DNA of 64,000 nt from Paramacrobiotus metropolitanus (taxonomy: Eukaryota; Tardigrada; Eutardigrada; Parachela; Macrobiotidae), in the NCBI RefSeq assembly GCF_019649055.1, contig NW_026570310.1, forward strand, positions 372,001 through 436,000, given 5' to 3'. The notes beneath the pieces are model-generated. The model did not search any database, had not been told where the DNA came from, and saw only the letters and a program-made list of their open reading frames with translations. Made by a program: the position numbers and the translations under genes. Each line of letters begins with the position of its first letter. Position 1 is the first letter of the stretch. Below, in pieces: positions 1 to 64,000 of this stretch.

Positions 1-528
1 ATTCCCCCGTCTGGTTTGATTCATAGTCCCTACAATCCGGACACCGATTATGTGGAGCTGCATCCCGAAACTCGATTGCGTTTCCGCGGCAAGATTTACC
101 ATAATGGATCGGAGATGACGTTGGACAAATACAACCGCTTTGTTCACACTCTAGATTTGTCAAAGGACGCACATTATGCATTGTTGCGTTACCTGCGGGT
201 GGACTTCCGCCAAGGATGGCTCATCGGGCAAATTGTTTGCGAACTCCGTCGCAAATTTGGATTATGTCCCGGGGAAACGGGAGACCATGGTGCCGTTGTT
301 ACGCTCGTGGACGCGTATAATCAGCATATCGAGGAATTGGTTTCCAATATTGACGAGGATCACCGCTTGGAAGCAGAGCAGCGCTATTTCGATCGTTTGA
401 ATGCAGCGGATCCGCGCTCGTCATCCCAACAACAGCAGCAATTGCAACAAACTCGTTGGCTGTTACAGAAGGATTTCGGGTTGCTGCAGCGGATCCGCTC
501 GTCGTCCAACAACAGCACGCCGCGATGA
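1..528 (+). CDS. Partial gene of an unrecognised PYNPD family, C-terminal exon
   Basis: The frame is open from the left edge to a TGA at 526-528, so the true start or a splice acceptor lies upstream of the window. I do not recognise the protein. It has a G-x-I-x-x-PYNPD motif near the visible start, a middle helical region with CELRRKFGL, and a Q/S-rich tail. The same G-I-x-x-PYNPD motif opens exon 2 of the gene at 7463-9032, and ELRRKFGL resembles ELLRKEFGL in the gene at 1133-1917, so the three may be diverged relatives. The tail contains an out-of-frame duplicated segment (403-437 and 486-516). An AATAAA follows at 801-806. Coding status is fairly secure; function is unknown. Confidence 0.6.
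   Translation: MPPSGLIHSPYNPDTDYVELHPETRLRFRGKIYHNGSEMTLDKYNRFVHTLDLSKDAHYALLRYLRVDFRQGWLIGQIVCELRRKFGLCPGETGDHGAVVTLVDAYNQHIEELVSNIDEDHRLEAEQRYFDRLNAADPRSSSQQQQQLQQTRWLLQKDFGLLQRIRSSSNNSTPR
403..516 (+). repeat. Short direct duplication in the tail of the first gene
   Basis: The segment GCAGCGGATCCG...CAACAACAGCA occurs at 403-437 and again at 486-516 with small differences. The copies are about 83 bases apart, not a multiple of three, so the second copy is read in another frame and gives an unrelated C-terminus. It looks like a replication-slippage or repair duplication. Confidence 0.7.
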
Positions 529-1132
529 TGATGATGATATGGGCGCTGCTGTTTAGCCGTTTCCCTTCAACACAGCCTTTAATAGCTTTTCACGTTATTG
601 TGCCCTCTACTTCGCCATTATCTGGGGTTTTTCACGGTTTGAAATGAGTACCCTTTTCTTTCTTTGAGTTTACAAATTCGGTACAGCCTATTATCTGTCA
701 GTTCTACAATTAGCTTTTAGTGTTGCTTTTCAATGCACAACTTCTCTATGTATTGGCTTACCGTTGTCGGCCTCGCACGATATTAAATTGGCGGTTTGGC
801 AATAAATGGTTGAATAGTGTTTAAATCCGATTGTTTTAAATTACAATTCCCGGGAAATCCAAGCAAAACAGTACAGCTACACATAAAAGGTGTAAATATC
901 ATTGCGTTCTGGAAAAACGTAAAGTCTACACGTTTGAACACGTAAATATTTATGTCACTGTAGCAACCGCCCGTATGTCGTGAAATGTTAGGGCAGTAGC
1001 AGTTTCAGTCTGCCAGCTGTTTCCGGTTTGCACAGCTGCAGTGTGTCAGCAGTTTTCATGTTTGGATCTGCAGCTCTCTCGTCTTTTCTCATTTACATTC
1101 TTTTCCGTTTAAATCCCTACTATTCTTTTAAA
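529..1132 (+). promoter_or_regulatory. 3' region with AATAAA, then leader of the next gene
   Basis: An AATAAA hexamer at 801-806 lies about 275 bases after the stop of the first gene and is a plausible polyadenylation signal. The rest is AT-rich with no convincing coding frame. An upstream in-frame open stretch (1028-1132) precedes the ATG chosen for the next gene. Confidence 0.4.
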
Positions 1133-1917
1133 ATGGAGATGGAATTTTATAAATCCGAGCGCGGGCGTATGATTTGTGCTGAACAAGACGAGAAGAAGCG
1201 CCGTAAGTTCGTCAGATTTTCTGATTCTGTTGCGTATGTTCTGGCGAACCAGGAACACATTTCCGAGTTGGTGTACTTTTGGCGTTCTTTGGATGGCCCG
1301 TATATTTCTATTTCGGAGCTTTGTAAACTCTCTACTTCCGAAATTATGGCCTTGAATTTTACAGAACCCGAGCCATTGGATTTTGAGGCTCAGGTGGCTT
1401 TAGAGATCGAGAAAGTTCGTGCGTCGGAAATGCAGATGTATTACTTGAAGATCGGTTTCATTCTGTATCCCGACACTCTGTCCTACGTGAAGCATCTGAA
1501 CTGCTTCGAAAGGAATTTGGCTTGCCATCCTTATTCAACCCGCCGGAAACCCCACGCGAGCGCCATCAGCGCATGGTAGAACACAACAAGCGTGTGATGG
1601 AGGAGGAACTCTGTTGTGTTGACTGCGAGAATAATGGCCCGGGTTCTTGTGGCCGTATTTTGTACACCTTGGATGATGACGAGCCTGTTCCAAATATCTG
1701 GGGATCTGGCAATCTTGAAGATTGGAAAGAGCCAGATTTAGACGTGGATGACTGGTGGGCAGAGAATAAGCTGGATTTTAAGGATCCGATGGAATTTTTG
1801 CCTGTGGACATGCTGTGGGTGGATGAAGACTTCGGCACGAATCAGAAACCGAAGAAAAAGCGTAAGCACTTTGTGCAGCGCCATTCCCTGCGCGGAATCC
1901 GTCTTTCCTCTTTCTGA
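1133..1917 (+). pseudogene. Frameshifted nuclear-type protein, possible relative of first gene
   Basis: The frame starting at ATG 1133 runs to about 1475. The coding-looking signal then moves to another frame, which stays open to a TGA at 1915-1917. The first part contains a charged segment with KKRRKF. The second part contains ELLRKEFGL, a Cys cluster (CCVDCENNGPGSCG), a long acidic Asp/Trp-rich stretch, and near the end KPKKKRK, which matches a classical monopartite nuclear localisation signal. ELLRKEFGL resembles ELRRKFGL of the gene at 1-528, which suggests tandem relatives. I see no splice pair that repairs the frame; a one-base indel near 1475-1500 or a programmed shift would. Function unknown. 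Confidence 0.5.
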
Positions 1918-2552
1918 TTAGCCGCCTGTATTTTTAAGAGAACCGCTTAATGATTTAAACTGTATAGGCTCCTTTTTTGTTTTAATCTCTCGCTGTTTCC
2001 GGCCCCTTATCTGCGTTTTGAGGATGCTGAGCGCAACATGCTTAATCATGTATAATTTTATAGCTGCTGCCTTTTAGCATTTAAAATAACTGTTGTTTTG
2101 CTCTCCTCCCGGTTGTGATCGAGCCTACAGTTATGGCTCTGTTTTCTATGAATTTTGTACTGATGGAATGATCCGTAATTTTATAGGCTTTAAGTATTTT
2201 GTAAAAAGGAATTAAAAGCCTGTGGAAGTTAGGATTTTGCGTGTTAAAAGCGGTAAATTGTCGAGCGTATATTCGTTTAATATACACACTCTAGCGAAAT
2301 TGCTGACGGTGCTAAGAAGTGTTGCTTCAATATAAACGCTCTGCCGTAGGCCGTGTGTTAATGGACTTCGCTGGTTACGAAGTATGCGGTCGCCAGTGTG
2401 GGCGGCTGTCAAACTCCTATCCTGAATGTATCCCAGTGTAAAATTTTCGTACAATCTAAATTATATTATTCCCTTTCACTGATACGCCCGATATCGTTGC
2501 GATAACTTTTATCTTATTCCGTTCTTTGTGTTGTTGTGGTTTTCATACCAAT
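1918..2552. other. Intergenic, AT-rich, no gene seen
   Basis: AT-rich sequence with only short shadow frames. No repeat, TATA box or RNA gene was recognised. Confidence 0.5.
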
Positions 2553-2735
2553 ATGACTCTTCCAGCTTCGGAGAAAAAGAAAGCGGCCAAGCAGGCGCTG
2601 GAAACCCGTGTGACAGCGTGGACGGAGATTGTGGCGCAGAAGATGGCTGAGCGCACTGAAGCCCAGCAGCGTTTCGAGCGTGGCAGAATTGCCGTTAAGG
2701 AGGCTGTGTCTGAGCTCCCTCCCAAGATTCCTTAA
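2553..2735 (+). CDS. Small coiled-coil protein (60 aa)
   Basis: ATG at 2553, TAA at 2733-2735. The protein is short, charged and helical, rich in Lys, Glu, Gln and Ala, and would form a single amphipathic helix or short coiled coil ending in PPKIP. Not recognised. It sits between the frameshifted gene and the tRNA-like array, all on the plus strand. The amino-acid pattern looks coding, but its small size leaves doubt; it could be a terminal exon. Confidence 0.4.
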   Translation: MTLPASEKKKAAKQALETRVTAWTEIVAQKMAERTEAQQRFERGRIAVKEAVSELPPKIP

Positions 2736-3285
2736 TGTGGCATCATCTGGACTTTTGAAGTGGATTTTGCCCACTATCGTTAGAATGCCTGGTATTTTGT
2801 GTGAAGCACTTGAAATACATCGCTACACGCATATGATTTTCTCTTGTCTTTCTTCCTGCATTTGTACGCCCATGTCCCTCTTTTCTGAGACCTCGTACTG
2901 TAGATCTGGCACGGCGCTCAATCTTTCATTTTTATTGTTTTACGGTTAGTTTTCTCCTTTATTCAGATTGCGTTTTGCCACACGCGTTGTACACTGTTTA
3001 GTTGCCACACTATGGTTTTTGCGTTTCGTTCCGTAAGACACTTTTGTTGTTTGGTTACTATGTGAGTTGCGAATTTATTAAAGTTTAAGTAGTCACCGTC
3101 ACTGCTGTTATCGGTAAATTCGGAACAGTGTAATACACGACCGCACGAGACTACACTTCCGTTGGGATGTCGTACTCGTTTTCATGCAGCTGGTCACCTT
3201 GGTTGGTGAGCCACAGGCACATTCACTATGGGTTGTTGCTAATGTACGCCTTTGGCGCTTCCACTAAACAGGATTTTGCGTAGAG
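2736..3285. other. Intergenic before the tRNA-like array
   Basis: T-rich sequence with no clear gene. No A/B-box pair was found before 3290, so this is the left border of the array. Confidence 0.4.
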
Positions 3286-3384
3286 CGACCCCGCTAGTAT
3301 AGTAGAGGCTTCCGTTGCTTCGTCATTGGAGGTCGGAGGTTCCAGTCCACATAAAAATGCGATTTTGTAAATATCCTCCTTTTT
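3286..3384 (+). ncRNA. tRNA-like unit 1
   Basis: A-box-like TAGTATAGTAGAGG begins near 3296. The B box GGTTCCAGTCC at 3338-3348 is close to consensus. The T5 tract is at 3380-3384. Transcription is inferred from the boxes only. Confidence 0.45.
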
Positions 3385-3511
3385 GGTTTTTATTCCATGA
3401 ATCGTTATATTTTTATTCATGGGACTTAATATGCGGAATATTGGGTGAATCCCTGTTGAGAGGTGTCAAAATGAACACTGCAAGCTGTGTTATTAGTACT
3501 ATTTTTGTCGA

Positions 3512-3632
3512 TGACTCTTGTAGTCGAGTGGTCCAGTAAGTGGACAATACCAGGCGAATCCGTTTACCTGTTGCTGGTCCTGGGTTTCAATTCCTAAAAA
3601 TTTAAAAGCGTTTTCTTAAAACCTTCTTTTTT
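3512..3632 (+). ncRNA. tRNA-like unit 2
   Basis: A box TAGTCGAGTGG at 3521-3531 is near-perfect. The B box GGTTTCAATTCC at 3583-3594 is one base long. CCTTC is followed by T6 at 3627-3632. Confidence 0.45.
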
Positions 3633-3749
3633 GTGTTTAAACTTTTGCACTTAGTTGTACTTACATATTCGGTGTGACACTGTTAATCTCTTATTAGTTT
3701 TCAATGAGCGGCGCACAAGTGTACAGCCCTTCGGATTTTGCTCTTTTGC

Positions 3750-3865
3750 CGTGAGACTTCGTAGTGTAGTGGTTGTCCGTCTTGTCTCCGCTACCACTCA
3801 GTCAGTTTAGGGCCCTGGGTTCGAAAACCCTACAAGTAATGCATATTTCTTTAAACCTTCTTTTT
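3750..3865 (+). ncRNA. tRNA-like unit 3
   Basis: A box TAGTGTAGTGG from 3762. B box GGTTCGAAAACC at 3818-3829. AAACCTTC is followed by T5 at 3861-3865. It resembles unit 6 in the tail and downstream spacer. Confidence 0.5.
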
Positions 3866-3964
3866 GGATTTTATTTTGTTGTAGTAGCATCAAATATGCA
3901 TTGCCGCTGACCGTTGTAATTTTACGATCGTTTCCGATGAGCAAATTCAAAATTACTGTCGTAG

Positions 3965-4077
3965 AACAGCGTAGTATAGTGCTTTGCACCGTTGAACTAC
4001 AGCAACGGGGAAATGAAACGGTTGCGGGTTCAAGTCCCTTACAGCTAATTTGCAATTTTGAGAAACTTACTTTTTTT
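3965..4077 (+). ncRNA. tRNA-like unit 4
   Basis: A-box-like TAGTATAGTGC from 3972. Perfect B box GGTTCAAGTCC at 4027-4037. T7 at 4071-4077. A 5-bp stem CGTTG/CAACG with an 8-base loop containing CTA sits where an anticodon arm would lie. The normal U33 is absent, so a decoding role is doubtful. Homologous to unit 7. Confidence 0.5.
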
Positions 4078-4225
4078 AGTTTTATATTCTTGTTGTCGTC
4101 TTGGGAAAAGTGTTGACAATAGTTCCCAGAATATTACAATTAAACTCAAAGAGCTGGGTGTAAAATTGTATACACACTCAATGGTTAACATTGCACTTGG
4201 CCGTCTGGTTGTCTGTATTCGAATG

Positions 4226-4324
4226 ACTTTGTAGTTCAGTGGCTGTGTATGATGGCCATTCATTACAATTACTACCTCTTTGAATCTCAGGGTTGCATGC
4301 TGCATGTTTAAAAACTACATTTTT
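4226..4324 (+). ncRNA. tRNA-like unit 5 (degenerate B box)
   Basis: A box TAGTTCAGTGGC from 4232 matches the consensus. The B-box position (4290-4301) reads GGGTTGCATGCT and is degenerate. T5 at 4320-4324. Confidence 0.35.
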
Positions 4325-4447
4325 CTCCCCTACATTTTTGTACTTTTGTGGGATGAAGAGTTAATCGTTGGTGCCTTATTGCAGTCAGGTTAAATATACA
4401 CGACATGGCGCTTCCGGTGTTCAACCTAACTCGGCTAAAGCGTAGAG

Positions 4448-4556
4448 CACCTTGTGGCGTAGTGGCTAGACTGACAATCCATACCGACCCGCTTCTTACA
4501 AAGTCTAGAGTTCGAAATCCTAAAAGTTAATCCGTTTAATTTAAAACCTTCTTTTT
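4448..4556 (+). ncRNA. tRNA-like unit 6
   Basis: A box TGGCGTAGTGGCT at 4455-4467. B box AGTTCGAAATCC at 4509-4520. AAAACCTTC is followed by T5 at 4552-4556. Paralogue of unit 3. Confidence 0.5.
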
Positions 4557-4654
4557 CGGTTTTCATATTTTTAAGTCAATATGCAGCATTACGTTGGCTT
4601 CGAGATTGCTAATTTTACGGTCACTCCCGACGAGCGAGGTTAAAGTTTAACTCC

Positions 4655-4770
4655 GCAGATTGTAGTGGCGTGGTGCACTGAACTGTTGAACCACAACAAC
4701 AGGTGCAATGAAGGTTGCGGGTTCGAAACCCCTTGAATCTAAAATTGCATTTTCTGAAATCTTACTTTTT
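4655..4770 (+). ncRNA. tRNA-like unit 7
   Basis: A-box-like TAGTGGCGTGGTGC from 4663. Perfect B box GGTTCGAAACC at 4720-4730. T5 at 4766-4770. It has a 6-bp stem CTGTTG/CAACAG with an 8-base loop. Paralogue of unit 4. Confidence 0.5.
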
Positions 4771-4949
4771 CGTTTTTATGTTTTTACTGGCACTCTTGTG
4801 GAAATATTTCCGTTGTCGGTGTGAATTTTGCGATCACGATGGTGGTGAAATCTTAAAACTCACCAGCTGCTTCAGTGGTGAATTTTTATTATATTATATT
4901 GTGAATTTTCGTAGTACTGCGCCTCTAGTGATTGCCAAACTAAAAGCAT

Positions 4950-5073
4950 AATGTGGTATAGCCATGCTAGCGTATGGGCAAGAGCAGGATTTAGTTGTCC
5001 ACCTAGATGCAAGGTTCAATCCTGCGTGAATACAAATTTTGCGAGTGTTAAGAGTTTCTCTCCATTCTTTTTT
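4950..5073 (+). ncRNA. tRNA-like unit 8
   Basis: A-box-like TAGCGTATGGGC at 4968-4979. Perfect B box GGTTCAATCC at 5013-5022. T6 at 5068-5073. This is the most widely spaced unit and the last one seen. Confidence 0.4.
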
Positions 5074-5467
5074 CTTTTCTTTGGTGATTTCCGTAACTTT
5101 ATTTCCAGGATGGAATATTAAAATTGTTTTTAGCGTTTGATTCACAGTTACGAGTGCGATATTTGATTTTACTCTGTGAATTGGCTATTCTATATCGGAA
5201 TTGACTGCGGCTGCGACTGCGTATTCTCCTACACTGATTTTATTCCGGTTACTTAAAGCCTTACATAAATCCAAAATTAATCTCAAATTAAGATCTGTCC
5301 GACCAGCATAATTAACGACTATATGAGAATCTGTACACATGAGAATTACAAATAAGAGTGAGATTAAGAGATTAATACGAATCAAACAAAAGTCGGCCGA
5401 AAATCAGATTCAAATTATCAAACAGCCGCGGGAAAAGCATTATACGCATACGTTACAGCACTGCTAT
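5074..5467 (-). promoter_or_regulatory. 3' region of the minus-strand gene, with AATAAA
   Basis: A minus-strand AATAAA (TTTATT on plus, 5238-5243) lies about 225 bases beyond the stop of the next gene and could be its polyadenylation signal. No other gene is seen. Confidence 0.35.
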
Positions 5468-6842
5468 TTAATCCAGATCTAGATTCTCCTTCGCAGTTTT
5501 CAAGTTGGCAAGACGCTGTTCTAACGCTTCACGGATATATGCGATATGTTTAGCATCCATCGTCGCTCGAGCCTTCAGCGTATTTACCAGCGCCTTGCAG
5601 TTATCCATAATATCCTTTTCGCGTTCAACCTGTTCCAGTAAATTGTCGATTGCGTCTGGCTTTTTAATAGCATCCGGTTCTGCAGTGCTCACTTCATTGT
5701 CAGGCTTTTCGGCCTTCTCTTTGGTCTTTTGGTTCTTCTTCTTCGCATCCGCATTTTTCTCTGGGGCAACATATTTCGGACGGCCGCCCATAGCTTTTAG
5801 CTGAGTGAGCGTGATAATTGGTTCTCGCTCAATGCGTCCGTCTTTGCTAGCCCGGATTACCAAATTCACGTTGGCGGTATTATTCTTTGCCGGCTCGATT
5901 GCGTCCAGCCGCTCCATGACGCCATCGACAACCAAATCCCCGTCTTGTCCCACGTAACCGAAGCTACAATCGGCAACGTGTTGTTTTGTGTCTCTTCCGT
6001 TGACTGTCACCTTCATAGTGCCCATTTTGATATCTACAATTTAAATCACTTTGGTTAAATTACGGAAGGCAAGGTGATTTGCAGTAGGCGGCGTTGTTGT
6101 GCTATTGTAAAGCGTAAATATCAAGAATGCCACTTCGAAAAATACAGAAACACTTACTGATGGTCTGGGCTAGAGTGGTGCAGAGACAGCAGCCGCGAAT
6201 GCTTCGTAGCCACAGGTCGATGCAGCTATCCACGAAAAGATTCCCGTAGACGACGACGATATCTTTCTTTTTAACCAGTTGGCGCAGCCCGCGCTCCAGC
6301 CAGTAGTCTACGTCCTGCAGATGTACGTCGAACGTACAGATCCAGTGTTGGATTTCGGTCCGTGACATGGCATATCGGCCGTGGTACAGGATTACGCGAA
6401 TCATTCGACGAAATTTTCCGGTTGTGTCGATTACCTTCGTCTCTGGATCGCGGTTATTCTTGACTTCTTCGGCGACTTCTAGGACGAAGCGCCCGTCGCG
6501 CGACATCTTCTTGAGCAAGATTCCAGCATTAATAGCGTCGCCGAGGAAGAAATCCACTTGTTCTTCCGTGAAATCATCGTGCATTTCCACAATGAATTTC
6601 TTGATAGATGACATGTCCACATAATATCCCGTAATGTCAGCCTCAAGGATGCACGCGTGGGCTGCCGTATGCATCACCAATTGTCGACGGTTTCGGATGG
6701 TTTCGTTTGGCTGTAGAGGCTCCGCCATGGCAAACTGTACTGATTCGCGAGTCCGTCCCTTCCAGTATTCGTAGTGGGCAATCGCGTCCATTTCGGGCGA
6801 TGGCAGAGCCTCTCCAGTTGGTCCCACAGGCTGTGCTGACAT
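5468..6842 (-). CDS. Two-exon gene, paired winged-helix-like protein (416 aa)
   Basis: Minus strand: exon 1 is 6842-6158, exon 2 is 6033-5468, with a GT-AG intron at 6157-6034 (donor GTAAGTG, acceptor TTTAAATTGTAG). Splicing keeps the frame and gives 416 residues. Exon 1 encodes two segments of similar pattern: IKKFIVEMHDDF...DGRFVLEV and EIQHWICTFDVH...IVVVYGNLFV. Each is helix, helix, then a beta-wing-like pair, as in winged-helix domains; that assignment is inference. Exon 2 begins with a beta-rich part (MKVTVNGRD), then a Lys/Glu-rich linker and a C-terminal coiled coil. ATG 6025 would give a shorter exon-2-only product. Not recognised. It is divergent to the gene at 7463 across a 620-base spacer. 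Confidence 0.6.
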
Positions 6843-7462
6843 GATGACACAGCGATCCAGTGAAATAATGAATGAAAAGGTAACAGAAGGAAAAGCTAGT
6901 AACAAAATGAAACAGGAAATCCCGTCACCGCAAAAGGATAAAATTGATATTGTTGGGTTCTTCACTTTCACTTTTAGTAATGAACAGCTGATATTCTCTG
7001 TCCTGGTGAATCGGCATTCTGTCGCGCGTCAGCCGCCCTGATATGGCAATGCTATCGGAAACTGCGCAGTCTCCAGTCTGTGTTCTGAATATTTCCCAGC
7101 CGCGTGTTTTCCTTTTGGCTTTCCTCTTTCGTATCCCTTTAATCGTCATGATTTGTATGTTGTATTAAAATCTGGTTTTTGTGGTGGAAATTTACGAATC
7201 CTCGGAGAATTAATTGGTCTCCTGTGTGTTCTACGCCAAATGATCATAGTAGCTTCGAAATTTGCAAAAATTGCTGGTCGCCTGTCAAACGCCTGGTGGT
7301 ATACTTCGTGAATTTTGAGTTTCTGGTGTCGGTGCCAGTACAGATTATTTGTTGTGCTTTTTCTCCGCACTCCAGTCCTTCCATTTTCTGCAACAGCTGG
7401 TATTCGCTTGTTTTGTTTTGTTCTTCTCGTCTTCTACCATTTATCATTTCTACGCCTTGAGG
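6843..7462. promoter_or_regulatory. Shared spacer between divergent genes
   Basis: 620 bases separate the two start codons of divergently oriented genes, so both promoters should lie here. I see no clear TATA box. Frames in this stretch are short shadows. Confidence 0.35.
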
Positions 7463-9032
7463 ATGTCGCCTCCTGCAAAGAAAGCAACTGCGCGGAAGAC
7501 TGCATCGCGTACACCGCGCCCGAGTCGTGCAACTGCGGGACTGAGTTTTGGTTATTCTCCGGACAGCGATGAAGCCCGTTCTTCATCGCGTGTCACTCGG
7601 TCTCGAGTTTCTCGCCGAACTTCGGCTCAGCCAGTGTTTTCTGCACAATCTCCTGCACCATCTGCAAGTGTAAGTGCAGCAGTGGTTCAGCAACCTTCAA
7701 TGAGTCGGGCAGATGCAATAGTCAATGCTTTACAGCGTCGATATGATAAACAACGACGACGCACAATTTTGCGACGCCATGCTGCTGTGGTTCGCCGCCG
7801 TGCCCGTCGGGGATCATTCCCTACCAGTCCAGACGTTGAGATTCGTCAGCCGTCACCCAAGAAATTGCAGACGCAGGCGGAGAGACAGTTGGGCACTCCA
7901 GATCTCTCTGAAGAGGAGCCATCATCGTCCGAGACTCCGTCTGTACGAGCAAAGCGAGGTATCATTATAATACCTTGTTGTGGTTTCTTTTCCTAAGTAA
8001 CAACGATAGTATTTATCAGCGCTCTCGCTCATTTCTTGTCAGAGTTGTTGGCCTAACGTTCCGGTTAATGTGGTAGTGAATCCGTTTGGTGTATTTATTT
8101 AAAATTCTGGATAGCTGGCCTTTGTTGTCGTTGTGTGTCAATGATACAGTTTAGCGGGGATAATTCCTTGCCTCGCTGGTGTTAATTGTTGTTTCTTGTT
8201 TATATCAGATGAAGAGCATCTGCGTAAAGGCGGAATTTTATACGCGCCCTATAACCCGGATGCACCGCGGCCGGTCTTTAAGACCAAGCAGACGGCTCGC
8301 AAACGAGCGCACTCCGGAGTGTTTCCAAGAATGGCTATTGCGGATAAGCAGGATGAGCTGGCTGTATCTGAAGCCTTTTTTTCTGGACTAAATCGCTTTC
8401 ATCCTTTTTATCCACGTCTATATTTGTCGCGCTTTTTATTCCGTGACGGAGCTCTGATTAACCGTTTTGACTTATGTGCATTTACTCGGATGCTTCCTAC
8501 GGCTATCGCTCTTGAATTACGAGGCCAATATCTCTATCTCAATCCTGTTTTTATTGGTCTATTTAAAGAAATCGCCAATCGTCAGCAGCGTGATGCGGTG
8601 GCTCGTCAAGCGGTAGTCGATGCTGGCGTCGTGGAAAATGCTGAACCGCAGGCTTCAACTTCTGCTACACGCCCGTATAATTTTCGCACTCGTGGGGAAA
8701 AGCGCAAGTACAAGGAAGTCTCGCCGTCCTAGTCCTCTGCGCCAAGTGAAGTTTCGGTTTCGGATGATGGGGAAGATCGCGAGGATCCTTCGGCCGTGTT
8801 ATCCCCTGATCAGAGTGCTGATGTCGAAGCTGATGAGAACGCGGACATGGTAGTTGATTGTGAGGGCGACGATGGATCTGACTTGGAGAAGATGGATGTA
8901 GATCCGTTGCCGTCTCTGCAGTCGGCTGTTCCAGCTGTGCCACCTGTTGCCGTAGTTGCCCGCGAGGACTCACCTGAGATTGCGGAACCGGCAGGCTATA
9001 TTCAACAACAGCCGCATTCTGATGAATTGTGA
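7463..9032 (+). CDS. Two-exon basic/acidic nuclear-type protein with in-frame TAG
   Basis: Exon 1 is 7463-7958 and exon 2 starts at 8209. The 250-base intron has donor GTATCA and acceptor TTTATATCAG, and joining restores an Asp codon in frame. Exon 1 encodes a Ser/Arg/Lys-rich disordered basic region. Exon 2 opens with GGILYAPYNPD, like the first gene, followed by a hydrophobic helical region and a basic RTRGEKRKYK segment. A TAG at 8730-8732 ends a 339-residue product. The same frame then stays open for 99 more codons to a TGA at 9030-9032, and this part is strongly acidic and Ser-rich with the composition of a real tail. The TAG is thus a nonsense mutation, a readthrough site or a recoded stop. 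Function unknown; charge and basic runs suggest a nucleic-acid or chromatin role. Confidence 0.6.
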
Positions 9033-9573
9033 ATCCATTTTTGCTGGTTTTTATCTTTTCATGTCGTATATTTTACCCATGCTCTGATTCATTCATTCTT
9101 CGTATTAATTTGCATTTGGATGAGTAAATTGTCCTCTTGGTTTTTGCTCTGTAGCTCTCGCTGTGAAGTTGTAGGAATTTCGTATTATCCAATTTTTATT
9201 TTTCTAAGTTTATGCGCTTTGAGTCATTGAACTGGTCGTTAGTGTATTGTATGTGCGCGGTAGCCGCCAGTGCCGAATCTTTCGTTGTACCTGGATTAGA
9301 TCTGATTTTCCGATTACGTTGAATTAAAAGGATATAGCGCGAAGCGCTGATTGGTTGCTTCTCTTACCAGTATGGAATCTGCCGCACTTTAAAATTTCGC
9401 TCCAGCAGACAGGTATAAAATCACTTGCGTGTAGTGTGCAGAAATCGGCATTGTGGATTTTTCGATTCGGCCTTCTGGCATGCTGGATTTTCACTGTGTG
9501 TAGACTGTGATTTCGACGCTTTTCCTCTATACACTTTTAGTGTTTAAGGTCACTAGTTTTCTTTAGTCTGGGC
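9033..9573 (+). promoter_or_regulatory. Promoter region with TATA box at 9414-9420
   Basis: TATAAAA at 9414-9420 lies about 155 bases upstream of the ATG at 9574. A start site near 9445 would give a leader of about 130 bases. The upstream part is T-rich 3' sequence of the previous gene. Confidence 0.5.
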
Positions 9574-10371
9574 ATGCCGCCTATTGATCCTAACCGAGCC
9601 TTTGATAAGCTGAAAGACGCTATTTTTCATTCGTCCTCCAACCAGCAGCAACAGCAGTATAATGCCGGTTATAATCACCGAGGAAGGGGTGGAGCCCGTG
9701 GTGCTTACCGTGGCAACTTTCGTCCGTACGGCCGAGGAAATCATAGGAATTTTGGAGACAATAACTTGCGTCGTGGAAACGATCATTGGCGTCGTAATGG
9801 CCGACCTCTGGGCGCACCGGAAGTTATTGAAGTACCTGATGGAGTCGATCACCCAGTTGCTCCAGTGGAAGCTGCCGCCGCAAACATGGAGGTTGATGAC
9901 CCGGGCAACCAAGCAGCGAATGCACCGAATCCGGTCCAAGGCAACGGAAATGTGGCTGCAGGTGAGCCCAATGGTGTCAACCCTGCTGTCAATCTACATG
10001 GTTCGCCAGCCTTGAATGCCGTTGTCGTTCCTCCGGCTGTCATTCCACCTGCGCAGCAGCAAGCCCCGCAGAACGCTGAATTTCCCGGTTTGCCACCAAA
10101 CGTGTTGCCCCTTGCCGAAGTGCCGATTGTCCGCGATGCCCGCGACCGTTCTCCGGCTGATCGCCCACGTGCGCCGTCTGCGCCTTCTGGCCCTGTTGGG
10201 TCTGCAGAGCATAATTTTGTACCCGGTTATTTGGCCCAGCAACAGCAACGTGAATTGGATGTCGATCGCCGACGTCAGATGGCTGCGGAAGTTTCTCGCC
10301 GTTTGGATGCCGCTGCATCTGGCTCTGGTATTACCGGTCTCTTTTCATTGGCTCCCAGTGCTGGCAAGTAA
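9574..10371 (+). CDS. RGG/Q-rich disordered protein (265 aa)
   Basis: ATG at 9574, TAA at 10369-10371. The N-terminus is followed by a poly-Gln run and an RG/RGG-rich segment (about residues 32-70: HRGRGGARGAYRGNFRPYGR). Then comes a long Pro/Ala/Asn/Val-rich disordered region and a C-terminal charged helix with QQQQRELDVDRRRQ. RGG segments in known proteins bind RNA and drive condensates, so RNA binding is a reasonable inference. I cannot name a family. A TATA box precedes it and AATAAA follows at 10701-10706. The long open frame with biased composition supports coding. Confidence 0.6.
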   Translation: MPPIDPNRAFDKLKDAIFHSSSNQQQQQYNAGYNHRGRGGARGAYRGNFRPYGRGNHRNFGDNNLRRGNDHWRRNGRPLGAPEVIEVPDGVDHPVAPVEAAAANMEVDDPGNQAANAPNPVQGNGNVAAGEPNGVNPAVNLHGSPALNAVVVPPAVIPPAQQQAPQNAEFPGLPPNVLPLAEVPIVRDARDRSPADRPRAPSAPSGPVGSAEHNFVPGYLAQQQQRELDVDRRRQMAAEVSRRLDAAASGSGITGLFSLAPSAGK

Positions 10372-11518
10372 CCTTGACTCACCTCTGACATTGACCTTGT
10401 TTGCTCTCTTTGATCTCATATTGTTACTGGCTTTGTTGCACTGCCTTGACTTTTGATTTTGTTGCCTTTTACTGGTTTACATTATTGTATCAGTGTGCTG
10501 GTAGATTGCACTCACCATTTTGATACGCTTATTTGTAGCTTGTTTGTTGTTGTTGACATTTGTTGCTGTACGATGTGATTCGTAGTATTCGAGAATTCGT
10601 AAGAATACTACTGGTTGGTTGATTTGGTGCTTTTGCTCGTTTAATCCATAGTGCTACAGAAGCGCACATAATCACATTTTAAGATTTTAATCTCACAATT
10701 AATAAAGCTTTATGCCGTATACTGTACATACACAACACCATCCAAACTCAAACGGCACACTGGTCGTAAATTCATAGTTGCCTTCCTGGATCCTTGGACC
10801 TCCGCCCTGCCAAACCCGTGGACTTCCGGCTGCCTTTTCGCCAAGGATTCCACATATTCACTCATTCGGAATCACGGCGTACAGTCACATTGGGCATCGG
10901 ATGGACGCGTGGATTGTGCGGTGGAACGGGATCAGGATGGATGGAAGTGCAAAATCGCACTGGGATATTGCGGGATGGATTGCTTACATTGGCACGGCCA
11001 AGCATCGTTCGTGGGGGTGACGTGTGGGAGCAGGATCACACGCCGGTTGTACATACTGATGCTGACTGTCCGCCTTCCACCTGCAACACAACGAATAATC
11101 TAGTCAATCTCTTCTGTGATTTGTTGTCCTCTTTTACTAGCGATGTATATGATGTCATAACGCAAAGTCTATATAAGTTTTGGTTGTCACTAATATCGGA
11201 ATTAGTAGTCTGAGATTTACTTCTGAGACTGCTTCTAATTACAATTTCCTAGCGTTGTGAACTGTGTTGTGAATTGGACAAAGAGACAGCAATACTTGTT
11301 CCTACTGAAGTGCATAGTTGCTCCCGGATTATCGCTTAGTATACAGGTTTGCTCGTGACACAATCGTCCTAGCTCTTGCCGATCCTCACAGGACTTACGA
11401 CCGGAGATTGTAGTTGGACCTTCGTTAGGGATTCCTGACTCGTGTTTCTGAATCGTTCGTCAGTTCTCCACCATAGATCTTCTGTTACAGTTTGAGAGTA
11501 CGAGTGCCTACCGACTGA
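10372..11518. other. 3' region with AATAAA, then promoter-like sequence
   Basis: AATAAA at 10701-10706 suits the RGG gene. Further on, TCTATATAAG at 11168-11177 is a strong TATA-like site about 350 bases before the RING frame. The stretch 11150-11527 ends in AATTACAG and could be a 5' leader with splice acceptor, or a retroelement LTR fragment; I found no second copy. The frame at 10794-11213 is not convincing. Confidence 0.35.
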
Positions 11519-11839
11519 CAATTACAGGCGTGGAAGAGTAAAGATTGTTCATGGAGCCTTAAACGGCGTGAACGCTTATACACGACAAAGGCTGTCCAAC
11601 GGTTTCAACGTTTCAACCGCATCCAGGACCTCGTGAGAGCGGCTAATAAAATCAAGGCCCGCACCATCGAAGCACGACTGGACGAAAACTGTCAGCTGGA
11701 AAAGGAGTGCAGCGTATGCTTGAATAAAAACGTTTCAATCTGTTTTTCACCGTGTGGGCATGCAATTTGTTGCACCGAATGTGCTGGTCGCGTACAGGAA
11801 TGCCCGCTTTGCCGTCAGCTGATTTTGGAAAAAATTTAA
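11519..11839 (+). CDS. IAP-type RING finger protein (C-terminal part)
   Basis: The frame is open from 11519 (TGA at 11516-11518) to a TAA at 11837-11839. A possible splice acceptor AATTACAG precedes 11528. The C-terminus is a clear C3HC4 RING of the inhibitor-of-apoptosis kind, with CSVCLNK, PCGHAICCTEC and CPLCRQ supplying the zinc ligands. The preceding part is basic and helical. RING domains of this type act as E3 ubiquitin ligases; IAP-like RING proteins occur in several DNA viruses and Polinton-like elements. No BIR domain is visible. An upstream exon could exist. Position directly before the ATPase suggests it belongs to the element, but it could be an independent host exon. Confidence 0.65.
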   Translation, partial: QLQAWKSKDCSWSLKRRERLYTTKAVQRFQRFNRIQDLVRAANKIKARTIEARLDENCQLEKECSVCLNKNVSICFSPCGHAICCTECAGRVQECPLCRQLILEKI

Positions 11840-11907
11840 ATGTTTTTTGCATAAATAGTCAATTTAAGCCGCCGAGCTTACTGGTGTGAATTATTTCGGA
11901 ATCAAAA

Positions 11908-12598
11908 ATGTTTGGAATAATAAATGATTATCCGCGCTTTTGCGCTCCTTTTGGTATGTGTGTTTGTGGACCTACAATGTTGGGTAAAACGCAGTTTGTT
12001 TTCATTTTGCTAAAAAACAGTTTAGCGGTATTCGATCGCCTACCAACTCGGATACTATATTGTTAGAAGTCAGTGGCAGAAAGGTTTTGACGAACTACGA
12101 AAAGACGTTGCACAAGTTGAGTTCTTACATGGTTTGAATGACCTCTTCTCAGTGGTGCAATCTATCGATAGCGACAACCATACTTTAGTCGTCATTGATG
12201 ACCTGGCTACGGATCTGTGTAAAGACGTGCGGTTCTCGGACCTCTTTACCCGTGGAATACATCATAAGAATATTTCTGTCATCATGCTCCTTCAAAACCT
12301 GTACAAACAAGAAAAGACTGTGCGGGACATAACGCTGAACTCCCAGTACCTGGTACTATTTAAGCACGTGCGTGATATCAATCAGATCTCCTTATTCGCT
12401 CGTCAAACAGGACTCAAGCATTTGGTGGGCGCATACAACAAAGTCACAACAGAGGCATATCAACCGCTTGTCTTGGACTTACGCCCCAACTGCTTCGACT
12501 ATTTAAGGGTTCGTTCGCACGTGCTACCGAATCAACAGATGCGTATTTATCTCGACCGAAACCGTACCAACGACCTGCCAAAATGTCCGAACGCGTGA
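11908..12598 (+). pseudogene. Packaging ATPase of a Polinton-type element, one frameshift
   Basis: The ATG at 11908 opens a frame with a Walker A motif (GPTMLGKTQF, 11968-11997). It is closed by a TAG near 12064. The coding signal resumes in another frame from about 12045 and runs to the TGA at 12596-12598, including a Walker B motif (LVVIDDL) near 12185-12205. The pattern fits the FtsK/HerA-like genome-packaging ATPases of adintoviruses and Polintons, which move DNA into the capsid. The length is near normal if the break is ignored. One indel around 12045-12060 separates the two halves. The end overlaps the next start by 16 bases, typical of these compact elements. Confidence 0.7.
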
Positions 12599-12909
12599 AA
12601 GCTCTGGCACCCTTCATAATTACTCTTCAACACCTGAAGCCGCAGCAGCGCAAGGTCTTGATGAGCTACCTGACCAAGACCCAACTAAAAGCACTGGAAG
12701 AGGTCGCTGTTAACATTGTAAAAAATACTGTGAATTTGTCTCCAGCGCAGGCAGAGAAATGTAAACGCCACCGGAAGGCATTAAAGCTGATTGCCCTGCG
12801 CCGGTATCCGCTCAAAGAAAAACGGAAAATATTTCAACAAGGAGGATTCATTGGAGCCATCTTACCTGTCATTGCTGGAGTTTTAAAATCGTTGATCGGT
12901 AATGGATGA
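12583..12909 (+). CDS. pX-like small basic protein of Polinton/adintovirus type
   Basis: 108 residues from ATG 12583 to TGA at 12907-12909, unbroken. The N-terminal two thirds is helical and rich in Lys/Arg/Leu. The C-terminus is GGFIGAILPVIAGVLKSLIG, a Gly-rich hydrophobic segment. This architecture is common to small proteins beside the ATPase in adintoviruses, where they have been compared with the adenovirus core protein pX; the comparison is from memory of the family. A role in virion core or membrane contact is inferred. It overlaps the ATPase before it and the core protein after it. Confidence 0.6.
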   Translation: MSERVKALAPFIITLQHLKPQQRKVLMSYLTKTQLKALEEVAVNIVKNTVNLSPAQAEKCKRHRKALKLIALRRYPLKEKRKIFQQGGFIGAILPVIAGVLKSLIGNG

Positions 12910-13741
12910 ACTCTTCACAGTACCACGGCGTGTGATGGAGAACCGGATGCAGAACCAGCTCCAGATCAACAAGGAGCCCCCAGAAGCTCACAGTGTCATA
13001 ACGTTGAATGCGCTAGTGGCGAAAACACTGCAACGAACCGATATAAGTGAATTTGAAAAAGCTAGCCAGTTAAGCAGCATTCTGGAACGGTTCCTCGCTC
13101 TTAAACAAAAAGCCATACCCGATGAAAATCCTTTGGAATTATCAACTGACGTTGCCGCACAACCACCACCGATAGCTTCCGTAAAGCAGCCGGCAGCCTC
13201 TGCACACCAAGCGCTACGACTGCCGACGGTTTCGTCGCTACCAACACATCCAGCACCTCGCAAGCGTAAACTGTTGGAAGAAACGGATGAGTCAACTAAG
13301 CCTGCTAAGCAGCTTCGACAACCATTAATTCCGTCGGATCTACCTACCAAAGGCCAAAAGCGGGACCTGGAAAACGATAAGGAAGACAGCAATAGACCAA
13401 AGGCAGCGCGCATTGCTTTGTTTCCATCAAAACTGCCTAAGAAAGGACGCAAGCGGTATTTTCAAGACGACAGCGGTGAAGTGCGACCAACCAAAACAGC
13501 GCGCATAGCGTTGTTTGCCCCGACAGCACCGCGGAAAGGTCGGAAACGGCAACCCGAAGACACGGAGAACCCAACATATCCATACAAGCGACCGCGGCGA
13601 CCTCTATTTCCGGTCACCACTCCCTTTCGCGGTAAAAATAAAAAAGCGGACCAGATTGAAGGCAGTGTGAGGAAGCTGCGCTCCCGTACTCTTCAAAAAG
13701 GATCGGGTGCGTCCAGAATCCAGTGGATTACTCTGACGTAA
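12902..13741 (+). CDS. Repeat-rich basic core-type protein of the element (279 aa)
   Basis: ATG at 12902, TAA at 13739-13741, unbroken. The N-terminal 70 residues are helical and resemble the conserved start of a protein found beside the ATPase in adintoviruses. From about residue 120 a motif recurs about four times at 31-33-residue spacing: a short basic/hydrophobic block (PLIP, ARIALFP, ARIALFA, RRPLFP) followed about ten residues later by a basic K-G-x-K/R block. Between them are acidic Asp/Glu stretches. This looks like a DNA-binding or condensing core protein. An intact frame beside broken ATPase and integrase is noteworthy. Exact homologue not identified. Confidence 0.55.
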   Translation: MDELFTVPRRVMENRMQNQLQINKEPPEAHSVITLNALVAKTLQRTDISEFEKASQLSSILERFLALKQKAIPDENPLELSTDVAAQPPPIASVKQPAASAHQALRLPTVSSLPTHPAPRKRKLLEETDESTKPAKQLRQPLIPSDLPTKGQKRDLENDKEDSNRPKAARIALFPSKLPKKGRKRYFQDDSGEVRPTKTARIALFAPTAPRKGRKRQPEDTENPTYPYKRPRRPLFPVTTPFRGKNKKADQIEGSVRKLRSRTLQKGSGASRIQWITLT

Positions 13742-13757
13742 TGGCTAGCTTGCTGCC

Positions 13758-14572
13758 TAGTGTATTACGATTATGCCGAATATTTAAGATCAATTGCGTG
13801 TCCACCTGTTGTAACAAAGCGGATGGAGAAGCTAATGAAGCGATACCTCAACCCACGCGACCCCGGCGGTCTTGGAGGCGTAGAAAGGTTTCGAGGAAGT
13901 CTCAAGACCAGAGCCAACAGACGGAAAGCACAGGAGATTCTGCAGGAGATCGATGCGTACACTGTGACCAAAGAAAATCGCCGGCGGTTTGCGCGCAATC
14001 GGATCGTAGTGACCAACCTTCGCCAGCAGTATCAAGCGGATCTGGCTGATTTGTCAAAATATTCCAAAGAAAATGACGGATTCAAACACCTTCTCTTTGT
14101 GATTGATTGCTTTTCCAAAAAGCTAAGCATTCAACCAATGAAAACCAAAACGGCCAAAGAAACCAAAAACGCTTGTCACAGGCCTTTGAAGAACTCGGCG
14201 AACCGGAGAAGCTGCAATACGATAAAGGAACCGAAGCTGTAAACGCCACCGTCAAGACTTTTCTGAAAGAAAAAGAATGGTTTCATCACATCGGAAAACG
14301 AAGACATAAAATGTGCCATGGCCGAACGTGTCATTCGCACCATAAAACCCCGATGTTTCGCCTGTTTCAGATTTCCATTAACACATTTGGACAGTAATCG
14401 AATGATGTGTTGTGGTATAAAATTGTTTATTGGATTGAGCCATCTTACTGATTCAAAGTCCCGGATGGTGTATGGTGCAAAAAGTGTCATGATGAGAAGG
14501 GAGAATTTGCGTAAAAGAATGCAAGACAAGACCTTTGCGTCGCCAGTGCACTCAGTGCCGTTAAGCCGATGA
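13758..14572 (+). pseudogene. Retroviral-type integrase of the element, two frameshifts
   Basis: Three successive frames carry parts of an rve-family integrase: 13758 to about 14170, about 14160 to 14300, and about 14300 to 14572. The first has DPGGLGGVERF and the motif QADLADL with the first catalytic Asp. The second has YDKGTEA with the second Asp. The third has AERVIRTIK with the catalytic Glu. These match the integrases of Polintons and adintoviruses, which insert the element DNA into the host genome. At least two indels break it, so this copy is inactive. The start overlaps the end of the core-protein frame region, so the original start is unclear. Confidence 0.75.
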
Positions 14573-15666
14573 TTTATCTGGCGATTGCATTATGTAGATC
14601 AGTTTCTCTTAAAAATCACTGTAGGTCACACACCAACAAATTACTAGTTATTAAATTTTTATATTATTACCGTATGTGTTAGGCATCTTTTTCACTATGG
14701 GTCGCCGGGCTGAGGGCGTGGCTTGCAATACAGCGAGGTTTAAATTAAAGCAGACCAGAATAAAAATGCGGTTCGACCCAAGGGCCATCCTTGTCTCCCT
14801 CCCATTTAAAATTTGTTAAGAAATTCCACTGATGCTGCAGTGCCAAAAAAGTTTATGCTGGGCTGTTTGCCATTCAAAGCCCTTGCTAAATTCGCCTGAC
14901 TCCATTCTGTTTCATTGATGGCGACGTGACCTTTGCAGTATTACTGGAGGCACCGTCCGAATGATGGACGGTGCCCTTTGAGAGCTCGCACAAGAATCGC
15001 CGAAGGTGGATATGTCTAGTATGTAAAAAAAACTCGTTGGCTAAGCACCGAGCAACACTTTAAGTTCTTGTGTTTGCCCAAAAGGCCCGCGACATCCCGT
15101 TGCAACACATTTTCGCACCAGCGCGAAATTTATTTCGCCACTGCTTTGTCGATTTCTTCTTCGATCCTTCTGTCAGCTGTACCTTATCGCATACTTGGTA
15201 GATCACAGATAGAATACTAAAATCCACTACTTTAATGCTTGTCTCATTCTTCGAAAACGTCATCTCGAAGTTATGTATCTCTGCGCGCTTGGCAACCACA
15301 TTCTTCCGGACGCGCTGTTTAACATACAGGCCTATGGGATGTGCACCTTCTTTCTGGGTCACCGCGAGCACCAATCACGAGAAAGCCTTTGCTGACCCAT
15401 ACCACATACCTTTAAGGCCACTCAACAGTTTATAAAAATGTCCATAAAAAAATGTCACTTGGGGAACTTTCTAGAAGGTCAGTTATAAGCCCTATGGAAA
15501 TGACCACTACCCCATCCTAGGTTTTAACCGGTTGGCTACTTACTACCCCATCCAGCATTTCAAATTTTTGCATATTCAGATCCGCAACAAAAAGTTACAC
15601 TAGAAAAGTGCAAAATAAAAAGTGAAAACGAGTACAGAAATATTTTTAAATTTAATTAGCGCAACT
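14573..15666. other. Non-coding flank of the relic, with one small hairpin
   Basis: Mostly without convincing genes. A 10-bp-arm hairpin GGCACCGTCC/GGACGGTGCC sits at 14949-14975. A minus-strand frame (15060-15374) is listed separately. No Polinton terminal repeat was recognised. Confidence 0.4.
15060..15374 (-). CDS. Unassigned 104-aa frame beside the Polinton relic
   Basis: A minus-strand frame with a beta-rich amino-acid pattern (IHNFEMTFSKNETSIKVVDF) and a basic C-terminal part. Its composition is protein-like. The position next to the relic allows a capsid-related origin, but I see no diagnostic motif. It may be a chance frame. Confidence 0.25.
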   Translation of the reverse strand: MVLAVTQKEGAHPIGLYVKQRVRKNVVAKRAEIHNFEMTFSKNETSIKVVDFSILSVIYQVCDKVQLTEGSKKKSTKQWRNKFRAGAKMCCNGMSRAFWANTRT

Positions 15667-15693
15667 GTCCGAACTTGGCGCGGCACCCCTGTA
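15667..15693 (+). repeat. 27-nt transposon-end-like sequence, copy 1
   Basis: A 27-base sequence beginning GTCCGAACTTGGCG and ending CACCCCTG-TA is identical to 18387-18413. Read outward it starts CAGGGGTG next to a TA, as expected for the terminal inverted repeat of a Tc1/mariner-type transposon inserted at TA. No inverted partner was found, so it would be a solitary end. Confidence 0.5.
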
Positions 15694-17256
15694 TTAGAAA
15701 AGCGAAGAGTAAGGGATTTCGTTATTATTTCTGCCAGTTTTGTGGATGTGCGGGACTTGAGCCGAAAGGGTGGGAAAGAGCCGAGCTGGTGTTTCACTTG
15801 CTTGGACGAGGTGATCATAATCATACTCACAGCCATGTAAAAAAAGGATCAAACAGTGCCCTGATGAGTGTGAAGGTAACCGATTGCCCGAATCAAGACT
15901 CAAATGGAAAAGATATCAACGCAAATATTGCGAGAAAATTCTTGCGGAAGGGGTGTCGGAATGGAAAAAAAAGGACGCACAACGTGGCAAGGCGTACGGA
16001 TTACAGACGGCAAGGCGAGAGCACCGGCGTAGTATCCATTCATTGATCCCTTGCCGGATTTATCGGATAAACAGTTGCGTGACGCTGGTTTTAAACGGGA
16101 TTCCCAAACAAGGTGTATTATATGGACTAAGCAGAAAGACAATGATTGCACCACCTTACAGTTGACATCCAACGGTATACCATTGTATAGTGTCGGGACA
16201 CACTTGTTTAGTATATACGTATCCAAACGTCTTGGGTTTTATTTTTACAGTGTCTGTTACGACGACGGAAGTAGTACAATTGAATAACGGTGGGTTACAG
16301 CCGGATCCAGTGACGTCTCGTTATCCAATCAGGAAATTGTCGATGGTAGAGAATCTGACAAAGTGTGCATCGGTGATGAACCACTATAAATTGTTTTTGG
16401 ATCGCTCGGAATTACGGGAGGTACAATAGTTAAAACAGCAAGTGGATCTTCGCACCTGGGGCATGTATACCGTCACTGTTCATGCTGCGGTGAGATCGCT
16501 ACCTAGATGTCTATTGCATAGCTTCATTGTGTGTACAGACCGGTGTTAAACAGATACGCTTATTATGTATAGATTGCGAAGGATCTCCCTCCATATTTTT
16601 CAATCAATGGACCGGCTGATCAGATTCATGCAGTACTTAAGGAAATCGTTCGTATCTAGGAAAAACTCAAAGATCTGGGTAAGGAACAGTCCAACCAGGG
16701 GAAGAATATTGGATCAGTGGTTGAAACTCAGGCGTCAGTACTAGCAACGCAGAATGCCCGTGCTTCGGTGTCCATTCCCTTGGATCAGATCATGCCAGGT
16801 AAGCATTACCATATAACCCACAGAACGTCTGATGGTAAAATCGTCACATTTCTCGTATGCGTTACAGTGCAAGAGATTACCGAAGGACATTCAGCAGTAT
16901 GCGGAGCAGAAATTTCTGGATTGGAAACCAACGTGACTGACTACATTTTACAGAATACACTCTGTAAAGCGCTACGGGACTCTTCATTTATAAGTACGAT
17001 CAGGACAGTACTTTTCTTCGCTTCTTTTCTCTGAATGGGCTATGAATCCATGGACCATTTAGAAAGAACTGCTGCTGAAAACCGCAGGCAGCCAACTCAT
17101 CCGAGCCGAGCATTTTCAGAATTTATCCTCTGCTGTTACGAGTTCGTTCCATCGTCGACGCCGCCCATTGAGATGGAAAACATTGAAAATTGTATAGAAA
17201 ACATTTTATGCCTTCCAGACCCGAAAAAGCTTGACTGCGTGTCAAAAGGATGCTAG
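15694..17256 (+). other. Several short plus-strand frames, possible unknown exons
   Basis: 15675-16046 carries a C-x2-C and HNHTHSH-rich frame. 16051-16287 is a frame beginning LPDLSDKQLRDAGF. An acceptor-like TTTTTACAG near 16249 is followed by another frame to 16429. 16717-17034 and 17035-17256 are also open. The amino-acid patterns are partly protein-like but none is recognised, and frames change often. They may be exons of one decayed gene. Confidence 0.25.
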
Positions 17257-18386
17257 ATGCAATGAGTAGCGCAAAGGAATGTTCGACTTTAAATTCAAGA
17301 ATGCAGCACTCGTACATTAAAACTTTCGGCGCCGTAATTTTGATAATCTGCTGTCCAACTCTTTGGCATTTCAGTCAAACGGTGCCTTTGCGACACCGGA
17401 TTATCTAACAGTTACACAACTCAACCGAATTCATCACTTCCTGCTAACATAAGTACAGCGTAAAACTGAGAACAATAAAGCTAGATTAATGTCACTATAC
17501 ACCATATACGAATTCATGAAGCGTAATAAAAAATATCGACACATATTCACCGTAGAATCTTCACGTCAACACCGCTGTGGATTTTAAGCTGCGTTCAAGG
17601 AATTATCCATTAAAGAATTCAGAGAGTTATTACGACGATTAACTCGCGAGTCTGGAGCTACCAAATTGACTGACGACTGATTACGCAAGCTTTTACGCTG
17701 CACATCCGGATGACTCACACGCGACTGACTAATAGCTATGTCATTGCGCTTATCTTCAGCTGTCATACGAGCACGTTCGGCAGCTTGCTTGCGACGCTAT
17801 TCTTCAGCATTTTGTTCAAAAAAGCTGGACGGTTTCACGGACGGATACTGCGGACGACTATTGCCGTTAAAGGGCACACAAGCAACTCCGGAAACCGCTA
17901 AAGGAAATCTGTCATTTAGGCAGCTTGCGGATGTATCTCTTTCGTCATCGCGTCCGCAAACGCGCGAAATTTTACATATAAAATAATAGAAAATCCAAAT
18001 ATTTTAGAACCTACTGTTTTCCTGCTCAGTTAGTCCTAACGCTATAATCTCCTCTGGCAGCTCCTTCTGTCCATCGTAAACGGTTGAGGACACTTCGTTG
18101 TCCGAAACGTTATTACTGTTGTCCACTCTGCGAAATTGAAGATGCTTTTTATGATGGCAAACGGTGTGAAGTGAAAAAGTGAAATTTTGTTTTCTCATTA
18201 AATTACCTTCTCCATCCTTGCGGACTTTGATTATCGCGGACGCAATGGAATGTTGTATTCCATCATGTATAAGTATAGTTTTGATCGACGTTGGAAGCTG
18301 TGCTTTATATCTTGACGAGGACAAGCCAAGCCAAATAACACGCTTCAGTTGCAGCTGAAATGTCACAACTTCGACCTACCATTTCC
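17257..18386. other. Low-information stretch with a minus-strand frame
   Basis: A minus-strand frame at 18004-18366 ends in an acidic tail. The rest shows only shadow frames. Nothing recognised. Confidence 0.25.
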
Positions 18387-18413
18387 GTCCGAACTTGGCG
18401 CGGCACCCCTGTA
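18387..18413 (+). repeat. 27-nt transposon-end-like sequence, copy 2
   Basis: Identical over 27 bases to 15667-15693 and in the same orientation, again ending CACCCCTG-TA. Flanks differ on both sides, which argues for a mobile terminus rather than a segmental duplication. Confidence 0.5.
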
Positions 18414-18679
18414 AATACGCTTTCGTCTACAATAAGACCAAAGGTTATAAGGAACAAAAACACATACGACCGCTATACAACAATAACACACCAATTTCTT
18501 GTCTCGTTAAGAAGGCACTCCCCGCTTAGATGGTTTATCGCCTATATTTAGACAAATAGACAATCGTCAACCCAACCGAACCAATCACATTCTAAGCAGT
18601 TTATATGGACATCAAAGGAAGAAACGAATGATTATATCACATGGAAGTATACGATAATATTCATTGAAACACTGAAAAG

Positions 18680-18961
18680 TTATGTTTTGCCGTTACGCAT
18701 TATCCGTTCTTCTTTTTCTCCATTGGGATACAGATCTCTGTTACGGAGCGTATCATTCGATACATAAGCTGTCACAGGGTTGTCTGTACCGGTGTCGATA
18801 GGTACTGACAATGTACTGGAGTTGACAGACAGGTCAGGTATGATCGATGACACAATCGATGATGTGCGTCCGTGAACTGACACAGCACTCAAACTACCGC
18901 TTCCTATTGGAGAGATCTGAAGATTTAACAAATAAGAAAAATCAACACCAATACAAACCAA
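18680..18961 (-). CDS. Unassigned frame with TGTDNP motif (tail paralogue)
   Basis: The minus-strand C-terminal part contains DTGTDNPVTAYV, which resembles VTGSDNPETDYV in the frame at 19506-19874. Two similar tails in tandem suggest a small duplicated gene family. No function recognised; the start is not defined. Confidence 0.3.
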   Translation of the reverse strand: MVCIGVDFSYLLNLQISPIGSGSLSAVSVHGRTSSIVSSIIPDLSVNSSTLSVPIDTGTDNPVTAYVSNDTLRNRDLYPNGEKEERIMRNGKT

Positions 18962-19269
18962 GTCCCACCATCGTCACAAACATACCGATCCTTCGATGGG
19001 ACTGGTCAACGCTTTCCGTACTTGTGCACCACCATCTGCATACAAGATGAAATGTAATGATCTGATTGACCAGATGAACCGTATTGATCTGCTGGCATTG
19101 ATAAGCGATTAAATTCAATTTTTGCTGTTATCCAATGTAAACAATAACAATAATACACCGATATGAGATTGATATATAATCAGCAGGAAAAATTGATATA
19201 CAGGAACGTACTACTTCGAACTGTCTGTCCAATATCTCCATCGGGGGCTCGTATCTGCGCCGAATCAAA

Positions 19270-19497
19270 TCATTCCAAGTAGTTAACAATCAACATAGAA
19301 CGCTTAGCCACCATCAATTCTTCCTTAACAAACCAACTTCTCTTATTCTCTGGTGCTCCGTTAAATTGCACATAGTATTTCAGGTCTTTCCCGTTTTGAC
19401 AGTGGCGCAGAATTCGGGCATTGTTCTGGATCCTTCTATACAGGACCAAGCAGATACAATTCGGTCTCCCGCTATCGTAATATATGTGTAAAACCAA
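19270..19497 (-). CDS. Chromo-barrel/Tudor-knot-like segment (tentative)
   Basis: A minus-strand frame of about 75 codons. Its pattern RRIQNNARIL...LKYYVQFNG...WFVKEELM resembles the strand order of chromo-barrel or Tudor-knot domains (basic, Ala-x-Ile-Leu, YYV-x-F/Y-x-G, W-V). Such domains bind methylated lysines in chromatin proteins. It is a single short exon-like piece without verified splice sites, so the assignment is weak. Confidence 0.25.
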   Translation of the reverse strand: MVLHIYYDSGRPNCICLVLYRRIQNNARILRHCQNGKDLKYYVQFNGAPENKRSWFVKEELMVAKRSMLIVNYLE

Positions 19498-19505
19498 TTA
19501 TAGCC

Positions 19506-19874
19506 TCACCGATCAACATTCGTCATCTCTTCAGCACGATGACACTTCCTGTGCTCGACAGCGGGACTTTGTAATAATGGACGTTTCCGTGACGGTTTCC
19601 CTTCAGTCTTCTCCATAGCATGGCAAGCAATCATCTGACGACTACTTCGGGTAACACGTTTATCCATAACATAATCAGTTTCTGGATTATCAGACCCGGT
19701 CACCCCTATCGGATATACAATTACTGTTACAATGGACCAACAAAAAACTGACATAATCGACAGTACAATACCAAATGGAGATTCCGCGGTTTCCATATGT
19801 TGAACACCGCCGCTAAGCATATCCAGTGATGCACTAACCGTCTGTGGATTAGCACTGGACGCTTTGCTAACCAT
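19506..19874 (-). CDS. Putative single-pass membrane protein
   Basis: A minus-strand frame with one hydrophobic segment (FGIVLSIMSVFCWSIVTVIV) followed by PIGVTGSDNPETDYV and a basic tail. The tail motif is shared with 18680-18961. It could be the last exon of a type I membrane protein. Unrecognised. Confidence 0.3.
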   Translation of the reverse strand: MVSKASSANPQTVSASLDMLSGGVQHMETAESPFGIVLSIMSVFCWSIVTVIVYPIGVTGSDNPETDYVMDKRVTRSSRQMIACHAMEKTEGKPSRKRPLLQSPAVEHRKCHRAEEMTNVDR

Positions 19875-20931
19875 TCCGGATGTAAAATTTTTCTATACGC
19901 CGCAAACAACACAAAATATGGCCATATTTGTCACAAAAATCTTTACCAACATTACAGAAATATCATTTACAACATAAATTTGGGAATAACAGCCATTTGT
20001 TTGAAACTTATTAATTGTTCAACGAATATGTCATCCATTCCATGTTATCATATAGTTCGTGAATAAACAGTACACTATCACATCCATTATCGCTTAACAA
20101 CATCGAAAGATTCAGGATTTATTTATGAATTGTGTTATCGATAACCATGCTGACACTATTTCGAAATGCTCCATGACACCGGAACACATGGGCAGAAAGA
20201 CTTTAACCTGGGCAGAAAGAAATTTATTAAATCCGTTATTAAGATCGTCGTAATCCTTGAAAGGTTGGGCCACTTGCCGAGTAATTCCATCAACATCGAG
20301 TTTCTTTTCGCTGAATTCAATCAAAGAAGCAACGAAGATTTCATAAACCCTCCGGTTGTGCAGAGAAGACCGTTTTGACTTTATCCATATACTTCAATGC
20401 ATTATCTAAAATAAGACTTGAACCAGCGGATGCATGTCTTTATGATAGGGATTAATTACATTCACCATTATTAACATCGTCTTTGCCGTCCGACAACATG
20501 GAGAAACATCCAATCAGTCACGATTCTTTCGAAGACTCCACATAGAATCGTGCGTCAAAAAAGAGTCTACATGCATTCCATGACCACTGGAGAATAGTTA
20601 CGAAATACGGCAGGATGCGGAGAACCATAGAATCCGACAGAATAGAAATACGGGTACTTCACAACTAACAATGCGATCCACCTGTAGCCACCAAGGCGTT
20701 AGAATTCGATCGTTAACCATACGTACCTAATAAATGTAATCAAATTGTTCATTTAACCGAATGAAAATGACAAACAGATTTACACATGACAAAACAACAA
20801 AAACGACATACATTGACAAGAAATCTGCTACAAAGAACAACCACATTTAACCCAAGTATCGAAGAACCAAATATCGTACAACTAACTTTACTAGAGCGGG
20901 TGCGATGACAAACTGCTGCTCGTGGTAAAAT
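19875..20931. other. No clear gene
   Basis: AT-rich, with short frames only on both strands. A 12-base direct repeat GGGCAGAAAGA.. near 20190-20222 is minor. Confidence 0.4.
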
Positions 20932-21123
20932 TCAGACGGTTTTCTCCGTTTTCAGGGTGGTAATAGTCGCATCCTTTTCCTCCAAAATTGCCTTCTTCCG
21001 GTCGATCTTAATCCGAGCGGCTGCTAGCTGGACTACCAGTTGGGTCGGTTGTCCGTTTATCGTGCCATCGGTGATCTGGTCTGGCGGCCTGCTAAGTTTC
21101 TGGAACTGCTGTCCTTCCGGTGT
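20932..21123 (-). CDS. Probable C-terminal exon of an unknown gene
   Basis: On the minus strand an acceptor-like GTTATTTCAG precedes 21123, and 63 codons follow to a TGA at 20934-20932. The peptide has a Gly/Gln/Thr-rich turn (DGTINGQPTQLV) and then a helix with VQLAAARIKIDRKKAILEE, a good leucine-zipper-like coiled coil. The composition is strongly protein-like. The upstream exon was not fixed, since 21124-21540 is GC-rich and open in several frames. Confidence 0.4.
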   Translation of the reverse strand, partial: TPEGQQFQKLSRPPDQITDGTINGQPTQLVVQLAAARIKIDRKKAILEEKDATITTLKTEKTV

Positions 21124-21766
21124 CTGAAATAACGGTTCGTTTGAATCGAATCAATTTCTGCCCGCCTTCGGTGTCGATTCCGGGCTGCCGTCTGCTACAG
21201 AGACCGGAACAACTCCGGCTCAAACAGTGTCGACCGGCGACGGTATGGTCGATTCGCCCGTCTAGCGGTCGCTTGAGCTCAGGTCGAACTCTGCCGAGTG
21301 ACCGTTGGTATAAGCTGGTTCGCTCAATCGGGCCGGACGATCTGGCTGTCGTGCCGGGTTACGATCCACCCACTGCGGTTTCCGCTACCTGTTCTCTGGA
21401 TTGTGCATTCACCGGCTCGGTTTGGTCCGCAGTGTCCCCCGGGACGCCGGGTTGCCGAGCGGGGTGTGTGATGCTCGCCCTTCTTCAGCGGGCTGTCCAT
21501 GCGTGTCCGGAGGGTGTTCCGTCCGTTAATTAATTGCGGTCCGACTAAAGTGTCATCTGGCTACAGACGTGTGTAACCGTCCATAACGACCGGCGGTCGT
21601 CTGTCACTCTGACTCTGAGACGACCGGTCGAAATGCCGTACCCGCAGCCAACACCCGTGCCCGAACTCCGTGCGCAAAGCCAACGCCCGAGCAGTTACCC
21701 GTGCACGCAGCCAACCGTCTTTTGCCGTGCACGCAGCATCGACCTTATAATTATCCTGTTCCCGTC
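21124..21766. other. GC-rich stretch, open in several frames
   Basis: The base composition shifts to GC-rich between about 21150 and 21760. Long frames exist on both strands (for example plus 21120-21533), but none shows a recognised domain. It may contain an upstream minus-strand exon of the gene ending at 20932. Near 21640-21730 the motif CC(G)TGCACGCAGCCAAC recurs imperfectly. Confidence 0.3.
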
Positions 21767-22170
21767 CATAGTGCAGCAAAATAGTTAACGAGCTATTCCG
21801 CCCACCATAGTGCGGCAAAAGGCCAGCTGGCTATTCCGGCGCAGTCTGCGGCAAAATAGCCTGAGGGCTATTCAGACCTCTATTGTTATCAGCGGCAAAA
21901 TAGCTATAGCCATCTCGTAGCTAATTTGCCGCAGCATAAATTAGGCTACGAGATATTCTGACGACTATACTATGGCACAATCCAAAAAATATATGTACTG
22001 CTAATAATATTTATGCTAATGCAACGCCTAGTGGGGCAAAATAGCTGAAAGCTATTTAGCTTCCCATACTGGGGCAAAATAGCGGAAGGCTATTTTGCCC
22101 CTCATACTGGAGGAAAATAGCCAAAAGCTATTTTGCCACGAAGACTGGGGTAAAATAGCCACTTCGCAAA
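21767..22170. repeat. Array of short palindromes (GCAAAATAGC...GCTATTTTGC)
   Basis: About eight units of roughly 38-55 bases each contain (G)GCAAAATAGC and, after a 3-6-base loop, GCTATTTTGC or a variant. The best unit, near 22073-22105, is nearly perfect. Spacers such as CATACTGG recur. Around 21890-21960 two units are joined into a larger imperfect inverted repeat. It is a satellite of self-complementary hairpins. Confidence 0.75.
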
Positions 22171-22554
22171 AACATTGACGTATCATGTGCATAAAATTTA
22201 TCACTTATTCTCTTATATTGTTTGCTGTTTTTGCGGGAAATTTTATCCCCCGATCCCACAGAACTTAACATCTTCAACGACACTTTGAAAGCTTTTACGA
22301 CTTTTCTTGCTGCAAACTGCGCGATTCACCTTTCCCGCGTCACAGTTTACTTCGGACTCACCCGTGCCGGAGAAAAGAACGCAACTTCAACAACACTGAC
22401 TCATCTCTGGCCAACAGCCCTCATGACCATATCCCTCCGAATGACTCATATGATAAGGGCAGTGAATGCTCCAAGAGATTATTTTTTCCGAATTGAATGC
22501 GATGGAGTTACTTTAGAGCTAAACGTTAGTCACAGAATATGGCGAATTACTTAA
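22171..22554 (+). CDS. Unassigned 110-aa frame
   Basis: The plus-strand frame 22222-22554 has a protein-like pattern (DYFFRIECDGVTLELNVSH near the end). No domain recognised and no splice sites checked. It lies directly after the palindrome array. Confidence 0.25.
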
Positions 22555-23531
22555 AAATCTGCTTAGTTAATCATTAAATGTTCAATTGGTGCATCCGCAT
22601 TTTTGTTGTATGACCTGTGGCTAGCTTCGTGAGACTGACCTAGAAGTCTATGCCCATGCTTTTGTGCAACACGGTCCGCGTCTTACCGTTAAAATAACTT
22701 GCCGTTTAGTCTTTTTCACTCGGCAATTCGGGTGTGCAGTGTGTATAATTATTTACTCCGTCTTTATTATTACAATTCATCGGCTGATTTTCATCACCGA
22801 TCGATCGAATTTAATCACCGATTGAATTTAACTTTACAAAATACAGCTCATCCGCCTTTCCTCCCAACAAGACCGGAGATTTATATGCCAACGGGCCGCC
22901 GCCATCGAACGTGTGCACCATCCCTAGAAATCATTTAAGCATCCTGTCAGTTCGGACGTTGAAAGCTTTACTCTATAACCTAGCGCTGCCACGAAACCTG
23001 TTCGATAAAGAACGTGTTGCTGTGCAGCATGGCCTGGAGTTCATCATTCCGCATCCTTTTTCCCTCCGCTGTGATCTGACCAGGAGCAGCAAGCCTACAA
23101 CTAGCTGCGAGCTTAGCTCATGTTTCCCGCATAGGCTTCATATCTTATGCCTAACAAGTGGTAGCAAAAGGTAACCCGATAGTCTGTGATGGAACTGTTG
23201 GACGAAGTCCAACAGATTCCGATTAAAAAGATTTCAATTTTTTGTAAGACTTTTGCCATAAAATGATATGTTCATCTGCTTTATCAAAGGGTCAAATCGC
23301 GACTGACGCCACCAGTGAGAGGTTCTGTTGAACTGTAGACCGGAAAATTTTGCAGGTACCATAAACAAGTTTCGCACAGGCAAAGTTCGGTAAACGAGTT
23401 AATCGTAAACTATTTTTATGTACTGTCGGTGGAATCTATCCTCCGCCTCACCTGTTTCAAAGCGAGTCCCTCTGCGCGATCGCGGAACGTAGCCGAGACT
23501 CGTAGCCGGAACTCGTGGACATTAAGCTATT
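22555..23531. other. No clear gene
   Basis: Mixed sequence with only short frames. I searched by eye for a left LTR of the gypsy element here and saw none. Confidence 0.35.
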
Positions 23532-24213
23532 TCATAATTTATTCACCATACATTTGCCTGTCCGCAGGTGCACAGTAAGGAAAGCCAACCGTGTCGGCAG
23601 TTTCTTCCTTCCGCTGGTTATGTAAATGGCGGTAAAGATCGCCGGCATAGTTTGGAGAAACTGGTCGGACATCCGGGTGCCTGACCATGCTGTCCCAGAC
23701 CAGGCAACCAAGGGAAACCTATTTCTTACTAGGGACAGCCTCGTTAGGGCCGGTGGTTCAGAGCAAGTGAGTTTTTCTGGCAAAATGGTATCCTCTGGCT
23801 TCATGCGATCCTGAGCTGCATATGCCCGATCGAAATAGTGATGCCATTCCACTGACTCCGGCAGCGGCAAATTGGAGGTCAAGTCGAGTTTGTGTCCTTG
23901 GCAAGTTGGTCCAGCGCTTTTAACCAGGCTTCGATTTGGAAAAATTCCATTTCGCAAATCCCGCGGGAAGTAGCCACTGGATCGGTATTGTTGGCAATTT
24001 CATCAGGGCACTGGTGATAGAGATCCTTCTTGATAACTGCATCCCGATAGCTATGGATGTCGGCAAAATTTCCCGCGATTGCCTCATTACGTCCAGTTTG
24101 ACCACCTTGATTATCACACCGCAGCCGACAAGAATGATATCGCTAGCTTGTTGATCGATATACCACGCACGGCCGCCGTCGCGGAATAAGGTCTGGCGGA
24201 ATAATTTGGGCAT
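23532..24213 (-). pseudogene. Decayed unknown coding sequence, at least one frameshift
   Basis: Without requiring an ATG, a minus-strand frame from about 24160 to 23893 has strong protein character (LYHQCPDEIANNTD, GICEMEFFQIEAW). The signal then moves to the frame 23957-23532 with LPLPESVEWHHYFDRAYAAQ. Cysteines and N-x-T sites suggest an extracellular protein. It follows the env-like region on the same strand, so it may be its distal part or a separate gene. Not recognised. Confidence 0.35.
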
Positions 24214-24339
24214 ACTTGGATTGTTGTATGATAAAACGAAAAGATGCCACTAAACGTACTTTCTTATAAGGCGAATCACGCCCGCTGCAATGGTTCTCTC
24301 GGTGCCTTACCGGCAAATATTTTCTTGGCAGGCGGAAAG

Positions 24340-25920
24340 TGCTCAACCGGAATTCCCATCTAGGACTTGATAGCGCGCTCTGGAGATAAGGATAATAAGC
24401 GCTGGATAACACATAACCAATGGGTTCCAGTAGAGTTCCACTGGTTCCATTAGTATCACATGAAAACACAATGCAATGATGTACAGTTCCAATTCCTGCA
24501 GAAAAACGCACGATTGATTTTCGCACAAAATCTGCAATCGGCATTCAAAAAAATTACGTCTACCGTTAACTGCATCTCCAGTTTCAAAAGCGCTTGTTCC
24601 GTCGTTGGAATGGAACTAGTAAGTAGCCATCCGACGATATTGACCAGTTGTCGGCGCGCGACTGTGGCACGCAATGGCTATCATTCGCAACCAAAAAATC
24701 CAACTCCAACTGGCGGCACTGGCGAATTACGCCAGCTGTCCCAAAAACCTGTAGACTCTAACAGTTCAACATTTCCATGCTTCGCGCAGCTAAAATTCCA
24801 GAAATATTCGACAGCGTAGATAAATCTACAATGCGGTTTCGATTCAACCGGCAGTGCAAATTATTCACAGCATCAGCTAACTCATTCTTATGATCCACGA
24901 CGTTATCAGACAAATACTGCATGTGAGCAGGTATTACCTGTTGAAGACTCAATGTTGGCGGTGCTGGCTTCGATCCATTATGTACTTGACTACTGTAGTC
25001 GTAGAATCCAGTCGGTGATGCAGTTCCGAATCCTCGCTTCCCACGTGGCTTACCACGTTTCTTCACCATAATTGTCGGAAATTTCGTAGTCTTCTTCGAC
25101 TTCCGGCGTGGAGATATCTTTGTAGAGGCAGGCGTAGAAAAGTTTATCATCTCTGTCCAGTACATACATATGCATCCCGGCCTCTCCAGTGACCGTATAC
25201 ATATCTGGCAATGCCGTATCGCACAATGTCTCACGTTCTCCCAACACGAAATCCAGCAGGTGCTCCTTGTCACGCACGCGTTGACTGTCTTGGTCTTAGA
25301 ACAGTGTTCCATTACGGCGGGCAAAACGGCTGACATCACACGGCTTGGCTCCAACGCCTTGATCACTCCACACGTATGTTCGCATTCCTTGTATAGAATA
25401 TCCGACCTTGCGGCTGTTAGCTATCTCACCTGTTATTGACATACCAGGACAGCCATCACACTCTTGTTCAAGAGTGACTTCCTCTAATTCACAGTTGCGG
25501 GTGGTGAAATTTTTCTGTGAAAGCCATGAGCCTTCGCCAACAGGCTCCGCGTGATACACCCAAACTTTACCGAGTTGCTGAAGTGTACTCTCCCCGCATC
25601 GGCGCGTCTGGATCATCATGCAGCAATCCTGAGGGCTGGTGATGAGGTGTTTTGTTGTCCTCTTCGTGTCGGTTGACCAGATGACGGTTTCGTCGATGGT
25701 CAACACTTCCTCCCAGGTACGACAAACGTACCCGCTAAACGACTTACTCACGTCACGCTCCATGTACAGATCAAACTGAATAAGTATCCCAGAAATTCGT
25801 TGCGGCATCGTTGGACACTTCAGAAGTTCTTTGAAGTCGACGAAACCCATGAATTGTGGTCTTGTGCAATCGCAAACCTTCATGATAATTGCCTCCGCTG
25901 GCGCCATGAGGTAGCACAAA
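24340..25920 (-). pseudogene. Envelope-glycoprotein-like region fused to truncated pol
   Basis: The frame that encodes the integrase zinc region continues without a break into a Cys-rich ectodomain-like sequence (VCDCTRP, CRTWEEV, QDCCMM, NCELEEV, PCDVSRF). A TAA at 25296-25298 interrupts it. The frame resumes to about 25050, shifts, and continues through a basic KPRGKRGF stretch, which could be a protease cleavage site, and a segment ending NC, then TAG at 24758-24760. Beyond it, NWSISSDGYLLVPF and a hydrophobic stretch (NPLVMCYPALIILI) suggest a stem and membrane anchor. The Cys pattern is like class III-type glycoproteins of some negative-strand RNA viruses, several of which were captured by LTR elements; that comparison is inference. 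At least two stops and one frameshift: non-functional. Confidence 0.5.
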
Positions 25921-27640
25921 CGGTCTACACCCAAATGTCCTCCCATTGGATCATCATGCGCAAACCGTAGCACTTCGAAACGGAGACTCTTTGGAATGAC
26001 CAAAAGTTCCAAGAGCTCTCCATGTGACTTCCAGATTCTTTAGAGGAGTCCATTCTTGACTGTAAATGTTTTCTTTGTCAATCGATCCTCCGGCAGTTTC
26101 CGTAGAACATCCTAACAGAACACATCTTTATCCTGCTCGTCCTTGATGTCCACATGTCCTGCGATTTCGTCCAACTGGTCCTCGCTTTGTAGAATGGAGA
26201 ATGCCTGATGCTCCATTGGTCCATCCAGCGCAGGCGGGTGTCGGGAAAGGCAGTCACCATCCGCATGGGACTTTCCAGCCTTGTGGACAATCACCAAAGT
26301 ATATTCCTGCAGGCGCAACGCCCATCGCACCAACCGGCTGTTGGGCGATTGTATATTAAACAGCTAGCACAGGCTGTGGTGATCCGACCACACGGTGACC
26401 GGGCGTCCCAACAAGTAATACCTATATTTTTCACAGCACCACACTATCGCTAATAACTCTCTCTCCGTGGTGGTGTAGTTAACTTCTGCCGGGATTAGGC
26501 GACGGCTGCCATAAGCGACCACTCGCTCATGACCTTTACCATCCCTCTGGATGACCACTACGCCAATTGCGTATCCACTGGCATCCGGGTGGATCTCCAC
26601 AGGAGCATCCGCGTTGAAGTGTACCAGTACCGGGGCACTCGTAAGCTCTTTCTTCAGCTGTTGGAAGGCGTCCTCCTGCGCCGCTCCCCAGGTCAATGGT
26701 GTGTCCTTCTTCGTCAGCTAGGTTAGCGGTCCAGCCAGCTTAGAAAAGTCTTTTATGAAGCGTCGATAATAACTACGCAAACCAAGGAAAGACCGTGTCG
26801 CTTTAAGGTTTGTAGGTGTAGGAAACTTCATAACCGCTTCCACTTTGTCTAGGTTTGGGCGTATTCCTTCATTCGTGGCGGTAAATCCCAGTACTCACAC
26901 TTCCGACTTCATGAAGTGACACTTCGAAGGCTTCAGCAGAAGTCCATATTCTCTGAACCGTTCGAATAACTGGCGCAGACGGTGGAGGTGTTCGTCCAAT
27001 GTAGAGGTTCCGCAAACCACATCGTCGAGATACACGGAGACATCCGACCAAATCAGTCCCGCCAGAACTTCCGTCATCATTCGCTGGAAGTGACTAGGCG
27101 CGTTTCTCAGACCGAAACACATCACTTCGTACGCGTAGAAACCATTTCCAGCTTGAAAAGCCGTGATAGGCTTACTGGCTTAGTCTAACGGGACTGCCAG
27201 AAGCCACTCTGCAGGTCTATCGTGGTCATTTACCTAGCACCTGCCAAAACCTGTAGGCAGTCGTCCACGCGTGGGAGAGGATACCGGTCCGCAACGGTGA
27301 CGTTGTTAACTGCTCTCACATCTGCGCACAGCCGCCATGACTTGCCGCCTTCCTTCGACGCAAGTATAACAGGGGAGCTCCTTGGGCTCCGACTCCGACG
27401 GATCACGCCCTTCTCCAACATCTTCTGAACCTTCCGCTCCACTTCCGCCACTTCGCGCGGAGCGCGCCGATATTGGTTCCGGAATATTGGCTTGGTATCC
27501 GGGAGCTACTCAATCTTGAACGGCGTGACTCGGGCCTGTCCGAGTGGACGTCTCTCTGTATGGAATAGGTCCGAGAACTCCTCGAGGAGTGCCCGCATCT
27601 GCGGCACACCGTCCTGTGTAGTGGCATCGCCAATATCGAA
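25920..27640 (-). pseudogene. Gypsy pol: reverse transcriptase, RNase H, integrase start
   Basis: Minus-strand segments in order: RT fingers (KSWRLCADVRAVN), RT palm with the catalytic VYLDDVV (YxDD), thumb (SYYRRFIKDFSKLAGPLT), RNase H (IHPDASGYAIGV, NYTTTERELLAIVW), and an integrase zinc-binding start with HDDPMGGHLGVDR. The integrase catalytic core that should follow is missing and the env-like region begins at once. In-frame stops: TAG 27506-27508, TAA 27230-27232, TAG 27185-27187, TGA 26895-26897, TAG 26718-26720, TAG 26364-26366, TAG 26112-26114. At least two frameshifts lie near 27180 and 26890. Non-functional. Confidence 0.8.
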
Positions 27641-28389
27641 TTCATCGACGGGAATCCGAGGCCACTCAAAGTCCCAACCGGTTAAATCCATCTCGGAACC
27701 GTCCTCATGATGCAAAGACAGCAACCTATGGTGCTGGACTACGCCGGCACACGTCGACTGACCAAGTAGTGTGGTCATAAGGTTACTCACCATGGGCTGT
27801 GAGGCCCGGGGCTCTACAGGGGCAGCTATATTAGTCTCACATAGAGGCTTACCTGTGGCATCCGACAGCAACGGGTAATCGACCGCTGACAACAGGCGCC
27901 GGTTGCCCACGTCCACTAGGATGCCGGGCTGCTGAAGTACGTTGCAGCCAATGACACAGTCATATTTCCCCGCCCCGAAATTGTCGAAAACCGCGAACAT
28001 CGTCTCCATGAATTCCATCCATATCCACGTTCAGGGTAATCTGTCCTGACGTCCGGTTGTCAGCGACAACCACATCGGTAACGAATGGCTTCACAACCAT
28101 TCCTAATCCACGTATGAAGCTTTGGTTCACGATGGACAGGCTCGCGCCGCAGTCGATCAACGCAGTGGCAAGTCGGCCACAAATCTTGATATCCATGAGC
28201 GGAACCGTCCCTCCAATGTCCAGTGGAGAAAGATAAGTTTTCGGCATATCCTTCACCACGGTCGACAGCTTCATCAGCGGTGGCGGCACCGCTCGCATGA
28301 CAAGGTTTTGGCGTACCGGTATATGAACCTCGCTTCGCTCCATCCGTCCAGTTGTGGTCACGGGCTCGCGCCATCCAGACGTCTCTTCA
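27506..28389 (-). pseudogene. Gypsy aspartic protease and RT lead-in
   Basis: A minus-strand frame (27960-29000) overlapping the end of gag contains ALIDCGASLSIV, a retropepsin active site in which the usual Thr or Ser after the catalytic Asp is Cys. A frameshift near 27960-28018 leads to the frame 28018-27506, with VIGCNVLQQPGILVD (the ILG-type flap-distal motif of proteases) and then LLEEFSDLFH, the usual connection to RT. The gag-pol overlap in different frames agrees with ribosomal frameshifting in this element class. Confidence 0.65.
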
Positions 28390-30357
28390 TCAAACATTGG
28401 GTAACTCACCTCTCCAGTCGTGCCGACCGATCCCCCCATCCGATGGTTCGGGGTCCGGACTCTGCGGACTGTAGCTTGGTGTGTAGTATGGAGGCGGTGA
28501 CTCGGGGTGCTGAGTCTCCATTGATGCCATCGCGCGCCGCAGTGCCTGCGTCCGGTGGTCGCCTCCATGATGCACGCTGCATCCCTCCTTTCCGCATCGT
28601 GCGTACTCTTCCTCCGGCTGCGGCTCAGGCCGGTAATTTCCATGGAATGTTGGCTCCGCCCGCGCTGCGCACTCCCGCTGCATCCGACGAACCACTTCCC
28701 ATGGCGTCTCAATTCGTACCGTCGAGTGTGACCGGGCTCGTTCCGTACGCAAGCTGGCCATGCTTGCCGAGCGTCGCTCCCGCCGGTCACGAGATGGGCT
28801 CCGTTCCCATCTCTCCTCAGTAGACTGGCTCCTGCTGCGGCGCTGCCGCGCCCAGCGTCGCTCCCGCGCCGCTTCCAAGCGCGTAGCTTCTTGGGAGGTG
28901 TGGGCATCGAAGCCCAGGAGCCCTCTCCTACACATACTTCGGAACTCCCTCGGTGACATCCGTGTGCGCACTTTAATTGCGCCGTCATGCTCAACAGCAT
29001 ACGCCATAACGCCAGCTTGGTTGGCAGGGCGAATAGCTGCCACGCAGCTCAATCGGTACTTCCGTTGGGATTCCAAAAGATACCGGGTGTATGCCGCGTC
29101 ACCACGGTATCCATCCACAGCTGCATCCCGGCTGTGGCGCACTACTCGCTCGCTTCCGTTAGAGCGTGCTCCAGACCACCGCATCATTCTCCATGACTGG
29201 TCTGCATCCGACGAGAATCCAAGGCCAAAAGTATACCAAGTTAAGCCGGCCTACCCACCGGCACCAGTGGCCGTCCCTCCAGCGAATCCACTCTCCCGGG
29301 TTGGTTCTCCTCCACTCCTTGTTGCACCCGCGTCCAATGCCATTTCCAGCTGCAGACTGGGAGCGGCCGGTGCATGGCCTCCATCGTCCAAGGTCAACAG
29401 ACTGCGCGCCTGCTGCGCACCTGCTCCGGTCGTATTCCGTGGCTGCTTTGCGACCTTATTCTTCGGGCAATCCCGTTGAATGTGATCCGTTCCGTTGCAA
29501 TTATAGCAACGCTTAACTGGCCTGTCAGTGAGCTTAGGTCCCCCGTTACCGCCGCTGTACCGGGCATTGGTGACCCTTCACATAAACGGCTTCCCATTGC
29601 CGCCATTGCCGCCATACTGACCTTTTCCATAATTGTTACTCCACGGCCGGTTGCCGCCCTTCCTCTCCACTGTTGTCCACTCCGTTGCTCGATTCTTCGA
29701 CTCCAAGCGCAGGGAATCCGACACCTTCTGCATGTCCGAGAGGAACTCCATGGGCGTGGCAGCTTGCGCCATTGCCAGTCTGCTAAGATACTCCGGAAGT
29801 AAGCCGGCTTTCAGCTTCTCAATGATGTCGTCATAATCCATATCGGCATTAATCTTGTCACACAAGGTCATGACATCACTGAAATAATCTTCCAATGCCT
29901 CATCGCGCTTCATCTTACGTAAACGCAACTTGACCTTAAGCTGATTACGGTAGTCTTCGGTTTGAAAGCGACCGATGGTAGCCTTCAATAACTCCTCGGA
30001 AGTTGCGTAAGGTAACTTTTTACCTCCGTCACTGACCTTGTTGTACCAAGTGGCAGCAAATCCGTCTAAGTAAACTGGAAATTGGCGTAACACCTAACTC
30101 TCCTTCCATTCTAACGCCGTGACCACTATGCGGAAGCGCCGCACCCATCCCTCCACGTCCTCTCCCGCGCGTCCACGGAACAAGGGTGGCTTGGTGTCAC
30201 CGGTTGCTTGAATGGAAATCCAGGATGGAATTTTGCCTGCAGCTGCATTTATTAGGATCATCCTGCGCGAGTTACCGTGTACATGCAACAAATCGATACA
30301 GTCGCCGTAGTGTAATTCCAAATCAATACAAGAATAATCAACCACTGGAATTACCAT
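28390..30357 (-). pseudogene. Gypsy gag with CCHC zinc knuckle and long Arg/Ser-rich tail
   Basis: One minus-strand frame runs from about 30357 to 28390, broken by TAG 30094-30096, TGA 29578-29580 and TAG 29251-29253. The retrotransposon-gag core shows VRRFRIVV and FPVYLDGFAATWYNKV. The zinc knuckle CYNCNGTDHIQRDC lies near 29475-29515. After the third stop a further 265 codons continue in the same frame, rich in Arg, Glu and Ser, with CGKEGCSVHH; this is long for a gypsy gag and might be a nucleocapsid extension. Gag assembles particles and packages element RNA. Non-functional in this copy. Confidence 0.7.
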
Positions 30358-30417
30358 CCGACAATGCCAACTGCAGAGTTAATGACCGTATTCCAAACGA
30401 CAATGCTCTTGCGTTAA

Positions 30418-30432
30418 CCGGTTTCGGCACCA
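30418..30432 (-). promoter_or_regulatory. Primer-binding-site-like sequence
   Basis: On the minus strand, TGGTGCCGAAACCGG lies about 60 bases before gag. It begins with TGG, the complement of a tRNA CCA end, as in gypsy-type primer sites. The 5' LTR would therefore lie at positions above 30433, with a TTAACA-like end. Confidence 0.45.
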
Positions 30433-31833
30433 GTGTTAATCTTAACGCGCAGTGGCAAAATGGTGGAGTAGTAAAAGATTGATCGATAATTACTGTGTCT
30501 AACTATCTACAGTGTACCGTGTACACTTAGATACGGCGGCGACAACGAGGTTTTTGTAAGCTTTACTAACAAGACAAGAACAAGAAAAATTCGATTATGT
30601 TAAACTCACATCCAAAGCAAAACTTGAGAAAAACGCTACTGACTTCACAACTGAGAAAAGCATTAGACTTATAAGAGAAAATCCACGATTCTACACACAG
30701 GATAAAATGGAAAGTCATAAAATGCCAACACTTGCACAAACACACCCAGTTTCCATTAAGACGGTAGTAACTCATGTACAGAGTACATATACAAAATGCA
30801 CGCTAAGTGACGGTTAATGACACAGTTCTCACATCGGCATTTAAGCCTAATTAGATAAGGGAATATGCATGCGGATATGCGGATATGTGGGATAGCGCCC
30901 TTGAAGACGTAATCGATGCGATAATCGATCGATCCACTTCCGGTATATTATGCAGGCGCATATGTACTGTATGTATACAAGTACACGTGCACAGAGAACG
31001 CGCGGCGTTACAAAATAAATATATCTGTGGTACCACCGGTATATAAAATCAAATAACAAACACATGCCAGGAAGGGTATAAATACAGAGAAATGCGCTGA
31101 AATTATGACATCGTGCGGTGTGCTCGTGACACTCAGTCTTTTGGAAAAAACTCAGCCGCCTGAGCCAGGAAACAATGTAAACACAGGTCAAACACGGTTT
31201 AAGTCTTTCCTTCACCCACTCTGACAGTGCCTGGAGCGTACCAGCCGAAAACTGGTCGTCATTATTATGATCCATACGGGCAATCCACCGTTACGCGACG
31301 AATAATGCTTTCCTATAAGTCTCAATAATCTCCACAATGTCGGCAAAGGGCTTCTCCGGAATACTGCAGAAGGATATGGTTTGGATCTTCTGCAGATCTG
31401 GCCAGTTTGTCAATATTCCTGTGGTTCTTCTTGTAGATAAGCACTGTCTATTCCGACCTTGACTAGACAGTGATAAAATATTAGAAATTAAAAGTGACAA
31501 TAATGCAGGAAGTGGCGTAAAGTTCCTCCCATTCGGTAAAGGCGTAAAGGTCGCCAGGTAATAATAACTCTGAAGAAGAAACTGAAACTAAACTTCGGCG
31601 GCGCAGCACACACCTGAAGCCTTCGCCAAACCGGTTATTTTAACAAATAAATAATTTGCAGATGCATTCGGAAAAAATAATCCAGGGTCTTACTTTGCCG
31701 GGGCGTTCTCCAACAACCGAAAAACTTCTTTGTTTGACCAGGCCTTCCTAATCAAGAGCACGACTTTCCGGCAACAAAGCGTTCAATAATACGCCTACTC
31801 GTAGTCACGGCTAAGCAACTGATCAATATTACT
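30433..31833. other. Probable remnant of 5' LTR, then low-information sequence
   Basis: The first 400 bases may hold the 5' LTR of the gypsy element (minus strand), but no second LTR was found to define it. After about 30840 only short frames on the minus strand are seen. Confidence 0.3.
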
Positions 31834-32364
31834 GTGCTTTCAAATATAATTGTTAAATGCTTCTGTGCGCTTTCAGGAATAAAGCGGGCTAAGGGGAGCG
31901 TTAGACAGCGGGACAACCATGCCGTAAAGACTATTTTTGTCGGAATGTGCGAGTGCGTGGAGAGGGGAGCGCGACGGGAACGCCGTCTCCAGGAAGCAGC
32001 GGGCGCTTCTGTGGAGCAGCGTATGGCGGCGCTGGACGCACGTCTGGCAGTGAGGGAGGCAGGTCTGCACATTGCGTACGTAGACACCCTGCAGGCAGAA
32101 CTGAAGAAAAAGGAGGAAGACCGTAATGTGGCGAAGCGGATTGCCAAAGCGGACGCGCATAAGAAGAAGCTGAAAGACAAAAAACCCAAAGAGCGTCGAA
32201 GGAAGGAGCGCCGTGAGAAGCTGGATATTTTAAAGGGCAGGGCTCCGCCCACCATCATTTGGGACTTCTTCATCCGCTACATCATGATATCGTTGAAACG
32301 TCCCCGGCTCTTCCGTAAAGGGCGTCCCGTCGTAATTAGAGAATTATCTTGTGGTTTTTTATAA
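31834..32364 (+). CDS. Lys/Arg/Glu-rich coiled-coil protein, unassigned
   Basis: A plus-strand frame to a TAA at 32362-32364. The ATG at 31945 or an acceptor GCGCTTTCAG before 31876 could start it. The protein has a charged helical region (EQRMAALDARLAVREAG, ELKKKEEDRNVAKRIAK) followed by a dense basic block (KKKLKDKKPKERRRKERREK) and a hydrophobic tail. It may be a nuclear or nucleolar protein. Not recognised. The GC-richer composition and long open frame support coding, but the opposite strand is open too. Confidence 0.35.
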   Translation: MLSNIIVKCFCALSGIKRAKGSVRQRDNHAVKTIFVGMCECVERGARRERRLQEAAGASVEQRMAALDARLAVREAGLHIAYVDTLQAELKKKEEDRNVAKRIAKADAHKKKLKDKKPKERRRKERREKLDILKGRAPPTIIWDFFIRYIMISLKRPRLFRKGRPVVIRELSCGFL

Positions 32365-32510
32365 TTTTCTTTATAACCGCCAGCCGAAGGTACTTCGTTT
32401 GAAGGAGGTCTAACAAAAGAGCATACAACAGTACAACAGGTTCCACTGCATTTCGCTGACGGCCTCGCCAGCAGCTATCTCAATACCGGTCTGGAAAACC
32501 TCCTGAGATG

Positions 32511-32790
32511 CTAGCAAACCATTCGTACCCTCAAAGCTTCTGTGCCACGCAGATCCATTGACTTCATGTTCGGGAAGTCGGTCCGGATGGTAGAGACTTT
32601 AGGAAGGACTGCGATCACGTTATTCTGCAGGTACAGGTCGAGAACAAATAAGAATGGGCCATAACCAGCTGATGGAATGTTAGCGACCTCCAAGGCTGAG
32701 AAATCCATTACGCCAACTTCCATTTCACAGACGCAGTCAGAAAGACAATGTGCGTTCACCGAGTGGGTTGCCTGCCCCTGCGCGCGTTAG
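32511..32790 (-). CDS. Possible leucine-rich-repeat exon
   Basis: The minus-strand reading gives a Cys pair (CLSDCVCEM) followed by VLDLYLQNNVIAVLP and FPNMKSMDLRGTEAL. This fits an LRR N-cap followed by one or two extracellular-type leucine-rich repeats. A donor-like GTACGA follows GAAGCTTTGAG. A second frame at 32756-33040 may carry a related exon. Only isolated pieces are visible; it could be a pseudogene. Confidence 0.35.
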
Positions 32791-34340
32791 TCACCCCCTG
32801 CAGGAGTCGCACGCGGGTGGATTGGGATTTGATCTTTAGCCGAAGCATTTTTGTGCTATCACCGAGGATGACCATTCGTGTTTGGGCAACATCTATCTCC
32901 TGCTGTTTCCGCAAGTTGATCGACTCAACGGGGAACCGTGTTACTTCTTTGGCGCGGATAAGACCATATTTATCTGTGGGTGACGATCGCAGCCCCATGG
33001 CTTTCTCCATTATCCGACTGCCTGACGGAAACAAGCGCATTGATCAGCACCGTGTGACTTGGATCCGCGCAGGGTTCCCGTTATAGCGTAACTCCAGTTG
33101 GCTTTAAAGAGCGCGACCAGGTCAACTAATACAGCGAGCACGGGATGGCCCAGATGACTCAGAAGATGTGCTTATGGGTAAGTCTGCCGTCCTGAATGTG
33201 TCCCACAATTTCTTATTTTATTTATCAAAATACTTGATACGTGGATGCTTTGGAAAAATCTGAGGCAGATATTGCAAAAATTTCATGGAATTTTTAAAGA
33301 CATTTTTAGCCGTAATAAGCATTTAAAGCTTCGTTCAATATTGAAATCAAGCGCGGCAAAAAAACTGTACAAAAAAGTTTTGTCCCGTGTTTCTGCTGCG
33401 CCACAGACTTTTCTGAATTTAGCTAGTTTAATCAAAAATTAAGTGATATCGCGTCATCAGAAAAGATAGTAGAAATAAGAAAAGGAATTAGGGTCGGACG
33501 AGGCCAACTGACGCTCGAAACCCAACTACAGATAAATGAGCAGCAGGAACGGCTGATGTCCTCGTCATGTGAATCTTCGTGTTTAGATCATCCGGGTGTG
33601 TTTATAAAGGCTCCGGTTGGTCCCGATGCTAGGATTTTGTTTGCAAACTGTATGACGTGTCACATTTCAATCAATAACTTAAAACAGTAAAAGGCTTCAA
33701 TACTCTCAAAAATTTACCTGCATAGAGCGAGAATATGGTTGAAACACAACCAGATGATAAGAATGACCGAAAGTACGAGCCGAAAACGGATATCGGCAAG
33801 GTATAAAAATGCTACATTCGCTGATTATAAATCGATAAACAAAAGGGCGGTCTTTATAGGCACTTCGTGGTGCTCGTGCTGAGCTGATAAAGAGACCGTT
33901 CTTCAAAAAGTGCGAATCTGGATCGAGCGAATAGAGGTGCAGCGGAGCAACAAAGCGGCCAGAAAGTTTCTTATATCTTGTATGCAGGATTTCGACCAAG
34001 ATAACTTGAAGAATTCTACAAGAATTTTTGTTGAGAATAATTTACACGTAGCCTAAGTCGTTGTTTTTTTTTCACCTTTCATCGATCCGCTATCATGGTA
34101 GCCTCATAAAAACAACAGCGGACCCCGAACAAGCTTTTATAGAAACCTCCAAAGTTATTAGCAAATGATTGATAAAACAACGAAAACCATGGTTCATTGG
34201 ATACATTTTTCTGAATATCTTTCGGGCACATGCGTACATTTGAATGGAATGTGCGCAACATCGCCGTTTTCCAGTATAACATCCCGCACTACGGTTAACA
34301 CGTACGGCCTTAATGTTTTTCCCAGATAATGTTTTCCCAG
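32791..34340. other. No convincing gene
   Basis: Short frames (plus 33245-33442, minus 33706-33999) without recognised motifs. Confidence 0.35.
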
Positions 34341-34929
34341 GAATGGCTAAACCAATACGCTAAAGACCTTTGCCGTTCCATGGCGGATCAAGTTGACCTT
34401 CATGACAATGATTTACAACTCAGTTTTATTGTTAAATCATTGGTCAAACGCCTCTGGACGTGCTGGATGTCGGGTTCAACCCGACCATCCGTAGCTCGTC
34501 CTTCATTGAAGCGTTGGAGCTAGCGTTTCCCAAGACCGGCAGCGAGGTTACCGGGCACCTCGTCCAGGAGGACTCCAGCAGCAGCGAGGGGTAAGGATGA
34601 CCATACGATTTCGATTCGGGTAATAATTTTGTTATTGTCAATAATTAGTGATAATATTTGTAATGCTATGCTTTTATAATCAAGAGTATTTTTTCTAGAA
34701 TTCGAGGAGGAATCTACCAAGGATTCTGAAGAAACGGCAGCCGCCGTCAATGCGCTGGAGAAAAGTAAGCCTTATTTTTAAAACTGAATTATTATTTATT
34801 GCTTTAATTCCTTTCAGTGTGCGTAGGTAGCTCAAAAGTGTTTGAAACTTTTCAGGATAGAACGAACCACCTGTTGTCACGCAGATATCTACTGTTATGC
34901 GGGCCGCATGTTTTCGCGTTATTCTGATG
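34341..34929 (+). pseudogene. Three candidate exons of an unknown gene
   Basis: Splice-like borders are good: acceptor GTTTTCCCAG at 34340, donor GTAAGG at 34591, acceptor TTTTTTCTAG at 34698, donor GTAAGC at 34765, acceptor TTCCTTTCAG near 34818, and a TGA near 34929. The first exon holds EWLNQYAKDLCRSMAD and, in another frame, LDVLDVGFNPTIRSSFIEAL. The second is acidic (FEEESTKDSEETAAAV). Reading frames do not join cleanly at the first exon, so a frameshift or mis-set border exists. It may be a decayed or mis-read host gene. Confidence 0.35.
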
Positions 34930-35624
34930 AGCCGCCGATGCTTTCCATGGTTTAGCGCTCCAGTGCAACGAGCCGCAAAAATTTGGCGTGGGTTTTATCA
35001 GGATTTAGAGAGACATTATTTTGAGAGAATATATACTGACGCCATCAGATGTACTCAGCAAAACGGAAATCACAGAATCTTTAGATAGATGCATGTCCTT
35101 GATGCCAAGATGGCTTCCAAAATAGCAAAGATGTTATTTTTGTCGAGCAGATATGCTGACCCCGTCATGGAATCCACCCTCGCTCCACGAGCGTTTTTCC
35201 ATCGTAGCTTGAGCTGATCAATTCGGATTAATCTTTTTATGGGGTGACATTCATTGGCTTTTCGTGGGGAGTCATGTGTGCGCACTTATGTTTCTTCGTA
35301 GTTGAATACTCGCTCATTGTCCACCTGCTGCGATCCGTGGGGCGGACAATGACTGGAGAGATGCGCAGAACGATGGAGCGCACAGTAGTAGAACGGAGGA
35401 AACGATTTAGCGCACAGTATCTGTTCACAACTTTCCGTCATTGGTTACACGGTAACTTCAAAAGTCCTTGATACAGAAGGCGACCGTTAACGGCCATAGT
35501 ATGCCATCTTTGTACATTTATTGCTAGCAGTTAAGATAAGGCAATAAAGCTGCAGATTGTAAACAATATGGAAGAACGGGTTTTAAGTTGCCGTTCTCCG
35601 TTGTTTCCGTTTCCAGATGAAGAC
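34930..35624. other. No convincing gene
   Basis: Short frames on both strands only; nothing recognised. Confidence 0.35.
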
Positions 35625-35848
35625 GACCAAAAAAGCATTTTTCCCAAACGGAATTTGCTAATGACCCATTCATATGTGTTGAGTTGGAAGAAGGACCAAA
35701 AGGATCGAAAAAGCGTTTTTTCCCGAACAGAATCTGCAGCGGACCCGATATTATGTGTCCAGTTAAAAAAACGACCAAAAGAACCAAAAATGCTTTCAGC
35801 CCACTGGAAACTGCTAATGACCAGGTAATATATGTCGAGTTGAATAAC
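35625..35848. repeat. Three-unit tandem repeat (69, 79 and 76 bp)
   Basis: Each unit begins GACCAAAA and contains AAAA(G/T)C(A/G)TTT(T), a GAA-C-GAAT-like stretch and GA(C)CC or TAATGACC. Starts are at 35625, 35694 and 35773. The units have diverged. Frames on both strands across it reflect the repeat. Confidence 0.6.
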
Positions 35849-36544
35849 GTTTTTCATTTGGATGCCTTATATTTTGTAGAAATTTCGTTCGAAATGCTTT
35901 GCTAGGTGCCGAGATTGACGACAGTATACCCGTAGCTAGATTTGGTTATCCATAAACAATGTTTTGAACACTTTTTGAATTTATTACGGCCATTAGGTCA
36001 TACCGTCAAAGCGAGGAGATGTTGTAAATCTTGTTTAGGTATTATCTGTTCCATAGACTTGCCGAGATATATTGATATTCGGAAACCAGACCTCGGGGAA
36101 GTTTATCAATTTGTTGAATTTCATTATTTTGAATCTAATAAATTTTTGTTCTGGTTTGATAAAACAAAGCATGATTTGGCCGTCGTCACGGCTCGTCCCA
36201 CAACAGCAACAAATGAACCACCTACGGCGGTGGAATCAGAGGCCGTTTGGGATTTTAAGGTAAGCCGATAGCGTTTAAACTGTTTTGCTGCTTCAGTTAA
36301 AAAGACACAAAACGTTAATCCCTCATACTTTTTCAAATCAGACAGCGGCATGCACTTAGCACGGGCTGCTAGCAGTCCGGTGTATGTGAACTTGTGAAGT
36401 TTGACCGGCTCCGTAATAAACAAAGCTAATTTTTATTCGGGATAGTATTGTACTCGTATGTACGGATAAGTTTTAGTTGTTCTTTAATTCATTCTGTGTT
36501 CTATGTGGAAATTTTCTGGGATTAGAAGGAATAGTATAACGTAC
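35849..36544 (+). other. Candidate plus-strand exon 36001-36249
   Basis: An acceptor-like GGCCATTAG before 36000 and a strong donor AAG|GTAAGC at 36259-36264 bracket an open frame with VYQFVEFHYFESNKFLFWF. The gene is not recognised. The minus strand is also open here. Confidence 0.3.
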
Positions 36545-36905
36545 AACAACAGCAATTGGAGATCCGTCAGAAAAATGACGACATGAGATTCGTCATACAT
36601 TTGATCTAACACTCCGTCTTCCATAGGATATCGCAACTCAGTAAATTTCGGCACGGTTTCATCTGCTTCGTGCTCGGACGGATAAACTACTACGGAAAGC
36701 ATGGCATTTGTAGATCCGTCAATCCTTGAAGACATTACTGCCACTACCATAGTATCTGGATTGATCCTGTGGACTGATGTTGTGGAAGCAACATGCTTTA
36801 AAGTTGCTTCCACAGGAGAACCAGTCTTTCGAAATCGACCATACAACTATTCAAATATAAGTCCTTCTTTCGTCAAACAATATTCATGGTCCGCATTTAC
36901 GCTGT
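36545..36905 (-). pseudogene. Unknown coding remnant with in-frame TAG
   Basis: The minus-strand frame 36846-36484 has good protein character (NPDTMVVAVMSS, VPKFTELRYPMEDG, YDESHVVIFLTD). The same frame continues upstream of a TAG at 36847-36849 with HEYCLTKEGLIFE. A donor-like GTACGT sits near 36545. The YDES-VVIFLTD pattern reminded me loosely of beta-propeller subunits of cell-cycle complexes, but I would not name it. It may be a pseudogene or a stop-containing exon. Confidence 0.35.
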
Positions 36906-37915
36906 TTCAGCAACAAGCACATCATTATCAAGGAATCCATATTTTTTTAAAATTATGACTTACTTCTTTTGCTAAATTATTCCATCCAAAACCGCTTTCC
37001 ATTGAGAATTTAACATTGTTTATTTCTGCCATTTCACTTCAAACAAGGCCATTCCTTCATAAAGTATGAAGGTATTTTTTTAAAGTCCACATCGCAGTTG
37101 AACAAAAAACCCGCTCACTGGAGGACGTCATATTGACTAATTCCGGAGGTCACATTCACATGCGACGTTCATTGCAAACCTCTTAACGGGAGGTAATTGT
37201 TTATAGCATGCGTATATTTATGAGAACTTTGGGAATTCGCTGCGCACTTTCCTCTGAATCGTTCTACAAGTGCTAGTATCCATTAAAAAGCTAATTAAAT
37301 AGCCTTTTTTATAGTGATATCTCAAAAAGAAAAAAACACGAAAACGGACCCAAAAAATGGTAAACAGTGAAAATTGGTAATAATAAATTCCTACTATGCA
37401 CCGAATGGAAAACCATCACAGTTTTGATTTTGCAAAAAAAGAGCAAATCATTTTACATATTGGATTTAAATGGTTTTGAATTTCGTCACCAAAGAAAGCA
37501 GAACGGGACTTCTGAATCTGTCATTTTGTCTGATTGCTGCTTTGTGGTGCTGCCATACAAGCACAGCTTCACCAACAATAAAGAAATTAAAACCCAATAT
37601 GTGAAATTTTTTCTTCTATGGTTTGACACCAAGACAACAAGGAACCGTGGGGGCGCTGTGATACTACAAAATTCTTTCAGTGAAAGAGTCATGCTGAGAT
37701 ATGACAGCTTCAGCATTTCAGCTCATGGGTTCGTGCATGACTCACGGTAACACAAACAAACACATGCGCCACCTGCGATCCTGCTTGCCAGACTAACAGC
37801 TTTGCCCTCATCATGGCTGTGTTGACTAGAAATCTGAACGGCGTAATTTAATTTAATATTTTATAACTATTTCATTGCGTAATAATTTGCAAGTTTTAAA
37901 AATCATAATTTTGCC
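36906..37915. other. AT-rich stretch upstream of the transposase gene
   Basis: Mostly AT-rich. The frame at 37367-37750 is open on plus, but both strands are open and no motif is seen. The promoter of the next gene should lie in its last few hundred bases. Confidence 0.3.
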
Positions 37916-40664
37916 ATGGAACCAGATTCTGTGATATTTACGTGGACGTGCTTAAATGCTCTCTTTATTGCACTGGACTTAAAGTGTGAGGACAAGGTTC
38001 GAAAAAAAGGTTTTGGTAGAGCGCAAAATCATCTCACCAATATACAGGCGTGTGGGAAACCTCTCCGCTTATCGGTAACCTCGAACTTTGGCCTATCCAC
38101 TCATCTAAGTCTCTCCTGTGGGACACCCGAACACTCGTGTCATTCTTTTTGGACGTCAGAACGCACTGGTAGTACCAAAGACGCAGACGGTAAAAGCGAC
38201 AACTCTTTCGCCCTGAATAAAAAACTCGTACTGGCTGGTATTTATGCGGACCTTCGCTACGAGAAGCTGAAAGAATTCACCAGTATTATGGGATTAAACT
38301 GTTTGTCACAGTCCAATTATGACCATGCCCGAGACGAAATTGATAATGTACTTCAAAAGGTAACACATTAAAACATGAAATAATATCACTGTAGATTTTA
38401 TAGAATATTTTAAAAATTAATAAGGGAAATATACTTTGAAAATCAGGTATGCGAAAAAGAACTCAAATTTCAATTTTCCACTTTTATGTTGTACAAACAA
38501 GTACATAAACAAGAAATTCAAATACGTACTTTATATTACTAATGTATTTTATGTAATATGTTTTTCGTTTGCTTTTACTTGGATAATAGAAAGTGTTGTG
38601 TATTGCCTGCTGTTACCATTGCCGTTTCAAGGTTTCTGACAAATCACGTTTGCGCTGGGCCGAAAAAGAGCCGCAGTCTCCCGAAAGCACAGCGGTTGCA
38701 ACTGACTGTTCATGGTTGACCAGAGGTTTCGCATCTTTGTTTGGAGTGACATCGGTTTTGTCAGCTGTGACTGGAAAGGTTTTAGATAACTTTATATCGT
38801 CCAAATACTGTCAAATTTGTAAAGGAAATGAAGACTTTGCGGACCACCTTTGCGACCTGAATCACGACGGAGCATCTACTTCTATGGAATCAAGCGCGAC
38901 AAAAATTCTCTTCGAGAGATCAATAAAAAAACTAAACCTAATGTAAGTTAAGTGAGACCTGTCACGTTAAGCACGGTTGTTACGTACTGCGTTACGAAGG
39001 TGTTTCTTGCTACATTACGCTAAACGCTACACTACATATTACCGTTACTTGTTACCTGTTGCGGATACATGGTGGCTGTGTTGAGGTTACTTCTTGCGTT
39101 ACGTGTTACGTTCCAAAATTTTGTTACTTGTCACGCTTTGTGTTGCTGTTACTTTTTACGCTACGCGTTACCTGTTACGTTCCTAAATTTTGTTACTTGT
39201 CACGCTTTGTGTTGCTGTTACTTGTTACGCTACGCGTTACCTGTTACGTTCCTAAATTTTGTTACTTGTCACGCTTTGTGTTGCTGTTACTTGTTACGTT
39301 ACGCGTTACCTGTTACGCTCCTAAATTTTGTTACTTGTCACGCTGTGCGTTGTTGTTACTTGTCATAAATTGCATTTCTAATGAACGGGGTGCTGACTTT
39401 ATGCTTAAGCTATCGCTACATGGTCGGTGACGGAGACAGCAAGAACTATGAGAAAGTGAAGAACATATATCCGGGTATGGAAGTGGAAAAGCTGGAGGAC
39501 AAAAACCACTTTGGTAAACGATTCAAGCGTCAAATGACCACCATACGTAATTCTCTAGGAAGAGCAATGAAGGGAGCAGGAAAGTTAACCGAACATCAGG
39601 TAAAAAAAGAAAGTTACGAAGTAACCGGTTACCGCCACAAAATCACAGTTTCACTAAAAGGTTACGCTAATATTGGCAGGTTTCACTAATGTCGTATTAC
39701 GTTTCCGCTGCAATAAATGAGACGGGAAAACAAGGTGGTAACCCGGACGATCTATATAAAGCTATTTGGGCCGTATACTACCACAAAATTTCTACCGATG
39801 CTGAGCCTGATCATCGCTTTTGCCCACTGGGACCTGATAGTTGGTGTCCCTACAGACTGGCCGAAAGTGAGGGGCGTTTAAAGGTCAGTTATACTGACAG
39901 CGTTAACCTCAAGCTACGAAAATATAAAAATATCGCATAAAAAATATTTTCAGGAATATCACCACAGGAACAACATTCTTCCGGCATGCATGGAACAGGT
40001 GAAACCAGTTTTCCAAAATCTCACTGATGAGAAATGGCTGAAACGGCTCTGTCACAGTTACCATACAAGCCGAAACGAAGCGTTTCACTCAAAGATATGG
40101 TCGCGATGCAGCAAAGTAATTAAAAACTAAACAACATTTTTTAATGGTTACGGACTTACGGTAACGGTATCTGTTACCAAAGACCTGAGCTGTTTCAACT
40201 ACTTAGCGTCAATGATTTAGCGTAACGTGTGTTTACGATACATTACTGGTCGCTGTAGGAGCTAATAAATTTTTTTTCAGTCGAGAGGGGCGACGTTACA
40301 GTCGGTACGCATTGCAGTTAATCTGGCGACTGCCGAGTGGAATGATGGAAGCTATGAGACCTGTTGCGCGGTGTTCGGCGAACTGGGTTTGACTATGGAA
40401 ACAGAACTCAAACTGTACCTGCAAGCCCGCGACGCAAACCGTGCAAGTCAGCTGAAACAGCGCAACGATAAAAAACTGGCTGGGGAATCTGCGAGAAAAA
40501 TCCGGCGTGCTTTGGAGCTCGCAGTTGAAGCGGAACCGTTACCTGTCACGAATAAGACCACTGTGAAAAAGTCACCAAAAAAGAGCAAGAAACGAAAGGC
40601 TCCGTTAACGCCCAGCAAAGCCCAGAATGGTGAATATGGTGGGGATTATGGTTTCAATTCTTGA
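37916..40664 (+). CDS. Mutator-like (MULE-type) DDE transposase gene, six exons
   Basis: Exons 37916-38359, 38632-38942, 39410-39599, 39680-39883, 39954-40115 and 40281-40664 have GT-AG borders throughout, and their sum (1695 bases) keeps one frame for 564 residues, ATG to TGA. Motifs in order: a CGTPEHSC cysteine pair, NKKLVLAGIYADLRYEKL, TDCSWLTRGF (first Asp), SKYCQICK, VGDGDSK (second Asp), HRFCPLGPDSWCPY, RNEAFHSKIW (Glu), and a basic C-terminal tail (KKSPKKSKKRK). This order matches a widespread animal protein family annotated as Mutator-like transposase domain; the DDE-type triad appears kept. Such proteins cut and paste DNA in the nucleus. With introns and an open frame, it is either a recent transposon copy or a host gene derived from one. 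AATAAA follows at 40710. Confidence 0.8.
39087..39367 (+). repeat. 69-bp minisatellite inside intron 2 of the transposase gene
   Basis: Four units start at 39087 (62 bp), 39149, 39218 and 39287 (69 bp each), plus a partial unit from 39356. Units 2 and 3 are nearly identical. Each is rich in GTTAC/GTCAC and contains CCTAAATTTTGTTACTTGTC. Because 69 is divisible by three, the array is open in several frames and yields a false 23-residue repeat peptide. Confidence 0.85.
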
Positions 40665-40709
40665 TGATGTTAGAGCTTTAGTGGTAGCTTGATAACAGCG
40701 ATAAACAAC

Positions 40710-40715
40710 AATAAA
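40710..40715 (+). promoter_or_regulatory. Polyadenylation signal AATAAA
   Basis: AATAAA lies 46 bases after the TGA of the transposase gene and is its likely polyadenylation signal. Confidence 0.5.
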
Positions 40716-42210
40716 AAAACTGCATCACACTTTAATTCTGTTGTCTGGAATGCGTTGACAAATCGTACGATGACCAGAAAGTAAGAAACATGCAGCAGAA
40801 TTAAGAGTCTGCTATATCTTTCAGGCTGACGTTGGGGTTACCGATCTGAAATTTAGAAATTCACTTTACTGTACAAGCATCCCGAAGTATTCTTACATTA
40901 TTAAAATAAAATTAAATTAAACTGCATTAAAATAAAAAAGCATAGAGATTAGATGCGGATAATCAATATTTAGGATAATAACTACAATAAATAATAGCTA
41001 TAATACAGTCATGAATATTGCGAAATGAACGAACCTCTTTATGAATCGAATCATCCGGGAACAGTAACTGGATCACTGCGATAAATTCTGCAGGATAAAT
41101 TGCAGTTTTTATCGCAGATCCCCACCCAGATATCTATAAACACAAATCGAAAAACGATTACGCAACACAGACGAAAATGCGTGGTACAATTCGCACTGCT
41201 AAGATTACGCATGAGCCGCATGGCGTAAAATTCACGCAGACGCAAGAAAATACCACTGGCGCGGAAGGCACGCCGAAAAATTGTATTGGGAAAGCGTAGA
41301 AGAGTACCTCGTTATTCTTACCTTTAGTTTTTTGTAGACCGCTGCGTAAACAGCATGTCGAGCTGTTTTACCCGTAGCTCGCTGTGCGCGCAGCCGTACC
41401 ACTGTGTTCAGGAGCCACTGCGGGCATAAAAGGCTATAACACAATAAAGCAAATCTTCAGTCATATTCCGATACAGCAATAGATTAAGACACGGCTTACT
41501 CGTTATTTTTGAAGAGTTCACACAAAGGATCCATATTCAAAATGATGGATAAGGGAAGGAGAAGAACAACGCAGTAAAAAGGTTTTGAAAATGAATTGAG
41601 AATCTTGAATTAGAAAAGTGTGTATTTGCCCATATGTATTGTAATCGCGGAGTTGAAGCGAAGAAGTTACGATGGTTAGGTGGCGCTGCGTTCAAAATCT
41701 TTTGTGTGGTCGGTAAAAATGACCGGCGGGGCATTATTGTTTTTTTGTTGTTTTGGTCAGTTCATGATGTTTTTCTGATCACATAAACTTTCATGTGATA
41801 GAGAAAATTTTTCTCTATAAGAAGAATGTGTTTCTGAAAACAGCTTCTCGGGAGCAATGAAACAATTAGATCACCTTAATAAACATTAAATCTAATACCG
41901 CACAAAGAACATTAACTCTCTATTTAAAACATGTAGCCTCTTAAGCTCAATTTCGACCAAGCCTGACCACACAAAGACTAACAGTGAAAAGTCTTTGATG
42001 CGTTTACAGTGTGCGTCTTTTCACAACTGTACATCTGAACCAAAAATCATACTTTTTTAGTAGAATAATCCGAAATACCAAATATTTTCCGTGCTTCTTG
42101 CTTTTGGTTCCTGTCACGATAGTTGTCTATCCTTCTAATGTCATTATTATATATATTATATTACATATATTAGGAGGGTTTTAAAGCATCCTGCAAACCT
42201 GCATATCTCA
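40716..42210. other. AT-rich, no convincing gene
   Basis: Only short frames are seen. An AT-only run lies near 42140-42172. Confidence 0.4.
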
Positions 42211-42232
42211 GTAAGTTTTTTAAAAAACTTAC
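42211..42232. repeat. Perfect 22-bp palindrome
   Basis: GTAAGTTTTTT/AAAAAACTTAC, perfectly self-complementary, in AT-rich surroundings. It could be chance or a cruciform site. Confidence 0.5.
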
Positions 42233-43981
42233 CAATTATTCTAATTAAAACTCTAGATATTGTGCAACACCCTGGAAGCAGCAACGCAGCACTCAAACAA
42301 CAATAGCTCCGTGCTCATGCACGTGTCGCCGCAATAATATCGATAACCTCCCGGTGGATTCCCTACTACTGGTATCGCTGTCAAAATTGGGTATTAGGAA
42401 CACGATCGGAAATCGGAATATTCATGTATTCCTTTTGCAAATACGCGTTGCTTTGAATCGGCTATGGGACAGCAAAAATTTGGACCAGCGTAACTGCGAA
42501 TGCAAAAATCAGGTAACAAAATTGCTGCGGCTCGTCGTCGATGCGGTTCATAGCCACCTGACAGGTCGGAATACTGCCGTTCTGCGAAAATCAATCCTGC
42601 TCTTATCCTCGAGCGCCGTTACGCATTGGGATAAATCCCTATTATGCATCTTTGGAATAGAAAACTATCGGGAATTTTTGCATCAGTTTTCCACAGCTTT
42701 TAGCTGTGATTGCAAAGGAAAACCGTAAACAGTAAGACGAGTGGTCGCAAAATTCGCAGTTTAGCGTCGCACACGGTGCATATCGTTATTGCGAAATGCA
42801 AGAAGTCGACTGAAGCGCGCCGAGATTTTATCAGCTTAACCATTGCCGCAGTTCCGCCCATAAAATGCAGACAACCGGTGTTAAGCCCGATTACCAGTGT
42901 TATAACCAAAATGTTCTCCATTGCGCAGGCGCGGTCAGTCGCGCTAAATCGCCGGCATGCCTTTCACAGACAAGGAAAAACACCCCTTATTTAATTCTAG
43001 TTGATATACCACCAATTTTCGAAGATTACTAGTCTAGATATGGAAGTGTACGTAATGTCCGCGCATTAATCCAGCGTCACCGTACACAAAGACGATTCCC
43101 ATGAAAATTCATAGAAGCCGACAGCATTTTCTGAACGAATCTCGAAATTCTTCTTGGCTTCTTTGCATTAATCCTTCAACTGCGACAACATCGTCGATCA
43201 TGATGCTGTCATCTATTTCGTCATTATCCCAACTCTAACGGACGACTTCTTTCGCTTTTGAAGCACTCCTAATGTCCGTAAGGGTAAATCAATGAAACTT
43301 CCAATAAGATTGAAGTTCACTGAGCAAAACAATGCCGCATTTCCCAACAAAGCGCTTAAATGCAGCACGCAGCATGAACGTAAGCGTTATCGCCAGTTTC
43401 TTGACTTCCGGTATATCAGCACCTTTAGCTCTGCAGTAGAGCAACATCCTTTCTATACCGATCAAGATATTCGCATTTATTAATTCGCTTTGTATCTTCG
43501 TATTCGGATGAGTACGAACTGCCTACTCATACACGCATCCTGTTGGGCATTTATTCACGGGATAAACAAAAATTATCGGGTCTCTGTCATCTCGACAAAC
43601 TTCTCGGAACAAACCGGAAGACTACCGTGTTTTATTATGAAAACCCGAAAAAGTTTTTATTTAGGAGCTTATAACGATTCCAGCGACAGCATCAGCTATC
43701 GGATACCGTCTAGAATCCAAGGTATCCTATATGTTGCACCAACAACCTGCTCGGATGCTGGCCTCGGATACTGATTCAAAGATCTCCAGCAAAATTACGC
43801 TTAGTATGAGAGAGATGGAATTGGCCGATTCTAACAGCTTTTTTACAACAGCGTCAGGGTGCAGTTTGATTGCAGATATCTAAAGCAGGTTCAGAAATTT
43901 GCCATCTGATGTATCATAGCCCTGTGACTGGCTGAGCAAGAAATTCAGTTCTTGCGAGAATGTACCCGCCGCGGAAAATGA
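42233..43981. other. One unassigned plus-strand frame, otherwise empty
   Basis: The frame 42354-42728 (124 codons) has a moderately protein-like pattern (HWDKSLLCIFGIENYREFLHQ) but no known motif. The rest, including 43292-43774, shows shadow frames only. Confidence 0.25.
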
Positions 43982-44217
43982 GTACATCGATTTCGCCCGT
44001 AAATTGCTCAAGCTCGCTTTACGGGCCAGCAGCTTGCTCACCAGCAACAACCGCTTTCTTTGTTCTGTGTCTCAGCTCACTCGATCAGGTGCACATGGCT
44101 AAAGCCGCAAAACCGGTTTTGCGGCTTTAGCCGTGTGCTGATGTCCATTTTACGTGAGTGAGCATCCAGCTGACCTGTACAGTGAGCTTAAGCAATTTAC
44201 GGGCGAAATCGATGTAC
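43982..44217. repeat. Foldback element, 34-bp arms and central palindrome
   Basis: The left arm 43982-44015 (starting GTACATCGATTTCGCCCG) is the reverse complement of 44184-44217 with one mismatch. Near the middle, 44097-44132 is a perfect 36-bp palindrome around AACCGGTT, extending to 44091-44138 with one mismatch. The whole 236-bp unit can fold on itself, as expected for a foldback or MITE-like non-autonomous element. Confidence 0.75.
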
Positions 44218-46455
44218 TTCAATTATCTAGCTTTTTTCATTTTCCTATATGAATAATTTGTAGTGCCACTGCGCGCGTTTGCGGACGCGATGACAGAAGC
44301 AGGCCGTGGAATTGGCAGAATTCCTTAACCAATTTGCTAAATAATGTTGTTTTCATTAGCTGAATAAATTGCATTGCGTTCCTTGTAATTTTGCATTTTT
44401 TAATAATTTTTCATCACAGATAAGTAACCCCTTAAAGGCTCAGCTTATTAACCGAACAATCGTGAACGGATTTTACTCTCTTCGTTGATACAGATCCGTT
44501 TAATTAATTAAAAACATTATAAGCATACAGCGGCAGTAGTTATAGCGTTAGGGGTAGTAGATATAAGGACAGGGGGAGGGGTGGGAGGACGGGAAGTTAG
44601 GACTGTAGGGATGATAGGCAACGGAAGTGGTGGCGGATGTGAGGACGACGGCGGACTTGCGAGGGGGCGATGTTGGACGCTGGGTGGAGCGCTTGGTTGG
44701 CGCTGGAGCGCAGAATTGTGGTGCTCATGGGTGGCGGCGGACGCGTGGCGGAGCACTGGATAATGGCGTGCAGGATTGACAGCCAACGGAACGGCAGTTG
44801 GAGAGACGGGTAACGGTGGCCGTGGTGGTCATGTGGGCGAATAAAGCAATCGCAAAGTACGGCTGTTTTTTTTTCGAGTCGTCTGTTACAGTTTTGTGGC
44901 CCGATTAAACAGCAAAAGGTGCAATCCATCCCACTGTTACAGTTACATTGCGTGCATGCAAAACTGACTTTTGTGAAGCCGGGCGGCCGCCATCCATTAG
45001 ATGAAGGTTCAATCAAACACTCCCGTCTTCACTAGCTGCAGCGGCCACTATACAAGAAAACGAAAGTCGCTCACATGTATATGATATCCTGGATATCGTT
45101 CATTCAGTGCAAGTGAGCGCCAGTTCATTATTAATTTTAGTTTTTAGTTTACAAGCATTTGGAAATTTCTAGCTTACTACGTTCTAAATGGAGTTTGCGC
45201 AGTTCTTCGTCATTTTGAACTGTGTTGGCTCGGCTTCAGGGCCAGTCGCAATAATATCTCTGGTCTTTGTTAGCGCTGTGATGTTCCGCCAGTTTCGGAA
45301 ATTGCGCATCCAAGTGATCCAACAACGATTCCACGGTTTGACAGTCGGCCGACTGTCAACACCTTTAGTCCGTACCGTAGTTATCAAAACGGTAGTTCTT
45401 CTAGTACTGCCAAATAAGTAATATTTCTGTTTTTTTTTTGTAGTAACGGTAAAGGAATCCTTACTTCCAGCCGTTCTGGAATCTGGTATGTAATGTACCA
45501 CAACCGAATCTACTACGACCAATAACCGGATACGTAATTAAGCATCCGAATTTTTTAAAAAAAAAGTCAAATGCAAGTATAGATTAAGATGGTTTCGCGC
45601 TTAGGTGTGCTGCTGCTAGGCATGTTTGTATCAGTTATACTCTTGCTTCGTACGTTATATTCTTATCGTAACAATAAATCTGCGATTTCTTGCATGAATC
45701 ACTCACACGGCGGCGCCCGTCGTTAAACGCGCTCCATATCTGGCAGGTATCATGACAAGTAAAGTTCAGTGGACTTTCTTTCAGTCTTTCTTGAATATAT
45801 AACTAGATTTTTAAAACCGAATCCTGTTCGAAGTTGCGTGGGCTAGTTAAACGATTTTAACATTTTAAACTACTAAATCTTGCTATATTTTGTTGTAATG
45901 TATTTTTATTTCTGAAATCAATGAAGAAGAAACATCAAAGCCGCCACCGGTGCCGCCATTCTCCATCTCTTCGTGCGCACCCCGGCATCTGTCCGCTCAA
46001 GGCTACCAGAGTCCAACGATTGGAATCGGCGCAGGTTAGAAACGATTGTTTTATTTTCTGTCTCCAGCTCCTCTTTCAGTTTTCCCACAAATAAATTGAT
46101 TACTCAATCTGTTGTTACATTATTTTATTTTACTCACTTTCTCTTAGGGCGTGCACTTTTTTCGTAGGCAATGCATCCCGGGAGAGACGAGTGGAACAAG
46201 AATACCAAGTATCAGTTACGGACAACAGTTGCAGCCGGGTCGGATATAATTCTGTTGTCACTGGATTTGCCCCGCGTGGCTCGTGTTTTCTGACTCCATT
46301 TGGCCGGCAGAGCAAGCATTCCCTTTATCATACTGGATGAAACCAATTAGCTCGTTGAGCACCTCAATGAAAGGTCACCTCCTGAACCATGGAAGAAAAT
46401 CTGGACTTTGCAAAGATATGCGGTGAAGTATAGAGTATAGATTTTCTAAAATAGG
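44218..46455. other. GC/AT mosaic with weak exon candidates
   Basis: 44560-44830 is G-rich on plus and open on both strands. 45188-45421 is a plus frame with a hydrophobic stretch (GPVAIISLVFVSAVMF). 45925-46030 reads as a Pro/Ser-rich exon-like piece ending GIGAG before a GTTAG donor-like site. None is firm. Confidence 0.25.
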
Positions 46456-46532
46456 AAACGACTGCCTGGCGATTGACCAGAATCTGGTAAATCGCCAGGC
46501 AGTCGTTTTATTCACCATCTGTTGGTGAATAA
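46456..46532. repeat. Two adjacent strong hairpins
   Basis: 46456-46480 and 46484-46508 are 25-bp arms (AAACGACTGCCTGGCGATT...) with one mismatch and a 3-base loop. Directly after, TTATTCACCA/TGGTGAATAA (46508-46517 and 46523-46532) forms a second hairpin with a 5-base loop. The double structure suggests a small foldback element or replication-derived palindrome. Confidence 0.7.
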
Positions 46533-46814
46533 GAATTCGCGAATAATTCGAACTCAAATCCGTGATCAGTCATCCGAGCATCCTGCAACATCCGATAATT
46601 CATCTGATAACTGACCGAGGCTGTGAAACTGTGACAACTAATTTGATTTTTTACACACCGTTCTTATATAGTCGCCTCCTACAGCGGTTCGAATAATTAG
46701 GATCGCAAATAACGGTAACCCGATGGGGTATATTTTGACGGCCGAAGTCAACCCTTAGCACATTAACCGAACACTAACACAGACTTTGGTTTGCATCTTG
46801 CTCTGGCGTAACCT
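46533..46814. other. No gene seen
   Basis: Short stretch between the hairpins and the next duplication; nothing recognised. Confidence 0.4.
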
Positions 46815-46897
46815 CCTCCAGAACAGTATTGACAAAGTATCTGAAAAGATGTGTGCCTCCAGAACAGTATTGACAAAAGTATCTGAAAAGATGTGTG
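46815..46897. repeat. 41-bp tandem duplication
   Basis: CCTCCAGAACAGTATTGACA... at 46815-46855 is repeated at 46856-46897 with one added A. It is a recent slippage duplication. Confidence 0.8.
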
Positions 46898-49800
46898 TAG
46901 GGTTTCCCTAGGATCGGTTTGCCGTGCTGCACACTGTCAGGTAAACAAATATGGACTTTTTCGGGATTGCCGGTAGCCACTGAGTGGAAAAGAATTTGTG
47001 CAAAGCTGGGCGCGCTTTATGATTCCCTTGAAATGGTCCTGAAAAGTCCAGCACAATTTGGCTGGGAAATCTAGCTGTAACGACTGGGGTCAAAAATTTA
47101 TTTATTGATTTTGATTTTGGTTACTGTTCAAAATAAGGTTTTCTTGAGAGCAGGTAAATAGTAGTCCGGGGTAAATAACGGTTGCACTTTGACGGTGACC
47201 GGCGCTGCAGATTTAAAGTGCAACGTGTCGCTGGTTTTGTCGCTAGTTTTTTCTTGCTGAGACTCCTGATTTAAAAGATACCGCTAGTGCAGCGGCACAT
47301 ACAGCCTGTATGCGGTGTTGCAATAGAGACCTCTTTTAAATGAGGAGTCGCAGCTGCTTAAGCAGCTTACACCGGTAAAAAAGGGAAGAAATTGGTAATA
47401 AAGAACCCGATGAAATCGGAACGTACCACAATAATTCGACCTGTGCCACCGCTTGGACTACCTGACTATGTATATTTAGAAATGGTTTCCATATTCAAGG
47501 ATCGGAACCGGCCATTGCTGCAGAATCACAAACAGTATTTTTGCTATACCTTCTACGGTCGCGGACCGCTTCCGAAAGGAGGAAGAATCGGCCCCACGCC
47601 ATTCCGGAAAATATTCGGTCGGGTTGTGACATTATCTTTTATATAGCTCCTCCATCGAAAACTCGGAAGCGTGACAGCACGCCCACAACGAGTTCATGGG
47701 TGGATAAGAAGCCAGTTTTGAAATGTACATGCGGTAAAGCGGCTCATGTTAGGTTGGCAATCCTAGCTGAGTAGGAGAAAAGTGTTCCCATTTGGACTTA
47801 TAGTCGCTCAAAATCTTCATGAAAATTAGAACTCGATAGCCATGTTCTTTCGGTTCTTATGCATTACAAACTGCGCTGCAAAATGAGGCCATCACAAATG
47901 CAATGCTGATGCTCAGTGCATGAGCTTAAACGATAGTGTGCTGCTGCTTCTTCGTTGTTTTTGGTTTCTAGTTTTCCTCCCCGAAAATTATCGTTTAAAT
48001 CAATATTATTACTAGGAAAGTGCACCGCTTTAGGCTAGCACTATAAGACCGAAGCGAAGCTACTGCTAGAAACAGTAAAGAGAAACATAACCCAACGAGG
48101 TCATACGTTCACGTCTGCTTGCCAAAACTTTCGTACTAATGGTAAGACTCATCATTCTGTATAATGTAAGTAATACAACAAAGTCCTTGAGTACGATATT
48201 GATTACAAGAATGTATGTGTTTCCGTAATATTCCTATACTACAGGTTAAAGTTCATTACTCACCATTTCTACAAGATGCACGGAATGTTAATGCCGCTTA
48301 CTGCAAAAGGTACGAGTAAGTGACGCTTATCTTTTTAATTTGGAAACGTTTTTACCGCACTCTTTATACGTGCTGCAAGTGACACCAGCAAGGCTTTTAA
48401 TTATGTTGGTTGGAAAAATACATTCCCTCACATTCTTATAGCACCGTTTGTTAATTAGTGTACGATGAATAAAATATTATCACAATTTATTACTACTAAA
48501 GCTATGAAAAAGTTTAAAAAATCGGAATCATTGCGTCACAAACCTGCTTCTAGTAGCGTCCGCTGCGCTTTAAAAACCCGATCGCTTGTACACTCATGCA
48601 CCGTTTTGGGCGCCAAATAAAGCAAAAGTTGCCCGCGATAGGGGCGTGGTCCTTCATTACAACCTTGCGGCAGAATGCCCTGTTACGCGTTTCCACGAGT
48701 TGCCGCTCACCGGTTTAGCTACTGACTAACAATGCAAGCATAGGTCACTAAATATCACAATGGACAGAGGTCATAAATACAACAAAGGTTACGGTTGCTA
48801 CGACATCACCGTGTACCGTTCTGCAGTTTCTTACTGTCTACGCCCCTGCCAATCCACTGTTTCTTAGCAGATAGAACTGAATCAAGCTGAATCTAGGAAT
48901 TTGCTGGATTACATTCCCTTTCACTGTTCCGACTCCCTAGATTCGATTCGGTCTTATAGTGCAAGCCTAGAACGGTGCTTCTTCTAACCTCAGTGGTAAA
49001 TTTTAGAGGAAAAAAAGATAGGGGTTCCTTTTTTGAATATTTAGGGTCTACTATCGCTTCAGGTGTGCGCTGTTTCTTGGTAGTTAGTTTAAGGAAAGAA
49101 CAGCAGTACTGAAGTATGGTGCTGCCTGGTAGTGTCTTAGTAAGGCACTACAAATCATTAAATTTAATCAGCAGTTAGGCATAGAAATCCCAGGTACTGA
49201 GATGATCACTATTGTACTTGTACATACATAACTGTAATCTTGGCAACTCTAAGATAAGTCCTACGTAGCGTTGCACGCAGTAAATAGTAGCGATAGTACT
49301 TACGCCAACTATAAGTGCTATAGCACAGCGCCTAAACTCTCTAATTTAGCGATCTAACGTTTCTGATTAGCGGGTCAATTCTGCGGGATCAATAAACCGG
49401 TATTTGAATGCCTGTACATTCAAAAAAGTAACTTTTATAGTTTATCCGTCAATAACGCTTTACCACTAATCATGGCAAAATAGCACCCAGCAGGAACCTC
49501 AAGAACTTGCTTTCTGGTTTAACAATAGTGCTTATGGACCACTTTCTCATAAATATTCGCACAGTTAGTCAACAAAGGGCTGCATTCGCCCTGTGCTACG
49601 TGAGCAGTGATTGTTATCTTGAGAGTGCAGCGGTAATACATTTTTTTAGAGTAAAAACACAAAAAGTGAAAAGAAATGAGGACTCATTAAAACAAAACTT
49701 ACCCGTACACCGCATGGAACTTACATAGAAATATTTAATACACTCACGTTAACGGAAACTATAATATTTTGTAAATTACTCTCACCGTACATCAGAACAA

Positions 49801-49979
49801 TAGTTCACTCGCATCTTTCCACCGTCCCGAAAAAGCACTTTAGAAAGCCCATTAGTGTTTTGGCTTAATGCTCGGTTAACGGTTTCCCTAAGTTGTAGTG
49901 CCTAAATGTTATTGAGCGCCTAGCAGTCCCACCTAAGTGCCCCCTAAGTGTCGTTCACCCCAAACTACCGGCACAGTTA
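46898..49979. other. About 3 kb without recognised genes
   Basis: The frame at 47392-47646 (plus) has a protein-like start, and 47541-47774 continues it in another frame ending near CTCGKAAH; together they might be a decayed exon. From 47800 to 49980 I see no coding signal, no repeat array and no RNA gene. Confidence 0.3.
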
Positions 49980-50030
49980 GGGCGTGACCGACAACTTAGT
50001 GCGTGACCGACGTGCGTGACCGACGCACAA
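49980..50030 (+). repeat. GCGTGACCGAC short repeats
   Basis: GCGTGACCGAC occurs three times between about 49981 and 50023, followed by GCAC. The significance is unknown. Confidence 0.45.
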
Positions 50031-52004
50031 AATTTTCGTTTCCTTGAACATAGAGGACCTTCGCTTCGCTTCGGTCGATGAAAAAATCTCTGACATAGGA
50101 AAATGACGTCTACAGATAATGTTGCTGCTAAGGGTTTTCCTCTTGTGATGGCACAGTGGTGCGCTGAAAGGGTTCCAGTTTCAAAAGGCCCTGTCACTCG
50201 GAAAAGTGTAATGCAAATAGTCGATTTTAACTTCTGAATTTGCGATTAAGCTACACAGTCGAAAATTAAAGGACGGCAGGCCTGCCACCGGGTAGCGAGC
50301 CGGCAAGTTGCATCCTCATATTTCGCTTTATTTTTTTCGTGAATTTTGCCGTTCATTATTTTATTTTGGCATGATACCTATCTTGCATTTTGTCAAAATT
50401 AGTATTACTCCGGAAGCGCAATAATTTTACCTTAATAACCTTGATATGTAAGATTTTATCGCTTTCCTAGAGATTTTACTAGAGTTATTGTTTTCATGCG
50501 GAAAAGGCGATGTCCGTACCACTGAACTTGAGTGTCGTGTATGGTCTGTTTTAAGAGTTGCACAATTCAGGCAGTTGTACGAGTTTAATTAAAAGGATTA
50601 AAAGCCGCGTTACGATCGGTTGACGGATATTTCGAATCGCGGTAAATTCCACAGCGGTAAATTTATCATTAACATCTCGTTAGCATAGGCGCAGTGCAGC
50701 GCAAGGAGTTTGAACTTCTGCGAATAAAAGTCAGCGGCACGCGTGTAAAAGGCACCACTCTTTAAGTTTCTGCTTTCGCCGCAGTAATTACACTTTTATT
50801 TTCTCTGCTCACGGTAGCGCAGTGCGTGCATGTTATCATATAATTGATGCCGCATAGTAAGGTCGTTTCCTGATTTCTTTTTGTGTGGGATGCCTCCGAT
50901 TGCTTTGGTGTATCAATCCGATATAAATGTGAAAATTGCTGACAAGACATTTGCTCATTAAGTTTACATCCTATGTCATGCTGCCAAAGAATTTTTCATT
51001 TTGGGAAACGATTTTTTTCAGTCATCTTTACCATCCCCAGACTCGTCGCGTGTTCTTCGAATCTGAAATACCCGTTAAACATAATGTCATAACAACTGTA
51101 CTCGCACAAACCAGCCAATATTTCCCAGTACTGCCGTATCGCTCCGGTGGCAAGCTTACCAATGACATCAGTTTCTAGTTTTAAAAATACAACCTTTCTC
51201 TTGTGCCGCACGTACGTTGAGGCCAGGCTACAAGAAGCATGCGCGCACAGGCGCTGGAGAAAGTTCGCTCCACGGCGCATGGTGCAGCAATGAAATACAC
51301 GCCGCAGATGCCGCGGGTTATTGTACTCTGCAAATCAATGAGGTGACATGGAAAGCGCTATATTTTGTGCACAATAACCTACATTGTTTGCTGTAGGTCT
51401 GGGACTAACAAGAAAGCCAAGAAAGGCTTTCGCCGATTATTTGAATGTATTTTTAAAACTAAAAACTGATGCCATTGGTTTTCCGGCGAGTGTGGAAACG
51501 CCGGAAGAGAAGCAACAGTACATCCAGGAATTTGCTGAAAAGAAGACATTTGGCTAAAAATGGATAAAATCGAAAAGAATCAAGGCATGTGTACCTTTGT
51601 CAATGCGAGTCTAAATAGGTCTGGCTGAGTTGATTTTATATTTTTTCCTACGCAAGCAAAATATCTCCGCAGTTTTTAGGGACGCTTCGGCATCTATGAC
51701 GGGCGGACTACCAATGTGCGTGCGCGTTCTTCACGGGAATCGATCGTCCGCAGATCAGAAATTCGGGATTATTTGTATCAGTCAGTAACGTTAATACTCA
51801 TTACAAATGTATGTAAACTTTATCCAATATACTGTTTCATAGTACGAGACAATTCCGTGGCCAGACAACTGGTGCGCATGATGCGAAACCACAACTCCAC
51901 GCAGGGATGTGGAAAAAAATTTCCGTTGACGATGCGCATTTCCTTCTTTCGCAGCAGTAGCCTTATCGCGTGCTCGAATAAACTTGGAAATTCGTCGATC
52001 TTTA
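50031..52004. other. No convincing gene
   Basis: Short frames on both strands; nothing recognised. Confidence 0.35.
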
Positions 52005-52037
52005 CGCGATAGGTATGGTTTCGCCATACCTATCGCG
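52005..52037. repeat. Perfect hairpin, 14-bp arms
   Basis: CGCGATAGGTATGG and CCATACCTATCGCG are separated by a 5-base loop. It overlaps the stop of the BTB fragment on the minus strand, so the fragment may have been cut off by insertion or rearrangement here. Confidence 0.65.
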
Positions 52038-52482
52038 TGGAAATAGTTGTTTTCTTATTGCGATTCAAAAAAGGAAATGTGAGGAAATCGGCATCAGGAT
52101 ATAAATCAGATGGTACAATTTCGCGCATGTTCTTCGAACAATGTTCAATAATGAGACGGAATATTTCAGGATCATATTGGCAAATATTTTCGAGTTCTTT
52201 TCCATTAAGTATTTCGGATAAGTTGTTAGGAAAAATATCCAACAGCGCCTGTTTTAATGTAGATAAATGGTATCGGGTTGCCGGTAAAAAATAAACCAGT
52301 GCCTTTACCGGCGATATAATTTGAGTAAGAATGAACTCGCATGAGCTGGAAAGATTACAAATTTCGTATTTGTCTGCAATGATTAGTACTTTTTCCACAT
52401 ATTGCATGTCAATTTTTGTCAAATCGCTCTCCTTCTCCAAAAAAACCTCTCCAAATTTATAACAATGGCATCGTTAATTAAC
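52030..52482 (-). pseudogene. Truncated BTB/POZ-type protein fragment
   Basis: The minus-strand frame from about 52482 to 52030 reads like the second half of a BTB/POZ domain and its BACK-like extension: YKFGEVFLEKE, VEKVLIIADKYEICNL, and ISPVKALVYFLPATRYHLSTLKQ after it. The first half of the BTB domain is absent, with an in-frame TAA just upstream and no clear acceptor. The tail runs into a palindrome. BTB proteins of this kind often act as cullin-3 adaptors; this piece alone is unlikely to work. It may be one exon of a larger gene, but a pseudogene is more likely. Confidence 0.55.
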
Positions 52483-53149
52483 CGCCTAGTTCAATCGGCA
52501 TCCTGCATGACGGGATATGGCGTGGTTTGTTTGATGCCCACACTGCCGCCATTGAGAGTCGATATTCATTCTCCTTTTTCAACTTTGGCACATATTGATG
52601 TTAATCCCACAGTTCGGTTAGGAGCAGTTGTCGCAAGTTAGATGAAAAATCTTTCGGTGGGAGTTCTGAGGCACTTTTGGAATTATCAATTGATCTCACT
52701 AGAATATGGCACTAAAGTTATAATAATCATGAAAAAGAATACTGTGCACTACAGAACAATATTCATGGACGAAGTCGTCCTCCCTGTACGGATATTCGCG
52801 ATTTGCGGTAACCTGTCCAAATCAAAAGCCGTCAGCAAAATTTGGCTGCCACGTACGCATTGGTCGACCTTCTTGAATTTCCTCACTTGACGGTTCTCTG
52901 GCGCTCTGTGGTTAAGATGAATCGTCTACCAGTTCCATGACATTGCACTCGATAACTGATAATACCCAGTTCGTGAAGTCTCAGGGACTATGGTGCCAGT
53001 ATAGTATTTCCTGTCTTGAGGTTCTGGACCAACTGAATGCTAAAGTGGCCCGCATGGAGCAAGAATTTATGACTAAAGATGAAACCTGTATGTTTCAACC
53101 TCCGAGGTTGAAAACTACAGGACAACATGAAATCATACCTTATGCCTCG
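52483..53149. other. No convincing gene
   Basis: Short plus-strand frames (52642-52890 and others) without motifs. Confidence 0.35.
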
Positions 53150-53520
53150 TACTGAGGACAACATGAAATTTTTTCTAAGATATGGCAATCGCCGGTATAA
53201 CCCGGTCTTCTTCTTAATGGCCGAACATACCGCATTCGCCATTTTCGTCACTTAATTTTCTTCTTCCATTATGTCAGAATGTCTGGCTGAATGGTTCCGG
53301 CTGACCGCCGCCGGGGTTTACCTGGCATCCAACAAATAGAGAAGCAATCAGTACATACTGTTTTATTGTTATTATGGCGCCCAATGCCTTGATGACACAA
53401 GAGATTTGTATTGAGGACCACAAGAGATTTTCCCAAAGCTATGCTGACCATCGATATAATCCGGTCTTACTCTTAATGGCACCTTTTTCTCCAGCAAGCT
53501 TCAGTTTGGCCTTGCTCGAT
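53150..53520 (+). repeat. Diverged direct repeat about 267 bp apart
   Basis: A stretch around 53150-53222 (TGAGGACAACATGA...TATAACCCGGTCTTCTTCTTAATGGC) is similar to 53414-53490 (TGAGGACCACAAGA...TATAATCCGGTCTTACTCTTAATGGC). Both copies are decayed parts of some repeated unit. Confidence 0.55.
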
Positions 53521-53588
53521 ACGGCCAGGGGTCCTACCGGTCCTCAATTCGCCACTATTTAAGGAATATTCACGGGCGCTTGCTGTTG

Positions 53589-53750
53589 AGCTACCATACA
53601 AAATGTTATCGGCCACGAGAGGAATGCCCGGAACTGATGCCAAAAGATCGTATGTTCTGCCAAAAGTGCAAACGGCAGTTGAACGACAACGATTGCTTCG
53701 ACATTCACCACAAGCGGCGTCAGAACGGAAGAAGCTTCTGTCAGGACTAG
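53589..53750 (+). CDS. Zinc-ribbon-like short frame
   Basis: In a frame ending with TAG at 53748-53750 the translation shows MFCQKCKRQLNDNDCFDIHH followed by a basic RRQNGRSFCQ. The C-x2-C...C-F-x2-H spacing resembles zinc-binding stretches of DNA-polymerase-like or transposon proteins. It overlaps a longer but less protein-like frame (53603-54163). It could be one exon of a mobile-element protein; identity unproven. Confidence 0.3.
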   Translation, partial: SYHTKCYRPREECPELMPKDRMFCQKCKRQLNDNDCFDIHHKRRQNGRSFCQD

Positions 53751-55077
53751 TACACATTCCCAAAGTGGGGGGTTTTGTCAATTCACAAGCCGTTCAAGGT
53801 CGTCATAGTTCAAGATCTGAGTTCCTTGTAACAGCGTTATTCACATTGAAACGCTTAAGCCGTACTCTCTGCGCGAAGAGCAATAGCCATAGCGATGAAT
53901 GCGCTGGCTGTTTTCGGCCTCATCATCTCGTCATCCAAAATCCAAATCGTCGTTGCCGCGCCGGCATGCATTTCCATACTTGGCGTCGAGGACGTCATGC
54001 TTGGCCTTCCCTTAGGCGCAAGGTTGGCTTCCAGTTCCTCAACTCTTACATTCTCAACTCGACATCCGGCACCAGCGCCTCGCTGGTGTCTGGTGATGGC
54101 ATTAATTATCAGTCCATTGGCATTCCGGACGTTCTACAAAAACTAATTCGAAACGAACCATAACTTTCCTATCAGGCTGGCCATCATAACACAAGTTAAT
54201 TGAGCCAGCCGTTGCAAGCGTCATTTTTCCGCCGTGTAGATGCCAGATGGTTTTTTCCGAATCTTTTCGATTCAAAAGTTTTCAGGAGCGCGTACTTTTG
54301 GCAATGGACGCGACTGAAGCGGCGTACGGAAGCTGACCACGTTGCTTGGATGCGTCGGTGTCGCAGTTTTAAAAAAATCGGCAACATAGTTATCATAATC
54401 CTGTCGTATTTATCTTTATAGGCACCGTATTTTGTGATCACGGTGATAGAATCGTGGATGATGTCCGCAGTTGAAGTGGAATCGTCGTCGACGGATCCGG
54501 TATCGTAAGTTTAAAATCGTACCCTCTGTCATATCTCTCCACACGAAGCCATATCAGCTACAACTCTATGGAGCGGGAAAACTGTTGGTTTGGATAACTA
54601 TCTTCATAGTTTTTTAAAGTTAGATTGCAGGAATGTCGTACTAATCGTCCAGGCACACCCCTCCCGGCATCCCTTGCTTTGTTCAGCGCTCCGCCCTGTC
54701 TGCCAATCAGGCTATCTCTCCCGCATCGCAGTTGCCGCCGTGCTCCCGCGCGCGAGCTCCCGCCCGCATTTCGAGTAGGTGACGGAGCATGGCAGATCGG
54801 ACTCCAGGAGTGTGCCTGCTTTGCGGAAGCTGTGCTTAATATCTGTGGTAAATATCTGTGTCCCCGGGACGGTTCACTGGATCGGGCAAGTGAGGCTAAA
54901 TAGCGGTAGCCCACAATTAGGCAAAACGAAAAATTGTCTCGCCAAACAATTAAAGCTGAACCTATGTTGCTAATCAAGAAGGTTCAGCTGACCCGTATTA
55001 CGGTTTTCTAGTACATAGTTCTAGTAGTAGTCTAGCAGTTGCAGTGATTCGAGTGCTAATTTTGCGGATGAGTCAGA
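53751..55077. other. No convincing gene
   Basis: The frame 53603-54163 is long, but its composition is not clearly coding. 54590-54980 is GC-rich and open on both strands. Nothing recognised. Confidence 0.3.
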
Positions 55078-55922
55078 TTGGAAACGCATCGTTTCTCAGC
55101 GGAAGTTGATCCTCATGCTGTGGGCTATATTGTCAGTCCTGATCAGGAAATCAGTGGTTTTCGTGATGTGACTGAGTTTGGAAGTGTGCACAGTGGTAGT
55201 ACCAGTGCGGGACTCAGTAATTCGGCTGAGATGTTTGATTGCTATCAGGATACAGGTCAGCGCTACAAAATCATCTGCACGACACACGAAGGGATGTTAA
55301 CCACTTTGGGATCCAAGGCGAGTATGCTGATGATGATGAAGACGAGTTTGCATATTGTTCTACTTACCGAATGCAGTACAGAGACCAGCAGCTCTTGCGG
55401 ATGTTCATGTAGAAGTTGAATCGGATAAGAGCTCAGAATTCAAAAAAACAGCGTATGGATTATCGAGATAAATCGCTTCCCAAGCGCGACAAAAAAGTTT
55501 ATATTGTCCTACATCCAAGAATTGGACTGCTCCTTAATGGCAAGTTATATACTGTCCGCATCAAGGAGGAAATGCGCTTTGCCACCCGGCTGAAACTTTA
55601 CGACTCCTACATGGAGTCCAAGTTGGTAACCGCGAAAGATGCTTCGACACCGCCAATTTACGGCTGTGCGAGGCAAATTGCTCCTAGAATACACCATCGC
55701 CAGCGGTTTTTTGAATAAACAACTCCATTTAGACGGAACGTATGTCGTACAGGAAGCAGATTCACTGCGCAAGCTCCGAGCAGACGAAACTATCCTTAAC
55801 TTGATTCAGTTACGACAGGCCATTAGGACTGACGTCCTGGACGCCGGATACGCTCTGGCACGAGTTGAGATTGGCCTCTGGATCCGCCACACTTATACTG
55901 TGAACATGACCAACTATGTGCT

Positions 55923-56076
55923 TGTCGTGTACGTTGCTGTCCTAGCAACTACTGTTTTACTTCATACGTCTTCCTCTTATATTCCTGTCATTCGACCTGC
56001 TGCGCAGTTCCTGTTCACTTCATTAATTATGTAGTATTGATTACCTATTAAAGTATTACTTATACAATACTTCACA
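55923..56076 (+). repeat. Left LTR of the TRIM element
   Basis: 154 bp, TGTCGTG...CTTCACA, one mismatch to the right LTR. Confidence 0.9.
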
Positions 56077-57057
56077 TTGGCGTGAAGAATTCGAATTCAT
56101 GCTTACTAATTTCTCCTACGACTACACTCTACGGTCATAATCTGCCATGGGAGGGATCCGATGCCGATTCCGCATGCACTCGCCTGGCAGACTGCCACCG
56201 TCCCACACCTTTTCGGCAGCGGATGCTCTGCCACCCTTTTCCCCACGATGCTGGTGGATATTATTTACTGCTGGTACCGCCCTGCCAGTACCATAGCGCT
56301 ACCAACGGATATTCGTTCCGTGTAGTTGCCTGAACGTGCACTGCCAAACTGCTCAACGTAATGCCAATCTTCCTTCTGGATGATCTGGATGGAGCGAATT
56401 CTTCGTAACGCCCTGATGACCCTGCAGAGCGCTGTTTCGCACTACACGTCATTTTCGGGAATTTCCATTCAGTTGCTGTTGGTTGTTGTCATGGCCTGCG
56501 TTCACCATTGTTCTATGCAGCGTTTGCTCTGCAATCCAGTAATTCCGTACAGTACGTATCCTTGTTTACCTCCTTCCGAAATCCACAGAGCAACCTGAAC
56601 GCGTTATGTACGAATGTACAGTACGTCCTGTCCTGGAGTACAATACACAGTATCGTACAATGTTACACCGTTATTCGAGCCGACTACGCAATGGTTGAAC
56701 CCTTCGTATGGCGCCTTACACTTTGAATCTGGATAACCTTGCTACTGCGGTTCGTATAGTTTACACCGTATTTCCTGCACTTGGATGATGCGATGAATTT
56801 CAACTCACATGCCAGTTGCCGTTCCAGTTCGGTTGCCTGGATCCGGGATCGTACTCCTACATGCACTTTACAATGCAGTGCAATACTTTAATTTATACGG
56901 ATTAATTCTTATACTTGCTTATACGGTTTCGCTAATACGCTACTTAATTACAAGTGCTTACCTAACTGCTAAATTCTATGCAAGTTCGTTTCTACATCCC
57001 GTACAATTACAATTCCGATACTTAATTCCGTATCACTTTCGATACGTGGGGACGAGG

Positions 57058-57211
57058 TGTCGTGTACGTTGCTGTCCTAGCAACTACTGTTTTACTTCAT
57101 ACGTCTTCCTGTTATATTCCTGTCATTCGACCTGCTGCGCAGTTCCTGTTCACTTCATTAATTATGTAGTATTGATTACCTATTAAAGTATTACTTATAC
57201 AATACTTCACA
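57058..57211 (+). repeat. Right LTR of the TRIM element
   Basis: 154 bp, preceded by a polypurine-like GTGGGGACGAGG and followed by the target duplication GTGCT. Confidence 0.9.
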
Positions 57212-57309
57212 GTGCTGTCGTTCCGTCTTCCACTGCGCGACTTAGTTATACTGGGCGATGTGCTTACTGTTGCCATGAATTTATTTATACATCCTTGTGT
57301 CGAGTAAAA

Positions 57310-59486
57310 GATGAAAGCCTGGATTTCGGTCTGTAATTTTACCTTTTGATTTTACTCCTTTAGCGTTAACTGTGACTGCGCACCCAAATATGATGTAAAT
57401 GTTAATAATTCCACGTTTCTGCTAAAGCGGGGACGAGAAGTTGCAGAAGCAAGATCGGAATCAAATTGGCAATGCTGTTTGTTCGAGCGTTCGAGCCCAT
57501 CTTCGCAAAGCACCAATTTTAAAGAAGAATCGCAATGGTAGCATTACTAGAATATGCAAACATCTTAATTTGGAAATTACAGCGGGGAAGATCTACAATA
57601 CCTTACGGATTCCCAAGAAACTGGAACAGCAGCAACCTTCGGAATCGAAGAAGGTCCTGCTGAGAAATTAACTCGGACCAGGTAGATTTCCGTCTTCTGA
57701 AATTGCCTTTGCACTGTTTGGCAAATGCAGCAGCCTACCTTGCGTTTGAGAGATCCATGCGATATTTACAGCAAACAAAGGTTAAGCAGTTTTTGTGTAT
57801 TTTTGTAGGGTCGGTTTTCAACGACAAAATAGTTCTTTTTGTTTCTCGATGTCCTGCAACGTTTTAGTCCTACCCTCAGCTGGGTCAAAACCGGTTCCGG
57901 ACCAAGAAATAAGGTTACGGCAGTGCAGACTTTCCGCCGCAATGCATTCGGCGCTCCGCAGTGTTTATCATTTGCGCTCACTGGAATTCAAAATCTAGTC
58001 TGCACTTCGGCTTAGCGGGGATTGCGGTTTATGGCGCAAGAACTTCATACTCAGGCTTGTCGAAAAACGTTTTGATCTCATTTACTCCATTTTCCCTTTC
58101 GTGTTCTAGACGAATGCTCTTGGTGCGTGCGCGTCCCAGGGTTCACCTATATGTGAAACACAGTTTCCATTGCCCCAGATTGTACCGAAGCAGATCTTTA
58201 GTCACGAGATTTTCATCGAACCTCCCTTTAGCGCTGATGCGTTGTTAATAAACCCCTATTTGTTCGTCATACATGACCTTTTGGAGTGAAGCCTTCTGTT
58301 CGTTGCCACGCAACTGCTACCCAGTCAATCAGTTTCTAGCCCCGGCATTACAAACAATTCCTTATCAGCAGTTTGGATAAAGCAACAACGCGTTCGACCG
58401 CATCGAAAGCCGTCTTGTTGACATGCCTCCTGGCATGTTGAACATTTTGCAGTAGTTATTAGATTGCGTTTAGGTATTGCGTTTAGTTATTAGACAGTTG
58501 CGTTTTTAGACAATCCTTTGTGCTCACAGAAACCTTTTCTGAGAAGGCACAGCTATTCTTTTTAGTTACAGTATTGAACGCAATAACCATTTAGAAATAT
58601 GATCACTGGTCCTGTTAATGCAAAAGCGCTGCAAGTAACTTTGTCACCGATTGTTTCAGGAAGATGACTTTGCTGCGTAGCTAGCAGAAATGAGAATGTG
58701 GTAACTTAATTTTTTAGCCTGGATCTGTTTTTAGGAGATTATTTGGTTTTCTTTTTGATTATAAGCCATATGACAGGACAAAAAATGCCTGGAGTTGTGT
58801 CAAATCAGAATATATATAAACTTCACTGTTTTTAGCACGGCCAGCGGAATAACTGCATACGCGCTGTGCTTGCTCTATACTGATTTATTTGACTGCGGTC
58901 TACCAATTTTACGCTACAAGCGATTTCGAAAAAACCGTGTGATAAAAATTACCAAATTCCGAAGAGCAATCATTTAAGAGAACTGCTAATTTTCCCGTTT
59001 ATACTTAAAATTTTATTTTATTCCTTTATTTAGCGTTGGTAGGGCTTTGTCAACGCAGATAGGACGAGGGTCACCGTAGTATGTATTTTGTGATTCTGTA
59101 ATAGACCGTTCGTTTGTGTTGGTTGCTGTATGCTAGATATTACGGGATAATTTTCTCAGACGATGTTATCGCGAACCATATGGTTGTGATAAAAGACAGC
59201 GGCTGTTGTTCAGAGCCTGGAAGGGCTCCCTGCGGACCTTTATGCGAGGCGATTTTAGCAAACGTCCATACTCAGAATATCAGTAAGTGTACGATTACAG
59301 GAGAACAATTTGTGAATTACAATCAAAATACCGCGGTGGCGAAGGCGGATTCATGGTTTCTTTAAAAAAAAACAGAATCGTCTTTTAAAAAACCACATTT
59401 TCTCAACCAGTCATGAAGTTTCCGTACGAAACCGAAAGAAAGTAAAAGGGCCTAGGACCACGCAAAAATAGGCAATCATATATGCT
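57310..59486. other. No convincing gene
   Basis: Short frames only. 57441-57671 (plus) has a helical pattern, NGSITRICKHLNLEITAGKI, and 59114-59365 is Cys-rich (CCSEPGRAPCGPLC); both are weak candidates without splice or domain support. Confidence 0.3.
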
Positions 59487-59620
59487 CGCCATCTGGGGAG
59501 GCATTTTGGGAGAGACATCTCGGCGAGCCATCTGGAAAGAGACATTTGGGGAGCTACATCTGGGGAGAAACAATTGGAGAGGAACGTCTGGGTGAAAACG
59601 ACTAGGGAGAGACATCTGGG
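59487..59620 (+). repeat. Degenerate minisatellite of about 20-bp units
   Basis: Variants of GGGGAGAGACATCTGG recur six to seven times. The minus strand is open through it and gives a false repetitive peptide. Confidence 0.65.
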
Positions 59621-60144
59621 CATATCAAGGTGGTTCATTAAACACGGTCCTAGCTCACCCGATTGTATTATCTGAAGTGCTTCGCGAAGGCAGTGGAAGC
59701 AGACCCTGTACGCCCTTGTTTCCAATACTTCTTAAAAGACATCTGTGTTCTAAATATTTCCAATGTCTTCATTTTCTGTGTTTTTATACACGCCCATATA
59801 CCCGTCAGACTAGTGTTCCTTGATGTTGCATTGCTGCATGCATATGGAAGTCAGTGATATAACGTATAAAGGCTAGAAGGCTTCGAAGGCAGGAAACAGG
59901 AAGGTTGGGAGACTGGAAGGTTGAGAGCGGAACGTGGGAGGCTACATTCTTCTGATGGTGGTAGACGCTACCAAGCCTAACCTATTTTTATCCTATACTG
60001 CTTGTATTCATACACCTGTAACATTCGATGTGCGATCGTTGTGTTGTATATTCCGGTAATGCTTAAAATCCGGGTGTAGCCGGAATTAAGCATTCATTAG
60101 TCGCACCAAACCGCAGAACATCGGCGGCTCTCGCTCTCCCATCT
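59621..60144. other. Purine-rich stretch, no gene
   Basis: Around 59870-59950 AGG/AAGG-rich repeats (GGAAGGTTGGGAG, GGAAGGTTGAGAG) occur. Otherwise nothing. Confidence 0.4.
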
Positions 60145-60205
60145 ACTACTTTAACAGCAGCAAAAATGCCAACAAGAACTACTTTAACAGCAGCAAAAAT
60201 GCCAA
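60145..60205 (+). repeat. 28-bp exact direct repeat, 33-bp period
   Basis: ACTACTTTAACAGCAGCAAA... at 60145-60172 is repeated exactly at 60178-60205. Confidence 0.8.
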
Positions 60206-60439
60206 TGATTTCGCGTAGAAATCAAATGTTATGTGATTGAGTTCACGTGCTATTACTTCACTTAGAGTAATTATACGCAAAGTTTAAACAATATTAATTT
60301 TTTTTGTACGAGTATTATGCTTAATAACAGCGGACGCTAATTACATCCCGACTAAACGGACAGATAAATTGATAAAATACATCGTGAAGTGCGATTTTTC
60401 ATTCATCTTATATCATATAGGACAGTTATAAATGTGTTA

Positions 60440-60500
60440 AAGTTATAAATGTGTGAGGATGCCATATAGGCTATATGGCATCCTCACACAATTATAACTT
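60440..60500. repeat. 61-bp near-perfect palindrome
   Basis: 30-base arms (GTGAGGATGCCATATAG and its complement at the core) with one mismatch around a single central base. Its perfection suggests a young foldback insertion or palindromic duplication. Confidence 0.75.
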
Positions 60501-60597
60501 CGCGATAACCCGCAACGGCAAAAATGCGCTCGTGTTACAGTACTAATAGCGAGAAGTGGCTCAATCTGTACACAGTTCGGCTGTAATCGTCAATGTC

Positions 60598-60722
60598 TAA
60601 GCCGCAACACGCAGCAACGAGCCGCAGCCAGTGCTAGGGTCAGGCTAGCACAGGCTGCCGCAGCACGGTTTATAAGCCCTGTTGCGGCAGCCTAACCGAC
60701 CCCTGACGTGTGTTGCGGCTTA
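60598..60722. repeat. Nested foldback, GC-rich
   Basis: Outer arms TAAGCCGCAACACGC (60598-60612) and GTGTGTTGCGGCTTA (60708-60722) pair with one mismatch. Inner arms GGCTGCCGCA (60653-60662) and TGCGGCAGCC (60683-60692) pair perfectly. Further short pairings lie between. It is a distinct 125-bp foldback 100 bases from the previous one. Confidence 0.7.
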
Positions 60723-62598
60723 TAGATTAAGCTGGCGACTGGTCTGTCCATCAGCCACGCTTGCGGTCCAGGGCACCAAATAATGTTGACTGATTTGGAT
60801 TTGCGCAACTTGTTGCGCAATACGATCCTGGTACGGATCGAGCCAGTCCTGTTTTGAATGAATCGTCTGAGCTCTGCGGATTAACCATGTTAATCATTTT
60901 CGAAATTCCTTTGTATGGAAGTTCGCGTTTTCCAAATTTATCCACTTTGTTTACGCAGCTAAAATTTAAACAATATATAGCTGGATACAGACGACAGCAT
61001 GCACCAGTTGCTATGGGTAGCAAATTTTAGTGCCACAGCAAAAGCGGAGTTCGTGGCTTTATTATCATATGCAAAAAAGGCATTGAGTTTGATCTATGCA
61101 GAGAGTTCAGTGCAGATTTTAAGAAACTCGGCTCTAAGTTGGCATTCCAGCAAAGTAATATTCATAATTGTGCCTTGCCAGATAAAGACATACAACTGTG
61201 TCCGAACCACGGCGAACGTTTGGTACGAGTTGTGATCACTGTGGTTCTCCCAGTACACATGTGTCACAAAGCCGGAACATCATTTTAAGCTGCCGAAATG
61301 GTGAGCTGTCTGGATTCTGCAAAATCTTTGCGGACGCGGGACGCTTGATATTTATTGCCCAGGTTCAAGGGTGCGTAGTGAGTAGTCAGAGTCAGAGTTT
61401 GAGCGGTCAGAGTCAGAGCTTGAGCGCGGGCCATTTATGGCCAATTAAATTTTCCAACAATTCCTACTTCTTAGTACGAGTACTCTTCTCCTGTCTACTT
61501 TATCTCACTTAAGGGGAACACAGTAGTTTGACGAAAGATGTTTCACTTACCTGCGCTTTCCACCATGATGATCATAACGCTGTTATTATTCATATCCCCG
61601 GTTAACGAATGCGATAGTACGACTAAAACCAACCCATTCATAAAACCAACCCCGCGGTGCTTATACGGGGCCGAATCCCTTAAAAGGCAAAACGAAAAAA
61701 AAAGCAGGGCATAATAGCAATCAAAAAAGGTGTAAGAAAAACTTCAAATTATGGATTTTGCTATTATCAGTCCCGGAAGAAATGGCAAACGTCTGCGTCT
61801 CGTCAACTTCACTGAGAACCTGCGTCTGCGTCTGCGTCTCGTCAACTTCACTTCACTGGTCAGCCAAAATCGTGCCCGGATGGGAAACATTTGCCCGTTC
61901 CATCCACCTTGTGTGCTATAATGCCCAAAAATTATCCCGTTTGCAATTGGAATTCACGACAGAGTTCGAATTGAATTCAGAAGCAGACATCTTGTAAGCA
62001 AATAAGGACAATCCTTTTCAGTTATTGTATCACCAAGATCCTGGCGGCCAGCAGTTGCAGGTGCTGCATCCGCTCGAGTCAGAGAATATTGATATCACCT
62101 AGAAGGCCCTTTAATCGGCAACTGCATGGATGCCCTATACCCGGTTTGCAAAGAATGGGTCTTACTGTCGTAACATCCTAGGAACATGTGTTCGGCCAGC
62201 GTTTCCAAAACGATTTGATTTTCGCAGAATTTGTGCAACCGTTAACCTTAAAAAGCCGATGAATCCGCTTGATGCATTCTATCTACGGAGATTTCCCAGT
62301 TCATTGAAATGTCTGCCGAAAATTCATTGAAATGTTTTCCGAACACCGAACGGCTTCTGTTCCATGACACGAAAAAGCACGACTTTATATGAAAAGGGGA
62401 CAGCAGGGACGCAATCAATTAGAAAACACTTCAAACGAAAACACAGCCCTTGTGCCATTGGACGTTTTTGTTTCATCAACTGTATCTGACGATGCCCCGT
62501 GTACTATATTCTCAGACACGAAGCAACAAAAAGAAACCAAAAGTACCGTGTTATTTTCTTTTGGAGATTTGTCTTAGGGTAAAAACTAGTCGCAAATC
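60723..62598. other. Weak frames and two small duplications
   Basis: Two 21-bp units GTCAGAGTCAGAG(T/C)TTGAGCG are tandem at 61385-61426. A 23-bp sequence starting GTCTGCGTCTCGTCAAC is at 61791-61813 and 61830-61852. Frames 60999-61235, 61198-61512 and 61758-61997 are open but show no domain. Confidence 0.35.
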
Positions 62599-62870
62599 TG
62601 TTAGGATTTTTATTATGATTACTCATTGTGTATGTGTAACTTATCATCTGATCATATGCACCCAGTATACAGATCCCTAACCGATGATACATACGGGCTA
62701 AGTCATGTGTCAGTGAGTGTGTTTACCGTACAATGTGTGGTACTTAAAGCCCTGTCAGTAACATGTATTCCTTGAACATCGTGTATCAGTCTAGTGAACA
62801 ATACGATGGGAAGTGTGTTGGTTCGTTATAGGATACGTGTAGTCAGAACATTATCCAATATATTCTAACA
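62599..62870 (+). repeat. 5' LTR of the copia element (272 bp)
   Basis: Begins TGTTAG and ends CTAACA, a 6-bp inverted end pair of the TG...CA type, directly before the primer site. The start was chosen by this terminal symmetry; the matching 3' LTR lies outside the window. Confidence 0.6.
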
Positions 62871-62888
62871 TATTATGAGACCTGCTTG
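62871..62888 (+). promoter_or_regulatory. Primer-binding site complementary to tRNA-Met anticodon arm
   Basis: TATTATGAGACC is the complement of GGTCTCATAA(T), the anticodon loop and stem typical of eukaryotic elongator tRNA-Met. Copia-type elements are known to use internal tRNA-Met fragments as primers. It begins directly after the LTR end. Confidence 0.55.
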
Positions 62889-62972
62889 TCTCTAAGCAGG
62901 AAGTTAGTCTTGACCTTTGGTGGCGAAGAATTCGTACAGTGTAGGGATCAGGTGGATCCAGTCCACGGTAGA

Positions 62973-64000
62973 ATGTCTATGAAAGGGATCAAGATAACTG
63001 TGTTGGATGATTCGAATTATGCACGGTGGATAGTGCAGATTGAAGATGGGGTGACGGGTGAGGGCGTTTGGTCCATCGTGGATGGGACGCAAACGATGCC
63101 TCTGGATGTTCCGGAGGATGAGAAGAAGCATGCGCTATACAAGAAGTGGATTGCCGGAGATGGCAAGGCTAGGAGTATTCTCCATGCCACGATTGACGTA
63201 GCAACGTTAAATCAAGTGAGAGACTGCAAGACGTCGAAAGCAATTCTCGACAGGATTAAAGAGCTGCGGGAGCCGAAGACAGCTAGTGATTTGATCACCG
63301 CTATGACAGAGTTTTTCAACGTGAAATGGCAAGAGACAGATGACGTGAATACGTTTATGGCGGCACTGCATGTGCAAGCAGCAAAGATAGATGGGTGCGG
63401 GAAGTCGACGAAGACGAATGATGAGTGGATCATTGCGAAAGCGTTGTCGAGCTTACCTGCGAAGTACGGATCGTTTATCGCATCATGGAATATGATGGCA
63501 GATGCGGATCCTAAGTTGTCGGTGTTCAGAGAGAAGTTGCATTTGGCTTAACAGTCGATTAAAGCACAAGGCGAAAGCGACACGAAGGTTGGTGAGTCAT
63601 ACCATGCCAGAAGCAGCCATTCTATGAGAACGGAGTTTTATGGAAGGTGCAACAAGTGTGGGAAAGTCGGACACAAAGCCGTAGACTGTTGGTCGAAGCC
63701 GATGAATAAAGAGACGACAGCGCGCAGCCATGTACGCCGGTACGCGTTTGACAACACAGCGGAATCGTTGATAGTATCTGCTCTGTATGCTTCCGGTCAA
63801 ATGCCAGGCATTATAGCAGATAGTGGTGCATCGCACCATATCTCAAGCCAGGATCAATGGTCTGCAAGAATGGAGAAGTTGAAAGTCCCATTGGAGTTTA
63901 CCGTGGGAAACAGTAAACGCATACGCGCGACGCATGTTGGAAGCATGAACATCGAAATCTCAACGGACGGCAGGTGTTGGAGACCAATGGTGTGGGAAGA
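62973..64000 (+). CDS. Copia gag-pol polyprotein, partial, one in-frame TAA
   Basis: ATG at 62973 (the frame is open from 62886). The gag part has LDDSNYARWIVQIEDGVTGEG near the start, W-x-V/I-DGT, and the UBN2-type helical region with DRIKELREPKTASDLI and MTEFFNVKWQETDDVN. A TAA at 63549-63551 interrupts the frame, which otherwise continues through the zinc knuckle CNKCGKVGHKAVDC and the protease active site ADSGASHHI to the window end. Gag forms particles; the protease matures the polyprotein. Integrase and reverse transcriptase should follow beyond 64000. The stop may be a nonsense mutation, or a recoded gag-pol boundary, though its position upstream of the knuckle argues for mutation. Confidence 0.8.

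What the first reader, a model, noticed from the sequence alone, without database searches (positions are those of the whole stretch)
3286..5073. Tandem array of eight diverged tRNA-like Pol III units in a gene island
Eight same-strand units with A box, B box and T-tract recur every 208-305 bases with conserved trailers. Two units form a higher-order duplication with two others. Ordinary tRNA clusters have canonical folds and near-identical copies; SINEs rarely stand in clean tandem. The layout recalls clusters of virus-encoded tRNA-like RNAs, and the flanking proteins are unfamiliar. It could be a family of structured Pol III regulatory RNAs.
Basis: partly seen in the sequence, partly recalled or inferred. 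Interest (0 to 1): 0.88.

Follow-up and report, generated by a model that had tools for sequence, protein, structure and literature searches.

The report
Small-RNA gene array inside giant retrotransposon
A giant jumping gene in a tardigrade genome carries its own row of about eight tRNA-type small-RNA genes, kept by natural selection in many of its copies and in distant sister elements, so it looks like a retrotransposon equipped with virus-style small RNAs whose task is unknown.

Summary
In detail: eight same-strand units (A box, B box, T-run) stand every 208-305 bases, far beyond chance (unit 5 weakest). The "gene island" is the inside of a 24.1-kb Ty3/Gypsy-type LTR element (570-bp LTRs, 3 mismatches) in a genome matching the tardigrade Paramacrobiotus metropolitanus. 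An array or unit 8 follows 36 of 54 integrase places of the family. Two units searched genome-wide gave no sign of a dispersed SINE. Units are not recognised as tRNAs and show no stable or shared fold. Selection is clear: all 8 terminators are intact in every copy with letters there, against 2 of 26 other T-runs; cores diverge 0.46 times as much as spacers. Two sister copies (integrase 70-76% identical), whose arrays no longer align by BLAST, hold five and three homologous units at the same site. A copy of the LTR-tip/primer-site junction sits in all three arrays, unexplained. Best reading: element-encoded Pol III small RNAs. Transcription was not tested; function is inferred.

The parts
3286..5073 (+). 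array of eight tRNA-like Pol III (type 2) units
3288..3384 (+). unit 1 (A box 3295-3305, B box 3338-3348, terminator T5 3380-3384)
   Evidence: also found by the sister-family model R2
3514..3632 (+). unit 2 (A box 3521-3531, B box 3583-3594 with one extra base, terminator 3627-3632)
3755..3865 (+). unit 3 (A box 3762-3772, B box 3818-3828, terminator 3861-3865); absent in 6 of 29 aligned copies
3965..4077 (+). unit 4 (A box 3972-3982, B box 4027-4037, terminator 4071-4077)
4226..4324 (+). unit 5, weakest (A box 4232-4242, degenerate B region about 4291-4303, terminator 4320-4324)
4396..4411 (+). 16-base exact copy of the LTR-tip/primer-binding-site junction, 43 bases before the A box of unit 6
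   Evidence: counterpart ACGACATGGC in both sister arrays read
4448..4556 (+). unit 6 (A box 4455-4465, B box 4509-4519, terminator 4552-4556); duplicate of unit 3
4656..4770 (+). unit 7 (A box 4663-4673, B box 4720-4730, terminator 4766-4770); duplicate of unit 4
4961..5073 (+). unit 8 (A box 4968-4978, B box 5013-5023, terminator 5068-5073); interior and B box conserved at 0.995 or more
1..11587 (+). right part of the 24,148-bp LTR element (C90:359440-383587); its left part, with a gag-position frame, protease, RT, RNase H and integrase, lies in the 12.6 kb left of the window (L018, L009)
11018..11587 (+). right LTR, 570 bp, TG...CA, 3 mismatches to the left LTR, 4-bp target-site duplication AAGG
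1387..1917 (+). accessory frame (overlaps frame 992-1579), dN/dS 0.08-0.18 in four copies
2553..2735 (+). 60-aa accessory frame, dN/dS 0.07-0.17 in four copies
5468..6842 (-). antisense gene, two exons (about 6842-6159 and 6033-5468, limits inferred from the annotated protein), matches 410- and 404-aa proteins of P. metropolitanus
   Evidence: homologue in sister copy C94
7319..7996 (+). accessory frame, dN/dS 0.13-0.20 in three copies
8145..8732 (+). accessory frame, dN/dS 0.14-0.21 in four copies
9541..10371 (+). accessory frame with an N/Q- and R/G-rich start, dN/dS 0.07-0.14 in three copies

Best explanation
The array is an accessory gene module of a giant Ty3/Gypsy-type LTR retrotransposon. 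Each unit is a small type 2 Pol III gene: TFIIIC and Pol III use its internal A and B boxes and stop at the conserved T-run, giving an RNA of roughly 90-120 nt that is not a tRNA. Because Pol III makes these RNAs separately, the element gets several small RNAs without cutting its own genomic RNA, as is reported for bovine leukaemia virus and foamy viruses. The most likely task is to act in trans on a host factor, as a decoy or guide, in favour of the element. Shown: the anatomy, the LTR-element context, constraint on A boxes, interiors and terminators, and common descent of units across three families. Inferred from motif and conservation: Pol III transcription. Inferred by analogy only: action in trans.
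For: A+B+T4 units far above chance. Unit cores more conserved than the rest: 4 of 1787 circular shifts reach the observed difference; A boxes alone 2 of 1787, stretches between the boxes 23 of 1787. Core divergence is 0.46 of spacer divergence (median of 28 copies, range 0.27-0.74). All 8 terminators are intact in 21-28 of 21-28 copies with letters there; of 26 other T4+ runs 2 are, and of the 8 others that are five long none is. By a looser count that includes copies with the unit's end missing, terminators are kept in 26-29 of 27-29. Of 54 integrase places of the family 36 have an array or unit 8 place 2-13 kb downstream; four of the other 18 have the internal box and four more a diverged unit 3 (C120, C213, C36, C117; 73-74%). 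Sister copies C9 and C94 have no significant nucleotide match to the own array yet have 5 and 3 units; cross-family alignment Z averages 3.08 with 31 of 64 at 3 or more, against -0.04 and 0 of 40 for own spacers. A model of the sister units has 2 matches in 94,000 bases, a model of the own units 2 in 39,002, all four being array units (2 of 8 units each), and none in 58,901 other bases of the window. Same setting in all three: a sense frame before, an antisense frame after.
Against: No transcription data of any kind were available. No stable or shared fold. Lack of TTTT inside the cores is no support: other homopolymers are depleted too, and for the window alone P(0) is 0.23. B boxes alone are weakly conserved by circular shift (110 of 1787) and unit 5 has no good one. 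Spacers also diverge less than synonymous sites of neighbouring frames (for example 0.09 against dS 0.33 and 0.66 in copy C50), so constraint or recombination is not confined to units. Unit number varies (3, 5, 8; unit 3 missing in 6 of 29 copies), so no single unit is essential. Only 2 of 8 units are found across families by profile, and three of the eight sister units (two of C9, one of C94) were placed by eye and alignment, not by the motif scan. Ten of 54 integrase places show no array or box, some at contig ends. No complementarity of 13 bases or more to the element except one 13-base match of unit 7.
Confidence: 0.55

Rival explanations
1. DNA-level boundary: the units bind TFIIIC and Pol III to separate the sense transcription unit from the converging antisense gene; the RNA itself does not matter.
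For: In all three families read the array lies between a sense frame and an antisense frame. No RNA fold is conserved.
Against: Sequence between the boxes is conserved within the family (23 of 1787 shifts reach) and terminators are intact; factor binding alone should need neither. A full-length genomic RNA must cross the array.
Confidence: 0.2
2. Reverse-transcription module: the array and the internal copy of the LTR-tip/primer-site junction act in replication, for example as a second priming or strand-transfer site in a very long template.
For: 16-base exact copy of the junction between units 5 and 6, intact in 26 of the 27 aligned sequences that cover it, window included; 110 genome places of the 16-mer, none of the reversed control; 34 junction-box pairs taken from the 100 listed places have a median distance of 16,464, 28 of them at 16-17 kb; ACGACATGGC also precedes the first unit in both sister arrays read.
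Against: No product of transfer to the internal site: 0 genome places for the fused junction with up to 1 mismatch. No unit was seen to end in the complement of the primer site (by eye). The 16-base C9 form of the box occurs once in the genome, so the LTR junction of that family differs or is missing.
Confidence: 0.1
3. Captured, non-functional relic: a tRNA-derived SINE or tRNA pseudogene cluster caught by an ancestor and carried along.
For: Units look like decayed tRNA genes; the number varies; no fold.
Against: Constraint and persistence as homologous arrays across families whose arrays no longer align. No dispersed relatives: of 40 scored places of unit 8, 39 lie at an array, box or integrase of the family and one 4.5 kb from a partial array; all 40 scored places of unit 3 lie at such places.
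Confidence: 0.1
4. Pol III-transcribed microRNA precursors of the BLV or TMER type.
For: Clustered compact Pol III genes in a retroelement.
Against: No unit folds more stably than dinucleotide shuffles to a notable degree (z -1.5 to +2.3).
Confidence: 0.05

Closest known systems
Cassandra, Helenus and Ajax (TRIMp3), PMC10886601 (abstract and discussion section read)
   Same: LTR elements holding tRNA- or 5S-like Pol III promoter sequence; animal Helenus is linked there to Gypsy and has 4-bp target-site duplications
   Different: those are short non-autonomous elements with a small-RNA-like sequence in the LTR; here eight units lie in the interior of a 24-kb element with pol
Bovine leukaemia virus and foamy virus Pol III microRNA genes, PMC4267658 (passages read)
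   Same: in BLV, a cluster of independent compact type 2 Pol III genes inside a retro-transcribing genome
   Different: those encode pre-miRNA hairpins; no such hairpins found here
TMERs of murine gammaherpesvirus 68, PMC8223928 (passages read)
   Same: several viral tRNA-like Pol III RNAs
   Different: DNA virus; TMERs carry miRNA hairpins besides the tRNA-like part; units here reach their T-run 16-44 bases after the B box
Burro giant Gypsy-like elements of planarians, PMC6431247 (12 passages read)
   Same: giant Gypsy-type elements with accessory frames
   Different: no Pol III array is told of: the review's main text has 0 occurrences of 'tRNA' and of 'antisense'

Membership tests
Ty3/Gypsy LTR retrotransposon (Metaviridae) | paired LTRs, TG...CA, short target-site duplication | tested here: met
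   570-bp LTRs, 3 mismatches, AAGG on both sides
Ty3/Gypsy LTR retrotransposon (Metaviridae) | protease, RT, RNase H, then integrase | tested here: met
   gag-asp_proteas, RVT_1, RT_RNaseH, Integrase_H2C2, rve, in that order, over their cut-offs; no gag model matched, the gag frame is named by position
Ty3/Gypsy LTR retrotransposon (Metaviridae) | position in an RT phylogeny | not tested
   no tree built; the 120 listed RT relatives are 31-42% identical
functional tRNA gene | cloverleaf recognised by tRNA models | tested here: not met
   ARAGORN 0 at default; Rfam tRNA absent at E up to 10. ARAGORN at a 70% threshold names 11 weak folds, on units and outside them (no shuffle control)
tRNA-derived SINE | dispersed copies outside the element | tested here: not met
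   units 8 and 3: 43 and 45 candidates, 40 scored each, at family places. Sister array: 6 places, of which C9, C13 and C11 lie downstream of a sister integrase; C380, C248 and C395 were not examined. Six other units not searched singly
Type 2 Pol III gene | A box, B box some 30-55 bases downstream, T4+ terminator | tested here: met
   7 of 8 units; unit 5 B box degenerate
Type 2 Pol III gene | transcription by Pol III | not testable with these tools
   no RNA or ChIP data
TMER / BLV-type Pol III miRNA gene | pre-miRNA hairpin | tested here: not met
TRIMp3 (Helenus) | small-RNA-like sequence in the LTR of a short non-autonomous element | tested here: not met
   units lie about 6 kb inside the right LTR of a 24-kb element with pol

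The most novel reading that the evidence does not exclude
A giant ambisense LTR retrotransposon that has evolved like a complex DNA virus: it encodes a battery of its own Pol III small RNAs, old enough to be shared by split sister families, and tied through the duplicated LTR-tip/primer-site box to control of its own replication. No LTR element with such a module appeared in the listings of nine paper searches.
Probability: 0.2. Interest if true: 0.95.

Novelty: new variant of a known kind. Interest (0 to 1): 0.78.

Why it matters
Retroviral Pol III small RNAs are known from BLV and foamy viruses, and Pol III promoters in LTRs from small non-autonomous elements. A conserved interior array of several Pol III genes in a giant Gypsy-type element, beside a spliced antisense gene, would show that Metaviridae too can carry small noncoding RNA genes. 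The sister families give a comparative set, and the prediction (discrete RNAs of about 90-120 nt ending at named T-runs) can be checked in tardigrade RNA libraries.

Tried and rejected
Canonical tRNAs, Rfam families and a shared RNA fold: none found (in one search three sub-threshold chance matches). TTTT depletion in the cores as a sign of Pol III transcription: rejected, because AAAA and CCCC are depleted as well. Self-encoded primer: no unit seen to end in the complement of the primer site. Deletion elements made by transfer to the internal box: none found. Spliced-leader test for nematodes: no match. Structure of the antisense protein: mean pLDDT 41.8, not used. Rfam tRNA search of the genome found ordinary tRNA genes and was not used further. 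My early note of a 5-bp duplication was wrong; it is 4 bp. The A box of unit 8 was first put at 4952 and corrected to 4968 after the sister comparison; conservation figures used 4952.

Limits of the counts. L038 lacks unit 4 in the alignment but has eight matches to the 16-unit model. Genome DNA searches score only 40 candidates. The 54 integrase places are those of 83% identity or more among 66 matches (12 rows dropped: ten of the sister group, two short ones); one search scored 59 of 1377 candidates, and places are not always separate elements. One search used the 40 scored unit 8 places, five array places and six box places, all typed from earlier outputs. In L051 the motif scan hit units at 1032 and 1373 and one other pairing at 1167/1231; unit 1203 there and units 4871 and 5045 in L050 were placed by eye. 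Two sister copies were read of five sister integrase places; two more (C13, C11) show array matches by search, C72 none. In one search one or two in-frame stops occur in single copies of six of the twelve frames.

Full report
What is there. The window is G000:C90:372001-436000 of a 170-Mb assembly in 533 contigs. The organism was identified by protein match: the antisense gene at 5468-6842 hits two annotated proteins of Paramacrobiotus metropolitanus, 93% and 77% identical, on contigs of 368,510 and 584,782 bases, the lengths of contigs C128 and C94 here. The array stands as described: eight units, same strand, spacing 208-305 bases. Motif combinations of this kind are far above Markov expectation; the scan finds seven of the eight units, unit 5 being degenerate. 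Units 3+4 are duplicated as 6+7.

The setting. Copies of the array continue on both sides into a longer repeat that ends at window 11587 and 12.6 kb left of the window. The ends are 570-bp direct repeats with 3 mismatches, TG...CA, and a 4-bp duplication AAGG. The left part codes for protease, RT, RNase H and integrase in Gypsy order; the gag frame is named by position. The total is 24,148 bp. On the right the element abuts a RING-finger frame, with sub-threshold matches to a poxvirus A32-type ATPase and an rve integrase beyond. Its frames evolve under purifying selection in two to four copies compared: dN/dS 0.03-0.21 for the gag-position frame, pol and most accessory frames, 0.28-0.50 for frame 992-1579 and 0.19-0.35 for the frame of the first antisense exon, with dS of 0.08-1.09. 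The antisense gene is spliced: frames 6102-7028 and 5468-6040 form one 410-aa protein in the annotation.

Copies. Twenty-eight other array copies were aligned with the window. Unit 3 is missing in 6 of 29, unit 2 in one; each of units 4-8 is missing in two or three, among rearranged or cut stretches. Of 54 integrase places at 83% identity or more, 36 have an array or unit 8 place 2-13 kb downstream on the same strand. Of the 18 others, four have the internal box, and four more (C120, C213, C36, C117) have a unit 3 match of 73-74% about 6-6.7 kb downstream, as in the own copy. The remaining ten show nothing in these capped searches or run off a contig.

Selection. Cores from A to B box have mean majority 0.956 against 0.908 outside; 4 of 1787 circular shifts reach this. 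A boxes alone: 2 of 1787. B boxes alone: 110 of 1787, which is weak. Stretches between the boxes: 23 of 1787. Core divergence is 0.46 of spacer divergence (median over 28 copies). The sharpest result is for terminators: all 8 are intact in every copy with letters there, while 2 of 26 other T4+ runs are, and 0 of the 8 others that are five bases long. A looser count gives 26-29 of 27-29. A test on TTTT inside the cores gave no support, since other homopolymers are depleted too. Spacers are themselves less diverged than synonymous sites of neighbouring frames; I cannot say whether by constraint or recombination.

The internal box. Between units 5 and 6 lies a 16-base exact copy of the LTR-tip/primer-site junction, intact in 26 of the 27 aligned sequences that cover it. 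The genome holds 110 places with the 16-mer and none of the reversed control. Ten of these bases, ACGACATGGC, precede the first unit of both sister arrays read by 46 and 68 bases, against 45 before unit 6. A fused form that would show strand transfer to the box was not found. The box also makes a good start-codon context (by eye); I cannot decide among these readings.

What it is not. ARAGORN at default and Rfam find no tRNA. Units 3 and 8 do not occur dispersed: 40 of 40 and 39 of 40 scored places lie at an array, box or integrase of the family, the other 4.5 kb from a partial array. No fold is notably more stable than shuffles or shared, so neither a miRNA precursor nor a structured RNA is supported.

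Reading. The best-supported view is a set of Pol III small-RNA genes that belong to the element. Promoter, interior and terminator are under constraint, which fits production of RNAs rather than mere factor binding. Trans-action on a host factor is an analogy to BLV, foamy virus and TMER RNAs (PMC4267658, PMC8223928, passages read). A chromatin boundary between converging genes is the main rival. Nine paper searches listed no LTR element with an interior Pol III array; most listed papers were seen as titles and abstract starts only, and the library lacks most subscription journals. One curated tardigrade repeat study (PMC11071193, passages) covers two other species.

Noticed in passing
window 11588-14572, and L018 about 7200-7439: The element is inserted beside a RING-finger frame, with BIR-like sequence on its far side seen by eye only; next come sub-threshold matches to a poxvirus A32-type ATPase and an rve integrase, so perhaps a Polinton/adintovirus-like remnant with an IAP-type gene.
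   Followed up: partly
L009:3524-7108 and 7069-9363: An integrase zinc-binding (H2C2) match, below its cut-off, lies in the RT frame upstream of the RT domain besides the strong one in the integrase frame; by eye a third copy near the integrase C end.
   Followed up: no
window 5468-6842: Antisense spliced gene in an LTR element, with annotated proteins and a homologue in sister copy C94 whose frame is interrupted at about the same place, intron-like by eye.
   Followed up: partly
C76 copy, L015/L023: Window -3316..79 is present twice in tandem inside this copy.
   Followed up: no
window 4400-4409, L050:4318-4327, L051 reversed 954-963: ACGACATGGC, the LTR-tip/primer-site junction, recurs before array units in three families; no explanation fits all data.
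   Followed up: partly
L050:4360-5170, L051 reversed 1020-1490: Sister units share a trailer around ATTTTGYAAA about 30 bases after the B box, fairly constant across the eight units aligned; role unknown.
   Followed up: no
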